Shown here: in pieces, positions 1 through 64,000 of the stretch
How positions within the stretch are numbered: position 1 is the first letter of the stretch
Layout of the letters: every line of letters starts with the position of its first letter
Assembly (NCBI RefSeq): GCF_022870905.1
Contig: NZ_CP091510.1
Coordinates: 2,046,001 to 2,110,000, forward strand
From: Neisseria arctica
GTDB taxonomy: Bacteria > Pseudomonadota > Gammaproteobacteria > Burkholderiales > Neisseriaceae
Direction: 5' to 3'
Length of the DNA stretch: 64,000 bases
The notes under the pieces: generated by a model
Seen by the model: only the letters and a program-made list of their open reading frames with translations
Databases searched by the model: none
What the model was told of the DNA's origin: nothing
Position numbers and translations under genes: made by a program

Positions 1-36
1 ATCCATTAATCATATTTTATAAAAAGCTTTGATTTA

Positions 37-68
37 AAAGGCCGTCTGAAAACTTTCAGACGGCCTTT
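37..68. terminator. Inverted DUS pair, terminator of tyrS
   Basis: Two DUS copies face each other (arms 37-51 and 54-68, 15 perfect base pairs, 2-base loop) just after the tyrS stop. The A and T runs at the ends let it work as an intrinsic terminator on either strand. In Neisseria such pairs serve both termination and DNA uptake. Confidence 0.8.
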
Positions 69-85
69 CATCAGACAAAACGGAA

Positions 86-1348
86 TTATGCCCACACCAA
101 CAAAGCATGGTTGCGTTTACCGCGACGCACAATCGTATATTTGCCGAAACGTTTGTCGCTATCAACCAAAATATAGCTGTCTTCAGTAACCTTGGCACCA
201 TTTACCACTGCAGCACCTTGCGCTACAAAACCGCGAGCCTCGTTGTTGGATTTTGCCAATTCACTTTGTACCAGAGCCTGCACGATACTCAGCTCTCCGC
301 TCACTTCGTAAGCAGGCAAACCGTCCAATGCCAACTGTTCGAAATCAGCTTCGGTCAGATTACTTTGATCTTCGGCAAACAAACTTGCAGAAATACGCTG
401 TGCGGCTTCCAGTGCAGCTTCACCGTGAATCAAACGGGTCATTTCTTCGGCCAAAATACGCTGAGCTTCAGGCTTGGTGCCGCTGGTTTTATCGGCCGCC
501 TCAATGGCATCAATGTCTTCAACACTCAAGAAAGTAAAGTATTTTAAGAATTTATATACATCGGCATCTGCTACTTTCAGCCAAAATTGGTAAAACTGGT
601 AAGGCGAGGTTTTCTTAGCATTGAGCCATACCGCACCGCCTTCGGTTTTACCGAATTTCGTGCCGTCTGATTTGGTTACCAGCGGCAACGTTAAGCCGAA
701 TACTTGTTTTTGATTCAGACGGCGTGTGGTATCGATACCCCAAGTAATGTTACCCCATTGGTCTGAGCCGCCGATTTGCAATACCACATCATGGCGTTTG
801 TTCAACTCGGCAAAATCATAGCCTTGCAAAAGGGCATAGGAAAATTCGGTAAACGAAATACCGACATCATCGCGTTCGATACGTTGCTTCACCGACTCTT
901 TCGCCAACATGGCATTCACTGAAAAATGCTTGCCGATATCGCGCAAAAAGTCCAAACAACCCATACCGCCGAACCAATCGTAGTTATTCGCCATAATGGC
1001 GGCATTATCGCCCTCAAAACTCAAAAACGGCTTAAGCTGGCTACGGATACTTTCCACCCAGCTTTGAACGGTTTCCAAAGTATTCAAACTGCGCTCCACA
1101 GCCTTAAAACTCGGATCGCCGATCATACCGGTGGCACCACCCACCAAAGCTACGGGCGTATGCCCTGCCAATTGAAAGCGGCGCAAAGCCAATACAGGTA
1201 ATAAATGGCCGATATGCAGGCTGTCGGCCGTCGGGTCAAAACCGCAATAAAGGGAGATTTTTTGTTCGTTCAACAGCGCTTCCAGCGCTTCAATATCGGT
1301 AGTTTGCGCGATCAAACCACGCGCTTGGAGATCTTGGATTACAGACAT
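86..1348 (-). CDS. tyrS: Tyrosyl-tRNA synthetase
   Basis: Cytoplasmic enzyme that attaches tyrosine to tRNA-Tyr using ATP. The 420-residue protein has the class I signature HIGH at residues 45-48 and the KMSKS-equivalent KFGKT at 231-235. A C-terminal S4-like RNA-binding region covers roughly residues 350-420, and the protein ends in LLVWA. Length and motif spacing fit the bacterial TyrS family. The ATG start gives the usual N-terminus [11 protein letters not shown]. The gene appears monocistronic, with a DUS hairpin terminator directly after it and ychF upstream on the same strand across a 116-bp gap. Nothing is unusual. Confidence 0.97.
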
Positions 1349-1464
1349 TTTTAATCCTTTTGTATTTTAATCCCTATTTAATTTATATATTATCAATATA
1401 GGCGGACCAAAATAAATATTTTGAAAAAATTACTTAATGCCAGTCAGTAATTAATCAATTTACC

Positions 1465-2556
1465 CTACACATTAAACAAGAAGTGGATTACATCCCCGTC
1501 TTGCACCACATATTCCTTGCCCTCGGCACGCATTTTGCCGGCTTCTTTGGCTTTAGCCTCGCCGCCGAGCGATACAAAATCATCGTATGCAATCACTTGG
1601 GCACGGATAAAACCGCGTTCGAAATCAGTATGGATAACACCGGCGGCCTGCGGTGCGGTATCGCCTTTACGGATGGTCCAAGCGCGAACTTCTTTTACGC
1701 CGGCAGTGAAATAAGTTTGCAAACCGAGCAAATCGTATCCGGCGCGGATCAAGCGGTTCAAACCCGGCTCTTCCAAGCCCATTTCTGCAAGGAATTCGGC
1801 TTTTTCTTCGTCTTCCAACTCGGCGATTTCACTTTCCATTGCAGCACACACGGCCACAACAGGGGCGTTTTCTTTGGCAGCCAGCTCTTTGAGGCGATCC
1901 AAATGCGGATTGTTTTCAAAACCGTCTTCCGATACATTGCCGACATACATGGCGGGCTTGGCCGTCAGCAAAAACAGCGGGCGCAACATGGCCAGTTCTT
2001 CGGCATCCAAACCAAACGAACGAACCGGCTTACCCTCATTGAGATGGGGGAGTAATTTTTCACATAGTGCTACTAGCTTTTGCGCGTCTTTATCGCCCGA
2101 CTTGGCGCGCTTGCCTTCACGCACGATAGCTTTTTCCACACTGGACAAATCCGCCAATGCCAACTCGGTACCGATGGTTTCGATATCGGCAATCGGATCA
2201 ACTTTGCCCGACACGTGCACGATGTTGTCATCATCAAAACAGCGTACCACGTTTACGATGGCATCCGTTTCGCGGATATTGGCCAAAAACTGGTTGCCCA
2301 AACCTTCGCCTTTACTTGCTCCGGCAACGAGGCCTGCGATATCCACAAACTCTACAATGGCCGGCTGCATTTTCTGCGGATTAACGATTTTCGCCAGCTC
2401 GTTCATGCGCGGATCGGGCACTTCGACAATCCCTACATTTGGTTCGATGGTACAAAAAGGATAGTTGGCCGCCTCGATACCTGATTGGGTTAAGGCATTG
2501 AATAAGGTAGATTTGCCGACATTAGGCAAGCCGACGATACCGCATTTTAAGCTCAT
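1465..2556 (-). CDS. ychF: Redox-regulated ATPase YchF (Obg-family)
   Basis: Obg-family P-loop NTPase that prefers ATP, binds ribosomes and is linked to the oxidative stress response. The 363 residues match the length of E. coli YchF. The G1 loop GLPNVGKST is at residues 9-17, the switch region around [16 protein letters not shown] follows, and a C-terminal TGS domain covers about residues 278-363 ([14 protein letters not shown] onward). The start gives [14 protein letters not shown], the standard N-terminus. ychF often lies next to pth, but here it is followed by tyrS and no pth is seen. The gene looks ordinary and complete. Confidence 0.97.
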
Positions 2557-2707
2557 ATTGATTCCTGAAATTAGGCAGATAAATTAACTCGCAATTATAT
2601 CATATTTAGCGTAACTGCTATTTAAGGGCAAATCCCAAGCTATAAAACACTACCTCCTCCATTTATCCGTTTTCTTTCCTCTTGCCACAACCATGGATCG
2701 AAAACGT

Positions 2708-2731
2708 AAAAGAGAGCCGAAGCTCTCTTTT
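2708..2731 (-). terminator. Intrinsic terminator of the glycine-zipper gene
   Basis: Arms AAAAGAGAGC (2708-2717) and GCTCTCTTTT (2722-2731) form a 10-bp stem with a CGAA loop, 24 bases after the stop of the leftward gene. The U tract is present on the minus-strand transcript. Confidence 0.8.
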
Positions 2732-2755
2732 GTAGTCCTAACACCGGTGGAAATA

Positions 2756-3247
2756 TCAATGACGGTGACCGTTATGTCCGTGTTTTCCTGAAAAACGTGC
2801 TTTATGATGCCCTTTACCGTTTTTCCATTGTTGCTTGCTATATGCACTGTTACCGCGATTTTTTACTTTTTGGGAACGGTAAGTGCGATATTCCTGATAA
2901 CGGTCGGCCTCTTTTCCGCTCAACATATCGCGGCGTACCGCCTCGCGATAAGCCTCATAATCTTTACGGTTTTTAAACTCACGGCCTCCGTAGTAGTAGC
3001 GGTCATTATAGCGGCCTTCACGGGTATAGTTACTGTTGTTTTTTGCCAGCAGGTTACCCAATAATCCTCCCGCTGCCGCACCGATTAGAGTCGACTGCAT
3101 ATCTCCGCCGATAGTACTGCCTGCCACACCGCCTACGGCCGCACCGACAATCGTTGCTTGGGTACGGTTCATTTCCGCCATGGCCAGCGGAGCAGCAGCC
3201 ATTGTTGCAGCTGTAAATAAAGCGGTTAACCGGGTATGCAATTTCAT
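2756..3247 (-). CDS. Exported glycine-zipper protein with His-rich tail
   Basis: A 163-residue protein of unknown function. A Sec signal peptide (MKLHTRLTALFTAATMAAAP, cleavage near LAMA-E) is followed by a glycine-zipper segment at about residues 30-68 with repeated GAAVGG/GAAAGG motifs that can form a packed helical hairpin in a membrane. A Tyr/Arg-rich middle follows, then a basic tail ending in GHHKARFSGKHGHNGHRH. I chose the ATG at 3247 because a good Shine-Dalgarno (CAGGAGAAAC) precedes it. An upstream in-frame start would add 26 residues with no signal-peptide character. The family resembles small envelope proteins with a glycine-zipper 2TM domain. The His-rich tail could bind metal, but that is inference. 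Confidence 0.75.
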   Translation of the reverse strand: MKLHTRLTALFTAATMAAAPLAMAEMNRTQATIVGAAVGGVAGSTIGGDMQSTLIGAAAGGLLGNLLAKNNSNYTREGRYNDRYYYGGREFKNRKDYEAYREAVRRDMLSGKEADRYQEYRTYRSQKVKNRGNSAYSKQQWKNGKGHHKARFSGKHGHNGHRH

Positions 3248-3668
3248 GTGTTTCTCCTGTTTGAAAGGTCTTTTTGCACCTTGATCGGCGCCAACGTCGG
3301 CATTATGCACACAAAACACACTCATACAAACAATCTTAGCAAAGTTTTAATACCGCTTTACCGAAAAGTATAAACCGAATGTTACAACTTACTATTTTTT
3401 AAAAATCTCAGATAACTCGCTCACTGAAAATCACATGAAATTGTTTTCATAAACTTTCCAGCCTCCGTCGACTACCTCTTTTTCTATCTTATTTTTTCCC
3501 GTTATTTTCAAAACATAGAAGCTGCACCTCCCTCAAATTGGGTAAATATTTTTATGCTTTGTTTTTCATTACCATTTATACTCAATAGAGTAGTTCACCT
3601 AATGAATATTTTTGATTATGCTTAGTTTCACAAGACCAAAATAAAGTCTTGTCTTAAAAGGAGAAGTT
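3248..3668. other. AT-rich intergenic region between divergent genes
   Basis: About 420 bases separate the divergent glycine-zipper and DUF2147 genes. The region is AT-rich and contains no DUS or strong hairpin. It must hold promoters for both genes, but no convincing -35/-10 pair can be assigned by eye. A GGAGAAG Shine-Dalgarno lies just before 3669. Confidence 0.5.
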
Positions 3669-4076
3669 ATGAAGAAATTAATTATTTTGTCTGCCCTTGT
3701 CAGCCCGCTGGCATTTGCCCAAAGCATCGAGGGAAAGTGGCGCACCATCGACGACACTACCGGCAAACCCAAAGCCGTTGTCCAAATCAGCAACAACGGC
3801 AACACATTTAACGGCCGCATTGTTTCACTGGCCGACGGGGTAAAGAATGAGTGCCCGGGTTGCAGTAAACCCCAACCGCTCATCGGAATGACTGTATTAC
3901 GCGGTTTAAAAGCCAGCGGCAACAGCTATGAAGACGGCAAAATTTTCGATCCTAAAAGCGGTAAAACCTATAGCGCGAAAGCCGAATTAACTAATGGCGG
4001 GAACTCCCTAAAAGTACGCGGTTATCTGGGTATCTCCGCGCTGGGTCGTACTCAAACTTGGCAGCGGGTGGAATAA
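3669..4076 (+). CDS. DUF2147 family exported protein
   Basis: A 135-residue protein with a short signal peptide (MKKLIILSALVSPLAFA, cleaved before QSIEGKW). The mature part is the DUF2147 fold: the opening IEGKWRTIDDTTGKPKAVV, a central CPGC pair in NECPGCSKPQPLIGMTVL, and the closing Y-LGISALGRTQTWQR. Members are small periplasmic beta-rich proteins common in Neisseria and other proteobacteria. Their function is unknown. A GGAGAAG ribosome binding site lies just ahead of the ATG. The gene converges with the Slam-type lipoprotein gene and shares a bidirectional DUS hairpin with it. Confidence 0.88.
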   Translation: MKKLIILSALVSPLAFAQSIEGKWRTIDDTTGKPKAVVQISNNGNTFNGRIVSLADGVKNECPGCSKPQPLIGMTVLRGLKASGNSYEDGKIFDPKSGKTYSAKAELTNGGNSLKVRGYLGISALGRTQTWQRVE

Positions 4077-4096
4077 AGTTTTTTCATTCAAAATTA

Positions 4097-4126
4097 AAAG
4101 CCGTCTGAAAATTTTCAGACGGCTTT
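4097..4126. terminator. Bidirectional DUS hairpin terminator
   Basis: Perfect 15-bp arms (4097-4111 and 4112-4126) made of two facing GCCGTCTGAA copies lie between the converging DUF2147 and lipoprotein genes, with A and T runs on both sides. Confidence 0.8.
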
Positions 4127-4150
4127 ATCATACTTTTAAAGCTTCATAGC

Positions 4151-4999
4151 TTATCGTTTACCGGCAATACCGATTTCAAATTCCTGCTCTTCGGTTTCCA
4201 ATTTGGGATCACCTGGGCGAGTTAATGTTGTAACTCCAACAATTTCTTCAGCCTTCGGGCCAAAGAAATATAAGTCGTATGTACCGCTTCCGACTTTTTC
4301 CGCTACCGCAACACCATCCTCAACACCCACACCCTTGAAATCCTCCTCTTGATCTTCTACCTGTGTAATTTCAGCAGATTTAAGCGTCACTTTACCAAAA
4401 GTAGGCATTCCGGTAATGCTGCCACTACCACGCATCGCATCAAAGTCCGCAGTATAAGTGAGCTTGCCCACTTCATCTTTATGAAAAGCCTCTCCATTAT
4501 ATGTATAGCGGCCTTTAGTAGGCAGCGCCTCTATAGGAGTCTCTTCACCTTGCAATGAATCAATGGTAAACCCTTCTTCTGGTGCTTTTTGATTACCATC
4601 AGCTGAGCTTTTATAAACATATTGGTCATCAGCACCCAATATCACTGAATAATTTTGCTTATATAAATAGGCTTTTCCCGTGTGAGATTCCTTGTAGTTT
4701 TTTTTACCATTAGAACCTTCGATATTCATGCTAGATTCAAAATCAAATCGATGCAATCCTTTAGAATATCCTGAAATATCAATTACTCTATTTACTTCAT
4801 TATCAAGATGATAGGTTTTACCATCAATCTTTATATATGCACTACTAGCATCAAATTTCGGTAAAACAATACTTGAAATATAACCTTTACTTGTAGGTGT
4901 AGCTTCCGTAGAAACACCTCCGCCATTACCACTACCACCTCCACACGCAGACAACATAAACAGTGTGGCTACCGTTCCCGCAACAAATGACTTTCTCAT
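4151..4999 (-). CDS. Slam-dependent-type surface lipoprotein
   Basis: A 282-residue lipoprotein. The lipobox LSAC makes Cys19 the lipidated residue, followed by a flexible GGGSGNGGG linker typical of neisserial surface lipoproteins. The C-terminal half (about residues 158-282, from LPTKGRYTYNGEAF onward) has the pattern G-YTYNGEAF, YTADFDAMRGSGSI, G-GTYDLYFFGP seen in the eight-stranded barrel of TbpB/fHbp-like proteins. Slam outer-membrane translocons move such proteins to the cell surface. The N-terminal half (about 35-155) is a distinct beta-rich region that would hold the ligand-binding part. The ligand is unknown: no heme, transferrin or hemoglobin receptor gene, and no Slam gene, lies nearby. 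Base composition is more AT-rich than its neighbours, which suggests fast evolution or transfer. It is neither a clear fHbp nor a full TbpB. Confidence 0.72.
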   Translation of the reverse strand: MRKSFVAGTVATLFMLSACGGGSGNGGGVSTEATPTSKGYISSIVLPKFDASSAYIKIDGKTYHLDNEVNRVIDISGYSKGLHRFDFESSMNIEGSNGKKNYKESHTGKAYLYKQNYSVILGADDQYVYKSSADGNQKAPEEGFTIDSLQGEETPIEALPTKGRYTYNGEAFHKDEVGKLTYTADFDAMRGSGSITGMPTFGKVTLKSAEITQVEDQEEDFKGVGVEDGVAVAEKVGSGTYDLYFFGPKAEEIVGVTTLTRPGDPKLETEEQEFEIGIAGKR

Positions 5000-5097
5000 A
5001 TATCATCCTTTTTTCATCAAAAAAATAAATCAAACACATATCACTTTGAAAATTATAGCATTGCACATTTAAAATTGCATAACCACAATACATAAAG

Positions 5098-5925
5098 TCA
5101 TACTTTCCTCCCCACCGTAACCCTATCCAATCCCGCCAAATCAGATAAAGTCTGTACCTCTTGAAATCCTGCCTGAGAAAAAATTGCCCGGCCTGCTTCC
5201 CCTTGGTCGAAGCCGTGTTCTATCAACAACCAACCGCCGGGCTTCAAATAATCCGGTGCACCTTCTGTCAATATGCGGATACAGCTGAGGCCGTCTGAAA
5301 AATCGGTTAAGGCATGCTGTGGTTCAAACCGCAAATCACCTTGTTGTAAATGCCGATCACCCGCTTCGATATAAGGCGGGTTAGACACAATCACATCATA
5401 ACCAAATTTTTCAGACGGCCTATCGGTTTGGAACCACGAACCATGGGCGAACTCGACTTTCGCTCCAAGTGTTGCGGCATTCTGTGCAGCGACTACTAAT
5501 GCCCTCTCACTAATATCGGATGCGCGTACCGAAACGTCTGAGCGCTCCAAAGCCACCGTAACAGCAATTGCGCCGCTGCCCGTCCCCAAATCCCATACAT
5601 ATCCGTTTTCAGGCAACCGTGCCAAAACGGCCTCAACCAAATGTTCCGTTTCCGGGCGGGGAATCAATACATCGGGGCAAACGGCAAACATTCTGCCGTA
5701 AAATTCACGCACCCCTAAAATATAAGCCATCGGCTCACCATTCAAACGACGCTCTACCCATACGGATAAATTTTGCAATACCTGCCCGCCCAACACTTCT
5801 TGATCACGGGTAATTAATTGAGCCGGCGTATAACTAGTTTGATGCTGCAACAGCATGCGGGCTTCGAGCTTAGGCAAAGGGCAATTTCGCAGCCATTGGG
5901 AGATAGTTATAGAATTTTCTGCCAT
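5098..5925 (-). CDS. prmC: Release factor glutamine methyltransferase PrmC (HemK)
   Basis: SAM-dependent enzyme that N5-methylates the glutamine of the GGQ motif in release factors RF1 and RF2. The 275-residue protein has an N-terminal helical domain that docks the release factor, then a Rossmann methyltransferase domain with SAM loop DLGTGSGAI and the catalytic NPPY at residues 182-185 (VIVSNPPYIEAGD). I chose the ATG at 5925 (MAENSITISQWLR) because it matches the family N-terminus. An upstream in-frame ATG at 5976 would add 17 residues translated through a DUS. prfA, the usual neighbour, is not adjacent. Several DUS copies lie inside the gene. Confidence 0.95.
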   Translation of the reverse strand: MAENSITISQWLRNCPLPKLEARMLLQHQTSYTPAQLITRDQEVLGGQVLQNLSVWVERRLNGEPMAYILGVREFYGRMFAVCPDVLIPRPETEHLVEAVLARLPENGYVWDLGTGSGAIAVTVALERSDVSVRASDISERALVVAAQNAATLGAKVEFAHGSWFQTDRPSEKFGYDVIVSNPPYIEAGDRHLQQGDLRFEPQHALTDFSDGLSCIRILTEGAPDYLKPGGWLLIEHGFDQGEAGRAIFSQAGFQEVQTLSDLAGLDRVTVGRKV

Positions 5926-6129
5926 AAATATACTTTCAGACGGCCTCCATATTCCTCTCAACCGGATACGGGACACTGATTGGTAAAATTGTTTATCCCT
6001 CTAAAACGCATGAAAATTCAGATAATTTTCTGAGCAAAGTAAACTATTTTCCATAAACCGCATAACCTTGCGTATAAATGCGATCAGAATACTGATGTTT
6101 TCGCATCATCGGGATTAAAGCTTTAAACA

Positions 6130-6159
6130 ATGCCGTCTGAAATAATTTTCAGACGGCAT
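6130..6159. terminator. DUS hairpin downstream of mgtE
   Basis: Facing AT-type DUS copies (6130-6142 and 6147-6159, 13 bp, loop TAAT) lie about 105 bases past the mgtE stop, in the gap before prmC. Confidence 0.6.
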
Positions 6160-6265
6160 CATAATATTTTAAATACCGAACCTCTCTATTTTGAGATCGT
6201 ACCAAAATAAAAAACATCATTCAAAGTACGCGGATAAAAGCCTGAATCTCCCGCTTAAAGCATAC

Positions 6266-7708
6266 CTATAATAAAAATATTGTAGCCAATCCTAAGAAGA
6301 TTAAGAAACCGCCTGAGTCGGTTACCGCCGTAATCAACACCGAGCTGCCTAATGCCGGATCCCTGCCAAATTTATCCATCAATACGGGAATCAACACGCC
6401 AACCGTAGCTGCCAACAACAAGTTAAGCGTCATCGCCGATACCATTACAAAACCGATACCCGGGCTGTCATACAGCAACCACGCCACCACGCCCATTACA
6501 CTTCCCCAAATTAAGCCGTTTACTAATGCCACCCCGACTTCTTTTCTCAACAACCGCCCTGCGCGCATACCTGAAAGCTGTCCCATCGCCATAGCGCGAA
6601 CAATCATGGTAATGGTTTGGTTACCTGAATTACCACCGATACCGGCTACAATCGGCATCAGTGCAGCTAAGGCAACAATTTTCGAAATCGACCCTTCAAA
6701 TGCGCCGATCACTCTACTGGCTACAAAGGCAGTACACAAATTAATTGCCAGCCACATCCAGCGGTTGCGCACCGAATCAAGCACGGGCGCGAACAAGTCT
6801 TCTTCTTCCTGCAAACCGGCCATGTTTAACATATCGGCTTCGGTTTCTTCGCGGATAACGTCTACCATTTCATCAATGGTGATGCGGCCGATTAGTTTTT
6901 TGTTTTCATCTACCACCGGCGCGGTAATCAAGTCGTAACGCTCAAATGCCTGTGCGGCTTCTTCAACATCATCTTCAGGGCGAAAACGTACTACCTCGGT
7001 AGCCATAACGTTTTCAACCAATTCTTCCGGATCAGCCACCAATAATTTACGAATCGGCAATACACCTTGCAAAACATCATGATCGTCGACTACGAAAATT
7101 TTATCAGTATGATCGGGTAAACTTTCAAACCGGCGCAGATAACGCAATACCACTTCGCACGTTACATCAGCGCGGATGCTGACCAATTCGAAATCCATTA
7201 ATGCGCCGACTTGGTCATCTTCATACGACATCGCTGCCTGAACTTGCGCCCGCTCTTCTTCGTCACGGGTTTTCAAGGCTTCGTAAACAACCTGGTTGGG
7301 CAGATCATCGGCCAACTCAGCCAGCTCATCGGCATCCAAATCTTCAACCGCCGCTAACAACTCTTCCTTATCCATGGTTTCGATAAGGGTTTCGCGCACG
7401 GCATCGGATACTTCCAACAATACTTCGCCATCTTCTTCGGGAGCGGCCAAGTGCCACACCAGCATCCGCTCTTTTTGCGGCAGTGATTCAAGCACCGTAG
7501 CGACGTCGGCCGGATGCAGCTCGTGCATCAACTCTATCAGCTCTACCAAAGCCTGATTCATAGCCTCATCCGGCAGCGGCAGGTTTTCTTCTATCTGGCT
7601 GTAAACGGGCAATAAAGATTCCGCCAGCTCATGGATACGGGCAATATCCAATGGCAAGCGTTCGAGATCGATTTCTGATACAGGTGTGTTTTGCGGCTCG
7701 ATGCTCAT
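6266..7708 (-). CDS. mgtE: Magnesium transporter MgtE
   Basis: Inner-membrane Mg2+ channel gated by intracellular magnesium. The 480 residues divide into an N-terminal superhelical domain (about 1-135; DLDADELAELADDLPN), two CBS domains (about 135-260; IFVVDDHDVLQGVLPI and LITAPVVDENKKLIGRI), a connecting helix, and five membrane helices (about 290-480). The conserved pore segment PIVAGIGGNSGNQT is present. I place the start at 7708: GGGAGGAG lies seven bases ahead of it, and an in-frame start six codons upstream lacks such a site. The gene has an unusually long, structured leader whose last hairpin covers the Shine-Dalgarno and touches the ATG (see the leader entry). Confidence 0.96.
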   Translation of the reverse strand: MSIEPQNTPVSEIDLERLPLDIARIHELAESLLPVYSQIEENLPLPDEAMNQALVELIELMHELHPADVATVLESLPQKERMLVWHLAAPEEDGEVLLEVSDAVRETLIETMDKEELLAAVEDLDADELAELADDLPNQVVYEALKTRDEEERAQVQAAMSYEDDQVGALMDFELVSIRADVTCEVVLRYLRRFESLPDHTDKIFVVDDHDVLQGVLPIRKLLVADPEELVENVMATEVVRFRPEDDVEEAAQAFERYDLITAPVVDENKKLIGRITIDEMVDVIREETEADMLNMAGLQEEEDLFAPVLDSVRNRWMWLAINLCTAFVASRVIGAFEGSISKIVALAALMPIVAGIGGNSGNQTITMIVRAMAMGQLSGMRAGRLLRKEVGVALVNGLIWGSVMGVVAWLLYDSPGIGFVMVSAMTLNLLLAATVGVLIPVLMDKFGRDPALGSSVLITAVTDSGGFLIFLGLATIFLL

Positions 7709-7880
7709 AAATACTCCTCCCGCCAACGCGCTGCGGGGGCGTATTTAGGCGGGGATTTACATGGTTGTTCTGTTAGGTATAGGTAATAAACCAGGAAGGT
7801 CCATAGTGAATGCCTGCACCATTATCGCAGGTCTTGGTAATGGAAACGGCGCATATTCTACACCTTTCAGACGGCCTAAC
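7708..7880 (-). promoter_or_regulatory. Structured mgtE leader RNA with RBS-sequestering hairpin
   Basis: Read as minus-strand RNA. An outer helix GUUAGG (7880-7875) can pair with CCUAAC (7777-7772). Inside it, UCCAU pairs with AUGGA and a CCUGC/GCAGG stem-loop forms. Downstream lies a hairpin with 7-bp arms UAAAUAC (7747-7741) and GUAUUUA (7714-7708), extended by a 2-bp step and a CCCGC/GCGGG stem (7737-7733 with 7723-7719). This buries the GGGAGGAG Shine-Dalgarno and the first base of the mgtE ATG. The layout, an aptamer-like part followed by translation control, is that of a riboswitch or Mg2+-sensing leader. It does not match the M-box pattern as I know it. A weak promoter (TTGAAA, RC of 7918-7923; TATAAC, RC of 7897-7902; spacer only 15) lies just upstream. 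Confidence 0.5.
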
Positions 7881-8102
7881 CAAGGTTTATCTAAACGTTA
7901 TACACTCCCAAGTTTAATTTCAATATGACAATTTTAAAAAATACAGTTTAGATACAGGCACCCAGATCAACGTAATCTTTTTTGTTAGACATATCAAATA
8001 TCCATTTGATACTTAATTTATTTTCTACATTCAAATAATATGAAATCGGATAAGCCGCCTAAATAATTTTTATATTCGATTTTAGAACGCCCGGCTTTTA
8101 TC
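7881..8102. other. AT-rich gap upstream of the mgtE leader
   Basis: About 220 bases with no credible reading frame. It holds the weak mgtE promoter candidate near 7897-7923 and is otherwise very AT-rich without recognisable signals. Confidence 0.4.
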
Positions 8103-8137
8103 AAAAAAGCCTTCCGAAAATGCGGAAGGCTTTTTTT
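8103..8137. terminator. Intrinsic terminator of the adhesin/OmpA-lipoprotein unit
   Basis: GCCTTCCG (8109-8116) and CGGAAGGC (8123-8130) form an 8-bp GC-rich stem with A6 on the left and T7 on the right. It works in both directions and lies 18 bases past the stop of the leftward lipoprotein gene. Confidence 0.85.
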
Positions 8138-8154
8138 AAAAACTAAAGGCTAAA

Positions 8155-8973
8155 TCAATAACGCCCGGAACCATCTACTTCAACCTCTACTCGGCGGTTA
8201 GGTTGCAGACAGCTGACCAATTCTGTACGACCCAAAGCATTACTGCAATTCTCTACCGGACGGCGTTCTCCTTCACCTTGGGCGCTCATAATTCCGGCCG
8301 GTACACCACGCTGGATCAGATAGCGGCGTACGGTTTCAGCACGGCGTTCCGACAAAATTTGATTATAGCCTGCATCACCCAAACGATCGGTATGCCCTGT
8401 AATACGTATGGCTTTCAAACGGTCAAACTGTTTGATTTTTTCCGCAAGCTCATCCAATCGCGCTTTCCCTTCAGCATTCATATCACCGGCACCGCTTTTA
8501 TCGAATACAAATAAAGCGTCGGCAGACAAACTGAAGCGCTCGGTATTTTGATTGCCGACACTAGGAGGACAAACGGCATCCACCGGATCTACGGCTTTCC
8601 AGAAAAAACTGCGGGCAAATTTTTTGTTGTCATAAATTACTTTAAACTGACAAGTCGTTACATTGTCAGTACCCTGACCGGGCGTATGGAAATGGAACAA
8701 ATAATCCCACTCCCGCACATCAAACATACCTTCGTCATAGTGCGGACGCCCTAATAGTTTGTATAGCTGGTCTTTAGTCATACCTGCTTTAACGTTGGAT
8801 AACTCATCTGTAGTAGGGAACGTACCGCGGTCTTTATTGAAAGTGACTGAGTATGGTTTGGGGAACACCGGCTCATCAGTAGTACCATCCGGCTTCACAT
8901 CACTTTTGGTGGCACATGCCGCCAACATGGCAAGGGTTAACAATACCGCTGTTTTTTTCATCATTTGTTTCAT
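8155..8973 (-). CDS. TpgA-like SmpA/OmpA lipoprotein, adhesin partner
   Basis: A 272-residue lipoprotein. The lipobox LAAC lipidates Cys20. About residues 45-135 form a SmpA/OmlA (BamE-like) domain (VKAGMTKDQLYKLLGRPHYD). About 155-268 form an OmpA C-terminal peptidoglycan-binding domain (ITGHTDRLGDAGYNQILSER, with the Asp and Arg that bind diaminopimelate). The same domain pair is known in TpgA of Acinetobacter, encoded just downstream of the trimeric autotransporter AtaA and needed for its surface assembly. Here the gene follows the giant adhesin by 66 bases on the same strand, so a like role is a strong inference. A facing DUS hairpin in the 66-bp gap may reduce read-through. The gene is closed by a strong terminator. 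Confidence 0.85.
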   Translation of the reverse strand: MKQMMKKTAVLLTLAMLAACATKSDVKPDGTTDEPVFPKPYSVTFNKDRGTFPTTDELSNVKAGMTKDQLYKLLGRPHYDEGMFDVREWDYLFHFHTPGQGTDNVTTCQFKVIYDNKKFARSFFWKAVDPVDAVCPPSVGNQNTERFSLSADALFVFDKSGAGDMNAEGKARLDELAEKIKQFDRLKAIRITGHTDRLGDAGYNQILSERRAETVRRYLIQRGVPAGIMSAQGEGERRPVENCSNALGRTELVSCLQPNRRVEVEVDGSGRY

Positions 8974-8992
8974 TTTTTGTTTTCCTTATTGT

Positions 8993-9033
8993 TTTTCAGA
9001 CGGCCTCTTTATAGATACGAGGCCGTCTGAAAA
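8993..9033. terminator. DUS hairpin between adhesin and TpgA-like gene
   Basis: Perfect 15-bp arms (8993-9007 and 9019-9033) with an 11-base loop sit in the 66-bp gap. It can act as a partial terminator, which would make the adhesin message more abundant than that of the lipoprotein. Confidence 0.6.
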
Positions 9034-9039
9034 GCAGTT

Positions 9040-12000
9040 TTACCACTGATAGCCTACACCGGCGGTTGCGCCGTAATGACCGCGGGAGTTGCCTGAAGCC
9101 GTACCTTTAATGATCCAGTTACCGCCGTCGGAAATGCTTGAGAAACCGATTGCATAACCGCTCTCACCACGATAGGTACTGCCTGCCACCGCCATCATGC
9201 TCTTACCCGGCAAATAAGCTTGCGGCAAACCGGCAACAGCCATTGCAGAAGCCGTACCGGCTTTAGCATCGGTATCTACATCGTCAATACGCTTGGCCAA
9301 GGCATTACCTACACCCAGCAACTGATTTACATTGACCGCATCGGTACCGTTTACCCCGGGAGCCACATTGGTAATAGTGTTATTGCCGTTATCCAATCCG
9401 TTGGCTGTCAGCTTCACGGTATCATTGTTACCACCGCTCACGCTCACGCCGTCATTGTTTACGGTAGTGTTACCGGCTTTTAATTCATTGGCGGATACAC
9501 TGTTAAGGCCGCTCAAATCCTTCGCCAGTTTCACATTTAAAGTACCTTGGCCGTCCGAAACCACACCAATATTGTTATCGGTAAGGCTGCCTGTCGCCCC
9601 GCCTTTCACATTCAGGGTATCACCCAATTTACGGTTAATGCTGCTGCCGCTGTCACCTGCAAAGTTCAAACCTTTGTTCAACTCTGCGGTATTGGCCGCA
9701 ACATTTTGGTTAGTCGCATATAACTGGCTACCATTTACGGCATCTTTGCTTGTTGCGCTCAGATCACCGGCCGCAACATTGCTAACTTTGGTATCCGCCG
9801 CGTCAATACCTGCTTTGGTAACACTCGGGCCATTGGCAATGTTTAAACCATTGTTATTAACTGTTGCGTCGCCGGCTTTCAAGCTGTCAACATTCAAATC
9901 TTTAGCGGTTGCCACTTCATAAGTGGTACTACCGTCCGCATTTGTCGTTGGCGTCACTTCAATGTTATTTCCGGCTGTTACCTTAGTTGTCGAAGCTGCT
10001 TGGGCAGCCTTCAACTGGCTTACATTCACTGCATCAGTATCATTTACACCTGCGGCAACATTGGTAATGGTATTACCGCCGTTATTCAAGCCTTTATCGG
10101 TTACGCTAACATCACCTACTTTCAAACCGTCTTTACTTAACGCCACATTATCGCCTACGCTGACACCGTCTTGATTCAAAACGGTATCACCGGCAGTAAC
10201 GCTATCCACCTTCAAATCTTTAGCGGTTGAAACGGTATAAGTCGTACTTCCATCCGCATTGGTAGCTGGTTGTACTTCAACATTGTCACCGGCAACCACT
10301 TTAGTGGTAGAAGCTGCTTGTGCGGCTTTCAGCTGGCTTACATTAACCGCATCAGTGTCATCCGTACCGGCAGCAATGTTGCTAATCTTATTACCGCCGT
10401 TATTCAAGCCTTGATCCGTGAGGCTGACGGCTTGGCCGTTAGCAGGTGTAATCGTAACGCCGTTAGCTGCTGTCGTAGTCGTATTGCCCGCAGCATCACT
10501 TACGGTTGTACCCGCACCATTGACAACAGTTTTACCGCCCGTGGCATTGTTAAATGTTGCACTGTTTAAATCAGCCAAATCTTTCGCTAATTTAACAGTC
10601 AACTTGTCGGTACCGTCTGCCACAACACCAATATTGTTATCGCTCAAGCTACCCGTTGCCCCGCCCACTACATTCACTTTGCTACCCAAAGTACGCGTAA
10701 ATTCCGTTCCCGTATCTCCGGCAAAAGTCAGCGGGCTATTGGCTTTGTCATTAGCTGTTTTGATCGCATCATTGATGTTATCAGCACCCGTACCGCCGAT
10801 ATCGGTAATAGTGACATTGCCTTTATCATTAGCAGCATTAACGCCTAAAACTTTTACGAAATTGTTTTGAACCTCATTGAGTTGTTCTTCAGTTGCTGCC
10901 CGTCCTGCCGTAGCAAAATCAGCTCCACCCAAAGTCGTATTCGATAAGCCGGCTACAGTATTGGTTGCTTTATCCAACACAACATTGCCCACCGTTACCT
11001 TGTCAAATGCTACTTCTTTAGCAGTTGCTACGGTATAGATGGTTTGTCCATCAGCGCCGATTTCACTGGTCACTTCGATATTGTCGCCTTGAACTACTTC
11101 AGTTTTCGCTGCTGAGGCAGCTTTCTTAACATCACCGACATTAGCGGCGTTGGTTTCAACGTCACCACCGCTGGCTACATTAATGATTTGGTTGCCGCCG
11201 TTATCCAAACCGGATGCAGTCAGGCTTACCGGAGTACCTTGTGCACCATTACTGATGGTAACACCATTATCATTTACTTTAGTATTACCGGCAGTTAAGC
11301 TGCCATCAGAACCCAAATTAATGTCTTTGGCCAATTTAACTGTCAACTTATCAGCCCCATTCGCAACAACACCGATATTATTGTCGGTCAAACTTGCCTC
11401 ATTGGTGATTCCGCCAACAACATTAACCGTTTCACCCAATTCACGAGACACATTAGCACCCGTATCTCCGGCAAAAGTCAGCGGGCTATTGGCTTTGTCA
11501 TTAGCTGCTTTGATGGCATCGTTGATGTTATTCGCACCCGTACCGCCAATATCTGTCATAGTGACATTGCCTTTATCATTAGCAGCATTGCCGCCCAAAA
11601 TAGTTGCTAAATTATTTTGAGTAGTATTTAGCTGTTCTTCAGTTGCTGCTCGTCCTTCCGTAGCAAAATCAGCTCCGCCTAAAGTCGTATTCGATAAGCC
11701 GGCTACAGTATTGGTCGTTTTATCCAACACAACATTGCCCACCGTTACCTTGTCAAATGCCACTTCTTTAGCAGTTGCTACGGTATAGATGGTTTGTCCA
11801 TCAGAACCGGTTTTACTGGTCACTTCGATATTGTCGCCTTGAACTACTTCGGTTTTCGCTGCCGCTGCGGCTTTCTTAACATCACCGACATTAGCGGCGT
11901 TGGTTTCAACGTCACCACCGCTGGCTACATTAGTGATTTGGTTACCGCCGTTATCCAAACCGGACGAAGTCAGGCTAACGGGATTACCAGCCGTTGGGGT

Positions 12001-15000
12001 AATATTAATGCCATCACCGCTCACATTGGTTACATTGCCTGCCGCATCGGTAAATTGCGCTGAAGTCAAACCGGTTAATTCTTTAGCCAGTTTTACATCC
12101 AAAGTACCACTGCCGTTCGACACCACACCAATATTGTTATCAGCTAACTTAGCAGTATCCGCACCACCTTTAACCGTAACGGTAGAACCCAATTTTTGTA
12201 CTGAGTTGGAGCCACTGTCACCCGCAAAGGTAAGCGGTTGGTTTACTGCTGTATTTAAGCCATCAAGCGCATCTCCTACATTGTTATAAACAGTAGTTGC
12301 ACCATTTGCCGGATTACCGGAAGTTAGCGTGTAAGTAGGAGCAGTAACATTACCCGAACCATCCACTGTACTACCACCACCAAGATATTGTGCTGTGTTA
12401 GCTGCAGTTTGGTACAACTGGCTGCCGTTTACCGCATCTGTAGAAGACGCACTAACCACACCACTGGTAACATTGGTAATTTTTTGATTAGCCGCATCAA
12501 TACCGCCTTTAGTCACGCTCGGACCGCCTGTGATGGTTAGACCATTCGTATCCAAAACGCTATCACCCGTAGTGACACTATCTACGTTCAGTGCTTTAGC
12601 CAAATCGTAAGTTACATCGTTACTATCTGCGGTTTTACTAATCACGATATTACCGTCTGCATTCTTCATATCAACGGTTTCACCGGGATTCACCACGCTA
12701 CCATTACTACCCGATGCAGTGAGTGTAAAGCCGGTGTTGCTGATAGCATTTGCCAAACTACCTGCTGTTACCAAACCATCGGGGTTGGTTGGGGCCGTAA
12801 TCTTACCGTCGGCACCAACTACCGGTTCAGCTGTTACTACGCCCACCGTATAAGTTTTGCTTCCATCCTGATTATCAGTAGGTGTAACAGTAATTTGATT
12901 GCTATTGCCACTCTCTACCTTACCAGAAGCCGCATTTTGCGCAGCCTGCAATTGGCTGAAGTTCACCGCATCACCTGCTTCAGTACCAGCTGCAATGTTA
13001 GTAATCTTATTACCACCGTTATCCAAACCTGTACTGGTTAGGCTCACCGTTTTACCGCCTTGAGGTGTAATCGTGAGTCCGTTGGCAGTTGTGGCCGTTG
13101 AGTTACCCGATGCATCAGTAACAGTCGTACCTGCAGCATTCACTACAGTCTGACTACCGTCTGCATTAGTAAAGGTCGCACTATTCAGACCTACCAAGTC
13201 TTTAGCCAGCTTGGCAGTCAATGTGCTGCTGCCATCCGCCACAATACCGATATTACCGTCGGATAATTTTGCAGTATCAGTGACCCCACCAACAACATTA
13301 ATGGTTTCACCCAATTTTCGTGTTACCGTATTACCAGTATCTCCGGCAAATGTCAGGGGATTATTTGCTACAGAAGCCAATTGGTCTTCAGTTGCAGCTC
13401 TGCCGCTAGTAAAACTATTTGGATCAAATGTAGACGTATTTGACAAACCATCAATAATGCCTGTCGCACCATTAATGGTAATAGGCGAGCCTGTATTCTG
13501 GCTACCAACCATAATGCTATTGGCTAACCCAAAAGTGATATTGTTATCATTTTTTGTCAAAACAATATTGCCGTCTTGATTATTCAAATCTACTATTCCG
13601 CCCGGAGCAACATTACTGCTGTTATTCCCGTTTGCCGTCAGATTCCAACCTTTATTGGCCGTTTCTGAAACAGCATACAGCTGACTGCCGTTCACAGCAT
13701 CAGTGCTATTCTCAGCTACCTCACCAGCCTGAACATTGGTAATTTTATTTCCACCATTATTCAAGCCATTTTGCGTTAGGCTCACCGGATTAGTTCCATT
13801 AGTGATCTGAATACCATCGTTATTCAATAATGTATTACCTGCTGTAACACTACCGGTAGCGCCAAGATTAATGTCTTTCGCTAATTTCACTGTTAATTTA
13901 TCAGTGCCGTCAGCTACTACGCCGATATTATTTTCCGTTAACTTAGTTTCATCAGAAGCGCCGCCGACCACTTTTACAGTTTCACCCAGTTTACGTTGAA
14001 CATCTGTACCAGTATCACCTGAGAATGTTAAAGGTGTGAACGCTTGCTTTCCTGCTGCATTAATAGCATCACTGACATTGGTATAAGATTGGCCGTTAAC
14101 ATTGATTGCCGTACCATCTAAAACATTTCCACCAGCCGTAACGCTATCAACAGTGATCTTTTTAGCTAACGAGAAATCTATGTTGTTATCAGATACAGTG
14201 GTAACAATATTCTTATCTGCACTTGCATAAGTAACGGTATCACCAAGCTGTACATTATCTGCCATACCATTATCAGCAGCGATATTGAAACCTTTGGCAA
14301 TATTTTGATTAGTTGTATAAAGTTGGCCGGCATTTACCGCATCCGTACCACCTTCCACCAAATTACCCGCAGCAAGATTAGTAATGGTATTACCACCATT
14401 ATTTAAACCGCTTTGGGTAAGAGTAACAGGGTTTGCCGCATTACCATTTGTGATAGTAATGCCGTCTGAATTCATAGTGGTATTACCAGTAGTCACATTT
14501 TGTGCAGTAACACTATTTACCGAGATATCATCCTTCAAAGCAATGGCGATATTACTACCTGAAGCTGTAGTAGTAATGTTTTTATCACCCGTTACACTAA
14601 TAGTGCTGCCAAGCAATTGTTCAGTAGTAGTTGTACCGCTATCACCTGTAAAGGTTAAACCTTTAGTCGCTACCGTAGTATTGGCATCAACACCTTTCTG
14701 AATATCAGCTTTTGTATCCGATGAAAGATCAATAGCATAATCAGTTACATTGCTGCTATCTTTAGCACCCGGAGTTACGGTTAACGCTGTTGAAGCTGTG
14801 CTGACTTTTGCACCATCAGCATTAACGGTATATACGGTTTGGCCTTTATCACCAATAGTACTACTTACCTCTGCAATATTAGTACCTGCTTTTACCTCGG
14901 TTTTGGCTGCTGCAGCTGCTTGATTAATAGCCGTGGCAGTATCACCTGCAGTTACAAAAGCATTTGGAGTTCCAGGAGTTTCAACAACACCATCGGTTAC

Positions 15001-18000
15001 CGTTAGAGAGGTTGTAGGAATACTGAGATCATAAGTTGTCGCTAATCCATTAGTGCTTGCACTTACATTTATAGATTTATCAGCAGAAGTCACAACTGTT
15101 GCCGCATTTTTCACATCAGCAATATTAGCCGCATTCGTTTCCGTAGTTCCGCCACTACCGACATTAGTAATCGCCAAATTACCGGCATTAATACCTGTGC
15201 TGGTAATACTTGGACCATTACTAACAGCAATGCCATCTGATGTAATAGATGTATTTCCAACCGTAACCGTATCCGCTGATAAGCTTGTTACTGCAATAGT
15301 ATCGTTCAACTTCACCGAAATAGTATTACCATCAGCTGATGTTGTAATATTTTTACTGTCACCTTTTACAGCAACTGTATTACCGAGCAACTGTGTATCA
15401 GTCGTACCACTATCGCCTGTAAAAGTTAACCCTTTTGTAGTAACCGCGGTATTAGCTTCCACACCTTTTTGGATATCCGCTTTAGTGGTATCTGCTAAAT
15501 CAATAACATAATCGGTGGTAACAGCCTTATTGCCATCAGTAGAACTCTGCTCGGTTTTAGTTAAAGCAGTACCCACACTAACTGTTGTTTTATCTGCGCT
15601 AACAGTATATTGAGCATTATTACCTTGCTCTTCCAAAGCAACGTGAGTATTACTACCTTGTACAACAGTGGTTGTCTTTTCCGTAGCCGTAGCAGCCTTA
15701 TTAATAGCAGCCGCTACTTGATCTGCAGTGGCAAAACTATCGCCTGATGTATTGGCAGTTACATTGCCGGCTGTATCAGTTGTTAAATCAGACTGTTTAA
15801 CAGAATAAGAAATATTTCCATTACTTCCAGATGCGGTTGTACCTGAGCCATTAACAAAATTAATTGTATTGTTAGTTTGATCAATTGTTTGTGCAAACGC
15901 ACCATTAACATTTGCCGTCCAGCTTTGTAGTGCCGTATCAGCCTTAGCTAATGACTGCACAGCAGCATCACTTAAATCAACAGTGTAAGTTGTGTCATTA
16001 GTTGTATTATCAGTAGCGTTAGAAACAACAAGCTTTCCACTATTTCCTTGAGCAACAACCGTACCTTCCGCATTCACAGTGTAAATTGCCTGTCCATTAC
16101 CACCAGTACTTTTCTCAATGCTAGCAATATTGGTACCTTTGGTAACTTCGGTTTTTGCTGCTTTAATAGCTTCATCTACTGTATTTTTTCCAGTATCACC
16201 AATATTAGTCATGGTAATTGAACCATTTGAACCAACAGCAGCAGTGCCTCCTAGAACTGTTTTAACAGAATCTGCAACATTGCCAATAACATTATTTGTC
16301 GCATATAGCTGGCTACCATTAATAGCATCAGTTGAGGAGGAAGAAATTTGTCCGGCAGCAACATTTTTGATTTGACGCTCTAACCCTACCTTACCAACAG
16401 AAACTATTTGTCCATCCGTTAACGTACCACTCCCTGCAAAAGTACCATACGTTATATTATTCACAGTCGCTTGCGTTGTTGGTACATAAGGGGCTGCGCC
16501 ACTAGAAGACGCACCTAATATGACGGAATTACTTAAAGTAGCATCAGCAACACCACTTCCTAACACCATAATATTCTTGCCACTAACCGTATTACCATTA
16601 CCCAAAGTAACATTATCACTTCCGGAAATATTATTCCCAGAGCCCATAACCATATTACCGGTAGCATTGGTATTCACAGTATTACTGTTACCAACAATAC
16701 GGCTTTCATTACCTTGCAAAGTATTATTGTTACCAAAAACACCTGCATTATTCGCACTAATCGTACCGTTATTATTACCCACGCTATAAGTACCGGCACC
16801 TGTAATATTAGTCGGATCACCAATGGCACCTGAACCTTCGCCGCTTACCACATTACCCGTGCCAATAGAAATCGTCTTATCAGCCGTGGCCTGCGCACCT
16901 TCGCCAATAGCAATAGCACTCACTCCATCTGTTTTTGCATTTAAGCCGATGGCAACTGCATTATTCTTTTTAGAAACCGCACTATCACCGATATTCACAG
17001 TATGTGATGCGACAATACGAGTAACACTACTACCTGAACCCGCATTCACACCGATATTGACATTCTTATCACCATCCTGATAAGCACCGGCAAAATATCC
17101 ACCGTTATAATTGAAATTACCATGCTGACCAACACCAGAAAACGATCCTAAATGGGTATTACTGCTACCTTGCTGCCAACGACCAGCGCGCAAACCTACT
17201 GCTGTATTATTTTCCCCCCAACTGGCATTGGCACTACTGGCAGAAGCATCACCCTGCAAGGTATCCATACCGATACCGATATTTTGACCTCTTAAGAAAG
17301 GGGAACCAATATTAGCAGTTTGGCTATCTTGACGAATATACTGACCCGCACGCTGCCCCAAATAAATACTGTTACTGCCTTCAGAGCCTTGACCAGCAGC
17401 CTGCCCCATTAAAATATTGGTATACCCTTTCACACCGGTACCAGCTCCACGCCCCACAGCAATCGTGTCATTACCCAGTGCCTTTGCTTGCTCCCCGATT
17501 GCAATCGCATACTGGCCTACCGTTACTGCAGTCGTATCCGTAGCAAGCGGGGTATTCATATTTGCTGCTTGGTTTGCTCCGGCAGTAGCACCAGATCCAA
17601 TTGCTACAGAATTAGCTGCTCCGGCTTCTGTAGACGTACTCGGACCAAGTGCTACTGATTCAGCACCTTGCGCTCCATCATTATCCCTGTTTCCCAAAAC
17701 AGTTGACTTCACACTCGTATAGTTTTGCGATGCAGCACGCAATTGTGCAACGTTTACAGCATCAGTATCTCTCGCCCCAGCTGCTACGCCTGTAATTTGG
17801 CGTGTAACCTTGGCGGTGCCTGTCGTAATACCGGTTGCTTCGTCAAACGCCGTTCCCGTATCATCACCGATTGCCAAAGCAGCGTGTGTTGACTTCCATG
17901 TAGATATCGTTTTATCCACACTTGAGCTACTTGCTTTACCGTTTGGCACATAGCCTGTAGAACCAAGAGGGCGTGTAGTTAAAGCATCACTACCCAAAGC

Positions 18001-19155
18001 AACACTCTTATCACGTGTCGCTTGCGCACCGGAACCAATCGCTACCGACTCACTGGATGATGCCAGCGTCTTAACATTGGTTGCCGATGCTCCGCCGATT
18101 GCAATAGAGCGAGCACCTGTTACATCAACATCTATACCTACAGCAACCGAATTAGTTGCAATCGATGACGTGCTTGAGTTCACGCCAATCACAACCGACT
18201 TATCACCTTGTGAAGTAGCACTACCACCAACAGCCAAACTATTTGCAGCACTAGCAGTTGAATTAGAACCAATCGCCAATGCGTTAGTATTCGATGCCAA
18301 AGATTTATAACCCAGCGCTGTAGACTGAGAACCAACAGCTGTCGCCAGCGCACCAACAGCCGTACCTTCAATAATAGTAGTTGAGGGTGTCCAAGCATAC
18401 AACGCGATGCCAGCTTCCGTGGAAGTTACAGCACCTAAAGTACCTCCACCCGCAGTAGCCCCTACACCGATAGCTGTAGAACCTTTTGATAAAGCTTGCG
18501 CATGGGGGGCAATTGCAGTCGAACCATCACCACCGCTGAATGTTTTTCGATAGGGAGCGCTGACTGAAGTATTGTATCCAACAATGGGATATGTAGCACT
18601 ACTATAACCAGTTGTTCCTGAATCATCGCCACCAATAGACACCGCCCCCGCTCCGATCGCACGCGTATCATTACCAATCGCAATAGATTGCCCTATTTCT
18701 GCTCTTGCTCTGGAACCTACAGCTACCGCTTGAGCCCCCTTGGCATACGAATACCCACCCAATGCAGTAGCAGAACTTGTCACACTATTAATGCCTTCAG
18801 CATATGAAGAGAAGCCAAATGCAGCATCTGCCGCATTTTTTGCTGTTGCTTTGGCACCAACGGCAACCGAGTTGCTTCCTGACGCTGTTGCATCCTGCCC
18901 GCAGGCAAGGGCATCTGTGCCCGTAGCGGCTTGGTTTGTTGCTCCTACACAAGTAGCCACTGCTGCTGCCACCGGATTAGGCATAAATAGTGCTCCTGCC
19001 ACTAAAGCAGATACAGCAACACCATAAACATATGCTGAATGCTTGGCGCCTTCACCGGAAGATGTCGTGCTCTTACCATGTGCTTTAGTAATTTCAGAGG
19101 CCACTACCCATGCGTTACGGGCATGGCTCCAAATAATTCTATAAATTGCGTTCAT
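9040..19155 (-). CDS. Giant trimeric autotransporter adhesin (YadA/Hia type)
   Basis: A type Vc secreted surface fibre of 3371 residues. The N-terminus is an extended signal peptide (MNAIYRIIWSHARNAWVVAS, then the hydrophobic core to about residue 65). Two left-handed YadA-type head regions follow (about 85-440 and 490-915), built of repeats such as NSVAVG and SIAIG and ended by necks DTDAVNVAQL and STDAINGSQLYA. The second head has an Asn-rich part near 790-866. The stalk (about 950-3280) carries eight copies of a LTFAGDTG...LGETVNVVGG module, mostly followed by DNNIGVVADG, with many DAVNVSQL/DAVNGSQL necks. The last ~90 residues are the YadA anchor (TASAMAVAGLPQAYLPGKSM, ending GATAGVGYQW), which forms the 12-strand barrel as a trimer. 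Part of the stalk is a 750-bp tandem duplication. It is far longer than NadA or NhhA. The likely job is adhesion, autoaggregation or biofilm; the receptor is unknown. Confidence 0.95.
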   Translation of the reverse strand: MNAIYRIIWSHARNAWVVASEITKAHGKSTTSSGEGAKHSAYVYGVAVSALVAGALFMPNPVAAAVATCVGATNQAATGTDALACGQDATASGSNSVAVGAKATAKNAADAAFGFSSYAEGINSVTSSATALGGYSYAKGAQAVAVGSRARAEIGQSIAIGNDTRAIGAGAVSIGGDDSGTTGYSSATYPIVGYNTSVSAPYRKTFSGGDGSTAIAPHAQALSKGSTAIGVGATAGGGTLGAVTSTEAGIALYAWTPSTTIIEGTAVGALATAVGSQSTALGYKSLASNTNALAIGSNSTASAANSLAVGGSATSQGDKSVVIGVNSSTSSIATNSVAVGIDVDVTGARSIAIGGASATNVKTLASSSESVAIGSGAQATRDKSVALGSDALTTRPLGSTGYVPNGKASSSSVDKTISTWKSTHAALAIGDDTGTAFDEATGITTGTAKVTRQITGVAAGARDTDAVNVAQLRAASQNYTSVKSTVLGNRDNDGAQGAESVALGPSTSTEAGAANSVAIGSGATAGANQAANMNTPLATDTTAVTVGQYAIAIGEQAKALGNDTIAVGRGAGTGVKGYTNILMGQAAGQGSEGSNSIYLGQRAGQYIRQDSQTANIGSPFLRGQNIGIGMDTLQGDASASSANASWGENNTAVGLRAGRWQQGSSNTHLGSFSGVGQHGNFNYNGGYFAGAYQDGDKNVNIGVNAGSGSSVTRIVASHTVNIGDSAVSKKNNAVAIGLNAKTDGVSAIAIGEGAQATADKTISIGTGNVVSGEGSGAIGDPTNITGAGTYSVGNNNGTISANNAGVFGNNNTLQGNESRIVGNSNTVNTNATGNMVMGSGNNISGSDNVTLGNGNTVSGKNIMVLGSGVADATLSNSVILGASSSGAAPYVPTTQATVNNITYGTFAGSGTLTDGQIVSVGKVGLERQIKNVAAGQISSSSTDAINGSQLYATNNVIGNVADSVKTVLGGTAAVGSNGSITMTNIGDTGKNTVDEAIKAAKTEVTKGTNIASIEKSTGGNGQAIYTVNAEGTVVAQGNSGKLVVSNATDNTTNDTTYTVDLSDAAVQSLAKADTALQSWTANVNGAFAQTIDQTNNTINFVNGSGTTASGSNGNISYSVKQSDLTTDTAGNVTANTSGDSFATADQVAAAINKAATATEKTTTVVQGSNTHVALEEQGNNAQYTVSADKTTVSVGTALTKTEQSSTDGNKAVTTDYVIDLADTTKADIQKGVEANTAVTTKGLTFTGDSGTTDTQLLGNTVAVKGDSKNITTSADGNTISVKLNDTIAVTSLSADTVTVGNTSITSDGIAVSNGPSITSTGINAGNLAITNVGSGGTTETNAANIADVKNAATVVTSADKSINVSASTNGLATTYDLSIPTTSLTVTDGVVETPGTPNAFVTAGDTATAINQAAAAAKTEVKAGTNIAEVSSTIGDKGQTVYTVNADGAKVSTASTALTVTPGAKDSSNVTDYAIDLSSDTKADIQKGVDANTTVATKGLTFTGDSGTTTTEQLLGSTISVTGDKNITTTASGSNIAIALKDDISVNSVTAQNVTTGNTTMNSDGITITNGNAANPVTLTQSGLNNGGNTITNLAAGNLVEGGTDAVNAGQLYTTNQNIAKGFNIAADNGMADNVQLGDTVTYASADKNIVTTVSDNNIDFSLAKKITVDSVTAGGNVLDGTAINVNGQSYTNVSDAINAAGKQAFTPLTFSGDTGTDVQRKLGETVKVVGGASDETKLTENNIGVVADGTDKLTVKLAKDINLGATGSVTAGNTLLNNDGIQITNGTNPVSLTQNGLNNGGNKITNVQAGEVAENSTDAVNGSQLYAVSETANKGWNLTANGNNSSNVAPGGIVDLNNQDGNIVLTKNDNNITFGLANSIMVGSQNTGSPITINGATGIIDGLSNTSTFDPNSFTSGRAATEDQLASVANNPLTFAGDTGNTVTRKLGETINVVGGVTDTAKLSDGNIGIVADGSSTLTAKLAKDLVGLNSATFTNADGSQTVVNAAGTTVTDASGNSTATTANGLTITPQGGKTVSLTSTGLDNGGNKITNIAAGTEAGDAVNFSQLQAAQNAASGKVESGNSNQITVTPTDNQDGSKTYTVGVVTAEPVVGADGKITAPTNPDGLVTAGSLANAISNTGFTLTASGSNGSVVNPGETVDMKNADGNIVISKTADSNDVTYDLAKALNVDSVTTGDSVLDTNGLTITGGPSVTKGGIDAANQKITNVTSGVVSASSTDAVNGSQLYQTAANTAQYLGGGSTVDGSGNVTAPTYTLTSGNPANGATTVYNNVGDALDGLNTAVNQPLTFAGDSGSNSVQKLGSTVTVKGGADTAKLADNNIGVVSNGSGTLDVKLAKELTGLTSAQFTDAAGNVTNVSGDGINITPTAGNPVSLTSSGLDNGGNQITNVASGGDVETNAANVGDVKKAAAAAKTEVVQGDNIEVTSKTGSDGQTIYTVATAKEVAFDKVTVGNVVLDKTTNTVAGLSNTTLGGADFATEGRAATEEQLNTTQNNLATILGGNAANDKGNVTMTDIGGTGANNINDAIKAANDKANSPLTFAGDTGANVSRELGETVNVVGGITNEASLTDNNIGVVANGADKLTVKLAKDINLGSDGSLTAGNTKVNDNGVTISNGAQGTPVSLTASGLDNGGNQIINVASGGDVETNAANVGDVKKAASAAKTEVVQGDNIEVTSEIGADGQTIYTVATAKEVAFDKVTVGNVVLDKATNTVAGLSNTTLGGADFATAGRAATEEQLNEVQNNFVKVLGVNAANDKGNVTITDIGGTGADNINDAIKTANDKANSPLTFAGDTGTEFTRTLGSKVNVVGGATGSLSDNNIGVVADGTDKLTVKLAKDLADLNSATFNNATGGKTVVNGAGTTVSDAAGNTTTTAANGVTITPANGQAVSLTDQGLNNGGNKISNIAAGTDDTDAVNVSQLKAAQAASTTKVVAGDNVEVQPATNADGSTTYTVSTAKDLKVDSVTAGDTVLNQDGVSVGDNVALSKDGLKVGDVSVTDKGLNNGGNTITNVAAGVNDTDAVNVSQLKAAQAASTTKVTAGNNIEVTPTTNADGSTTYEVATAKDLNVDSLKAGDATVNNNGLNIANGPSVTKAGIDAADTKVSNVAAGDLSATSKDAVNGSQLYATNQNVAANTAELNKGLNFAGDSGSSINRKLGDTLNVKGGATGSLTDNNIGVVSDGQGTLNVKLAKDLSGLNSVSANELKAGNTTVNNDGVSVSGGNNDTVKLTANGLDNGNNTITNVAPGVNGTDAVNVNQLLGVGNALAKRIDDVDTDAKAGTASAMAVAGLPQAYLPGKSMMAVAGSTYRGESGYAIGFSSISDGGNWIIKGTASGNSRGHYGATAGVGYQW
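10711..11985 (-). repeat. 750-bp tandem duplication in the adhesin stalk
   Basis: The stretch 10711-11235 recurs at 11461-11985 with few changes, offset by exactly 750 bases (250 codons), so the frame is kept. It encodes the LTFAGDTG, GRAATEEQL and TNTVAGLSNTTLGGADF segments. This is a recent in-frame duplication of a stalk module. Confidence 0.85.
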
Positions 19156-19934
19156 TATTTAATTTCCTTTTGCAATAATATTTATACAAATATTACTGAA
19201 GCTGATTGATATACAAATAAAATGTAATTATCGTCACGAAATGACAAAATTTGTCACAAGTAAATTCGTTTTTATTTTTCGGCTTGCGCCAAGTTTTCAA
19301 GAGTTGAAATAATTTCAATTAAAATCATGCGGTTAATAAAATAGACTTTACAACCTAGTTGTAACTCTTCTGAAAAATAAAATAGTTCCTTTTATTCAAG
19401 CAAAAACCGAACCAAATTCCATTAATACTTGTAAAGATATTTTCAATATTCTTAATAAGAATTAATAATTTAAGTTATATTTAGCTTGTGAAATTAAATA
19501 AGTAATGCCAATTTCAAGAAAAACCCTTAATAAAACCGTATTTTATCTATAAAAACCAGTGAATTCTAAAAATAAATATTTGATAATTTTTATTTATTTA
19601 AGCAATAAGTCATTGCTGGCAACTATTTTAATAATATAAAAAATTAATCTGACTAACTAAAATTAAAAGAACCAAACCAAATATTCTGACCGGCTTCCAA
19701 TTAGGCCAAGCCTTATAAACAGCATATTTTGATATGCATTTGATATATAAAGGATATAAATCCAACTCACTATATTTTGTAATATGAAACAGCCAAAATA
19801 AAATGCCGTCTGAAAAACAGAACGGCATCTTTAACATTTCAACACAATCAAAATACAGTGAATCTTTCAGACGGCATCAAGTCATCTGAACAAACGGCAA
19901 GCAAGCGTACCTGCCACCACATACCCCCCAATTG
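19156..19934. other. Long AT-rich promoter region of the adhesin
   Basis: About 780 bases without a credible gene. It holds two dyads: TGACAAAATTTGTCA (19242-19256) and TTACAACCTAGTTGTAA (19348-19364). Each has 7-bp arms and could bind a regulator of the adhesin gene. An imperfect facing DUS pair (about 19803-19829) and a single DUS (about 19864-19875) lie near ubiB. No tandem short-repeat tract of the kind that phase-varies nadA was seen. The only reading frame of size, 19628-19837 on the minus strand, has no coding character. Confidence 0.55.
19242..19256. promoter_or_regulatory. Candidate operator upstream of the adhesin
   Basis: TGACAAA-A-TTTGTCA is a perfect 7-bp dyad about 87 bases before the adhesin ATG. 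A third TGAC-type half site lies beside it (GTCACGAAATGAC). The cognate regulator is unknown. Confidence 0.4.
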
Positions 19935-21446
19935 CTATTTAAAAACCAAAATTAACACTAATGCAATTGCCATGACAGCCAGCCAAAAACTTTGGCGCTG
20001 CTGGATTTTAACAAGATGCACATAAGCATCCCGCATCTCTTTCTGGCGGGTTTCATCAACCAGCATATTCAGTTTGCGCGGCAGACTGGGGAGAATCTGC
20101 GCCCAATCAGGCGCTTCATCTTTAATATTGCGCCACAACGCCTGAGGGCCTACTTGCTCTTTCATCCAACTGACTAAAAAAGGCTTGGCAGTTGCCCATA
20201 AATCAAGATCAGGATCCAGCTGGCGGCCTAAGCCTTCAATATTGAGAAGTGTTTTTTGTAACAAAACCAATTGCGGCTGTATTTCGACATTAAAGCGGCG
20301 ACTGGTTTCAAAGAGCCTCATCAGTACGACACCAAAAGATATTTGCGACAAAGGTTTGTTGAAAATCGGTTCACACACGGCACGCACTGCGGCTTCCAAC
20401 TCTTCCGCACGGGTATCCACAGGCACCCAACCTGACTCTATATGGGCGGTAGCGACACGGTGATAATCGCGGTTGAAAAAAGCCAAAAAGTTGATAGCGA
20501 GATAACGCTTATCATATTCTGTTAAACTGCCAACAATACCGAAATCTAAGGCAATATAGCGGTTGTCGTCGGCTACCAGAATATTTCCCGGATGCATATC
20601 GGCATGGAAAAAACCATTTTTGAATACTTGGGTAAAGAAAATCTCTACCCCGTATCGAGCCAGTTTCTTCAAATCAATGCCTTTTACTTTCAAAGTGGCA
20701 ATATCGGAAATCGGCGTTCCTTCCATCCACTCGATGGTTAATACGTCTTGGCTGCAATAATCAAAATAAACCTGAGGCACAATCAACATATCACTATCGG
20801 CAAAATGTCTGCGCAACTGGCTGGCATTAGCGGCTTCGCGCATTAGATCTAATTCGTCATGCAGATATTTGTCGAATTCGGCCACCACTTCCTGAGGTTT
20901 TAGACGCTTGCCATCCGCAAACAAACGTTCAATCCATTTTGCCCCAAAGCGCATTAAAGCCAAATCCTGCTCAATTACCGGTTTCAGTCCCGGCCGCAAA
21001 ATTTTTACCGCCACCTGCTCGCCACTGTATAGCCGTGCCTTATGCACTTGGGCAATTGATGCGCTGGCTACCGGTTCAATATCAAATTCCGCGTAAAGCT
21101 CAAAAATAGGCTTGCCTAAAGCACGTTCAATGCGCTCTTGTGCCAAATGCCCCGGGAAAGGCGGTACCTTGTCCTGTAATTTTGCCAATTCGGCAGCATA
21201 ATCATCAGGTAACAAATCAGGCCGCGTAGACAATACCTGCCCGAGTTTGACAAAAATTGGACCTAAACTTTCCAATGCCAAACGCAAGCGTACAGGTGCT
21301 GCTTCTTGATCAAAACTGCTATTTTTCGGCAATCTATCCAATAAAGCCCGCAGCCAAAGCGGGTGGATTCGGTCGACAAAGATATCACTCAGATTGTAGT
21401 GGTAAATTGTTTTTGAAATTACAACAAAGCGTTTGAGCCATTTCAT
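19935..21446 (-). CDS. ubiB: Ubiquinone biosynthesis kinase-like protein UbiB
   Basis: Atypical ADCK/ABC1 kinase-like ATPase of the ubiquinone pathway, membrane-bound and thought to help lipid precursors reach the biosynthetic complex. The 503-residue protein has the family's KxGQ motif in [19 protein letters not shown], the Ala-rich loop [14 protein letters not shown] in place of the glycine loop, catalytic [11 protein letters not shown] and ALDFGIVG, and hydrophobic segments at the C-terminus ([18 protein letters not shown]). I use the ATG at 21446. A TTG six codons upstream lies next to a DUS. The gene is divergent from metF. ubiE and ubiJ are not adjacent. Confidence 0.95.
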
Positions 21447-21467
21447 GAGCAGGTCTTTTTGCAAAAG

Positions 21468-21490
21468 GCCGTCTGAAACTTTCAGACGGC
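21468..21490. repeat. Inverted DUS pair in the ubiB/metF divergent region
   Basis: Facing GCCGTCTGAAA copies (21468-21478 and 21480-21490, 1-base loop) lie upstream of both genes. The pair cannot be a normal end-of-gene terminator, so it is more likely kept for DNA uptake. It could form in the ubiB leader if transcription starts to its right. Confidence 0.7.
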
Positions 21491-21720
21491 AACAAAATAA
21501 TTAATCATTATAAAACATCCATCCGATACCGAAAATAAAACAGTCGGCAGTAACCCACATTACAACATGATTTGATTTATTTCAAAAAATAACCAACACA
21601 AATTTTATTCATAACCAGCCGAATATTTTTCAGGCAAAAATCTGTATAAAAGCATTGATTTAACAAGATTTAGATACTAACCTAAAACCATCCTAACAGA
21701 TTAGACATAGACATTACGAC

Positions 21721-22560
21721 ATGACCTCAAACCAAAAAAAGCTAAGTTTTGAATTTTTCCCCACCCGTACACCTGAAGGCCGTGCCAAACAGGTTATCAC
21801 CCGTAAGCAACTGAGCCAGTACAACCCTGAATTCTTCTCTTGTACCTCAGGTGCCGGAGGTTCGACCAAAGAGGGAACGATGCAGGCAATTAAAGACATC
21901 TTAAGCGAAGGCGTTCCCGCTGCTCCACACCTGCCCTGTGTAGGTATGCAACCCGGCGAAGTCATCAACCTGCTCAATGAATATAAAGATTTGGGCGTAC
22001 GCCATGTGGTCGCATTGCGCGGCGATATCCCATCGGGTGTCGGTGCGGGCATGAGCGGTTTACGCTATGCCAATGAATTGGTCGAGTTGGTCAAAAACGA
22101 ATTCGGCAACCATTTTCATATCGAAGTCGCGGCTTATCCCGAATACCATCCGCAAGCACGCAGTGCCGAAGACGACATCAATAATTTCGTCCGCAAGGCT
22201 AAAGCAGGAGCCGATTCCGCCATTACCCAATATTTCTATAATGCCGATGCCTATTTCCGTTTCGTGGACGATGTACATGGGCGCGGTGTGGATATTCCGA
22301 TCATCCCGGGCATTATGCCGATTGCAAGTTTTTCCAAGCTGGCGCGCTTTTCCGATACCTGCGGTGCAGAAATCCCCCGCTGGCTGCGCCTGAAACTGCA
22401 ATCGTATGCCGATGATACCGCCGCAATCAAAGCACTGGCATTAGACGTGGTAACGGAAATGTGCGAACGGTTGCTGCGGGAAGGTGCACCCAGCCTGCAT
22501 TTTTATACATTAAATCAAGCAGGTTTGGTTTCGACTATTTGCCAACGTTTGGGCTATTAA
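21721..22560 (+). CDS. metF: 5,10-methylenetetrahydrofolate reductase
   Basis: FAD-dependent cytoplasmic enzyme that reduces methylene-THF to methyl-THF, the methyl donor for methionine synthesis. The 279-residue TIM-barrel protein opens with KLSFEFFPTRTPEG, which carries the catalytic Glu. It also shows HLPCVG, VVALRGDIPSG, ITQYFYNADAYFRFVDD and PIIPGIMPI, all hallmarks of bacterial MetF. The start follows a 230-bp leader with a -10-like TATAAA near 21645. No S-box or MetJ-type repeats were seen. metE is not next to it in this window. Confidence 0.96.
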   Translation: MTSNQKKLSFEFFPTRTPEGRAKQVITRKQLSQYNPEFFSCTSGAGGSTKEGTMQAIKDILSEGVPAAPHLPCVGMQPGEVINLLNEYKDLGVRHVVALRGDIPSGVGAGMSGLRYANELVELVKNEFGNHFHIEVAAYPEYHPQARSAEDDINNFVRKAKAGADSAITQYFYNADAYFRFVDDVHGRGVDIPIIPGIMPIASFSKLARFSDTCGAEIPRWLRLKLQSYADDTAAIKALALDVVTEMCERLLREGAPSLHFYTLNQAGLVSTICQRLGY

Positions 22561-22675
22561 ACAAAAAAATGTAATATCTCAAGCAATTTTTTTTATGACG
22601 TGGTAATATAACGATTATGCAAATATACTTTTCTTTTATTTTCCTTCTTTTCTTGTCAAAAGGCAGGAAAATTCG

Positions 22676-22700
22676 GCGGGCTACATAGCCCGCTTTTTTT
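22676..22700 (+). terminator. Intrinsic terminator after metF
   Basis: GCGGGCT (22676-22682) and AGCCCGC (22687-22693) form a 7-bp stem with an ACAT loop, followed by a run of seven T. It lies 115 bases past the metF stop and has no DUS. Confidence 0.85.
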
Positions 22701-22774
22701 CAAGCAGTAAAAAACCGCCTAAACATACTATTTATCCTTACCCTAATTTAATATAGGCTTTTTCCAACCCTCAA

Positions 22775-22808
22775 AAAAGGCCGTCTGAAAGTTTGCAGAC
22801 GGCCTTTT
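22775..22808. terminator. DUS hairpin at the end of tsaD
   Basis: Arms AAAAGGCCGTCTG (22775-22787) and CAGACGGCCTTTT (22796-22808), 13 bp, lie about 75 bases past the leftward tsaD stop. Confidence 0.7.
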
Positions 22809-22881
22809 CGAATTGCTAAACAATCTTGCCTGATTACAAGTTCCCTAATTACGGCAAGACCTGATAAAACAATTACGCACC

Positions 22882-23943
22882 TTACTGAACAATCTCAGCC
22901 AAAGGCCAGCGCGGTTTGACGGTAAACGCGCCCGCTTCACGGCAGTTTTGCAAACGCATAGCACCGGCAAAAGCAATCATCGCCCCATTATCCGTACAAT
23001 AGACCAAAGGAGGAAAAAATACGGCCACTTTTTCAGACGGCATAGGCTTACCGCCTTTATCTTTCCGCGGGCGTACACTCAACTTACCCAACTCTTCACG
23101 CAGTTTCCAGTTAGCACCCACACCGCCGGCAACCACCAGCGTACGGAAGCCGGTATCCAGTAAAGCCTGTTTGGACTTTGCCACCAACACATCCACTACG
23201 GCATCTTGAAATGCTCTGCAAATATCGTTGCGCGTCTGCTCGGGCAAACTACCACCGTTTTCTTCGCGCACTTTTTGCACCGTAGTCAATACCGATGTTT
23301 TCAATCCGGAAAAACTCATTTGCAAATCATGCGAATGCAGCATAGGGCGCGGGAAGGTAAAGGCATCGGCATTGCCTAACTTCGCCAGTTCGGAAAGTTT
23401 GGCACCGCCCGGATAAGGCAAATCCAACAGTTTGGCGGTTTTATCAAACGCCTCGCCGGCCGCATCATCAACACTCTCTCCCAACAGCGTATAGTCGCCG
23501 ATACCGCGTACCGCCATAAATTGTGTATGTCCGCCCGACACCAACAAGGCTACAAATGGGAATTGCGGCTTTTCATTCGCTAATAAAGGCGAGAGCAGAT
23601 GCCCTTCCAGATGGTGAACCGGAATCACGGGTTTGCCTAAGGCAAACGCCAGAGCATTGGCATAGCCCGAACCTGCCAGCAAAGCGCCGCCCAACCCCGG
23701 TCCCTGAGTAAATGCCACCGCATCAATATCGGTATAATCTTTGCCTGCCGCTTTCAAACAGGCTTCGGTCAAAGGCACAAGGCGGCGAATATGGTCGCGG
23801 CTGGCCAACTCGGGTACCACGCCGCCGTATTCGGCGTGCATCGCCATTTGCGTATGCAATTCATGCGCCAACAGGCCTTCCCGGGTGTCGTACAGCGCGA
23901 CTCCGGTCTCATCGCAAGAAGATTCGATTCCCAATACCAACAT
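22882..23943 (-). CDS. tsaD: tRNA threonylcarbamoyladenosine transferase TsaD
   Basis: Catalytic subunit that, with TsaB and TsaE, transfers the threonylcarbamoyl group to A37 of ANN-decoding tRNAs. The 353-residue ASKHA-fold protein starts [18 protein letters not shown]. It has the [16 protein letters not shown] segment with the metal-binding HHLEGH and the nucleotide loop [11 protein letters not shown] chose the ATG at 23943 because [12 protein letters not shown] is the conserved start. The longer frame to 23979 adds 12 residues with no family match. The protein ends in [15 protein letters not shown] lies inside the C-terminal region. Confidence 0.97.
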
Positions 23944-24069
23944 GGTTAGGCAGACTCCTGCACAATGCTGAAACATCATGCGTATTCAATAATCGGGCTT
24001 TCAAACGGCATTTATGCCGTCTGAAAGGTAAAACGCGATATTTTAACGGATTTTCCGATTGATTTGGCT

Positions 24070-24075
24070 TATAAT
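24070..24075 (+). promoter_or_regulatory. -10 box of the queC promoter
   Basis: A perfect TATAAT about 20 bases before the start of the preQ1 riboswitch candidate. No good -35 is seen at the right distance. Confidence 0.5.
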
Positions 24076-24089
24076 CGCGTTTCGATTTT

Positions 24090-24145
24090 TGCCGCGGTTC
24101 GCAACCATCCCGCGAAGAACAATGTTCTAAACCAAAACTAGGAAA
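24090..24145 (+). promoter_or_regulatory. preQ1-I riboswitch candidate upstream of queC
   Basis: Hairpin CGCGG (24093-24097)/CCGCG (24110-24114) encloses the loop TTCGCAACCATC, which fits the GGTTCGCAAC...CCC core of class I preQ1 aptamers. An A-rich tail ends in AAAACTAGGA (24134-24143), whose AGGA is the queC Shine-Dalgarno. A small extra hairpin GAAC/GTTC sits between them. Binding of preQ1 would fold the tail into a pseudoknot and hide the ribosome site, giving feedback control of the que genes. I am fairly sure of the class but could not verify the pseudoknot pairing. Confidence 0.6.
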
Positions 24146-24150
24146 CCGTT

Positions 24151-24807
24151 ATGACAACTGAAAAAGCCTTGGTCATCTTTTCAGGCGGCCAAGATTCCAC
24201 TACCTGCCTGATTCAGGCTATCCGACAATACGGTCGGGAAAATGTCGAAGCCATTACTTTCCAATACGGCCAACGCCACAACATCGAACTGGAAAAAGCG
24301 CGCAGTATCGCAGCCGATTTGGGTATCCCCCAAACACTGCTTGACCTGACTCTGATGCAACAGGTTACCCGCAATGCGCTGATGGACGAAACCGCCGCGA
24401 TTCAAACAGGCGAAAACGGCCTGCCCAATACCTTTGTAGACGGACGCAACGCCCTATTCCTACTCTATGCCGCTATCTATGCCAAAAGCCGCGGTATCCG
24501 CCATATTATCACCGGCGTATGTGAAACCGACTTTTCAGGCTATCCCGACTGCCGCGACGTTTTCATCAAATCGATGAACGTTACCCTCAATCTCGCTATG
24601 GACTACGCCTTTCAAATCCATACTCCGCTGATGTATCTCACCAAAGCGCAAACTTGGGCATTGGCCGATGAAATGGGCGTGCTCGATTATATCCGCACCC
24701 ACACCCACACCTGCTATCTCGGCACAGAGGGCGGCTGCGGCGAATGCCCAAGCTGCGTATTACGCGAGCGCGGTCTAGCCGAGTATTTGGCCGGAAAATC
24801 CAGATAA
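24151..24807 (+). CDS. queC: 7-cyano-7-deazaguanine synthase QueC
   Basis: ATP-dependent enzyme that converts 7-carboxy-7-deazaguanine (CDG) to preQ0 in queuosine synthesis. The 218-residue protein has the PP-loop SGGQDST at residues 11-17 and a C-terminal zinc site with Cys residues in [18 protein letters not shown]. The middle motif [15 protein letters not shown] is family-typical. It is the first gene of a queC-queD-queE cluster and appears controlled by the preQ1 riboswitch candidate just ahead of it, whose tail carries the Shine-Dalgarno. A 118-bp gap separates it from queD. Confidence 0.97.
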
Positions 24808-24925
24808 ACCCTATTTGATACAGCTGTTTCCGCCACACAGCCCAACATCTGCAATACGGTATAAAGAATCGTATTGCACGGCGTTTCCGGCCGTCTGAAC
24901 GCGGCAACAGCAAACCTTGATGATG

Positions 24926-25348
24926 ATGAAAATTACCAAAACCTTTTCGTTCGACATGGCCCACATGCTCGATAACCACGACGGCAAATGCAAAAACCTG
25001 CACGGCCACACCTACAAACTCGAAGTCGAAGTATGCGGCAACCTGATTGAAGGCGGAGCCAAAGACGGCATGGTGATTGATTTTTCCGATCTGAAACAAT
25101 CCGTTAAAGCTTTAGTGGTCGAACCTTTCGACCATGCCTTCATCTACCACACCGGCAGCGAGCGCGAACGGCAAATCGCCCGTATGCTCGAGGGTTGGGG
25201 CTTGAAAACATTGGCTATGGACAAACGCACCACTGCCGAAAACATGGCGCAATATATGTTCGACCTGCTCCGGCGCAAAGGCCGTCTGAACATCTCGACC
25301 CTGCGACTATGGGAAACCCCTACGTCTTATTGCGAATGCAGCCTGTGA
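24926..25348 (+). CDS. queD: 6-carboxy-5,6,7,8-tetrahydropterin synthase QueD
   Basis: Zinc enzyme that turns dihydroneopterin triphosphate into carboxytetrahydropterin, the substrate of QueE. About 140 residues, starting MKITKTFSFDMAHML. The metal-binding histidines lie in MAHMLDNHDG and NLHGHTY, and the catalytic Cys in GKCKNLHGH. The C-terminal LRLWETPTSYCECSL is typical. Three consecutive in-frame ATGs (24920, 24923, 24926) and a TTG (24917) precede the conserved part, and no Shine-Dalgarno decides between them. I use the last. The stop is 11 bases before queE. Confidence 0.94.
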   Translation: MKITKTFSFDMAHMLDNHDGKCKNLHGHTYKLEVEVCGNLIEGGAKDGMVIDFSDLKQSVKALVVEPFDHAFIYHTGSERERQIARMLEGWGLKTLAMDKRTTAENMAQYMFDLLRRKGRLNISTLRLWETPTSYCECSL

Positions 25349-25360
25349 GGTCGTCTGAAA
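25348..25360 (+). repeat. Variant DUS (AGGTCGTCTGAA) in the queD-queE junction
   Basis: AGGTCGTCTGAA, the form known as mucDUS in some commensal Neisseria, fills the gap between queD and queE. Its leading AGG is the only candidate ribosome site of queE. Other DUS copies I noted in the window keep GCCGTCTGAA. Confidence 0.7.
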
Positions 25361-25992
25361 TGCAAACAATCCAACCTGCCGATCCCATATTCCGTATTGT
25401 TGAAATTTTCGAAAGTCTGCAAGGCGAAGGCTACAATACCGGTATGCCTGCGGTTTTTATCCGCTTGGGCAAATGCAACCTAGCCTGCCGGTGGTGCGAT
25501 ACCGACTACCTTACATTCCAACAAATGCCGCTCAGCGAAATCTTAGGCCGTCTGAAAAACTATACCGCCCGCAACATCATCATTACCGGCGGCGAACCAA
25601 CCATTCAACCACACCTCGAAACCTTATTGAACGCCTTAAAAAAAGAAGGTTATTACCTGTGTATCGAAACCAACGGGCTTAACCCCGTTCCGCCGCAGAT
25701 TGATTACATTGCCACCAGCCCCAAAGCCTGCTATGCCGAAAAATACCAAACGCAATATATCAAGCGTGCCGATGAAGTGCGTATCGTTGTCGACGGCGAT
25801 ATCATCGCATTCTGCACCGCCATCGAACAAAAAATCCGCGCCCGACACTATTATCTTTCTCCGTGCGAGCAAAACGGCGTTATGAATATTTACGAAACCA
25901 TCCGCCAAATCGGGCTGCTCAACAGCCGTCCCGATGCCGCCGTGCATTGGCAGTTGAGCGTACAAACACACAAATGGGCAGGTATCGAATAA
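25360..25992 (+). CDS. queE: 7-carboxy-7-deazaguanine synthase QueE
   Basis: Radical SAM enzyme that contracts carboxytetrahydropterin to 7-carboxy-7-deazaguanine (CDG). The 210-residue protein has the cluster-binding CNLACRWC (Cys39, Cys43, Cys46), ESLQGEG near the N-terminus and ITGGEPT. I place the start at 25360 (MQTIQPADPIFRIVEIFESL) because the longer frame from 25195 overlaps queD and has no family match. The spacing suggests translational coupling with queD. A DUS hairpin terminator closes the cluster. Confidence 0.95.
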   Translation: MQTIQPADPIFRIVEIFESLQGEGYNTGMPAVFIRLGKCNLACRWCDTDYLTFQQMPLSEILGRLKNYTARNIIITGGEPTIQPHLETLLNALKKEGYYLCIETNGLNPVPPQIDYIATSPKACYAEKYQTQYIKRADEVRIVVDGDIIAFCTAIEQKIRARHYYLSPCEQNGVMNIYETIRQIGLLNSRPDAAVHWQLSVQTHKWAGIE

Positions 25993-26032
25993 TAAAACCA
26001 CCATTTTTCAGTATAGTTACCCGCCCGAAATT

Positions 26033-26068
26033 AAAAGGCCGTCTGAAAACTTTTTCAGACGGCCTTTT
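26033..26068 (+). terminator. DUS hairpin terminator after queE
   Basis: 17-bp perfect arms (26033-26049 and 26052-26068), each beginning or ending in four A or T, 40 bases after the queE stop. Confidence 0.8.
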
Positions 26069-26249
26069 ATGTGCCGATAAAGCCAACCTGCCTTCACCCG
26101 CACGCACCCAATATTCCGACTATTTTAGATAAACAAAGCAAATAAAACCTTCACCAAATCCGACAACGAATACGCGCTTTAGAATAACAACCTACATTTT
26201 CAGCATTTTTTTTAAATCTATTTCATCACAATACCACCCATATAAAAAC

Positions 26250-26276
26250 AAGCCGTCTGAAAATTTCAGACGGCTT
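26250..26276 (-). terminator. DUS hairpin terminator after purH
   Basis: 13-bp arms (26250-26262 and 26264-26276) with a 1-base loop, 22 bases past the leftward purH stop. Confidence 0.75.
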
Positions 26277-26298
26277 CTGCATACTACCTCTATCCGCT

Positions 26299-27876
26299 TT
26301 AGTGGCGGAAATGGCGTACGCCGGTTAATACCATAGCGATACCGTGTTCGTCTGCCGCATCGAATACTTCCTGATCACGCACAGAACCGCCCGGGTGGAT
26401 AATCGCCTTAATGCCTTGCTCAGCAATCACATCCACGCCGTCGCGGAAGGGGAAAAACGCATCCGAAGCCGCGCAAGCGCCGTTGAGATCGAATCCGCCG
26501 TCTTGCGCTTTACGGGCGGCAATACGGGTAGAATCCACACGGCTCATCTGCCCGGCACCGATACCGAACGTTTGCCCGCCTTTGCCGAATACAATCGCAT
26601 TCGACTTCACGTATTTGGCCACATTCCACACAAACATCAGATCTTTCCATTCCTGCTCGGTAGGCTCGCGCTTGCTTACCACAGTCAAATCCGCACGACG
26701 GATACGGTGGAGATCAGGCGTTTGCACCAACAGGCCGCCGCCGACACGTTTTAATTCGAAACGGTTCGCACCGGCCATTAAAGGCACTTCCAATACACGA
26801 ACGTTTTTCTTAGCTGCAATCACTTCTTTGGCTTTGTCGGTAAACTTCGGCGCCATCAATACTTCGAGGAATTGCCCGGTCACCGCTTCTACGGTTTCCG
26901 CATCCACTTCGCGGTTAAAGGCAATAATCCCACCAAATGCGCTGGTGGTATCGGTAGCAAATGCCAAACGGTAAGCCGTCAGCGTATCCGCAGCGACCGC
27001 CACACCGCACGGGTTGGCATGCTTCACGATAACGCAAGTAGGCTCGTCAAACGCCTTAACGGCTTCCCAAGCAGCATCTGCATCGGCAATATTGTTGTAC
27101 GACAACTCTTTGCCCTGCAACTGTGTATAACCAGAAAGACTGCCCGCCGCCGGATAAACATCACGGTAAAACGCAGCTTGTTGGTGCGGATTCTCACCAT
27201 AGCGCAAATCCTGAACTTTCAACCAATTACCGTTAATTTGTTCCGGAAACTCATTAACTTCAGGTTCACCGCCTAATTTTTCATCATTAATGCTGGTGAG
27301 ATAATTGGAAATCATACCGTCATATTGGGCTGTATGGCTGAAGGCTTTGCGTGATAAATTGAAGCGGGTTTTATCGCACAGCGTACCGCCGTTAGCGCGC
27401 AACTCCTCTACAACCTTATCGAAATCGGTATTATCCGTAATGATAGCAACGTGCTTCCAGTTTTTCGCTGCCGAACGCACCATAGTTGGGCCGCCGATAT
27501 CAATATTTTCGATTGCATCTTCCAGCGTGCAACCGGGTTTGGCAATAGTAGCGGCAAAAGGATACAGGTTCACGCATACTAAATCGATATTACCGATATC
27601 GTGTTCGGCCATTTTAGCCACATGCTCGCTCAAATCGCGACGCCCCAAAATACCGCCGTGAATTTTCGGATGCAGGGTTTTCACACGCCCGTCCAGCATT
27701 TCGGGAAAACCGGTGTAATCGGCTACTTCGATCACTGGGATTTCCGCATCAGCCAGTAATTTCGCCGTACCGCCGGTAGAAAGGATTTCCACCCCCAAAT
27801 CGTGTAAAGCACGGGCAAACTCAACCGCACCTTGTTTATCGGACAAACTGATTAACGCTCGTTTCACTGCTGCCAT
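26299..27876 (-). CDS. purH: Bifunctional AICAR formyltransferase/IMP cyclohydrolase
   Basis: Carries out the last two steps of purine synthesis: formylation of AICAR, then ring closure to IMP. The 525-residue protein has an N-terminal MGS-like cyclohydrolase domain ([32 protein letters not shown]; about residues 1-200) and a C-terminal formyltransferase domain ([38 protein letters not shown]). The end [10 protein letters not shown] is the family consensus. fis lies just upstream on the same strand with a 46-bp gap and may be co-transcribed. Confidence 0.97.
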
Positions 27877-27922
27877 TATCGTTCCTTATACAGATAGGTT
27901 TTAACTGCTCAAGCCAAACAAA

Positions 27923-28165
27923 TTACGCGATCAAATCATATTGCAAAAGTTTCTTACGTAGGGTATTACGATTCAGCCCCAATACAGCGGCAGCCTTCGA
28001 CTGGTTACCTCCGCATTCGGCCATAACGGTGGCCAGCAACGGCTTTTCAACCTGCTGTAATACCATATCGTATACCGCACAAGGGGTTTCGCCGTCCAAA
28101 TCACGGAAATATTGTTTTAAGTTATGCTCCACACAGTGGGCGATATCAGGGATTTTATTCGGCAT
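27923..28165 (-). CDS. fis: Fis family DNA-binding protein
   Basis: An 80-residue nucleoid-associated protein that bends DNA and adjusts transcription with growth phase. The C-terminal helix-turn-helix is clear: GGNQSKAAAVLGLNRNTLRKKL. The N-terminal arm is shorter than in the 98-residue E. coli Fis, as is usual in betaproteobacteria. In many proteobacteria fis sits directly after dusB. Here a 636-residue acyltransferase gene separates them, and purH follows. Whether fis keeps the dusB promoter or uses its own cannot be read from the sequence. Confidence 0.92.
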   Translation of the reverse strand: MPNKIPDIAHCVEHNLKQYFRDLDGETPCAVYDMVLQQVEKPLLATVMAECGGNQSKAAAVLGLNRNTLRKKLLQYDLIA

Positions 28166-28228
28166 AATATATTCTTTTTAATAAAAAAACAGAAAATCGG
28201 CTCTATTCTCAAATAGCCGTCTGAAACA

Positions 28229-30139
28229 TTAGGGTTGTAAAGCCGCAGCCAATTCGGGAGCCATTTTATATACCAAAACCTCCGCCCCTGCTTTCGACAG
28301 ATGGTCCGCATCTATATAGGCCATTTTCTCCCGACTGCCATCTAACGACAACAAACATTTGCGGTACTCATATCCGCCCAACTCGCAAAGATACGCCGAA
28401 GGTGCGATAAAAATAGCCTGGTTAGCCTCGGCAGTATGTTTCAAAGTCTTTTCAAGCTGTGGCAACACGATTGCCCTTGCCAGTAACCGCTCACTGCCGA
28501 CATGCTCGGAAGCACTCCCCAACACTTGGGTATAAGCACGTTCGGCGGATATGTACCAACGCGGTACATTACCAATAACTACCACTTTGGTTTTTGGAGA
28601 AACCTTTCTGATGGCTTGGATGGTTTCTGCCAAATGGGTGCTGATTTCCTGATTATCCGCAGGTGCTTTTTCAAAAAACCAAATACTGTGCAAAATAACC
28701 GCATTGTAACGGTAACGGCCTATATCCGCGATAATTCTACGGTTAATTTTTCCACAGTTTGTCCGATTAGCATCCGCCTGAGGCAAACCCAGCAGAGGCG
28801 GGCAAGCCGATTGGTTTAACTGTGTCAATGCAATATCGTGCCTACGCGCAAAACCTGATAACCCTTGGTAAAGCGAAGCAGCATGGCTGTCCCCCCAAAG
28901 CAAGACATTATTCTTACCCTGCTCATAACATTCGGATTGTTGCTGATCCTGATGATAATCCTGAATCAAACAAATGTTCTGGCGGGTATTTTTACTCCAT
29001 TCGTAATCTATTTTCGGCTCTTTGGCATGAAAATAAAAATGCCCTACCAAACCTGCCGCCAACAGTATAAAACTACCTGCAAAACTCATCTCGAAAATTC
29101 GACGCCGACTAAAATGATCACGCCGCCGGAAAGGCGCTTCGACATAACGCCACGTCAGATAAGCCAAAATCAACGACAAAACCGACAAACCGAGCATGAT
29201 TGGCACGGATTCCAAGTGAAACTCCGACCTTACCCGCGCAAAAGCAAACAAAGGATTATGCCAAAGGTAAGCGCTATAACTGATCAAACCGATTTGTACC
29301 ATCGGTTTGCTGCACAACAACCGTCCGGCCCAAGTTTTCGGTGTGGTAAAAATAATAACCAAAGCGCTGCCCAATACGGGCAATAATGCGCTGAATCCCG
29401 GGAAAGGCATATTGCGGTGATAACCAAAAATAGCCGCCAATATCAGCAGTAAACCCAACAAGCTACCCCATTGGTTTAATGCTTCGCTTTGTCGGCTACG
29501 GTCATACCTTGCAAAATAAAAAGCGATAAAACTACCAGCCAGCAGCTCCCATGCACGAAAAGGCAGCAGGTAAAAAGCTGCCGAAGGGTATTTCTGAACA
29601 GCCCATTGTGCAGAAATCAGGCTGGCTGCGGCAACCGCTACCAGCAAGGGTAACAACCAACGCTGCCCCCGCTTCCATAATAATAACAATAAGATAGGAA
29701 AAAACAGATAGAACTGCTCTTCCACCCCCAAGCTCCAAGTGTGCAGAAGGGGTTTTAACTCTGCGGCGGTTTCAAAATAACCGCTGGTAAACCAAAATAA
29801 AATATTAGAAGAAAAAAGCGATACCGCCGCCCAACTTTGCGCATATGCTTTCAATTCAGACGGCATAAGCCACATCAATGCGAGAGGCAAGGTTGCCAAC
29901 ATCACAAAAAATAAAGCGGGCAAAATACGGCGGAAGCGGCGTTCGTAAAAGTCCACCAGGGAAAAACGCCCTGCCCGAACATCTTCAAGCAAAATAGTGG
30001 TAATCAAATAACCACTGATAACAAAAAATATATCCACCCCGACAAAGCCGCCTTGAAAGGCGGAAAAGCCTGCGTGAAAAAGAATCACCGGTAATACTGC
30101 CAGAGCTCTCAAACCGTCGATTTCACTACGATATTTCAT
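28229..30139 (-). CDS. Acyltransferase-3/SGNH O-acyltransferase (OafA type)
   Basis: Inner-membrane O-acetyltransferase for an extracytoplasmic glycan. The 636-residue protein has an acyltransferase-3 domain of about ten membrane helices (about 1-370). It begins YRSEIDGLRALAVLPVILFH, with catalytic His22, and contains GGFVGVDIFFVISGYLI and HTWSLGVEEQFYL. A periplasmic SGNH domain (about 400-636) follows, with LLWGDSHAASLYQG and the distal Asp-His in YIDADHLSKAGAE. I place the start at 30139 because the longer frame adds 43 residues of no family character. The architecture is that of OafA, OatA and the neisserial pilin-glycan acetylase PglI, so the substrate could be pilin glycan, lipooligosaccharide or peptidoglycan. 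It sits between dusB and fis, and a perfect FNR-type site lies upstream at 30466-30479. Confidence 0.88.
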   Translation of the reverse strand: MKYRSEIDGLRALAVLPVILFHAGFSAFQGGFVGVDIFFVISGYLITTILLEDVRAGRFSLVDFYERRFRRILPALFFVMLATLPLALMWLMPSELKAYAQSWAAVSLFSSNILFWFTSGYFETAAELKPLLHTWSLGVEEQFYLFFPILLLLLWKRGQRWLLPLLVAVAAASLISAQWAVQKYPSAAFYLLPFRAWELLAGSFIAFYFARYDRSRQSEALNQWGSLLGLLLILAAIFGYHRNMPFPGFSALLPVLGSALVIIFTTPKTWAGRLLCSKPMVQIGLISYSAYLWHNPLFAFARVRSEFHLESVPIMLGLSVLSLILAYLTWRYVEAPFRRRDHFSRRRIFEMSFAGSFILLAAGLVGHFYFHAKEPKIDYEWSKNTRQNICLIQDYHQDQQQSECYEQGKNNVLLWGDSHAASLYQGLSGFARRHDIALTQLNQSACPPLLGLPQADANRTNCGKINRRIIADIGRYRYNAVILHSIWFFEKAPADNQEISTHLAETIQAIRKVSPKTKVVVIGNVPRWYISAERAYTQVLGSASEHVGSERLLARAIVLPQLEKTLKHTAEANQAIFIAPSAYLCELGGYEYRKCLLSLDGSREKMAYIDADHLSKAGAEVLVYKMAPELAAALQP

Positions 30140-30475
30140 TTTTTTCCTTCTTATCCGTCTAACTTTTACACATTTTCCCAATACAAACAGATATTTAAAT
30201 GAAACCGTATTGAAGCTTCCCTGAAAATTATTCAAGTCGGAACCGGCCATGAACCGACATTCCTTCAATCAAACAAATTTGAAGAGCAACAATATTATTT
30301 TTTACTTTTCTAAATATTCTGCCGATAAACAGCGGTTACCGTCTTAAATATAATCTGCTTTTCCGTTAATTTTCGTGCTGTTCTTCGCAATTTTATACCA
30401 ATATCATGATCGGTAAAATATTTATCCACACCACGACATAGCTAAAATTTTTTAAATACAAAAGGTTGATATATA
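30140..30475. other. Acyltransferase upstream region
   Basis: A 336-base AT-rich gap between dusB and the acyltransferase gene. It has no DUS and no terminator hairpin after dusB, so read-through is possible. The FNR-type palindrome sits at its right edge. Confidence 0.5.
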
Positions 30476-30480
30476 TCAAC
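30465..30480. promoter_or_regulatory. Perfect FNR-type palindrome at the dusB stop
   Basis: GTTGATATATATCAAC is a perfect 16-base palindrome that contains TTGAT-N4-ATCAA, the FNR consensus. It overlaps the dusB stop codon and lies 326 bases upstream of the acyltransferase ATG. A class II FNR promoter here would start leftward transcription near 30431, toward the acyltransferase and fis. The -10 at the expected place is weak. Confidence 0.55.
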
Positions 30481-31504
30481 GATAACTGCATACCCAAATA
30501 TCAGTTTCATTCGGCAGATTATCTAAGAATGCTGCAACCGCATCATATTGTGCGGCCGCGCTTTCCAAACCATTGATTTCACGCCGAACAACCTCACCCC
30601 CGGGGAGAGAAGCGATATACCAGCCTATATGTTTGCGCGCAATACGCAAACCGGCCTGCTCACCGTAAAAAGCATACATGGCTTGTAAGTGGCTCAATAC
30701 GGTTTGGCTGCACTGTGCCAAAGTTAACGGCGGCGGCAGTCTACCTGTTTCGGCGTAATGTTTCAAATCTCGGAAGATCCAAGGCTGGCCTTGTGCGCCA
30801 CGGCCTATCATCACACCGTCGGCAGCAGTCTGACGCAAAACCGAAGCGGCTTTCTGATGATCGGTAATATCACCGTTCGCCCATACCGGTATACGGCTGC
30901 GGCTTTTCACTTCGGCAATCAATTCGTAACTGGCTTGTCCTTTATACATTTGCGTGCGTGTACGTCCATGAATAGCGAGAGCGGCAATACCTGCATCTTC
31001 GGCAATACGGGCAATGGTAAGAATATTTTTATGTTCGTCATGCCAGCCCAAACGGGTTTTCAAAGTAACTGGAACATCAACGGCACGCACAACTTCATTT
31101 AAGATTTCAGCTACTAAAGGTTCGTTTTGCAGAAGGGCGCTACCTGCCAAAACATTGCATACTTTTTTGGCCGGGCATCCCATATTGATATCAATTACTT
31201 CCGCGCCCATCTCAACGTTATAGCGTGCGGCTTCAGCCAATTGCTGCGGATTACTGCCCGCAATTTGAACAACCCGAACACCCTCCTCACCTCTGTAATC
31301 GCTGCGGCGTAGTGTTTTTCGGGTATTTCTGAGAGAGGGGTCGCTGGTAAGCATCTCTCCGACCACCCAACCTGCACCGAACCCCCGACACAATTGTCGG
31401 AAAGGCTTGTCGGTAATTCCGGCCATCGGCGCCAATGCAATAGGGGTATTAAAGGTATAAGCACCAATCCGCATATTGAAATTCGGGTCAAATAAATCGC
31501 TCAT
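30476..31504 (-). CDS. dusB: tRNA-dihydrouridine synthase DusB
   Basis: FMN- and NADPH-dependent enzyme that reduces uridine in the tRNA D-loop (position 17 in E. coli DusB). The 342-residue protein has the TIM-barrel start IALAPMAGITDKPFR, the catalytic Cys110 in NMGCPAKKV, LAIHGRTRTQMYKG and VMIGRGAQGQPWIFRD, all diagnostic of the DusB branch. I use the ATG at 31504 (MSDLFDPNF), as a TTG six codons upstream is less likely. A later in-frame ATG (MRIGAYTF) aligns with the E. coli start. The gene ends inside a perfect FNR-type palindrome. The usual next gene, fis, is displaced by the acyltransferase. Confidence 0.95.
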   Translation of the reverse strand: MSDLFDPNFNMRIGAYTFNTPIALAPMAGITDKPFRQLCRGFGAGWVVGEMLTSDPSLRNTRKTLRRSDYRGEEGVRVVQIAGSNPQQLAEAARYNVEMGAEVIDINMGCPAKKVCNVLAGSALLQNEPLVAEILNEVVRAVDVPVTLKTRLGWHDEHKNILTIARIAEDAGIAALAIHGRTRTQMYKGQASYELIAEVKSRSRIPVWANGDITDHQKAASVLRQTAADGVMIGRGAQGQPWIFRDLKHYAETGRLPPPLTLAQCSQTVLSHLQAMYAFYGEQAGLRIARKHIGWYIASLPGGEVVRREINGLESAAAQYDAVAAFLDNLPNETDIWVCSYR

Positions 31505-31891
31505 TGTACATTTTTTAAGCAATCATTCCAATAACGATTTTATTTATTAAAATAAAACAATAAACTAACAAATTCCCCCACTGTATTCCGTGTAAAACCG
31601 ACTACGGTTTATTCAACCTATATCCTTACCCGCAAAGAAAAAAAGCAGATTGTCTGAAAACAACCTGCTGAAATTTAAAATCCCACTGATAAAAAACGGA
31701 AGTTCAAATAAATTGACTATAAACTCATTTGCCTTGTTTGATGCCGCCTGAAACGTTGTTCCAGGAAGGTTGGCCGCGTAAATACAAACTTCATTACTTT
31801 AAATGACTTTTTATATCAACTTAAACGACTTTTCTTATTTTGCCATCCTAGAATATTTCAGTTATCAAGGCCAGCCTATATCCGACAATAG
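31505..31891. other. dusB-ycnI intergenic region
   Basis: A 387-base AT-rich region with no gene. It holds a minus-strand terminator-like hairpin at 31644-31669 and the dusB promoter, which I could not place. Confidence 0.45.
31644..31669 (-). terminator. Possible terminator downstream of the YcnI-like gene
   Basis: AGCAG-TTGT pairs with ACAA-CTGCT (9 bp, one internal mismatch) with an A-rich left flank that becomes a U tract on the leftward transcript. It is 220 bases past the stop. Confidence 0.4.
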
Positions 31892-32413
31892 TTAATGGTG
31901 GTGGTGTTCGCCGCCGTGCGGAGCTGCCGTACCAACAGGTAAGTAAGGTGCCGGATAGGCGCCGCTTGGCATATCCCATTTGATTTCTTTATCACCACAA
32001 ATTTGAGTTACCGGAAAAACAAGTTTACCGTTTTGTTTTGGTGCCGCCTCCGACAAATAAGCACTGAACGTAAAAGTATCGAATTCATCATCTGCCAAGC
32101 TGCCGCCATGCCAAACCAATGTCTTGATACCGCTGCTATGCGTCTTTCCACGATAATCGTAACTATGCGTATAAGCACCGTGCTCTTTATCAATACGCCA
32201 TCCCGCTTTGGCTTGAGGCTTAACAGCCAACACACCTTCAGGCATACTGATACGGATTGCGGTTGTTGCCGCACCACCGCATCCATGAGGCACTTTAAAT
32301 ACGGCAGTAAAATTTTGCTTTGGATCGGCCTGCTTAGGTTCGGTAAAACTAATATGTGCAGATGCAAACTGCACGCAGAACCCCGTACAAGCGGCAAAGA
32401 AAAATTTCTTCAT
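31892..32413 (-). CDS. YcnI-like copper protein (DUF1775)
   Basis: A 173-residue exported protein. After the signal peptide (MKKFFFAACTGFCVQFASA) the mature protein starts with His (HISFTEPKQA), the position that ligates Cu(II) in Bacillus YcnI. The family core follows: FKVPHGCGGAATTAIRISMP, KAGWRIDKEHG and WDMPSGAYPAPYLPV. The protein ends in a HHHH tail that could hold more metal. YcnI proteins are periplasmic copper-binding proteins often encoded beside CopC/CopD or PCuAC genes. None of these is nearby. It is transcribed alone, with the nitroreductase's DUS terminator just upstream. Confidence 0.85.
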   Translation of the reverse strand: MKKFFFAACTGFCVQFASAHISFTEPKQADPKQNFTAVFKVPHGCGGAATTAIRISMPEGVLAVKPQAKAGWRIDKEHGAYTHSYDYRGKTHSSGIKTLVWHGGSLADDEFDTFTFSAYLSEAAPKQNGKLVFPVTQICGDKEIKWDMPSGAYPAPYLPVGTAAPHGGEHHHH

Positions 32414-32513
32414 TATCGCTCCCTTATTGCATTGAAAATAATCATAAAAACATCTTTATATTTTAAACAATCCATCTACAAAGAAAATGCGGCAAATTGC
32501 CGCACCGGAAAAC

Positions 32514-32545
32514 AGGCCGTCTGAAAATAAGTTTTCAGACGGCCT
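32514..32545 (-). terminator. DUS hairpin terminator after the nitroreductase gene
   Basis: 14-bp facing arms (32514-32527 and 32532-32545) lie 27 bases past the stop of the leftward gene. Confidence 0.75.
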
Positions 32546-32572
32546 TATATACCATATTTGGTTTTAATAACA

Positions 32573-33178
32573 TCAAATACCAAACACTTTTACCCGCTCA
32601 TTTACCGGTGTGAAACTCTTTTCAGCGGCAGGAGCAGCAATACCGCCAAATACCATCTGTGCCACCAGTTTCCAATCTTTTGGGATTTCCCACTCTCTCG
32701 CCACGGCATCGTCAATCAGCGGATTGTAATGCTGCAGATTGGCACCAATATCGGCGGAAGCCAAAGTCGTCCATACGGCATATTGGTTCATTGCATTTGC
32801 ATGTTCGCCCCACACCGGGAAATTATCGGCATATGAAGGGAACTGCTCTTGTAAACCGCGGATAACCTTTTGGTCTTCAAAAAACAAAACCGTACCTGCA
32901 GCTGCTTTGAACATTGCCATTTTTTGTGCGGTCGGCTCAAAACGTTCGGCCGGTACAACCTCACGCAAAGCGCCTTCGGTCAATTCCCATAACTTTTCAT
33001 GCTCCGCACCGAACAACACCACCATACGGGTAGATTGCGAATTAAACGAAGAAGGCGTATGCAATACCGCATGCTCCACAATATCCGTTACCCCTTGATT
33101 GGTTAACGGTAGATTTTTATTCAAAGCATAAACCGAACGGCGGCTTTCAGCAGCCTGTTGCAAATCTTTGTAAGTCAT
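32573..33178 (-). CDS. Nitroreductase family oxidoreductase
   Basis: A 201-residue FMN-dependent NAD(P)H oxidoreductase of the Frm2/HBN1-like nitroreductase branch. Seen: the N-terminal FMN-phosphate binding RRSVYAL, HTPSSFNSQSTRMVVLFG, and WTTLASADIGANLQHYNP. It reduces nitro or quinone compounds in the cytoplasm; the natural substrate is unknown. It follows doxX on the same strand with a 163-bp gap, and both are divergent from a LysR gene. This suggests a small stress-response unit under that regulator. Confidence 0.88.
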   Translation of the reverse strand: MTYKDLQQAAESRRSVYALNKNLPLTNQGVTDIVEHAVLHTPSSFNSQSTRMVVLFGAEHEKLWELTEGALREVVPAERFEPTAQKMAMFKAAAGTVLFFEDQKVIRGLQEQFPSYADNFPVWGEHANAMNQYAVWTTLASADIGANLQHYNPLIDDAVAREWEIPKDWKLVAQMVFGGIAAPAAEKSFTPVNERVKVFGI

Positions 33179-33341
33179 TTTCCATTTCCTTTATTCCGGT
33201 ATCGCCCATCGGCAACAATTAACCACCGAAAAGCAGTTGTACTGCAAACAATATGATTCAAAACTTAGCCAAACGACAACAAGTACGACAAGTATAAACA
33301 TCTAAAATACAACGGTATTATTACTATTCGGCTTTACTCAA

Positions 33342-33752
33342 TCACACTTTGCCTTCTTGCCGGCGGAATTTATTATCCACTGCCCAAGCGCCACCACCCG
33401 CTGCGGCGATATAGATAAAGATAAAACTGAATAAAGCAGCAGCCTCACCACCGTTAAGCAGTGGCAGTAAAGCATTTCCTCCCGCAGCATGCGCCATAAA
33501 ATAAGCTACCGCCATCTGGCCGGACAACACGAATGCAACCGGACGGGTAAATAAACCGATCAGCAATAATACCCCGCCCACCAGCTCCAAAATGCCCGCA
33601 AAGCCGTATAAGGAAAAAATCTGCAAACCGTCAAACATTTCCACATGCGGCAAGGCAAAAAGTTTGGCCGTGCCGTGCAGCATAAACATATATGCGGCAC
33701 TAATGCGTAAAATCGACAGTAATACGGGTTGGAAGCGGTTTAAAAAATTCAT
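33342..33752 (-). CDS. DoxX family membrane protein
   Basis: A 136-residue inner-membrane protein with four predicted helices. Seen: ISAAYMFMLHGTAKLF, LELVGGVLLLIGLFTRPVAF and FSFIFIYIAAAGGGAWAVD, the DoxX/SURF4-like pattern. DoxX proteins are linked to redox or thiol stress and respiratory functions, but the exact role is unsettled. It reads divergently from the LysR gene across a 112-bp region that contains strong dyads and leads toward the nitroreductase gene. Confidence 0.88.
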   Translation of the reverse strand: MNFLNRFQPVLLSILRISAAYMFMLHGTAKLFALPHVEMFDGLQIFSLYGFAGILELVGGVLLLIGLFTRPVAFVLSGQMAVAYFMAHAAGGNALLPLLNGGEAAALFSFIFIYIAAAGGGAWAVDNKFRRQEGKV

Positions 33753-33788
33753 AATTTATACCCTGATTTAAATAAAAATAGTTATCGA

Positions 33789-33831
33789 ATGCCTGCAGTA
33801 TAGGCATATACCAGCAATCAATATATACTGC
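33789..33831. promoter_or_regulatory. Overlapping dyads in the doxX/lysR divergent promoter
   Basis: ATGCCT (33789-33794) pairs with AGGCAT (33802-33807), and GCAGTATA (33795-33802) with TATACTGC (33824-33831). They overlap in the centre of the 112-bp gap, where a LysR-type regulator would bind to control both itself and doxX. Confidence 0.55.
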
Positions 33832-33864
33832 TTTTATTGAAACATTTTTTCCTAATGAGAAATC

Positions 33865-34770
33865 ATGGATACATTATTCAGCCTGAAAGTTTTCCGGGAA
33901 GTGGTACAAAGCGGCAGCTTTACCCGTGCCGCCGACAAATTAGATATTTCCATCGCCATGGCCAGCAAACATGTCAGCCATTTGGAAAATACCATTCAAG
34001 CCAAACTGCTTCACCGCAACAGCCGCAATCTGCACCTCACCGAAGCCGGCGAAGAATATTACCGCCAATGCAGTTATGCGCTTGAAACCTTGCAATCTGC
34101 CGCCGATAAAGCTGCGGGCGGGGCTGATAAACCGCAGGGATTACTACGCATGACCATGCCGCTTTGGTTTGCTACATCTTATGTAAGCCAGTGGTTTGCC
34201 GAATACCGCCGTCTCTATCCTGAAGTATCACTCGACCTTCATCTGGATAACCGCCGTGTCGATTTGATTGCAGACGGCGTCGATTTAGCCTTGCGCGTAT
34301 CCAACGAACCGCATCCCTCGCTAATCGTCAAACCTTTGGCAAAAATAGAGTTTTTCCTGGTAGCATCACCCGCCTACCTAGATTTGCACGGCACCCCCGA
34401 AACACCTGCCGAAGTACAACGGCACGAAGCCGTATTGCCCAGCTATGTCGATTTGAGCGATGTTGCCATTACCGCCAAAGATGGTAGCCAGGAAACCTTG
34501 ACACTGAAATCATCTATCCTCAGCGACAATACGCTGATGTGCCGCAAACTGATTCAGGCCGGCTGCGGTATCGGTTATCTACCCTTATGGGCCATTGCCG
34601 AAGATTTGCAGCAAGGTTCACTGGTACGCCTGCTGCCTGATTACAGCATGCTGACCACCCAACTTTATGCCGCATACGTTGATAGGGCGTTTCTCAGTGC
34701 CAAAGTCAGAAGTATGATTGACTTTCTCAGCAACAAAATCAATCACTGCCCGATTTCGTTATTACCTTAA
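33865..34770 (+). CDS. LysR family transcriptional regulator
   Basis: A 301-residue regulator with an N-terminal winged helix-turn-helix (about 1-60: TLFSLKVFREVVQSGSFTRA, SHLENTIQAKLLHRNSR, LTEAGEEYY). A periplasmic-binding-like effector domain follows (about 90-295). It lies back to back with doxX and the nitroreductase gene, the classic layout for a LysR protein and its target, so those two are the likely regulon. The effector is unknown. Close relatives by feel are the CrgA/AaeR-type regulators of Neisseria, and CrgA itself controls a nearby reductase gene, but identity with CrgA is not proven here. Confidence 0.9.
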   Translation: MDTLFSLKVFREVVQSGSFTRAADKLDISIAMASKHVSHLENTIQAKLLHRNSRNLHLTEAGEEYYRQCSYALETLQSAADKAAGGADKPQGLLRMTMPLWFATSYVSQWFAEYRRLYPEVSLDLHLDNRRVDLIADGVDLALRVSNEPHPSLIVKPLAKIEFFLVASPAYLDLHGTPETPAEVQRHEAVLPSYVDLSDVAITAKDGSQETLTLKSSILSDNTLMCRKLIQAGCGIGYLPLWAIAEDLQQGSLVRLLPDYSMLTTQLYAAYVDRAFLSAKVRSMIDFLSNKINHCPISLLP

Positions 34771-34786
34771 CAATGGATAAAAAGTA

Positions 34787-34820
34787 ACGAGGCCGTCTGA
34801 AAATATTCAGACGGCCTCGT
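34787..34820. terminator. Bidirectional DUS hairpin between lysR and fumarase
   Basis: Perfect 15-bp arms (34787-34801 and 34806-34820, loop AATA) lie between converging genes. Confidence 0.75.
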
Positions 34821-34848
34821 ATCATGCCAAATACAAACGGCAGCTTAA

Positions 34849-36372
34849 TCAGCTCTCAACCGGAATAATACCGATTTTGGCCTGCCACTCTTTCGGCGCG
34901 ATGGCATGCACGGATTTACCGCTGCTGTCTACGGCTACGGTAACCGGCATATCTTTTACTTCAAATTCATAAATCGCCTCCATACCCAACTCGGGGAACG
35001 CCACCACTTTGGCTTCTTTAATGGCTTTCGCTACCAGATAAGCCGCACCGCCGGTCGCCATCAGGTAAACCGCTTTGTTGTCTGCAATCGCTTCGCAAGC
35101 CGCAGCACCGCGCTCTGATTTGCCAATCATACCCAACAGACCGGTTTGTTCCAGCATTTGACGGGTGAATTTGTCCATGCGGGTAGCGGTCGTTGGCCCG
35201 GCCGGGCCAACCACTTCATCGCGCACGGGATCCACTGGGCCGACGTAGTAAATCAGTTTGTCGGTAAAATCAACCGGCAGTTTTTCGCCTTTGTTGAGCA
35301 TATCGACCATACGTTTATGTGCGGCATCGCGGCCCGTGTAAATTTTACCGTTCAACAGCAGCACATCACCGGTTTTCCATTGGGCGACATCGGCTTTGGT
35401 GAGCTCGTCCACATTCACGCGGATACCGTTATCGGGGCTGTAAGTCAGATCCGGCCAGTCTTCGAGTGAAGGCGGCACCAGCTTGGCCGGACCGGAACCG
35501 TCGAGCTCAAATTCGACATGACGGGTAGCCGCACAGTTCGGAATCATGGCAACCGGCTTAGACGCGGCATGAGTCGGATAATCAAGGATTTTCACATCCA
35601 AAACAGTTGTAAGACCACCCAAACCTTGGGCACCGATACCCAACGCATTTACTTTTTCATACAGCTCCAAACGCAAAGCTTCCACAGTGCTCAGTTCCGC
35701 ACCGGAAGCAGCCTTTTCCTGCAACTCCTGAATATCAATATGGCTCATCAGGGATTCTTTGGCCAACAATGCTGCTTTTTCGGGCGTACCACCGATACCG
35801 ATACCCAAAATACCGGGCGGACACCAGCCCGCACCCATAGTCGGTACAGTTTTCAGTACCCAATCGACAATCGAATCCGAGGGGTTGAGCATAGCCAGTT
35901 TGGATTTGTTTTCAGAGCCGCCGCCTTTGGCCGCACACGTTACTTCGATTTTATCCCCCGCTACGATTTCCATGTGTACGACTGCGGGCGTATTGTCTTT
36001 AGTGTTTTGACGCTTGCCTGCTGGATCGGCCAATACCGAAGCGCGCAATATGTTATCGGGGTTGGTATAGGCGCGGCGCACACCCTCATTCACCATTTCC
36101 TGAACGCTCATTTGGGCATCCCACTGCACGTTCATACCGACTTTTAGGAAAACGGTAGCAATACCGGTATCTTGGCAAATAGGACGGTGGCCTTCGGCAC
36201 ACATGCGGCTGTTTACCAGAATTTGCGCCATAGCATCTTTGGCGGCAGGATTGGCTTCTTTTTCCCAAGCCTTTGTTAAGGCTTTAATATAATCGGCGGG
36301 ATGATAATAGCTGATAAACTGAAATGCATCAGCGATACTTTGGATAAAATCTTCTTGTTTGATGACGGTCAT
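34849..36372 (-). CDS. Fumarate hydratase, class I (4Fe-4S)
   Basis: Iron-sulfur fumarase (FumA/FumB type) that interconverts fumarate and malate in the citric acid cycle. The 507-residue protein has an N-terminal alpha domain (RPICQDTGIATVFLKVG; GGGSENKSKLAMLNPSD; GWCPPGILGIGIGGT) and a C-terminal beta domain (GKIYTGRDAAHKRM; YYVGPVDPVRDEVVGPAGPT). Cys residues in CQDTG, WCPPG and PNCAATRH are candidates for cluster ligands. This class is oxygen-sensitive, unlike class II FumC. Monocistronic, convergent with lysR and divergent from trkA. Confidence 0.95.
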   Translation of the reverse strand: MTVIKQEDFIQSIADAFQFISYYHPADYIKALTKAWEKEANPAAKDAMAQILVNSRMCAEGHRPICQDTGIATVFLKVGMNVQWDAQMSVQEMVNEGVRRAYTNPDNILRASVLADPAGKRQNTKDNTPAVVHMEIVAGDKIEVTCAAKGGGSENKSKLAMLNPSDSIVDWVLKTVPTMGAGWCPPGILGIGIGGTPEKAALLAKESLMSHIDIQELQEKAASGAELSTVEALRLELYEKVNALGIGAQGLGGLTTVLDVKILDYPTHAASKPVAMIPNCAATRHVEFELDGSGPAKLVPPSLEDWPDLTYSPDNGIRVNVDELTKADVAQWKTGDVLLLNGKIYTGRDAAHKRMVDMLNKGEKLPVDFTDKLIYYVGPVDPVRDEVVGPAGPTTATRMDKFTRQMLEQTGLLGMIGKSERGAAACEAIADNKAVYLMATGGAAYLVAKAIKEAKVVAFPELGMEAIYEFEVKDMPVTVAVDSSGKSVHAIAPKEWQAKIGIIPVES

Positions 36373-36591
36373 GTTTGGCTCCTTTGGGTCATGATTGCGG
36401 CACGTTCAGACGGCCTTTATTGCTATAAACAGGGTGTCTGATATTACAACATGTTATTGGAAAGGTGTAGACAAAAGAAATAGTTTTTCCCGATTGGCCT
36501 GATGCAGCATAGATAAACTTGTCAAAAGTTTGATTTCGGCACGGCTGGCATTACAATAAACCATTCTTTTTTGCATGATTGTTTAGATATT

Positions 36592-37992
36592 ATGAAAATC
36601 CTGATTCTCGGCAGCGGCCAAGTCGGCTCGACTATCGCTCAGAATTTGTCGGCGATGCCGGATAACGATGTCACCATTATTGATATCGACGAAACCGCAT
36701 TGCATACCCTAGGCAGCCGCTTGGATGTCCAAACCATGTTGGGTAATGCCGCTTCACCCAAAGTACTGGAACAAGCCGGAGCTGCCGATACTGACTTACT
36801 ATTGGCCGTAACCCGCAGCGACGAAACCAACTTAGTCGCCTGCAAAATCGCCGCAGATTTGTTTAATATTCCAAACCGCATCGCCCGCGTGCGCTCCAGC
36901 GAATATTTGGAATACCGCCCGGATAACGAAGAAATAGAAAACAGCTTATCGCTGTTTGAAGTGACCGACTCCATCAGCCCAGAGCAATTAGTAACCGAGA
37001 GGCTTGCATCATTATTGAGCTACACCAGCACCTTACAAGTACTGAAGTTTGCCGAAGATAAAGCCAAGATGGTTATCGTACAAGCTCATAAAGGCGGCCT
37101 GCTGGTCAATAAGGAAATCGCCCAAATCAACAGCCACCTGCCCGACGGCGTGGATTGCCAGATTTGCGCCATCTACCGCAACAACCAATTAATCGTCCCT
37201 TCCGCCCGCACTGTGATTATCGAAGGAGACGAAGTTTGCTTCGTAGCCGCATCGTCAGACGTCAAAGCAATTATGCGCGAACTCAGGCCACTGGAACAAA
37301 GCACCCGCCGCGTGATGATTGCTGGCGGCGGCAATATCGGCTTCCGCTTGGCCAAGCAGCTGGAAAGCAAGTTGGATATCAAAATTATCGAATATAACCA
37401 TTCCCGCGCCCTGTGGCTGGCGGAAAACCTCGACCAAACCTTGGTCTTGCACGGCAGCGCAACCGATGAAAGCCTGCTTACCGAAGAATATATCGACGAA
37501 GTGGATATATTCTGTGCCGTCACCAATGACGATGAAAATAATATTATGTCGGGCTTGCTGGCGAAAAACTTCGGAGCCAAACGGGTTATTGCGATTGTAA
37601 ACCGTTCCAGTTATGTGGATTTGCTGGAGGGTAACAAAATCGATATCGTGGTTTCACCGCATTTGGTTACCATCGGTTCGATTCTGGCGCACATCCGCCG
37701 CGGCGATGTAGTAGCGGTACACCCGTTACGTCGCGGCACGGCGGAAGCAATCGAAGTAGTGGTACACGGTGATGAAAAAACATCTGCCTTGGTAGGCCGC
37801 CGCGTTTCGGAAGTGAAATGGCCCCAAGGTTGCCACTTTGCCGCTTTGGTTCGTGAAGACCAAGTCATTATGGGGCACAAAGAAGATGCGGTAATGGCCG
37901 AGGGCGACCATCTGATTTTCTTCGTTTCCCGCCGCCGCGTATTGCGCGAATTGGAAAAACTGATTCAGGTTAAAATGGGCTTTTTCGGTTAA
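36592..37992 (+). CDS. trkA: Trk potassium uptake regulator TrkA
   Basis: Cytoplasmic gating subunit of the Trk K+ uptake system that binds NAD(H) and nucleotides. The 466-residue protein has two tandem RCK units, each with a Rossmann loop (ILGSGQVGSTIA near residue 4 and IAGGGNIGFRLA near 235) and a TrkA-C domain. I use the ATG at 36592, since the frame from 36571 begins with a TTG and adds no conserved residues. Its membrane partner TrkH lies 5.5 kb downstream, on the far side of phoU-pstSCAB. A DUS terminator follows. Confidence 0.96.
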   Translation: MKILILGSGQVGSTIAQNLSAMPDNDVTIIDIDETALHTLGSRLDVQTMLGNAASPKVLEQAGAADTDLLLAVTRSDETNLVACKIAADLFNIPNRIARVRSSEYLEYRPDNEEIENSLSLFEVTDSISPEQLVTERLASLLSYTSTLQVLKFAEDKAKMVIVQAHKGGLLVNKEIAQINSHLPDGVDCQICAIYRNNQLIVPSARTVIIEGDEVCFVAASSDVKAIMRELRPLEQSTRRVMIAGGGNIGFRLAKQLESKLDIKIIEYNHSRALWLAENLDQTLVLHGSATDESLLTEEYIDEVDIFCAVTNDDENNIMSGLLAKNFGAKRVIAIVNRSSYVDLLEGNKIDIVVSPHLVTIGSILAHIRRGDVVAVHPLRRGTAEAIEVVVHGDEKTSALVGRRVSEVKWPQGCHFAALVREDQVIMGHKEDAVMAEGDHLIFFVSRRRVLRELEKLIQVKMGFFG

Positions 37993-37997
37993 ATCTC

Positions 37998-38035
37998 AAA
38001 AGGCCGTCTGAAAAACATATTTCAGACGGCCTTTT
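37998..38035 (+). terminator. DUS hairpin terminator after trkA
   Basis: 16-bp facing arms (37998-38013 and 38020-38035) directly follow the trkA stop. Confidence 0.8.
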
Positions 38036-38166
38036 ACCAATGAAACCAAATACAACCTTGAATATGCAGAGCAGCTGTTTTCAATGTGATTTCAGGGTTG
38101 TCAATATTTTGTCATGAAACTGTTTTATCATGCGGCATAAAACTATTTTTAGGGAGAGCAAACAGC

Positions 38167-38868
38167 ATGGCAGAACGTATTTCGTCTCACTTCAACCAAG
38201 AGCTTGAAAGTGTACGCAGCGAAGTAATGCGTATGGGCGGCTTGATTGAAGAACAGCTAAAAGCCGTATTAACCGCATTATCCAGCACCAATGCTTCGGG
38301 GCTGACTGCCGTGATTGACGGCGACAGCATCATCAACGAACTCGAAGTCGGTATTGATGACGCTTGTCAAAACATTATCGCCCGCCGCCAACCGGCCGCC
38401 AGCGATTTACGATTTGTGCTTACCGTCAGCAGAATTATTGTTGACTTGGAACGCATGGGCGATGAACTGAAAAAAATCGCTTTATCCGCCCATGAATTGT
38501 TCATGCACAACAAAGTTACTTCCACCCAACTTTACGATACCCACCGTTTGGCAGCCATGACCGCACCCATGATACGCCGCAGCTTGGATGCTTTTGCCCG
38601 CTTGGATTCGAAAGCCATCTTGGATTTGAACGAAGCCGACAACAAACTCGACACCGACTACCGCAACCAGTCGCGCATGTTGATCAGCTTTATGATCGAA
38701 GATCCGCGCAATATCACCACCTGCATGGAAGTAATGATGATGAATAAGGCCATCGAGCGTATCGGCGACCATGCCAAGAATATTGCCGAGCATGTGGTTT
38801 ACTTGGTACGCGGTGTTGATGTGCGTCATACGCCGCTGGAAAAAGTAAAGGCCGATTTGGAAGATTAA
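38167..38868 (+). CDS. phoU: Phosphate transport regulator PhoU
   Basis: Cytoplasmic protein that signals between the Pst transporter and the phosphate two-component system and prevents toxic phosphate uptake. The 233 residues form two PhoU repeats of three helices each with metal-binding motifs such as DLERMGDELKKIA and AIERIGDHAKNIAEH. The start at 38167 is set by the AGGGAGAG site ten bases ahead; the longer frame is not conserved. It precedes pstS, unlike E. coli where phoU comes last, and has its own terminator. phoB and phoR are not in the window. Confidence 0.96.
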   Translation: MAERISSHFNQELESVRSEVMRMGGLIEEQLKAVLTALSSTNASGLTAVIDGDSIINELEVGIDDACQNIIARRQPAASDLRFVLTVSRIIVDLERMGDELKKIALSAHELFMHNKVTSTQLYDTHRLAAMTAPMIRRSLDAFARLDSKAILDLNEADNKLDTDYRNQSRMLISFMIEDPRNITTCMEVMMMNKAIERIGDHAKNIAEHVVYLVRGVDVRHTPLEKVKADLED

Positions 38869-39254
38869 ATCAACGGATGCAGCAAATTCACGGCAGCCTA
38901 CGGGCTGCTTTTTTTATACCTTCGCACACCTTGTCGGTTATTCAAATAAAAAATTTCCCAATCATCTTGTGCAACCTTATTGGTACAAACCCGTATTTAC
39001 CGTGCGGTTCAGGCAATGCCGTCTGAAACAAACGCTGCTAAAAACCCCACTCCAATGTTACAAAACCACCCACACCATCAGATCCGAATCAGCACCAACC
39101 TTACCCCATCAAAAAAGTTCTAATTAAAATCAAAAGGTTAATAAACAAGCTGTCAAGTATGTAAGCTTTTGTAACCTCTGTCACACATCTGAAACAATGC
39201 TTGCTTAAACTTAGCAGCGTTTCCAAACACCCTTGATACAAGAGAGAAAACACC
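38869..39254. other. phoU-pstS intergenic region
   Basis: A 386-base gap with the phoU terminator (38893-38915), a single DUS near 39018, and the pstS promoter region. I could not pick out a clear Pho box. AGAGAGAA lies just before the pstS start. Confidence 0.5.
38893..38915 (+). terminator. Intrinsic terminator after phoU
   Basis: GCAGCC (38893-38898) and GGCTGC (38903-38908) with a four-base loop and seven T. Confidence 0.75.
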
Positions 39255-40367
39255 ATGAAAATCCGCACTCTTACCGCTGCTCTTATCGCCACTTTTGCTT
39301 TGGCTGCTTGCGGCGGCTCAGAAAACACTGCTCCGGCAGCCAAACCTGAAGCAGGCGCATCTACCGCTCCGGCAGGCAATGCTGAAAAAGTTACCTTGGA
39401 TGTCACCGGTGCAGGCGCATCATTCCCACAACCGATTTATGTCCAATGGGCGCAAGCTTACCAAACTGCTGTTGGTGGCCGCATCAACTACCAATCTATC
39501 GGCTCTTCGGGCGGTGTCAAACAAATTACAGCCAAAACCGTGGATTTCGGCGCATCTGATTCTCCTCTAAAAGCTGAAGATTTGGAAAAAGAAGGCCTGA
39601 TCCAATTCCCGACCGTTATCGGCGGCGTTGTACCGGTAGTCAACGTGGAAGGTATCAAACCGGGCGAATTGAAACTAAGCGGCGAAGTATTAGCCGAAAT
39701 CTACTTGGGCAAAATCACCAAGTGGAACGATCCGAAAATCACAGCCCTCAACGAAGGCTTGGCGTTGCCCGACGCACCGATTACCACCGTATTCCGTTCC
39801 GACGGTTCTGGCACCAGCTTCATCTTTACCACTTACCTGAGCCAAGTTTCCAACGAATGGAAAGACAGCGTAGGCGCAGCCAATACTGTTAAATGGCCGA
39901 CTTCAAGTTCCGGTGCGGCAGGCAAAGGCAACGAAGGCGTATCAACTTATGTTAACCGCGTGAAAAACTCTATTGGTTACGTTGAATACGCTTACGCCAA
40001 GCAAAACAATATGTCGCACGTTCAAATGCAGAACAAAGCGGGCAACTATGTACAACCCTCTCAAGAAACCTTCGCCGCTGCCGCCGATGTTGATTGGAAG
40101 AGCGTTCCCGGCTTCAGCCTGGTGCTGACTAACCAACCTGCCGAAAAAGCTTGGCCGCTGGCTGCCGCTACTTTCATTTTGGTACACAAAAAAGCGGATG
40201 ATGCCGCCAAAGCCAAGGCTGTCTTGAGCTTCTTCGACTGGGCTTACCAAAACGGTGACGAAGCTTCTGCAAAACTTGATTATGTACCGCTGCCTGCCTC
40301 TGTAAAAGACTTGGTACGCGAAGAATGGAAAAAAATTACCGATGCTAACGGTACGGCGGTTTATTAA
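39255..40367 (+). CDS. pstS: Phosphate ABC transporter substrate-binding lipoprotein PstS
   Basis: Binds phosphate in the periplasm and hands it to PstCA. The 370-residue protein has a lipobox ending at Cys19 (TFALAAC), an Ala/Pro-rich linker, then the PstS fold: VTGAGASFPQPIYVQWAQAY, INYQSIGSSGGVKQI, VDFGASDSPL and FRSDGSGTSFIFTTYLS, which supply the phosphate-binding Ser, Asp and Arg. As a lipoprotein it is tethered rather than free as in E. coli. It heads pstS-pstC-pstA-pstB and is separated from pstC by a 17-bp DUS hairpin that likely gives pstS more message than the membrane genes. Confidence 0.97.
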   Translation: MKIRTLTAALIATFALAACGGSENTAPAAKPEAGASTAPAGNAEKVTLDVTGAGASFPQPIYVQWAQAYQTAVGGRINYQSIGSSGGVKQITAKTVDFGASDSPLKAEDLEKEGLIQFPTVIGGVVPVVNVEGIKPGELKLSGEVLAEIYLGKITKWNDPKITALNEGLALPDAPITTVFRSDGSGTSFIFTTYLSQVSNEWKDSVGAANTVKWPTSSSGAAGKGNEGVSTYVNRVKNSIGYVEYAYAKQNNMSHVQMQNKAGNYVQPSQETFAAAADVDWKSVPGFSLVLTNQPAEKAWPLAAATFILVHKKADDAAKAKAVLSFFDWAYQNGDEASAKLDYVPLPASVKDLVREEWKKITDANGTAVY

Positions 40368-40380
40368 TCCGCTTTAATAA

Positions 40381-40429
40381 CCAAAGGCCGTCTGAAAGCC
40401 CTAAAGGCGGTATTTCAGACGGCCTTTGG
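40381..40429 (+). terminator. 17-bp DUS hairpin between pstS and pstC
   Basis: CCAAAGGCCGTCTGAAA (40381-40397) pairs perfectly with its copy at 40413-40429 around a 15-base loop. It would attenuate read-through from pstS into pstCAB. Confidence 0.7.
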
Positions 40430-40470
40430 TTATATCTGATCCGTTCGGTTAACTCAAAAGAAAAATCCTC

Positions 40471-41427
40471 ATGAGCACACTTCAACAAAAACTCAAACGA
40501 GAACGGTTGCTTGACATGTTATTCGTCGGCACTACCCGTATGTTTGCCTTTCTGCTACTAGCCAGCTTGGTCGGCATCATGCTTTCTTTGGTGATTGGTG
40601 CCTTACCGAGCATGCGAGAATTCGGTTTAGGTTTCTTCACTTCTGCCAACTGGGATACGGTACAAGGACAATACGGCGCACTGGCACCAATTTACGGCAC
40701 ACTGGTTACCTCGGTAATCGCTCTGCTGATTGCCGTACCGGTGAGTTTCGGTATTGCTATTTTCCTGACCGAGCTATGTCCGACAACTCTGCGCCGCCCA
40801 CTTGGCATCTGTATCGAACTACTGGCGGGTATTCCTTCGATTATTTACGGTATGTGGGGCTTATTCGTATTCGCACCTGTATTTTCAGAATATATCCAAC
40901 CTTTTTTTATTGAATATCTCGGCCCGATACCTTTTATCGGTTCACTATTTCACGGCGCACCGATGGGTATCGGCCTCTTTGCCGCCGGCCTCATTCTGGC
41001 GATTATGATTATTCCATTTATCGCTTCAGTAATGCGCGATGTGTTTGAAGTTACCCCACCGATGTTGAAAGAATCCGCCTACGGTTTGGGTTCGACTACT
41101 TGGGAAGTCGTACGTTATGTGGTATTACCCTACACCAAAACCGGCGTGGTGGGTGGCATCATTTTGGGCTTGGGGCGTGCCTTGGGCGAAACTATGGCCG
41201 TTACTTTCGTTATCGGCAATACCTTCAATATTAGTGCCAGCCTCTATAACTCGGGCGTATCAATTACCTCTGCATTGGCTAACGAATTTGCCGAAGCAGT
41301 CGACCCGTTACACCTATCGTCATTGCTCTATCTGGGCTTGATCCTGTTTGTGATTACCTTCGTGGTCCTGTGTATTTCCAAACTGATGCTGTTGCGCATG
41401 CAGCGTAACGAAGGCCGCGCGCATTAA
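40471..41427 (+). CDS. pstC: Phosphate ABC transporter permease PstC
   Basis: Inner-membrane half of the phosphate channel. The 318-residue protein has six membrane helices (starting [19 protein letters not shown]) and the cytoplasmic coupling loop EAAYGLG-type [20 protein letters not shown], with [17 protein letters not shown] near the end. Length fits the family. The stop codon overlaps the Shine-Dalgarno of pstA, so the two are translationally coupled. Confidence 0.96.
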
Positions 41428-41439
41428 GGAATCTTGTTT

Positions 41440-42291
41440 ATGCAAACCAATATGAATAATTCTGTTTACCGCCGCCGACGCTTAATCAGCCGTTTCAATC
41501 TGGCTATGTCATGGCTAACCATGGCTTTCGGCCTCTTTTGGCTGGGTTGGATTTTCTATACGCTGTTTTATGAAGGATTCAACGGTTTGGGTACCCATAT
41601 TTTCACTATGGATACCCCTCCCCCAGGTATGGAAGGCGGTTTGCGCAACGCCATACTCGGCAGTCTGCTGATTACTTTTTTCGGCTTACTGGTAGGTACC
41701 CCGGTAGGTATTTTGTGCGGTATTTTTTTGGCCGAATTCGGACAACGCAGCAAACTGGCTGCCGCTACCCGTTTTATGAACGATATTTTGCTCTCCGCAC
41801 CATCTATCGTTATCGGTCTGTTTATTTACGAACTGGTTGTGGTGCAGCAAGGACATTTCTCGGGCTGGGCCGGTGCGCTGGCTTTATCACTGCTGGTTAT
41901 CCCTGTAGTAGTGCGCACCACTGAAAACATGCTGAAGCTGGTACCAAACAGCCTGCGCGAAGCCGCCTATGCACTGGGTACACCCAAATGGAAACTGGTC
42001 AGCATGGTAACTTTACGCGCCGCTAAAACAGGCGTTTTAACCGGCGTACTACTGGCTTTTGCCCGTATTTCAGGCGAAACTGCTCCGCTGCTGTTTACTG
42101 CGCTGAACAATCAGTTCTTCAGCACCAACATGAACCAACCAATTGCCAACCTGCCCAACGTGATCTACCAGTTTGCCATGAGCCCTTACGGTGATTGGCA
42201 TGAATTGGCATGGGCAGCAGCTTTGCTGATTGCGCTGACGGTTTTAGCCGCCAATATCGGCGCCCGCATTCTTAGCAGCAAAAAACACTGA
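41440..42291 (+). CDS. pstA: Phosphate ABC transporter permease PstA
   Basis: Second half of the phosphate channel, 283 residues, six helices. Seen: [36 protein letters not shown], and the coupling loop [20 protein letters not shown] with [17 protein letters not shown] place the start at 41440 because AAGGA (41426-41430, overlapping the pstC stop) is well spaced from it. A TTG two codons upstream is possible. A single DUS fills part of the gap to pstB. Confidence 0.96.
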
Positions 42292-42349
42292 TTCAGGCCG
42301 TCTGAACACACATAAAAAAGTAACGACAAATATTCAAAGGAAACCTCTA

Positions 42350-43105
42350 ATGGAAACCAAAATCGCGGTACGCAATTTCAACTTTTATTACGGCTCGTTC
42401 CACGCCTTGAAAAATATCAATCTGGACATTCCGGCCAACAAAGTTACCGCTTTCATCGGCCCTTCCGGCTGCGGCAAATCAACCCTGCTGCGTACCTTCA
42501 ACCGTATGTACGATCTTTATCCCGGTATGAAAGCAGAAGGCGAACTGCTTTTAGACGATAAAAATATCCTAAGCAAAGATATCGACTTAAACCTGCTGCG
42601 CGCCAAAGTGGGGATGGTGTTCCAAAAACCGACACCTTTTCCCATGTCGATTTACGACAACGTTACTTTCGGCGTAAAGCTGTATGAAAAGCTGAGTAAA
42701 AGCGATATGGATGATCGTGTCGAGTGGGCGTTACGCAAAGCAGCACTGTGGGGCGAAGTAAAAGACAAATTGAAACAAAGCGGCAATTCACTTTCAGGCG
42801 GCCAGCAGCAACGCTTATGCATCGCCCGTGCCGTTGCCAGCAAACCCGAAGTGGTACTGTTGGACGAACCGACCTCCGCCCTAGATCCGATCTCAACCGC
42901 CCATATCGAAGAACTGGTTACCGAACTGAAAAACGATTACACCATCGCCATTGTTACCCACAATATGCAGCAGGCAGCACGGGTATCGGATTTCACCGCC
43001 TATATGTATCTGGGCGAGCTGATCGAAGTCGGCGACACCAAACAAGTATTCACCAAGCCGCAACGCAAAGAAACCGAAGACTACATTACGGGCAAATTCG
43101 GTTGA
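42350..43105 (+). CDS. pstB: Phosphate ABC transporter ATPase PstB
   Basis: Cytoplasmic ATPase that drives phosphate import. The 251-residue protein has Walker [10 protein letters not shown], the Q-loop region [19 protein letters not shown], the signature [14 protein letters not shown] and Walker [14 protein letters not shown], with the switch His in [11 protein letters not shown]. An AAAGGAAA ribosome site precedes the ATG. Last gene of the pst unit, followed by a DUS terminator with a T run. Confidence 0.97.
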
Positions 43106-43492
43106 TATTACTATTTTGACACCGCATATCGTCTATGCCGTCTGAAAATTTCAGACGGCATTTTTTGATTGTGCCTATTGCCAAAATCAAACATATCAAG
43201 CTTATAAACTCCCACCTTCTTTTTATTTTCGGCTGTGGCATATTAAAATGCTAAAATCACCGTTTTGCCCGAAATACCAACTGTGACCGGCATCTTTGCA
43301 TACACCCGCGATCACAAAACACAACCAGCCAATCTTTCAGACGGCATACTTACCGGTATTTTTAGGGTTGCTTGTCTCATACCATGAAAATATGAGGCCG
43401 TGCAAATTAAAACTTTGCGATACCGTACCCGTATTGCTTGATATTGTTTTATCTGTGAAATAGACACATGCCGTCTGAAAAAACTATCCGAT
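43106..43492. other. pstB-trkH intergenic region
   Basis: A 387-base gap. It holds the pstB terminator and single DUS copies near 43337 and 43470; the last lies only about 12 bases before the trkH ATG. No reading frame has coding character. Confidence 0.5.
43135..43166 (+). terminator. DUS hairpin terminator after pstB
   Basis: 13-bp facing AT-type DUS arms (43135-43147 and 43149-43161) run straight into six T. Confidence 0.85.
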
Positions 43493-44950
43493 ATGTATAA
43501 AATCATTCCCATCATCCATATACTTTCCAAGCTCGGCGTTTTGTTTTCTTTTATGTTGCTGATACCGACATTCGTATCCTATCTGTATCTGGATGATGCC
43601 TTGTCTTCTTTCGGTTATACCGCCCTAGTAACCATCACCGTTTCCACTACCATCTGGCTGCTGACTTTGCAACATAACCGCGAATTGCGTCCGCGCGACG
43701 GCTTTACTTTGGTCTTTATGCTGTGGGTAGGGTTTGCAATGATTGCGGCCATGCCCTTTTATCTTTATTTCCCGCACCTGAGTTTCACCGACTCTTTTTT
43801 TGAAGCCATGTCGGGGCTGACAACCACAGGTGCGACGGTAATGACCAGCTTGGATACGCTGGCCCCTTCCATCAACTTTTGGCGGCATATGCTCAATTGG
43901 CTGGGCGGCATGGGCATTATCGTATTAGCCGTTGCCATTCTGCCTATGCTCGGCGTCGGTGGTACGCAACTTTTCAAAGCGGAAATTCCGGGTATCGACA
44001 AAGACAGCAAAATGGCACCGAGAATCTCCCAAACCGCCAAAAAACTATGGATGCTGTATGCCGTGTTTACAATTGCCGCGTTATTAGGGTTGCACTGGGC
44101 CGGCATGAGCTGGTTCGATGCGGTGTGCCATGCGATGGCGGCCGTTTCCCTCGGCGGTTTTTCCACCCACGACAACAGTATCGCCTATTTCAATTCTGTA
44201 GCCGTAGAAGCCGTATTAGTCGCCGCCACCATATTCGGTGCCATCAGTTTCGCTAGCCATTTCACCGTATTGCGCGAACGCTCACCTCTTCCTTATTGGC
44301 GGGACGAAGAATGCCGCACCATGCTCGGTGTTTTACTGGTCAGTATTATCGTGATGAGCGTCTACCTATGGCAAAACCAATTTTATTCTTCTTTTGAAGA
44401 AGCATTGCGCTTTGTCGGCTTCAATTTTGTTTCCATCGGGTTGGCCAGCGGTTTTACCAATACCGATTTCAACCAGTGGCCGCTACTGGTTTCATTATGG
44501 ATGTTTTTCTTAGCCAACGTACTGGCCAGTTCCGGCTCGACCGGTGGCGGTATCAAAAACGTACGGGCTCTGGTGTTGGCAAAGTTCAGCTTGCGCGAAA
44601 TCACTTTCCTGCTGCATCCGCGCGCAGTATCCAACGTTAAAGTAAACGGGCGCAGTATCCCCGAACGCACCGCCCTGACCATTTTGGCCTTCATTTTCAT
44701 TTACTTCATGACCATCGTTTTATTCACCTTTCTAATGATGGCTTCAGGCTTGGATTTTATGTCCGCTTTTACGGCTATGGTCGCGTGCATTACCAACGCC
44801 GGCCCAGGTTTGGGCAGTATCGGCCCGGCTTCCAACTATGCCGGCTTAAACGATATACAAAAATGGTTGTGCGCCGTCGTGATGATGCTAGGACGATTAG
44901 AAATTTTCACCGTCCTGATTCTTTTCACGCCCGCTTATTGGAAAAAATAA
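43493..44950 (+). CDS. trkH: Trk potassium uptake channel TrkH
   Basis: Membrane channel for K+ entry, gated by TrkA. The 485-residue protein has four repeated M1-P-M2 units. Pore loops are visible as EAMSGLTTTGATVMTS, CHAMAAVSLGGFSTHD, FNFVSIGLASGFTN and ACITNAGPGLGSIGP, where each conserved Gly lines the selectivity filter. The M3 helix region LASSGSTGGGIKNVRAL is present. The start is an ATG just after a DUS, with no obvious Shine-Dalgarno. It lies next to the pst genes and apart from trkA, which flanks the other side of that operon. Confidence 0.96.
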   Translation: MYKIIPIIHILSKLGVLFSFMLLIPTFVSYLYLDDALSSFGYTALVTITVSTTIWLLTLQHNRELRPRDGFTLVFMLWVGFAMIAAMPFYLYFPHLSFTDSFFEAMSGLTTTGATVMTSLDTLAPSINFWRHMLNWLGGMGIIVLAVAILPMLGVGGTQLFKAEIPGIDKDSKMAPRISQTAKKLWMLYAVFTIAALLGLHWAGMSWFDAVCHAMAAVSLGGFSTHDNSIAYFNSVAVEAVLVAATIFGAISFASHFTVLRERSPLPYWRDEECRTMLGVLLVSIIVMSVYLWQNQFYSSFEEALRFVGFNFVSIGLASGFTNTDFNQWPLLVSLWMFFLANVLASSGSTGGGIKNVRALVLAKFSLREITFLLHPRAVSNVKVNGRSIPERTALTILAFIFIYFMTIVLFTFLMMASGLDFMSAFTAMVACITNAGPGLGSIGPASNYAGLNDIQKWLCAVVMMLGRLEIFTVLILFTPAYWKK

Positions 44951-45161
44951 AAAGATACCGCCTGGGCGGCTGCATAATGTAAATCTTTGTAGCAGACGGC
45001 AAAACCGCCCGGCAAATCGCTTAGAATCGGGGCTTGGGTCTTCTTCGATGCGGCCGGCCCTCTCAGCCCGTTTACAAACGGCCTCCTGTTTTTTATAAGC
45101 TGCCGGCCGCACCATATCCCTCAATTCCAAAACACAATACAAAAACGACAAAGGCCATAAA

Positions 45162-47009
45162 ATGACCGTATCACGCCATTTCAAACTCACGCTAATGACT
45201 TCTGCCGTGTTGGTTCTGGCAGCCTGCTCTTCACCGGAACAACCGCTGGAGCCGATTAACCGCGGCGAACATGCAAGCGGCGGCGTTTCCCTTCCGCGCA
45301 CCCAAGCTACCGAATCACCCTCAAAAATATTGAGTGATTACAACCTTTACCGTAGCACGCTTGACGCTATCAAGCGCGATGACGATATTCTGCCCGCACA
45401 GTTTTTAAGCCAAATAGGCGATAGTGCCATGGCTGAAAACGTACGCAACGAATGGCTGAAAAGTTTGGTCAAACGCGGCCAGTGGTCGCAGTTTGACCAA
45501 CAATACGCCCGATTGGAAGCAGACGGCCGCTCTCAAGAAGTAGAATGCTATGCCGCCTACCGCAGCGGCCAATATGGCAAGTTGGCTGCCGATTTGGTGA
45601 AGGAGTTGGGCCGTTTGCCGCAAGGCTGTACCACATTAATAGAAACCGCAGCAGCATCCGGGAACCTAAACCAAGCAGACGCTTGGCGTCGCGTACGCGG
45701 TTTAATCAGCAACAACCAGCTTACTGATGCGCGTAATCTTGCCGCTGCTCTAGGCAGCCCCGTTGATGCCGGCGGCGTAGGCGCTCAAGAATACAGTCTT
45801 AATACCATCATCGGCCGCAACGCAAAATCCACACCCGATGCAGCCAACCGCCTGCAAACGCAAAGCGGCGCCTACACCCGCGAACAATCAGGATTCGCTT
45901 GGGGTGTGTTAGGGCATGCCCAAGCACTCAGCCAAAACATGGAAACTGCACTGAGCTACTATAGCCAAGCCGACCGCTCACAACTTTCCGAAGACCAGTT
46001 CGAGTGGTATGCCCGTGCCGCTCTGCGTTTGCAACGTTGGAACGAATTGGCCGATATTATCCAAAGCATGCCGGCTTCTTTAAAAAACAAGCCCGACTGG
46101 CAATATTGGCTAGGACGCGCTTATGCTGCCCGCGGCGATCAAAACCGTGCCCGCAACCTGTATGAGCAAGCAGCAAAAAGCGGCCGTAATTTCTATGCGG
46201 TACTGGCTACCGAAGAACTCGGCCGCCGCATCAATACCCGCAACAATGTCGGCGAAGCATCCAAGCGCGATATCGATACCTTGGCACGCAACGGCACTGT
46301 CGACCGCGCACTCACCCTGTTCCGCGCCAGCCAAAATAGCGGTGATTGGACCATGCGCCGCCAAGCACAAGCGGAATGGCGTTATGCTACCCGCGGAGTA
46401 AATGAAGATACCTTATTAGCCGCTGCCCAATTGGCACACGATAATGAGTTTTACGAAATGGCGATTAATAGCGCCGAACGCACTGACCACAAGCTGAATT
46501 ACAACTTGCGCTACATTTCTCCCTTCCGCAGCATCACCGAACCTTACGCTTTGCAGGCCGGCGTTGACCCGGCATGGGTATATGGCTTAATCCGCCAAGA
46601 AAGCCGCTTTATGATCGGAGCGCGTTCCAATGTGGGCGCAACCGGCCTAATGCAGGTGATGCCTGCCACCGCGCGTGACATCGCCTCAAAAATCGGTATC
46701 AGCGCCGATGAGCTACACACTATGGACGGTAATATCCGCATGGGCACTTGGTATCTCGGCGATGCCAAACGCCGCCTCAGCAATGATGAAGTGATGGCTA
46801 CCGCAGGTTACAACGCCGGCCCGGCACGCGCGCGCCGCTGGCAGGCTTCCGTACCGTTGGAAGGTGCCATTTATGCCGAAACGATTCCTTTCAACGAAAC
46901 CCGCGACTATGTGAAAAAAGTCATGACCAACGCCACTTATTATGCTTCGTTGTTCAATGAACCCCAAACTTCACTAAAGCAACGCATGGGTACGGTACCA
47001 GCCCGTTAA
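45162..47009 (+). CDS. ltgA: Lytic murein transglycosylase LtgA (Slt70-like)
   Basis: Outer-membrane lipoprotein that cuts peptidoglycan between MurNAc and GlcNAc, making 1,6-anhydro products. In pathogenic Neisseria it contributes to release of cytotoxic fragments. The 615 residues match LtgA: a lipobox at Cys22 (LVLAAC), a long helical U/L superhelix (about 50-440), and the SLT catalytic domain (about 455-600). The latter has catalytic Glu480 in IRQESRF, GATGLMQVMPATARDIA and TAGYNAGPARARRW. The C-terminus KQRMGTVPAR is shared with gonococcal LtgA. Monocistronic with a DUS terminator. Confidence 0.95.
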   Translation: MTVSRHFKLTLMTSAVLVLAACSSPEQPLEPINRGEHASGGVSLPRTQATESPSKILSDYNLYRSTLDAIKRDDDILPAQFLSQIGDSAMAENVRNEWLKSLVKRGQWSQFDQQYARLEADGRSQEVECYAAYRSGQYGKLAADLVKELGRLPQGCTTLIETAAASGNLNQADAWRRVRGLISNNQLTDARNLAAALGSPVDAGGVGAQEYSLNTIIGRNAKSTPDAANRLQTQSGAYTREQSGFAWGVLGHAQALSQNMETALSYYSQADRSQLSEDQFEWYARAALRLQRWNELADIIQSMPASLKNKPDWQYWLGRAYAARGDQNRARNLYEQAAKSGRNFYAVLATEELGRRINTRNNVGEASKRDIDTLARNGTVDRALTLFRASQNSGDWTMRRQAQAEWRYATRGVNEDTLLAAAQLAHDNEFYEMAINSAERTDHKLNYNLRYISPFRSITEPYALQAGVDPAWVYGLIRQESRFMIGARSNVGATGLMQVMPATARDIASKIGISADELHTMDGNIRMGTWYLGDAKRRLSNDEVMATAGYNAGPARARRWQASVPLEGAIYAETIPFNETRDYVKKVMTNATYYASLFNEPQTSLKQRMGTVPAR

Positions 47010-47061
47010 TCAACAAAAAAGCTTTTTCCGATTATTGTTGATAACCCTCACACCTTTTGAT

Positions 47062-47092
47062 AAAGGCCGTCTGAAACTTTCAGACGGCCTTT
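47062..47092. terminator. Bidirectional DUS hairpin between ltgA and ligE
   Basis: 15-bp perfect arms (47062-47076 and 47078-47092), 1-base loop, between converging genes. Confidence 0.8.
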
Positions 47093-47128
47093 GGCATTAC
47101 ATTAGGTACGATACTGTATATGGTTCGC

Positions 47129-47965
47129 TTATTTCATCTGGCGCGGTTTTTTAGGGCTATCGTTTCTGATACGCACATATGTGGCGAAACGCGGCGTGCC
47201 TGTTTTGGTAAACCCCCGATAACGGTAAGTAACCAAACTGCCGACAGGAGGCGGATTCTGGCGGTCTGCATCTGTAAAGCCGCTACCGATTCTAAATTCG
47301 CCAAGATGGTTTTTACAGCCAAGGGCACCCAGCATCCCCGCATATTTGCCTCGGCCTTCATGGTGACGGGTAACGGTACATTCCGCATCATGTGCGGATT
47401 TTAGTTTGAGTAGGTTACTACTGCGTCCGCCTTGGTAAGGCAGATTGGGATTTCGCAACATCACACCTTCACCGCCAAGCGATTCGACTTCTTTTAAATA
47501 GGCTTGGGCATGAGCGTTATTGCGAACAGGAATTTGACGAATCACTACAATCGGTGCCTTCGGGTTTCGATCAAGCCAACGTTGCAGCACTGCCAACCGC
47601 TGATAAAGATTACCCTCCGCTTTGGGTACATCAAATACATGAAGTTTGATATCGTGCCAATCTGCATGTGCGGAGCGCACGGTCGCCGAAATCTGCTCAA
47701 AACGCTCGCGGCCGCTGTAAAGTTCGCCATCCAGCGGGTAAGGAGGAAAATGACGGGTAAAACCTGTCGGCGGAGAAAAAGAATAACCTCCCCTGCTGAT
47801 AAGACGTTTGCCATCCCAATAAGCACGCACGCCGTCAAGCTTTTCACTCATTGCCCAACCTTGTACATTCTGCCCTTTGAATTCTTGTGCCAACAGCAAA
47901 TTGGGGGAAGGTCCCAAGGGAAAACAGATGAAAGCCAAAGCATAAGCAGGTAAGATATAACGCAC
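47129..47965 (-). CDS. ligE: Periplasmic ATP-dependent DNA ligase LigE
   Basis: Minimal ATP-dependent DNA ligase that is exported. The 278-residue protein has an N-terminal signal peptide (MRYILPAYALAFICFPLGPS), the nucleotidyltransferase domain with the adenylated Lys42 in SEKLDGVRAYW, motif III-like PLDGELYSGR, motif IV EGVMLRNP and motif V LLKLKSAHDAE, then an OB domain. There is no zinc finger or extra DNA-binding domain. LigE proteins occur in naturally competent proteobacteria and are thought to seal nicks in incoming or extracellular DNA, which fits a DUS-rich genome. The start codon is GTG with an AAGGGGAT site ahead. Confidence 0.93.
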   Translation of the reverse strand: MRYILPAYALAFICFPLGPSPNLLLAQEFKGQNVQGWAMSEKLDGVRAYWDGKRLISRGGYSFSPPTGFTRHFPPYPLDGELYSGRERFEQISATVRSAHADWHDIKLHVFDVPKAEGNLYQRLAVLQRWLDRNPKAPIVVIRQIPVRNNAHAQAYLKEVESLGGEGVMLRNPNLPYQGGRSSNLLKLKSAHDAECTVTRHHEGRGKYAGMLGALGCKNHLGEFRIGSGFTDADRQNPPPVGSLVTYRYRGFTKTGTPRFATYVRIRNDSPKKPRQMK

Positions 47966-48111
47966 TATTTATCCCCTTAAATAATAATATAAGTAATTAT
48001 TCTAATATAAACCAATTGAAAATGTAATATGCATAATCGATTGGAATTATCTCATCGGTCTAAAACACAAAAGGCTGTCTGAAAATATAAGAATTTAAAG
48101 GAATCAACACT

Positions 48112-48744
48112 ATGTCGTTACAGATAGAAATCATGCCGGTTACCCCATTCAGGCAAAATTGCTGTTTGATTTGGGATGATGAAACCAAAGAGGCGGTATT
48201 AACCGACGTTGGCGGAGACGTACCGTTCATACGGGAAAAAATTGCCAAACGCGGATTGGATTTACGTGCGATTTGGCTAACCCACGGACATCTTGACCAT
48301 GCGGGCGGTGTAGTGGCTTTTTTGCAAGAACATGAAGTACCGGTACTGGGGCCGCATCAAGACGATTTGTTTTTGTTGGAACAACTGCCCCAACGCACGG
48401 CCGAATTCGGCTTTCCTGTTTCGCCTTCATTCACTCCGACTCGCTGGTTGAGCGAAGGCGAAATATTAAAAGTAGGTGCATATTGTTTCACCGTACTGCA
48501 TGTTCCCGGCCATACACCCGGTCATGTTGTTTTTTACTGCGAGCAAGCCGGCCTGCTGATAGCCGGAGACGTGTTGTTTTATGAAAGCATAGGCAGAACC
48601 GATTTTCCTCGCGGCAACCATACGGATCTCATTACCAATATCCGTGAAAAACTATTTGTCTTACCGGAAAACACCAACGTCATCCCCGGACACGGAAGAA
48701 CAACTACTATCGGACATGAAAAACGACACAATCCGTATTTATAA
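48112..48744 (+). CDS. Metallo-beta-lactamase fold hydrolase (glyoxalase II-like)
   Basis: A 210-residue MBL-fold enzyme of the YcbL/GloC-like branch. Metal ligands are clear: THGHLDHAGG (His58, His60, Asp62, His63), VPGHTPGHVVFY, LLIAGDVLF and VIPGHGRTTTIGHE. It lacks the C-terminal substrate domain of GloB, as GloC-type enzymes do. The likely activity is thioester hydrolysis such as S-lactoylglutathione, but the substrate cannot be read from sequence. AAAGGAATC precedes the ATG. Confidence 0.9.
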   Translation: MSLQIEIMPVTPFRQNCCLIWDDETKEAVLTDVGGDVPFIREKIAKRGLDLRAIWLTHGHLDHAGGVVAFLQEHEVPVLGPHQDDLFLLEQLPQRTAEFGFPVSPSFTPTRWLSEGEILKVGAYCFTVLHVPGHTPGHVVFYCEQAGLLIAGDVLFYESIGRTDFPRGNHTDLITNIREKLFVLPENTNVIPGHGRTTTIGHEKRHNPYL

Positions 48745-48855
48745 GTATGCAAACTGTAAAAAAAAATTAAGTTTACCTTTCATCTACTATACAACCGATG
48801 CGCTGATATAGTATGCAAGTTGTACATGTGTGTACAAAGCCTGCCAAAGCAGGCT
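48744..48855 (+). promoter_or_regulatory. Repeats and hairpins in the DUF937-OmpA leader
   Basis: AGTATGCAA occurs twice as a direct repeat (48744-48752 and 48810-48818). The second copy runs into the dyad TTGTACA-TGTG-TGTACAA (48820-48837), directly followed by the stem-loop AGCCTGC/GCAGGCT (48838-48855). This looks like regulator sites plus a structured 5' leader for the gene at 48894. Confidence 0.45.
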
Positions 48856-48893
48856 GTTTGAAAATAGTAAAAAAAATAATTTAAGGAGCAAGT

Positions 48894-50066
48894 ATGTCTC
48901 TCGATTTGGGTAATTTGTTGCAAAGCCAATTAGGTAATGTATTAAGTCAATTTTTAGGCAACAACGGCGAAGCCGCCGACAGCAGCAGCAAAGCCGCAAG
49001 CTTAGCGATTCCCGCCATCGTAGCCGGTTTGATTAAAAATATCAGCGGCAACCCTTCCAATGCCTCCGGCTTGTTCGACCTGATTAAAGGCGATGCTGGC
49101 AAACAACTCACCGGAGCGGTTTCCCAAGCAGCCGAAGGTAGTAATCTCGGCTCACTGATTGACTTGGGCAAAAGCCTGCTGCCCAACCTTTTAGGCGGCA
49201 ATGCTGCCGATGTGGCAGATCAGATTTCTCAAGAAAGCGGCGTATCAAAAGCCTCTGCAGGCTCGCTTCTTTCTTTGGCACTACCTTTGGTATTATCCGC
49301 ACTACGCGGCCACGTTCAAACCAACGGTTTAAATTCAAACCAAATTTTAGGCTTACTCGGCCAACAGCAAGGCTGGTTGTCTCAAGCATTAAGCAGCAAC
49401 ATGCTGTCTGCTTTGGGAATCAGCAGCCTGAGCGGTTTGTTCGGCGGCTTATCCAATATGGCCGGAAGCTTGGGCGGCATCAGTGCTGCTGCAACCGCAA
49501 CCACTGCGGCGGCAGCTAAAAGTTCCGGTATCGGCAAATGGATTATCTTGGGCATAGCAGCAGTTTTAGCCGCATTTGCCCTGAAAAATTGCAGTGCCAA
49601 TAACGAACAGCCCTCTGCGCCGACAACTCTGCCGGCAGCCTCTGAAGCAGCTGCTTCAAGCGCATCAGAAGCTCCTGCCGCTTCTGAGCCGGCTGTTGCA
49701 TCAGAGCCCGTTACCGCTGCTCCTATTGCAGACCATGCACGCGTTACTTATGAAGAAGGCGTAGCTAAGTTCTTCTTTGCTACCGGCAAAACTGATATCG
49801 CAGAAGGGGCCGAAACCATCGTAGCTGATGTTATCAATGCCGGTAAAGAAGGCAAAAAACTGGTTATTAGTGGCTTTGCCGATAGCACTGGTGATGCCGC
49901 CGCTAATGAAGAATTGTCGAAAAACCGTGCCGCTGCAGTCAAAGCTTTCTTTGAAGCCCAAGGTGTAAGTGCCGATAAGATTGAGCTGCGTAAACCTGAA
50001 AATACAACCGGTGCGATTGGCAATGATGTAGAAGGCCGTCGCGTAGAAGTAACGGTAGAAGGTTAA
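48894..50066 (+). CDS. DUF937-OmpA domain fusion membrane protein
   Basis: A 390-residue protein of unusual make-up. About residues 1-200 are a YidB-like DUF937 domain of amphipathic, Gly/Ser/Leu-rich helices with no signal peptide. A single membrane helix follows (about 214-232, KWIILGIAAVLAAFALKN), then an Ala/Ser/Glu/Pro linker (about 240-280), then an OmpA-like peptidoglycan-binding domain (about 285-390) with GFADSTGDAAANEELSKNRA, which keeps the key Asp and Arg. The plain reading is an inner-membrane protein with DUF937 in the cytoplasm and the OmpA domain in the periplasm holding the wall. Function unknown. AAGGAG sets the start. A strong terminator follows. Confidence 0.88.
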   Translation: MSLDLGNLLQSQLGNVLSQFLGNNGEAADSSSKAASLAIPAIVAGLIKNISGNPSNASGLFDLIKGDAGKQLTGAVSQAAEGSNLGSLIDLGKSLLPNLLGGNAADVADQISQESGVSKASAGSLLSLALPLVLSALRGHVQTNGLNSNQILGLLGQQQGWLSQALSSNMLSALGISSLSGLFGGLSNMAGSLGGISAAATATTAAAAKSSGIGKWIILGIAAVLAAFALKNCSANNEQPSAPTTLPAASEAAASSASEAPAASEPAVASEPVTAAPIADHARVTYEEGVAKFFFATGKTDIAEGAETIVADVINAGKEGKKLVISGFADSTGDAAANEELSKNRAAAVKAFFEAQGVSADKIELRKPENTTGAIGNDVEGRRVEVTVEG

Positions 50067-50080
50067 TAAAAAAGTCTGAA

Positions 50081-50113
50081 AAACCGACTGCATATATGCA
50101 GTCGGTTTTTTTT
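50081..50113 (+). terminator. Intrinsic terminator after the DUF937-OmpA gene
   Basis: AAACCGACTGCA (50081-50092) and TGCAGTCGGTTT (50097-50108), a 12-bp stem with a TATA loop and eight T. No DUS. Confidence 0.9.
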
Positions 50114-50248
50114 ATTTATTTTTGATAAGGTTTTTTAAACAACAGACTAGGGCGGCTGACGTAAAAAATGAATTCGATATCTCGGCTGTTAACCTCATCA
50201 AAAAACCACATCATCCGCCAAATCCGGTTTTCAAACTTATTTTTAATT

Positions 50249-51718
50249 TTAGCTTGAACAACTCACACAAATTCCACCGGCCCAATCCGGCGGCAACTCG
50301 GCAAAATCGGCAAATTCTTTTTGCTCAGTGAACGGATGGCGCATGCAACGGTATAACCGTTCGATTTCACGAAAATCACCATTTTTTGCCTGCACTATCG
50401 CCTGCTCCAATAAATAATTCCGCAATACATACAATGGATTCACAGCATCCATTTGCACTTTACGCACTTTCGGCTCACTGTTTTCCGCACGCAACCGCCC
50501 CCGATAACGCCCTATCCAAGCAATAAACGATTCGGTCGAGCCGTGAAACAACTCCATTAACCCGGCCGGCAACGGCTCTCCATGCACATTGCCTACATCT
50601 GCCAAACGGCGGAAATAAAGTGTGAAATCAACTTTACGGCTCTGTAAGGCATTAAACATATCCGATACCAGCTCTTCATCACCTTTTTGCTCTGTTTGCA
50701 AGCCGAGTTTAGCGCGCATTCTTTTCAAATAAGCGGCACGGTATATATCGGGGAAATGTTCCAATTCGTCTATCAATGCACTTTCCGACACCAACGGTAA
50801 CAGGCATGAAGCCAAACGCGACAAGTTCCAATGTACTACATAAGGCTGCTCGTTGTAGGCGTAACGCCCGCTATGATCGGAATGGTTGCAGATATGACGA
50901 CGGTCATAAGCATCTAAAAAGCCAAACGGCCCGTAATCAATAGTCAACCCTAAAGCCGACATATTATCGGTATTCAATACGCCATGACAAAACCCCACAC
51001 TTTGCCAAGCTGCTACCAATTCAGCGGTTCGACGGCTGATTATTTGGAACAAGGCGAAATAAGGATTATCTGCTTCACGGCATTCCGGGAAGTGGTTATC
51101 AATCAGAAAATCAGCCAAAGGTTGCAGGTTTTCATGGCGGCCGCTGTGATACATATATTCGAAATGACCAAAGCGGATAAAACTGGGAGCCACACGCGTC
51201 ACCACGGCTGCGGTTTCCTCCTCTTCACGGTACACGGGGTCGGGGCTGCCAATGAGTGCAAGAGCGCGCGTTGTGGGAATACCCAAACCGTGCATGGCTT
51301 CAGAACACAAATATTCACGGATTGACGACCGTAAAACCGCCCTACCGTCTGCAAAGCGGGAATATGGTGTTCTCCCGGCGCCTTTGAGCTGCCACTCCCA
51401 ACGTTTGCCGCTCCCATCTATCCAGTCGCCCAGCAACATGGCGCGGCCGTCTCCCAATTGACGCACATAAACACCAAACTGGTGGCCGCTGTATACAGAA
51501 GCCAAAGGAACTGGCCGGTAAACATCCGCACTACCGCTTAAATATGCCAACATGCCGTCTGAAAACATTTCAGACGGCATGTTGATTTCCTCTGCCAAGC
51601 CCTCATTACGGGCAATCCAATAGGGCGAGGTCAACAGTTCGGAGCGGACACGGGTATAGAAACCCGAAGGCAAGCGGGCAAACTCAGGTTCTTGTAAAAA
51701 CGGCATATGGGAAAGCAT
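50249..51718 (-). CDS. selO: Protein adenylyltransferase SelO (YdiU)
   Basis: Pseudokinase-fold enzyme that AMPylates Ser, Thr or Tyr of proteins in response to redox stress. The 489-residue protein has VYSGHQFGVYVRQLGDGRAM, WEWQLKGAGRTPYSRFADGR with the catalytic Lys, CHGVLNTDNMSALGLTIDYG with the metal-binding Asn and Asp, and the C-terminal CVSC motif whose last Cys replaces the selenocysteine of eukaryotic SelO. I chose the ATG at 51718, eight bases after AGGAAACC. Odd: residues 47-56 (MPSEMFSDGM) are encoded by a perfect 17-bp inverted DUS pair inside the gene. Confidence 0.94.
   Translation of the reverse strand: MLSHMPFLQEPEFARLPSGFYTRVRSELLTSPYWIARNEGLAEEINMPSEMFSDGMLAYLSGSADVYRPVPLASVYSGHQFGVYVRQLGDGRAMLLGDWIDGSGKRWEWQLKGAGRTPYSRFADGRAVLRSSIREYLCSEAMHGLGIPTTRALALIGSPDPVYREEEETAAVVTRVAPSFIRFGHFEYMYHSGRHENLQPLADFLIDNHFPECREADNPYFALFQIISRRTAELVAAWQSVGFCHGVLNTDNMSALGLTIDYGPFGFLDAYDRRHICNHSDHSGRYAYNEQPYVVHWNLSRLASCLLPLVSESALIDELEHFPDIYRAAYLKRMRAKLGLQTEQKGDEELVSDMFNALQSRKVDFTLYFRRLADVGNVHGEPLPAGLMELFHGSTESFIAWIGRYRGRLRAENSEPKVRKVQMDAVNPLYVLRNYLLEQAIVQAKNGDFREIERLYRCMRHPFTEQKEFADFAELPPDWAGGICVSCSS
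51548..51584. repeat. Inverted DUS pair inside selO
   Basis: Perfect 17-bp arms (51548-51564 and 51568-51584) with a 3-base loop. Each arm holds ATGCCGTCTGAA. Such pairs otherwise lie between genes here; this one is read through as protein without breaking the frame. Confidence 0.9.
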
Positions 51719-51899
51719 ATGGTTTCCTGTGCGCAAATATCACCGGTAAAAGACAGCAAAATGCAGCCCCAATCCAAGCGAAGTGATCATAAATAGGTAT
51801 GCTCATCAGCTTAGCACAACTTACTGCCGCCTACCGAAAAAACAGACAAATTATCCGAACCACTAAAACAAGAGTTTGATGCAAATATAGCGAACTCTT

Positions 51900-52925
51900 T
51901 TATGCCCTCCCCAACACCATGGCATCACCGTAGCTGAAAAAGCGGTACTCCTGCTCAATCGCATGGCGATACACATTACGGATATGCTCCGTTCCTGAAA
52001 ATGCGCTCACCAACATCAATAAGGTCGACTTAGGAAGATGAAAATTGGTTACCAAACAATCTACGACATTAAAACGGTAACCGGGCGTGATAAAAATATC
52101 GGTATCGCCCCGCCCGGCCTGTAAACAGCCTGTCGCTCTGGCGGCAGATTCAAGGGCACGCATAGAAGTCGTTCCTACCGCCCACACCCTCTTTCCTGCC
52201 GCTTTGGCAGCCTCTATCGCAGCCACCGTTTCAGACGGCACTTCAAACCACTCGCTGTGCATTTTATGTTCAGCTATGTTTTCGACCCGAACCGGCTGAA
52301 ATGTACCCGCCCCTACATGCAGCGTAACTTCTCCAATATTCACGCCTTTGTTCTTCAATCCATCTAATAAAGCCTCAGTAAAATGCAGGCCTGCAGTCGG
52401 TGCGGCAACCGCACCCTGATATTTGGCATAAACCGTTTGATAACGGCTGTCGTCATTATCATCGGCTGCCCGCTCAATATAGGGAGGTAGCGGCAAACGG
52501 CCGTTTTTCTCCAAAAGCTCGTAAATATCTGCATCACCATCAAAGCGCAAACAAAACAATTCTCCCTCTCGAGCCAGCATAGTGGCGGTAATTCCACCTT
52601 CAAACTGCAACTCCGTACCCGGCTTAGGCGATTTTGAAGAGCGGATATGGGCCAAAGCCGTGTGCCCGTCTATCACCCGCTCAACCAGAGCCTCGATTTT
52701 ACCGCCGCTGGCTTTTTGCCCGAACAGACGCGCTTTCATCACCTTGGTGTTATTAAATACCAAAACATCCCCAGCCGATACCAAAGATGCCAGATCTGCA
52801 AAACGCAAGTCTCTCAGAGGTTGCCCGGGAAAAGCCTCCAACAAGCGGCTGCTGCCGCGCACCTCCGGCGGATGCTGGGCAATCAGGGCATCGGGCAAAT
52901 CGAAGTCGAAATCATTGATATGCAT
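51900..52925 (-). CDS. queA: tRNA preQ1 ribosyltransferase-isomerase QueA
   Basis: Transfers and isomerises the ribosyl group of SAM onto preQ1-modified tRNA, giving epoxyqueuosine. The 341-residue protein starts [19 protein letters not shown], then [49 protein letters not shown] and [22 protein letters not shown], all family hallmarks. It completes, with queC-queD-queE at 24-26 kb, much of the queuosine pathway of this window. It stands alone here. tgt and queF are not present in the window. Confidence 0.96.
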
Positions 52926-53308
52926 GGATGAACCGTTTTATCAGAAAATAAATTAGATAATTATAGCGGAATTTAAACAATACACCGAATCACTACATTT
53001 ATCCCAACCGACAACCGGATAGCCGCCAAAAGCCTTTAGAATAAAAGCTCTTAACGTTTCCGTCATATTTTACACACTCTCGACAACCGTCATTTTATCG
53101 ACCAAAACTCCCTTTTTTTGACAATTTACTGGACATTTAACGGTAAGTTAGCGAAAATGCCGCATCAGAATACACATAAAAACTCATCTGCTACTCAGAG
53201 GATTTCTTAAAAGCACTCCGCTCGGACAGCCAAGCTGCCGCCCACGGACCTGCTATATATCACGACCCAAGCGCCCAGACGCTTCCGTCTTTTTCAAAGG
53301 ATCACAAC
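52926..53308. other. queA-accB divergent region with accB leader
   Basis: A 383-base gap. The accB side holds an attenuator-like hairpin (53277-53294) and an AAAGG ribosome site at 53296-53300. No DUS lies in the gap and no aroQ gene precedes accB, as it does in many bacteria. Confidence 0.5.
53277..53294 (+). terminator. Attenuator-like hairpin in the accB leader
   Basis: AGACG-CTTC-CGTCT (53277-53290) followed by four more T, ending only 15 bases before the accB ATG. It could stop part of the transcription entering accBC. Confidence 0.4.
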
Positions 53309-53767
53309 ATGGACTTACGCAAACTGAAAAAACTGATCGATTTGGTGGAAGAATCAGGTATTGCCGAAATCGAAGTTACCGAAGGTGAAGAAAAAGTACG
53401 CATCACCCGCTCTTTAGCCGCCCAACAGCCCGTTTACGCTGCTCCTGCGCCCGTACAGGCCGCCCCGGTAGCCGTTTCTGTACCTGCCGTACCCGCCGCG
53501 ACTGCCTCATCAGCTGCTCCTGCCGCCGATTTGAGTGCAGCACAAAAATCACCGATGGTCGGCACTTTCTATCGCGCTCCAAGCCCAACGTCACCCGCTT
53601 TTGTTGAAGTAGGACAAAGCGTGAAAGCCGGCGACACCTTGTGCATCATCGAAGCCATGAAACTGATGAACGAAATCGAAGCCGAAAAATCCGGCGTTAT
53701 CAAAGAAATTTTGGTGGAAAACGGTCAACCCGTGGAATACGGCGAACCGCTGTTCATCATCGAATAA
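53309..53767 (+). CDS. accB: Acetyl-CoA carboxylase biotin carboxyl carrier protein
   Basis: Carries CO2 on biotin between the two active sites of acetyl-CoA carboxylase, the first step of fatty acid synthesis. The 152-residue protein has a short N-terminal helix region ([20 protein letters not shown]), an Ala/Pro-rich linker (about 40-75) and the biotinyl domain with the acceptor Lys118 in [12 protein letters not shown]. The flexible thumb CIIEAMKL region is intact. It is followed at 91 bp by accC, the normal operon partner, with two single DUS copies in the gap. Confidence 0.97.
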
Positions 53768-53858
53768 CCACCTTTCAGACGGCCTATGCCCGGAATAATC
53801 CGTACATTGAAAGGCCGTCTGAAAAACTGTTCGGAACCTTTTCTGAAAAGAAACCGCT

Positions 53859-55226
53859 ATGTTGAAAAAAGTTTTGATTGCCAACCGTGGCGAAATCGCC
53901 TTACGCGTATTGCGTGCGTGCCGCGAGATGGGCATCGCCACCGTGGCCGTGCATTCCGAAGCCGATAAAGACAGCCTGCATGTCAAACTGGCCGATGAAT
54001 CAGTATGTATCGGCCCTGCACCCTCACCGCAAAGCTATCTGAATATTCCCGCTCTGATTTCCGCCGCAGAAGTTACCGGCGCGGATGCCATCCACCCGGG
54101 TTATGGCTTTTTGGCTGAGAATGCCAGCTTTGCCGAACAAGTTGAAGAATCCGGCTTTGTCTTCATCGGCCCCCGTGCCGACACCATTCGTTTGATGGGC
54201 GATAAAGTTTCGGCCAAACATGCCATGATTGAAGCCGGCGTGCCTTGCGTCCCCGGTTCGGATGGTGCTTTGCCCGACAACGATGCAGAAATCCTAAAAA
54301 TCGCTGATAAAGTCGGCTTTCCCGTCATTATCAAAGCCTCGGGCGGCGGTGGCGGCCGCGGTATGCGTGTTGTCGAAAAGAAAGAAGATCTGCTCAAATC
54401 GGTTGAGATGACAAAAACCGAAGCTGGCGCTGCCTTTGGCAACCCCATGGTTTATATGGAACGCTACCTGCAAAAGCCCCGCCACGTTGAAATTCAAGTG
54501 CTGGCCGACGAACACGGCAATGCCATCTATTTGGGTGAGCGTGACTGCTCAATGCAACGCCGCCACCAAAAAGTAATCGAAGAAGCTCCTGCTCCGGGTA
54601 TCACCCAAGCAGAACGCGAAAAAATCGGCGAAGCCTGCGTAGCCGCTTGTAAGCGCATCGGCTACCGCGGTGCGGGTACTTTCGAATTTCTGTATGAAGA
54701 CGGCGAGTTTTTCTTTATCGAGATGAACACCCGCGTACAGGTAGAGCATCCGGTAACCGAGCTAATCAGCGGCGTAGACATTGTGCAAGAGCAAATCCGC
54801 GTTGCCAGCGGCCTGCCCCTACAATACACACAAAGCGACATCGTATTGGAAGGTCATGCTTTCGAATGCCGTATTAATGCCGAAGATCCCTATAACTTCA
54901 TCCCGAGTCCTGGCTTAATCGAAAGCTGCCATCTGCCCGGCGGCCTTGGTGTCCGTGTTGACAGTCATATCTATCAAGGCTACCGTATCCCGCCGAATTA
55001 TGACAGCCTAATTGGAAAGATCTGTGTACATGGCAAAACCCGTGAGCAAGCAATGGCTAAAATGCGTGTTGCTATGGCGGAACTGGCCATTACGGGCATT
55101 AAAACCAATGCTGCCTTACATCGTGATCTTTTTGCCGATCCCGGCTTTCAAAAAGGCGGTGTAAGCATCCACTATTTGGAAAAATGGTTGGAAGCGCGTG
55201 CAGCGAAACTTGCTGAAAAAGCATAA
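53859..55226 (+). CDS. accC: Acetyl-CoA carboxylase biotin carboxylase subunit
   Basis: ATP-grasp enzyme that carboxylates the biotin on AccB. The 455-residue protein has [36 protein letters not shown], the glycine-rich lid [34 protein letters not shown] and [17 protein letters not shown] with the catalytic Glu and Arg residues. It sits 91 bp after accB on the same strand and is closed by a hairpin. The other subunits, accA and accD, are not in the window. Confidence 0.97.
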
Positions 55227-55246
55227 GCTTTTTTAACATCGATAAT

Positions 55247-55280
55247 AAATACCGTCTGAATTTTATTTCAGACGGTATTT
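55247..55280 (+). terminator. DUS-like hairpin terminator after accC
   Basis: 14-bp arms (55247-55260 and 55267-55280). The core is ACCGTCTGAA, one base off the DUS on both arms, so the stem is kept while the uptake signal is lost. Confidence 0.7.
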
Positions 55281-55390
55281 CCATATACAGAAGTAGGTTC
55301 GTCAAGCGGCAGCCCACAAAGCAAGCAGCAGGATAAAATCAACACGAATCAAACCTGCACCAATTCAATCAAACCTTCAAGATATTGGAA

Positions 55391-55882
55391 CTATATCCGG
55401 CGACTCTTCCACCATGCACCCCATACCAGCAGCAACACAAAAGCAAAATACAATATGCTCCATACCGGTAACGGAACACCTAAAAAGTAATCAGGTACGG
55501 CACAATCTCCAAAACCACGTACAACCGGTTCCCAAATATCGAATAAAGGCCAATCACGTAAACGGAACGTCCACGGTGCACCGCAAGCAGGAGCAGTACC
55601 CGGCGGGAGGCTTTGCAGCCACATCTGATAAACAGCTACACCAGCCCCATATACCGCCGGAATACTTACAAATAATGCACTCAATGTACGCGCCATCGGT
55701 TTGCGTTGTGCAGAACAGGCCGCCAATAAAGTAACTATGCCGACAGCCAGCACAGATACGCGCTGCAAAATGCATAGTACACACGGATTCAAGCCGAGTA
55801 CATATTGGGAAAAAAATGATCCTACAGCCGTTAACAACGAAAGTAAAACGATCCCCCAAAGGGTTTTACGAAATATATTCAT
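55391..55882 (-). CDS. dsbB: Disulfide bond formation protein DsbB
   Basis: Inner-membrane quinone reductase that reoxidises DsbA. The 163-residue protein has four helices, the first periplasmic pair Cys34-Cys37 (CVLC, same as E. coli) and a second pair in the large periplasmic loop (PACGAPW and GFGDCAVP). The Arg after the first pair (LQRVS) is the quinone-interacting residue. Monocistronic; no dsbA is adjacent. Confidence 0.95.
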   Translation of the reverse strand: MNIFRKTLWGIVLLSLLTAVGSFFSQYVLGLNPCVLCILQRVSVLAVGIVTLLAACSAQRKPMARTLSALFVSIPAVYGAGVAVYQMWLQSLPPGTAPACGAPWTFRLRDWPLFDIWEPVVRGFGDCAVPDYFLGVPLPVWSILYFAFVLLLVWGAWWKSRRI

Positions 55883-56096
55883 AGGAACTCAAAGCAAAAT
55901 AGATAATATCTGATCAAACAAAAGCCATCTGAAATGATACGAATAAGAATTCTTTCCAGTATAAATCGGTTAACGATATCCAAGCTAGCGATTTTACAGC
56001 AACATACAACTACCTTGCCTACTGCCAACCACCCCACTTTTACCCGAGCGATATAAAACAGAAAAACCACACATTATCAAATCCCTATAGAAATTG

Positions 56097-56140
56097 TTGA
56101 CACTTCTCGGAAAACTCGGCATAAAACCGCTATAATAGCG
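56097..56140 (+). promoter_or_regulatory. Promoter and dyad of the purine permease gene
   Basis: TTGACA (56097-56102) lies 17 bases before a -10-like CATAAA (56120-56125). Just after it, CGCTAT-A-ATAGCG (56128-56140) forms a 6+1+6 dyad that itself contains TATAAT. A repressor bound there would cover the start site. The 28-base gap from TTGACA to TATAAT is too long for one promoter. Confidence 0.5.
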
Positions 56141-56172
56141 CGGCTCATTTACTTAACTTCACGAATGTTATC

Positions 56173-57486
56173 ATGGAAAACCCAAATACCAGTCTTCTTG
56201 AGAAATGGTTCAAGATAAAGGCAAACGGCAGCACCGTACGCACGGAACTGCTTGCCGGTTTAACCACATTCTTGACCATGTGCTACATCATCATCATCAA
56301 CCCTCTAATTTTATCGGATGCGGGTATGGATATGGGTGCGGTATTCGTTGCCACCTGTATTGCCTCTGCCATCGGCTGTTTTGTGATGGGCGGCCTGGCC
56401 AACTATCCGATTGCATTGGCACCCGGCATGGGCTTGAATGCTTATTTCACCTACGCCGTCGTAAAAGGTATGGGAGTACCTTGGCAAATCGCCCTAGGAG
56501 CTGTTTTCGTATCCGGTATCATTTTTATTTTCTTCAGTCTGTTTAAGATCCGCGAAGCCTTGGTAAATGCTTTACCAATGTCGCTGAAAATGTCTATCGC
56601 TGCCGGTATCGGCCTCTTTTTGGCATTGATCGCACTAAAAAGCGCAGGCATTATTGTCGACAACCCTGCCACATTGGTAGGTATGGGCGATATTCATAAC
56701 CCTGCCGCCCTCTTGGCCATGCTTGGTTTTCTAATGATTATCGTGTTAGAACACTACCGTGTACGCGGCGCTATTATTCTCTCTATTCTCGCCATCACCG
56801 CAATCGCTATCTTTTTGGATTTAAGTGAATTCAAAGGTATCATTGGCAGTGTACCCAGTATCGCACCTACTTTCATGCAGATGGATTTCAACGGTTTATT
56901 TACCGTCAGCATGCTCAGCGTGATTTTTGTTTTCTTTTTGGTTGACTTGTTCGACAGTACCGGTACTTTAGTAGGTGTTTCCCATCGTGCCGGCTTGTTG
57001 AAAGACGGTAAGCTGCCTCGTTTAAAACGAGCTTTGCTGGCTGACTCGACAGCTATTGTTTCCGGCGCCGCACTGGGTACCTCTTCTACTACACCCTATA
57101 TCGAAAGTGCATCCGGTGTAGCCGCAGGTGGCCGTACGGGGCTAACCGCCATTACCGTTGGCATTCTGATGCTTGCCTGCTTGTGGTTTTCTCCGCTGGC
57201 GCAAAGTGTTCCCGCCTTTGCTACCGCACCAGCCTTACTCTATGTAGGCGTACATATGCTGCGCAGTGCTACCGAAATCAATTGGGATGATATGACAGAA
57301 GCCGCTCCGGCGTTTCTCACGATCGTATTTATGCCCTTTTCTTACTCGATTGCAGACGGTATCGCCATGGGCTTTATCAGCTATGCAGCCATTAAATTAT
57401 TGTGCGGACGCGCCAAAGAAGTACCACCGATGGTTTGGATCGTAGCCGTATTATGGGCTGCCAAATTCTGGTTTTTAGGTGCATAA
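56173..57486 (+). CDS. NCS2 family purine permease (AzgA/PbuG-like)
   Basis: Inner-membrane proton symporter for adenine, guanine or hypoxanthine. The 437-residue protein has about 12-14 helices and the AzgA-branch motifs: TELLAGLTTFLTMCYIIIIN, NYPIALAPGMGLNAYFTYAV, FFLVDLFDSTGTLVGV with the key Asp/Glu, and GTSSTTPYIESASGVAAGGR. Which base it prefers cannot be decided. It follows a promoter with a dyad over the start site. No guanine riboswitch was seen. A non-DUS terminator follows. Confidence 0.92.
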   Translation: MENPNTSLLEKWFKIKANGSTVRTELLAGLTTFLTMCYIIIINPLILSDAGMDMGAVFVATCIASAIGCFVMGGLANYPIALAPGMGLNAYFTYAVVKGMGVPWQIALGAVFVSGIIFIFFSLFKIREALVNALPMSLKMSIAAGIGLFLALIALKSAGIIVDNPATLVGMGDIHNPAALLAMLGFLMIIVLEHYRVRGAIILSILAITAIAIFLDLSEFKGIIGSVPSIAPTFMQMDFNGLFTVSMLSVIFVFFLVDLFDSTGTLVGVSHRAGLLKDGKLPRLKRALLADSTAIVSGAALGTSSTTPYIESASGVAAGGRTGLTAITVGILMLACLWFSPLAQSVPAFATAPALLYVGVHMLRSATEINWDDMTEAAPAFLTIVFMPFSYSIADGIAMGFISYAAIKLLCGRAKEVPPMVWIVAVLWAAKFWFLGA

Positions 57487-57493
57487 CTGTCTT

Positions 57494-57523
57494 CCCCTAA
57501 ACATTTTGTGTACTGTTTAGGGG
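57494..57523 (+). terminator. Terminator after the purine permease gene
   Basis: CCCCTAAACA (57494-57503) and TGTTTAGGGG (57514-57523), a 10-bp stem; the T-rich tail ATTGTTCTTTT follows. Confidence 0.75.
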
Positions 57524-57571
57524 ATTGTTCTTTTACTGCTCAATGCATGGTATTCGCACCTAGAAATAAAT

Positions 57572-57602
57572 CAATGCCGTCTGATAAATGTTTCAGACGG
57601 CA
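57572..57602. repeat. Imperfect facing DUS pair
   Basis: ATGCCGTCTGA and TCAGACGGCAT face each other around a short loop; one arm reads GCCGTCTGAT and has lost the last DUS base. Confidence 0.6.
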
Positions 57603-57751
57603 TTGATTTATGTATTAAAAATCATAATGCCCCAATTCCTCAACAAACAATATATCCAATTTGATAAAGGCCGTCTGAAAACAGGCTTATTGTAAGTGAC
57701 GAATACCGTACAATAGCAAACATGCTTCCAAAATATTCTTTGCTAAAAAAT

Positions 57752-57783
57752 AAAACCGAACCTTCATCTGCAGGTTCGGTTTT
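57752..57783 (-). terminator. Terminator after fba
   Basis: AAAACCGAACC (57752-57762) pairs with GGTTCGGTTTT (57773-57783), 11 bp. The left flank is A-rich, which makes a U tract on the leftward transcript. Confidence 0.85.
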
Positions 57784-57827
57784 ATTTTTCTATCTTAGTA
57801 AATGACCATCATCAAATATAGCTGTCA

Positions 57828-58892
57828 TTATTTAATGATCTGAGCCAATTCGCCTTTAGCATACTTTTCGGCCATTTTTTCCAATGAAATCGGCTTAATC
57901 TTACTTGCCTGTCCTTCACAACCGAAAGCAACATAACGATCAATACACACTTGTTTCATTGCTTCAACCGATTTGGCCAAATACTTACGGGGATCGAATT
58001 CCGCAGGGTTTTCAGCCATAAATTTACGGATAGCACCCGTAGAGGCCAACCGCAAATCAGTATCAATATTTACTTTACGAACACCGTGTTTAATGCCTTC
58101 TACGATTTCCTCTACCGGAACGCCATAGGTTTCGCCAATCGCACCACCATATTGGTTGATAATTTGCAGCCATTCTTGCGGCACAGAGCTTGAGCCGTGC
58201 ATTACCAAATGCGTATTAGGCAAACGTTCGTGAATTTCTTTAATACGGTCAATACGCAAAACATCTCCGGTAGGTTTGCGGCTGAATTTATACGCACCAT
58301 GGCTGGTACCGATAGCGATAGCCAGAGCATCCACACCGGTGTCTTTCACAAATTGCGCCGCTTCTTCCACGCTGGTCAACATTTGGCTGTGATCCAATAC
58401 GCCTTCAGCACCGATACCGTCTTCTTCACCAGCCTTACCGGTTTCCAAATTGCCGAGTACACCGATTTCACCTTCTACCGACACGCCGCAAGCATGAGAA
58501 AACTCAACTACCTTGCGGGTTACTTCAACATTATATTCATAAGATGCCGGTGTTTTTCCATCGCTCTTAAGCGAACCGTCCATCATCACCGAACTGAATC
58601 CCAGCTGGATAGAACGTTGACACACATCCGGAGAAGTACCGTGGTCTTGGTGCATAACCACCGGAATATGTGGAAATTCTTCGACTGCCGCCAAAATCAA
58701 ATGGCGTAAAAAAGGAGCGCCGGCATATTTACGCGCTCCTGCACTAGCCTGAACGATTACCGGAGCATTAACCGCATCTGCCGCTTCCATAATGGCACGC
58801 ATCTGCTCTAGGTTATTAACATTGAATGCCGGTAAACCGTAATGGTTTTCTGCCGCATGATCCAAAAGTTGGCGCATTGATACAAGTGCCAT
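57828..58892 (-). CDS. fba: Class II fructose-bisphosphate aldolase
   Basis: Zinc enzyme of glycolysis and gluconeogenesis that splits or forms fructose 1,6-bisphosphate. The 354-residue protein is of the longer class IIA/CbbA-like type: [20 protein letters not shown], zinc ligands in [29 protein letters not shown] and HGSSSVPQE, and [17 protein letters not shown]. The length and the CbbA-like C-terminus ([19 protein letters not shown]) fit the neisserial enzyme, which in meningococci is also reported on the cell surface. Alone, with its own terminator. Confidence 0.96.
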
Positions 58893-59209
58893 AATAGAAG
58901 CTCCTCAAACTGTAATCAGATGTAATTGAAAACCAGTGGCGATTATAGCAGCTTCTGTCATCTTTTTTGAAGCATATTCACTGCAAGGTCATTAACATTG
59001 ACCAAACGGTTTTATCCCTATTTCCAGCATAATTTTGCCTAAAAACCATCTTTTCAAGATAATTAGAGCCATAAATAAAAACTTTATGGATACCAAGGTT
59101 GAGGATTTTCTTTCTTCAGCACCACTTTGATATTAAAAAAGCCGTCTGAATTTTCAGACGGCCCTTTGGCAATACCAATGTATTCCATCAATCTGTAATA
59201 TTACCCGTA
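58893..59209. other. fba-RDD intergenic region
   Basis: A 317-base AT-rich gap with the fba promoter region and a DUS hairpin (59141-59162) that ends the RDD gene. Nothing else is seen. Confidence 0.5.
59141..59162 (-). terminator. DUS hairpin terminator after the RDD gene
   Basis: 10-bp facing DUS arms (59141-59150 and 59153-59162) with an A6 run on the left, which gives the U tract for the leftward gene. Confidence 0.75.
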
Positions 59210-59803
59210 CTACTTTTTAGGCAACTGTACCACGACCGTACCGGCCACATAATCCTGCAAAGTACGGCGGTCTTTGTCTTTATTAAACAACATCACAAAA
59301 CAAGCTACGGACGCGGCAAAAGAAATCAGGTTGCCCACACTCTCAGCTTCTCCCATATCGGCACCTAACACCAAAACAATTAAAAACGCAAAAACCAGCG
59401 CAACTACAGCCAGCAAAAGATTGTAGACTACTTCGCGCATCAAAACCGTACCGATAAAACCGGGGTTACTGCCGTCTTTTTTTAATACGCGAATATTCAT
59501 TACCCGCTTGCCCAATGACTGACCATGTTTGCCCATCATCCAAAGCTGCCAGACACCATAGATAAGCAATATAGCAAAACCTCCCAAAACACCGGGACTC
59601 AACCAATTAATATCTACATTTTCCGTAGCATTCCAATCATTGGTCATCAAAGGCCACAAAACAAAAAATAATAATGGCAAATAAGCCACGATAGAAAACA
59701 ACAAATTCAATAAATAAGCGGCAATACGGCTACCTGGCGAAGCAATAACAACTTCAACCTCATCACTATGCCACATAGTGTTTGATTGCATATCCGTATT
59801 CAT
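59210..59803 (-). CDS. RDD family membrane protein
   Basis: A 197-residue inner-membrane protein. The RDD signature is seen in PGSRIAAYLLNLLFSIVAYL and in KHGQSLGKRVMNIRVLKKDG. There are about four helices, and the C-terminus (FNKDKDRRTLQDYVAGTVVV) is typical of the family. Function is unknown; some relatives are sodium or proton antiporters. The ATG at 59803 follows GGGGGTAAC. A TTG further upstream opens the longer frame. The gene is divergent from asd across a gap with a strong palindrome. Confidence 0.85.
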   Translation of the reverse strand: MNTDMQSNTMWHSDEVEVVIASPGSRIAAYLLNLLFSIVAYLPLLFFVLWPLMTNDWNATENVDINWLSPGVLGGFAILLIYGVWQLWMMGKHGQSLGKRVMNIRVLKKDGSNPGFIGTVLMREVVYNLLLAVVALVFAFLIVLVLGADMGEAESVGNLISFAASVACFVMLFNKDKDRRTLQDYVAGTVVVQLPKK

Positions 59804-59890
59804 TGTTACCCCCACATACAATTAAAATATAAAAAATATACCCATATGATTTACAACATTTTATTATCAATAGCAATAAATCACTTTACA

Positions 59891-59910
59891 TTTTACCCTA
59901 TAGGGTTAAA
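59891..59910. promoter_or_regulatory. Palindrome between the RDD gene and asd
   Basis: ACCCTATAGGGT (59895-59906) is a perfect 12-base palindrome extended by three more base pairs after one mismatch. It lies 58-77 bases before the asd ATG, a fitting place for an operator. Confidence 0.45.
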
Positions 59911-59967
59911 AATCTTTCCTTAATATCGTATTATTCTATCATCAAATCTTTTTTAAGGAGAAAATAC

Positions 59968-61086
59968 ATGAAAGTAGGTTTCGTAGGCTGGCGCGGCATG
60001 GTAGGTTCCGTGCTGATGCAGCGTATGCAAGAAGAAAACGACTTCGCCCATATTCCCGAGGCCGTATTCTTTACTACTTCAAATGTCGGCGGCGATGCTC
60101 CCGACTTTGGACAAACAGAGAAAAAACTCCTTGATGCCAACAATATTTCCGAACTGGCTAAAATGGATATTATCGTAACCTGCCAAGGCGGCGATTACAC
60201 TAAATCTGTTTTCCAACCCCTACGTGATAGCGGCTGGCACGGTTATTGGATTGATGCCGCATCATCATTACGAATGAATGACGATGCAGTGATTATTCTC
60301 GACCCTGTCAACCGCAACGTCATTGACGAAGCATTGAAAAATGGTGTGAAAAACTATATCGGCGGCAATTGTACCGTTTCCCTGATGCTGATGGCTTTAG
60401 GCGGGCTCTTCCAAAACGATTTGGTAGAATGGGCTACCAGCATGACTTATCAAGCCGCATCCGGAGCCGGTGCTAAAAACATGCGCGAGCTGATTGAAGG
60501 CATGGGCGCGATTAACAGCGAAGTATCTAAAGAGCTGGCTGACCCCGCCAGCGCCATCCTTAATATCGACCGAAAAGTCAGCGACTTTTTGCGTAGCGAA
60601 AATTATCCGAAAACCAATTTCGGCGTACCTCTGGCCGGCAGCCTGATTCCTTGGATTGATGCGGATTTAGGCAATGGCCAATCTAAGGAAGAATGGAAAG
60701 GCGGTGTAGAAACCAACAAAATCCTTGGCCGCAGTGCCAATCCTATAGTGATTGACGGGTTATGTGTCCGCGTTGGTGCCATGCGTTGCCACAGCCAAGC
60801 CATCACTTTAAAATTGAAAAAAGATTTGCCAGTTGAAGAAATCGAAAAACTGCTTGCTTCAGCCAATGACTGGGTAAAAGTCATCCCCAACCAAAAAGAA
60901 GCCAGTATGAATGAACTTACCCCTGCAAAAGTAACCGGTACTTTGAGCGTTCCGGTAGGCCGTATCCGAAAAATGGGAATGGGCGGTGAATATATCAGCG
61001 CATTTACCGTAGGCGATCAATTGCTGTGGGGTGCTGCAGAACCTCTCCGCCGCATGTTACGAATCGTATTGGGTAATTTAAACTAA
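59968..61086 (+). CDS. asd: Aspartate-semialdehyde dehydrogenase
   Basis: NADPH-dependent enzyme that reduces aspartyl phosphate to the semialdehyde, the branch point to lysine, diaminopimelate, threonine and methionine. The 372-residue protein is of the gamma-proteobacterial type: [18 protein letters not shown] for NADP, catalytic Cys135 in [25 protein letters not shown] and [21 protein letters not shown] sets the start. Single gene with a strong terminator. Confidence 0.97.
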
Positions 61087-61116
61087 AATCAACCTCTCAA
61101 ATAAGAGGCCGTCTGA

Positions 61117-61149
61117 AAAGCAACGGGCATCTAACCGTTGCTTTTTTAT
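61117..61149 (+). terminator. Intrinsic terminator after asd
   Basis: AAAGCAACGG (61117-61126) and CCGTTGCTTT (61135-61144), a 10-bp stem followed by T. A single DUS overlaps its left side. Confidence 0.85.
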
Positions 61150-61186
61150 TTTCCCCACATAAAACTTTTGCTATGTAAAACAAAAA

Positions 61187-61215
61187 GCCCGTAATTATTC
61201 TATTACGGGCCTTTT
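61187..61215 (-). terminator. Intrinsic terminator after ftsZ
   Basis: GCCCGTAAT (61187-61195) and ATTACGGGC (61202-61210), 9 bp, with A5 on the left and T5 on the right; 24 bases past the leftward ftsZ stop. Confidence 0.85.
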
Positions 61216-61238
61216 TACTGGAACCAATTGATTTAGAT

Positions 61239-62411
61239 TTAATCGGCTTGTCGGCGTAATACGGCTGGAATTTCAAAATCATCCAATACAGACTGATTTG
61301 AAAAGTCCGATGCTGCCAGATTCATACTACGCGCCTTGCGGCCGGAAACAATCACGCTGTCAATATTGGGGAAACCATCGTCCGTACCGGTTGCGTGCTG
61401 GTTTTTCACCATGCGCAAATTATTGGTATTGGAAGCAGACTGGTGTTCTTTCAAACCGGTAGCGATAATGGTAACTCGGATATCGCCTTCTTCCATGGCT
61501 TCATCTTCAGCAGTACCATATTTACGCTCTGCTTCGGGGTGGGCGTATTCATCGACCACCTGCATAATTTCACGATACTCAGACATTTTCAAACAGCCCG
61601 GAGCGGTCGTAATATTCACCAATACACCGCGTGCGCCGTCGAGAGTCACATCATCCAACAACGGGCTGGAAATGGCTTGCTCCGTTGCCAAACGTGCACG
61701 GTCAATACCTTGTGCAAAACCCGATCCCATCATAGCCATACCCATAATGCTCATCACGTTTTTCACGTCGGCAAAGTCAAGGTTGATGAAGCCCGGGCGG
61801 GTTACCACCTCGGAAATACCGGCAACCGCATCACGTAATACGTTATCGGCCGCACGGAATGCTTCACGCACAGTAACATCCTCACCCAAAGCAGTCATAA
61901 GCTTATCGTTCGGAATCACAATCAGTGAATCCACCTGGCTCTTAAGATGATCCAAACCCTCTTGGGCGATATTGATGCGCTTGCCTTCATGGCCGAAAGG
62001 ACGGGTTACTACCGCCACAGTCAAAATACCCAGTTCTTTGGCAATTTCCGCAACGACCGGTGCCGCACCGGTACCGGTACCGCCGCCCATACCGGTAGTG
62101 ATAAACAACATATTGGCACCGCGAATGGCATCAGCAATCGCTTCACGGTCTTCTTGGGCTGCCGCACGGCCGATTTCGGGATTGGCACCGGCACCCAAGC
62201 CGCGGGTCAAATTTACACCCAACTGGATGCGCTTAGCGGCATTGTTCTTGCCCAACGCTTGAGCATCTGTATTCGCACTGATAAATTCGACACCTTGAAC
62301 GGTGTTCTCAATCATATTATTGATTGCATTACAACCGCCGCCGCCGATACCGATTACTTTGATGACCGCAGGGCTCGCTGCAGACTCTACTACATCGTAA
62401 ACCAATTCCAT
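61239..62411 (-). CDS. ftsZ: Cell division protein FtsZ
   Basis: Tubulin-like GTPase that forms the division ring. The 390-residue protein has VIGIGGGGCNAINNMI, the tubulin signature GGGTGTG at residues 109-115, the T7 loop NLDFADV, a variable linker (about 320-375) and the conserved tail peptide DDFEIPAVLRRQAD that binds FtsA and ZipA. Last gene of the leftward ftsQ-ftsA-ftsZ cluster. A single DUS lies in the 164-bp gap after ftsA. Confidence 0.98.
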   Translation of the reverse strand: MELVYDVVESAASPAVIKVIGIGGGGCNAINNMIENTVQGVEFISANTDAQALGKNNAAKRIQLGVNLTRGLGAGANPEIGRAAAQEDREAIADAIRGANMLFITTGMGGGTGTGAAPVVAEIAKELGILTVAVVTRPFGHEGKRINIAQEGLDHLKSQVDSLIVIPNDKLMTALGEDVTVREAFRAADNVLRDAVAGISEVVTRPGFINLDFADVKNVMSIMGMAMMGSGFAQGIDRARLATEQAISSPLLDDVTLDGARGVLVNITTAPGCLKMSEYREIMQVVDEYAHPEAERKYGTAEDEAMEEGDIRVTIIATGLKEHQSASNTNNLRMVKNQHATGTDDGFPNIDSVIVSGRKARSMNLAASDFSNQSVLDDFEIPAVLRRQAD

Positions 62412-62575
62412 GTTAAAGCTCCTCTGCGCCCTGCTTCAGGACAACATTTCAAACATATATTAATCTCTTTCATTATAGAGGATTTTTTTGTAAAAAAGTA
62501 AAAGCTGATTTATTTTTACCTTTTTCCTCGAGCCATTTGATTTCAGACGGCCTATGAAATCCCAGAAATGAAAGA

Positions 62576-63811
62576 TTAAAAGTTATTGCGCAACCATTCT
62601 TTGATTTTGACCAACAGGCTTTCACCCGGTTCCTTCACCGCTACGCTACCGCTGACAGTGCTGCCGTAAACATCACCACGTGCTGCTTGAAGCAAGCCGA
62701 TAGCCGTCGCATAGCGCGGGTTACGGATGCGCTCGGACACCCCGCCCATTTCTTGAGGTACGCCGATACGTGCAGGCAAATTAAACACATCTTCGGCCAA
62801 ATCAACTATGCCGGTCAGCAAAGATGCCCCGCCCGTCAGAACAACACCTGAAGTTAACACCTCTTCAGGGAATCCGCTGCGGCGCAACTCATTTAAAGTT
62901 AACTCCAGAATTTCCTCTACACGCGGTCCGATAACACTGGCGAGTACACGGCGTGAAATTTGGCGCGGCTGGCGGTCTCCTACGCTCGGCACTTCGATCA
63001 TTTCATCCAAACCATCCATCGTGGCAATTGCTACGCCGTGATGGATTTTTATGTATTCAGCCGCATTGTGCGGGGTGCGGAGCGCCTGAGCCAAATCTTT
63101 GGTAATCAAATCACCCGCTACCGGAATCACCGCTGTATGACGGATAGCACCGTTGGTATAAACCGCAATATCGGTTGTGCCGCCGCCGATATCAATCACG
63201 CAGACACCCAAATCTTTTTCGTCTTCCGTCAAAACCGCCTGGCCGCTAGCCAGCGGTTGCAACATAATCTGATCCATGTGCAGGCCGCAACGGTTAACAC
63301 ACTTTTGAATGTTTTGCAATGCGGTAATCGCACCCGTAATGATGTGTACTCGGGTATCCAAGCGTACGCCGCTCATACCGATGGGTTCTTTGACACCGGG
63401 TTGGTTATCAATAATATACTCTTGTACAACAGTATGGAGAATATTATGGTCCGGCGGAATATTAACAGCCTTAGCGGTTTCGATAGCACGGTCGATATCG
63501 GCTTGGGTTACTTCGCCGTCTTTAATTTTCACTACGCCTTGGGAGTTCAAACTGCGAATATGGTTTCCTGCAATACCCGTAGTAACGCTGTCAACCTTAC
63601 AGTCTGCCATCAATTCGGCCTCATTCATGGCTTGCTTAATGGCTTGGGCGGTAGCATCGATATTGGTCACCATACCGGCTTTCAGACCGCGTGAAGGCGC
63701 TTGTCCCAAGCCGACGATGTGGATTTCGTTGTCATCTTGAACTTCACCGATAAGTGCGATAACTTTTGATGTTCCGATATCAAGTGCGCTGATATATTTG
63801 CCTTTTACCAT
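62576..63811 (-). CDS. ftsA: Cell division protein FtsA
   Basis: Actin-like ATPase that tethers FtsZ to the membrane. The 411-residue protein has SALDIGTSKVIALIGEV, the 1C domain replacing actin 1B, CVIDIGGGTTDIAVYTNGA, VLTGGASLLTGIVDLAED and the C-terminal amphipathic membrane helix in LLVKIKEWLRNNF. It follows ftsQ by about 20 bases on the same strand. Confidence 0.97.
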   Translation of the reverse strand: MVKGKYISALDIGTSKVIALIGEVQDDNEIHIVGLGQAPSRGLKAGMVTNIDATAQAIKQAMNEAELMADCKVDSVTTGIAGNHIRSLNSQGVVKIKDGEVTQADIDRAIETAKAVNIPPDHNILHTVVQEYIIDNQPGVKEPIGMSGVRLDTRVHIITGAITALQNIQKCVNRCGLHMDQIMLQPLASGQAVLTEDEKDLGVCVIDIGGGTTDIAVYTNGAIRHTAVIPVAGDLITKDLAQALRTPHNAAEYIKIHHGVAIATMDGLDEMIEVPSVGDRQPRQISRRVLASVIGPRVEEILELTLNELRRSGFPEEVLTSGVVLTGGASLLTGIVDLAEDVFNLPARIGVPQEMGGVSERIRNPRYATAIGLLQAARGDVYGSTVSGSVAVKEPGESLLVKIKEWLRNNF

Positions 63812-63832
63812 GATATTCCATTCATTATTTGT

Positions 63833-64000
63833 TTACTGTTGATCTTCCGCAGCAGTTTCAGACGGCATATCTTCTTCTGCTTCACGCATGCGTACGGCAA
63901 AGCCGTCTTTGTAACGCATGTCTACATAATCCAATCTGTTTTGCTGGCTTTTCAGCAAATCCGGCCACAACCGGGCAAAACGCTGCAATCTCTCGTTTTC
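63833..64000 (-). CDS. ftsQ: Cell division protein FtsQ (C-terminal part)
   Basis: Only the last 55 residues are in the window; the rest lies past the right edge. FtsQ is a single-pass divisome protein that joins the cytoplasmic ring to FtsB and FtsL. Seen: ERLQRFARLWPDLLKSQQNR and LDYVDMRYKDGFAVRMRE, the typical end of the beta domain just before ftsA. The acidic tail (AEEDMPSETAAEDQQ) is partly encoded by a DUS, which reads MPSE. Confidence 0.85.
   Translation of the reverse strand, partial: ENERLQRFARLWPDLLKSQQNRLDYVDMRYKDGFAVRMREAEEDMPSETAAEDQQ

Follow-up and report, generated by a model that had tools for sequence, protein, structure and literature searches.

A conserved upstream reading frame and two competing helices at the mgtE start in Neisseria: a candidate leader-peptide attenuator of a magnesium channel gene

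The mgtE locus and the proposed aptamer

When the leader of a magnesium channel gene buries the gene's own ribosome-binding site, the question arises of what kind of RNA that leader is, and of what would open it. Such a leader lies ahead of mgtE in Neisseria arctica, within a window of 64,000 nucleotides of contig NZ_CP091510.1 that is the whole stretch of DNA analysed here. A sequence-only reading of the window had described it as riboswitch-like, with an aptamer-sized region closed by a long-range helix of GUUAGG with CCUAAC. Part of this description holds, in that mgtE possesses a conserved, structured and uncatalogued leader; the aptamer does not, because its closing helix draws on promoter DNA. 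The surroundings of the leader are as follows.

6266..7708, minus strand: mgtE coding sequence, 480 amino acids, an Mg2+ channel (open reading frame and homologs)
7813..7831, minus strand: small hairpin H1, directly before the start of an upstream open reading frame (uORF; weak fold)
7855..7860, minus strand: putative -10 box TAGAAT (sequence and conservation)
7866..7877, minus strand: DNA uptake sequence AGGCCGTCTGAA, part of the promoter, separated by 5 nt from the -10 box downstream of it and overlapping the GUUAGG arm (sequence)

The mgtE gene is transcribed leftwards, with its ATG at 7708, and is found in all 46 Neisseria genomes examined; the close relatives of the MgtE protein are those of Neisseria species, including N. 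gonorrhoeae DSM 9188. Read along the minus strand from 7880, the region consists of the uptake sequence, the -10 box, H1, the uORF and a hairpin at the Shine-Dalgarno (SD) sequence, in that order. In 33 of 35 unique Neisseria leaders, all but L028 and L030, a TAnAAT-type box precedes the uORF AUG by 47-56 nt; by rule of thumb transcription is predicted to start near 7848. A scan for TTGACA/TATAAT promoters returned two sites, both on the opposite strand. The sequence AGGCCGTCTGAA is a dialect of the DNA uptake sequence (DUS). H1 folds in most leaders, weakly (median z -1.36, n=35). DNA uptake sequences have been reported in gonococcal promoters, 34 of them anchored around -35; the -10 consensus of these promoters is TAHAAT, and a classical -35 box is missing from most (PMC4176332). 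Compared with the gonococcal pattern, the uptake sequence here is closer to the -10 box, in which a G stands at the H position.

In the case of the proposed closing helix, the letters of both arms are present (7880-7875 and 7777-7772). The 5' arm is promoter DNA, however, and neither hexamer was found in the three near relatives checked; an aptamer closed by this helix is rejected on these grounds. Perfect 6-nt complementary pairs number 6 in the region as against 3.1 in shuffles, and the 186-nt fold has a z of -1.81, which becomes -0.61 for 7850-7704, from which the promoter part is omitted. The reading had also judged that the leader is not an M-box, and here it was right: at gathering cut-offs the window has no match to any Rfam family, known thermometer families included, and a relaxed search of 601 nt gave 25 sub-threshold matches with no M-box among them, the best being mir-3347, whose 26.2 bits fall short of its cut-off of 124. 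The M-box (ykoK leader) also controls Mg2+ transporter genes at the RNA level, but it is a family of Mg2+-binding aptamers, to which the Neisseria leader has no match. The feature that would identify a riboswitch, a conserved aptamer closed upstream of an expression platform, was not found in this leader. What is conserved between promoter and hairpin is a short reading frame, in its start, its frame, its first residues and the position of its stop, and this suits a leader peptide that senses translation better than an RNA that binds a ligand. Among the articles listed by a search of the open-access literature (PMC) there was none on this leader.

Two further observations concern the neighbourhood. 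A terminator-like hairpin at 8103-8136, to which the majority of the weak matches from the relaxed Rfam search fall, separates mgtE from a gene at 8155-8973 that is OmpA-like by eye, and 9040-19155 on the minus strand is an open reading frame of 3371 amino acids that by eye resembles a trimeric autotransporter adhesin.

A conserved upstream reading frame and two competing helices

The reading frame that occupies the leader had been overlooked by the earlier reader.

7757..7804, minus strand: uORF MDLPGLLPIPNRTTM, 15 codons and a stop, between promoter and hairpin

All 46 Neisseria genomes carry it, always with the start ATG-GA(C/T/A) and always 85-108 nt before the mgtE ATG, and in 45 of the 46 it is 12-20 codons long. 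N. weixii L021, whose leader is identical in L074, has a uORF of 32 codons with a stop that overlaps the mgtE start (ATGA); this frame is out of register with the usual stop, and the ATGA overlap would couple both reading frames directly. Among the 40 unique regions, codon 2 encodes D in 37 and E in 3 (GAC, GAT and GAA), counts that must be read with the ATGGA search pattern in mind, as it presupposes D or E at this codon; in an alignment of 32 leaders, however, these five bases do not vary. Codon 4 is P in 35 regions, codon 5 is S in 31 and G in 6, and codon 6 is S in 33. A 19-base motif built on the uORF has a single copy in each of 19 of the 46 genomes, always just upstream of mgtE, while the reversed motif gave no match in the 46; the window's own copy deviates from the motif. 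The uORF regions are rich in C (0.314) and poor in G (0.114). Two features looked for as signs of leader-peptide control, namely a conserved uORF before a Mg2+ transporter gene and acidic and proline codons at the start of the peptide, are present, and the uORF may be translated.

The uORF ends just ahead of a set of arms that surround the mgtE start.

7748..7753, minus strand: arm a1, CCCGCC, the 5' side of helix A, nt 4-9 after the uORF stop (covaries with a2)
7741..7747, minus strand: arm b1, UAAAUAC, the 5' side of helix B (covaries with b2)
7733..7739, minus strand: arm c1, CCCCCGC, pairing with a2 and the SD region inside form B (folds)
7719..7724, minus strand: arm a2, GGCGGG, common to forms A and B (folds and covariation)
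7714..7718, minus strand: mgtE Shine-Dalgarno core AGGAG, with a2 and b2 on either side of it in the alignment (sequence)
7708..7714, minus strand: arm b2, GUAUUUA, whose last base is the A that opens the mgtE ATG (fold and covariation)

The hairpin that was said to bury the SD and the first base of the ATG is borne out. The stretch 7747-7700 (minus strand) folds with a 14-bp stem at -18.1 kcal/mol (z -2.58; 3 of 200 shuffles equally stable), and in this fold the A that begins the mgtE ATG (A7708) is paired with U7747. The equivalent stretch forms a hairpin in all 33 unique Neisseria sequences that remained after prior removal of L021 and L052, with a median of 13 bp, -17.6 kcal/mol and a median z of -3.36 against mononucleotide shuffles.

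A competing helix shares an arm with this hairpin. Helix A consists of a1:a2, and a1 follows the uORF stop at a median distance of 4 nt; helix B consists of b1:b2 with c1:a2 inside it, and a median of 12 nt separates the stop from b1. The distance from the stop to the closing stem likewise has a median of 12 nt, both in Neisseria and in those other genera in which a closing stem was found, distances below 10 nt being excluded by the mask. The second CCCCGCC noticed in the sequence-only reading does pair with GGCGGG (7753-7748 with 7724-7719), and the pairing covaries, but it does not create the second closed form envisaged there, as helix A is predicted to open the SD.

The covariation relied on comes from an unfitted MAFFT alignment of 32 distinct leaders, a test with arms chosen for pairing being biased. 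In this alignment 95.5% of the cells of A and B are paired, as against 35.5-54.8% in controls with slid partners, and double changes are found at 6 of 11 pairs (16 cells); none of 500 shuffles reached the paired or double-change values. The number of pair types in A and B was not above that of shuffles (217/500), and RNAalifold, run on the same alignment, returned A plus two doubtful helices and did not return B. One b1:b2 pair flips between A-U and G-C with both sides in agreement in 46 of 46 genomes, which amounts to 3 changes on a quick MgtE tree with 6 partial rows; three independent pairs are too few for significance (p 0.25).

The stop of the uORF is tied to the same arms. In 37 of 40 unique regions the first in-frame stop falls at most 9 nt before a1, and never earlier, with a1 positions fitted by pairing; the other two frames have such a stop in 1 of 40 and 3 of 40. 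The length from ATG to a1 nonetheless varies modulo 3, with 26, 8 and 6 regions in the three classes. The exceptions are L021, which has no stop there, L050, where the stop overlaps the fitted a1 by one base, and L052, where the frame runs into the hairpin. Taken as sequence features, the uORF with its frame and stop position and helices A and B are well supported.

Folding predictions place the two helices close together in energy, with a median gap of 0.49 kcal/mol over 46 leaders, and in the window B is favoured by a predicted 3.7 kcal/mol. The form that dominates in the free RNA varies with the span folded, from A 0.61 and B 0.21 in whole transcripts to A 0.24 and B 0.64 in the hairpin. 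Enforcing A gives a median predicted accessibility from SD to AUG of 0.61, and enforcing B one of 0.26 (46 leaders). As far as folding predictions go, the leader has two exclusive structures, of which one would block expression.

A candidate attenuator and its rivals

How might a reading frame and a bistable hairpin act together? A proposal to which we would give even odds is that the leader is a translational attenuator of mgtE, controlled by its leader peptide and responsive to Mg2+. A ribosome would translate the 12-20 codons of the uORF, which ends a few nucleotides before the bistable RNA element. With the uORF stop unoccupied, a1 would pair with a2 (form A) and the mgtE SD and AUG would be exposed; a ribosome on the stop would cover a1 and leave b1 free, so that c1 and b1:b2 would take a2 and the SD (form B) and mgtE would be closed. 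The probable sensor is the acidic and proline-containing start of the peptide, which may destabilise the ribosome at low Mg2+ as in MgtL. At low Mg2+ the ribosome would leave before the stop, form A would result and MgtE would be made, and at ample Mg2+ the uORF would be completed and mgtE repressed. If drop-off were early, A could form once a2 had been transcribed, ahead of the SD and b2. Magnesium is a plausible signal, and by analogy the proposed sign would be the one expected on physiological grounds. Leaders of the Snodgrassella type that do without the uORF are mostly open at the start region, which counts in favour of the attenuator; counting against it are the single acidic residue in the Neisseria peptide start, weaker than the EPDP of MgtL, and the broken stop geometry of L021 and L052.

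The effect of a ribosome on the stop can be approximated by masking. With the stop codon in the A site, the edge of the ribosome lies by toeprint about 9-10 nt past the stop. Masking the hairpin to stop+9 is predicted to raise the median proportion of B from 0.64 to 0.99 (46 leaders, hairpin alone), yet median accessibility is 0.36 in the free hairpin and 0.35 in the masked one, despite the rise in B. In the whole leader, placing a ribosome at the stop moves the median predicted accessibility from 0.34 to 0.27, with a fall in 26 of 44 leaders and a rise in 9. With the mask extended to stop+11, B stays at 0.99, and at +13 and +14 accessibility climbs to 0.54 and 0.61; a separate test at stop+12 gave no closing. 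The predicted change in accessibility is small, and in these models the sign of the response hinges on about 3 nt of footprint.

One rival is a coupling of opposite sign, in which ribosomes at the uORF stop melt the hairpin and turn mgtE on, the uORF either activating mgtE or supplying it steadily with ribosomes. We consider it unlikely, though the least unlikely of the rivals. A ribosome may reach or unwind as far as the positions at which masking (stop+13 or more) opens the SD in the folds, the overlap of the N. weixii uORF with the mgtE start is a coupling layout, and the stop of L052 lies inside the hairpin. However, B persists when the mask ends where toeprints would place the ribosome edge, the median distance from stop to closing stem is 12 nt, and if the peptide start does destabilise ribosomes, MgtE would fall when Mg2+ is scarce.

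The base composition of the uORF regions, C-rich and G-poor, is also what would be expected of Rho-dependent attenuation of the kind described for mgtA and corA, in which translation would mask or uncover a Rho site in the uORF region and the SD hairpin would be secondary. MgtL and CorL are reported to act through Rho (PMC11282234, PMC11552253). Such a mechanism leaves unexplained the covarying helices centred on the mgtE SD and AUG, and we regard it as improbable.

Slightly less probable again is a plain SD-occluding hairpin that keeps mgtE translation low until an sRNA, a protein or heat opens it, the uORF being non-regulatory. The hairpin is strong by itself, and sRNAs and thermosensors that act at start sites are known in Neisseria; against it stand the conserved frame, peptide start and stop position, the competing helix A and the lack of a match to any Rfam thermometer family. 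The idea of direct metal sensing, whereby A and B together make a Mg2+-stabilised pseudoknot around the SD and the uORF is incidental, has very little chance of being correct, for although a1:a2 and b1:b2 both covary and are formed from different arms, arranged as in a pseudoknot, B cannot complete its inner part while A occupies a2, other genera keep the closing hairpin with A missing from most minimum-energy folds, and the conserved uORF and stop position are left unexplained.

Comparable systems and leaders of other genera

The attenuator proposed here has several relatives among known leaders. In E. coli, full translation of the MgtL uORF at ample Mg2+ turns mgtA off, and at low Mg2+ ribosomes leave at EPDP and mgtA is on (PMC11282234). 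MgtL of E. coli and Salmonella mgtA shares with the Neisseria leader a short uORF ahead of a Mg2+ transporter gene, early acidic and proline codons and two exclusive folds, but its output is Rho-dependent termination, whereas here it would be an SD-burying hairpin, and both the transporter family and the peptide are different. In Salmonella MgtQ, between mgtC and mgtB, the 8-codon uORF carries Asp2 and Glu5, which impede translation and relieve a stem that occludes the mgtB ribosome-binding site, so that alternative stems and translational control are common to both (PMC8092293). It differs in lying between operon genes, with the ribosome acting on an early stem, while the Neisseria element is a 5' leader with its uORF stop aligned with the switch. 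CorL resembles the Neisseria element in that a Mg2+ channel gene has a uORF in its leader, that the leader has two exclusive folds and that uORF translation runs inverse to channel expression, and differs in being Rho-dependent and in its UUG start in E. coli; an SD hairpin of the present layout is not described in the portions of that report drawn on here (PMC11552253). Going by its published description, the nearest element is the mgtE motif SRC-65-1 of Thioalkalivibrio, a structured mgtE leader of narrow distribution in which a large stem holds SD and AUG at its base (PMC11109978). That motif is filed as a riboswitch candidate and limited to another genus, and the description on which the comparison is based makes no mention of a uORF (PMC11109978).

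The Neisseria leader looks like an uncatalogued form of the leader-peptide control of Mg2+ transporters of the MgtL/MgtQ type. A bolder supposition, which is possible and which we would hold only tentatively, is that an MgtL-like Mg2+ sensor, a leader peptide whose start makes ribosomes drop off when Mg2+ is low, arose independently in Neisseria and related beta-proteobacteria and was tied to a bistable SD hairpin and not to Rho, with the switching arm placed exactly under a ribosome that terminates on the uORF stop. If true, Mg2+ sensing through the stability of the translating ribosome would not be peculiar to enterics, having been reached again in beta-proteobacteria, and the gonococcus would be among the carriers, with a translational output on MgtE. 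It would also supply a search rule, namely a short reading frame with an acidic and proline start and a stop about 12 nt before an SD hairpin, and would be a warning that leaders with SD hairpins filed as riboswitch candidates can be uORFs. The gene concerned was counted among the essential transporters in a meningococcal screen (PMC4981724).

Beyond Neisseria the distribution is uneven. An MgtE match is present in 82 of 83 genomes of the family, and leaders of other genera were obtained from 33 of 37 genomes, the remainder comprising one with no match, two with distant matches only and one fragment. By hand tally, 17 of these 33 leaders have the uORF; the 16 that lack it come from 12 of 14 Snodgrassella genomes (code g34) and 4 genomes of code g28. 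The peptide typically starts M-[D/E]-x-[P/D]-S, as in MEPPSPF of Stenoxybacter, MDEPPSY of Conchiformibius, METDSC and MDADSC of ruminant Neisseriaceae, and MDLPS of Crenobacter, Gulbenkiania, Craterilacuibacter, Laribacter and bacterium JH1-16. Its divergence is that of a peptide, with exchange of D and E, insertions of whole codons (MDDVP, MDEPPS, MDDLPS) and D in place of P (METDS, MDTDS); the serine codon, AGT in most Neisseria, is TCG or TCA in L102 and L152. In other families of the order the uORF was found in 1 of 20 regions (L167, MDLPSKR), with start placement uncertain in several. A badly designed order-wide pattern search that required GGAGG matched 4 of 399 genomes and missed the window's own.

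Of 22 leaders of other genera, 5 (L099, L102, L152, L155, L165) show helix A in their minimum-energy fold, so the mechanism elsewhere may differ. Among Snodgrassella-type leaders without the uORF, the start region is predicted to be open in 6 of the 8 folded (accessibility 0.51-0.85) and stands at 0.33 and 0.37 in the other two; comparison medians are 0.38 for the 46 Neisseria leaders (range 0.13-0.63) and 0.33 for 21 other leaders with the uORF (0.13-0.78).

Some minor observations may be added. The uORF start is missing in the Snodgrassella-type L093, L095-L098, L105, L131, L139-L141, L143-L149, L151 and L153, and by eye leaders of this type keep an H1-like hairpin and a -10-like box. Three entries titled Cardiobacterium (L085, L088, L091) have an mgtE 79% identical to that of the window and no uORF, and it is possible that their mgtE was transferred horizontally. 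In L165, finally, the sequence AGGCTGCCTGAA follows directly on the uORF stop and spans the a1/b1 region; it resembles a dialect of the DNA uptake sequence, and in that leader an uptake sequence may form part of the switch.
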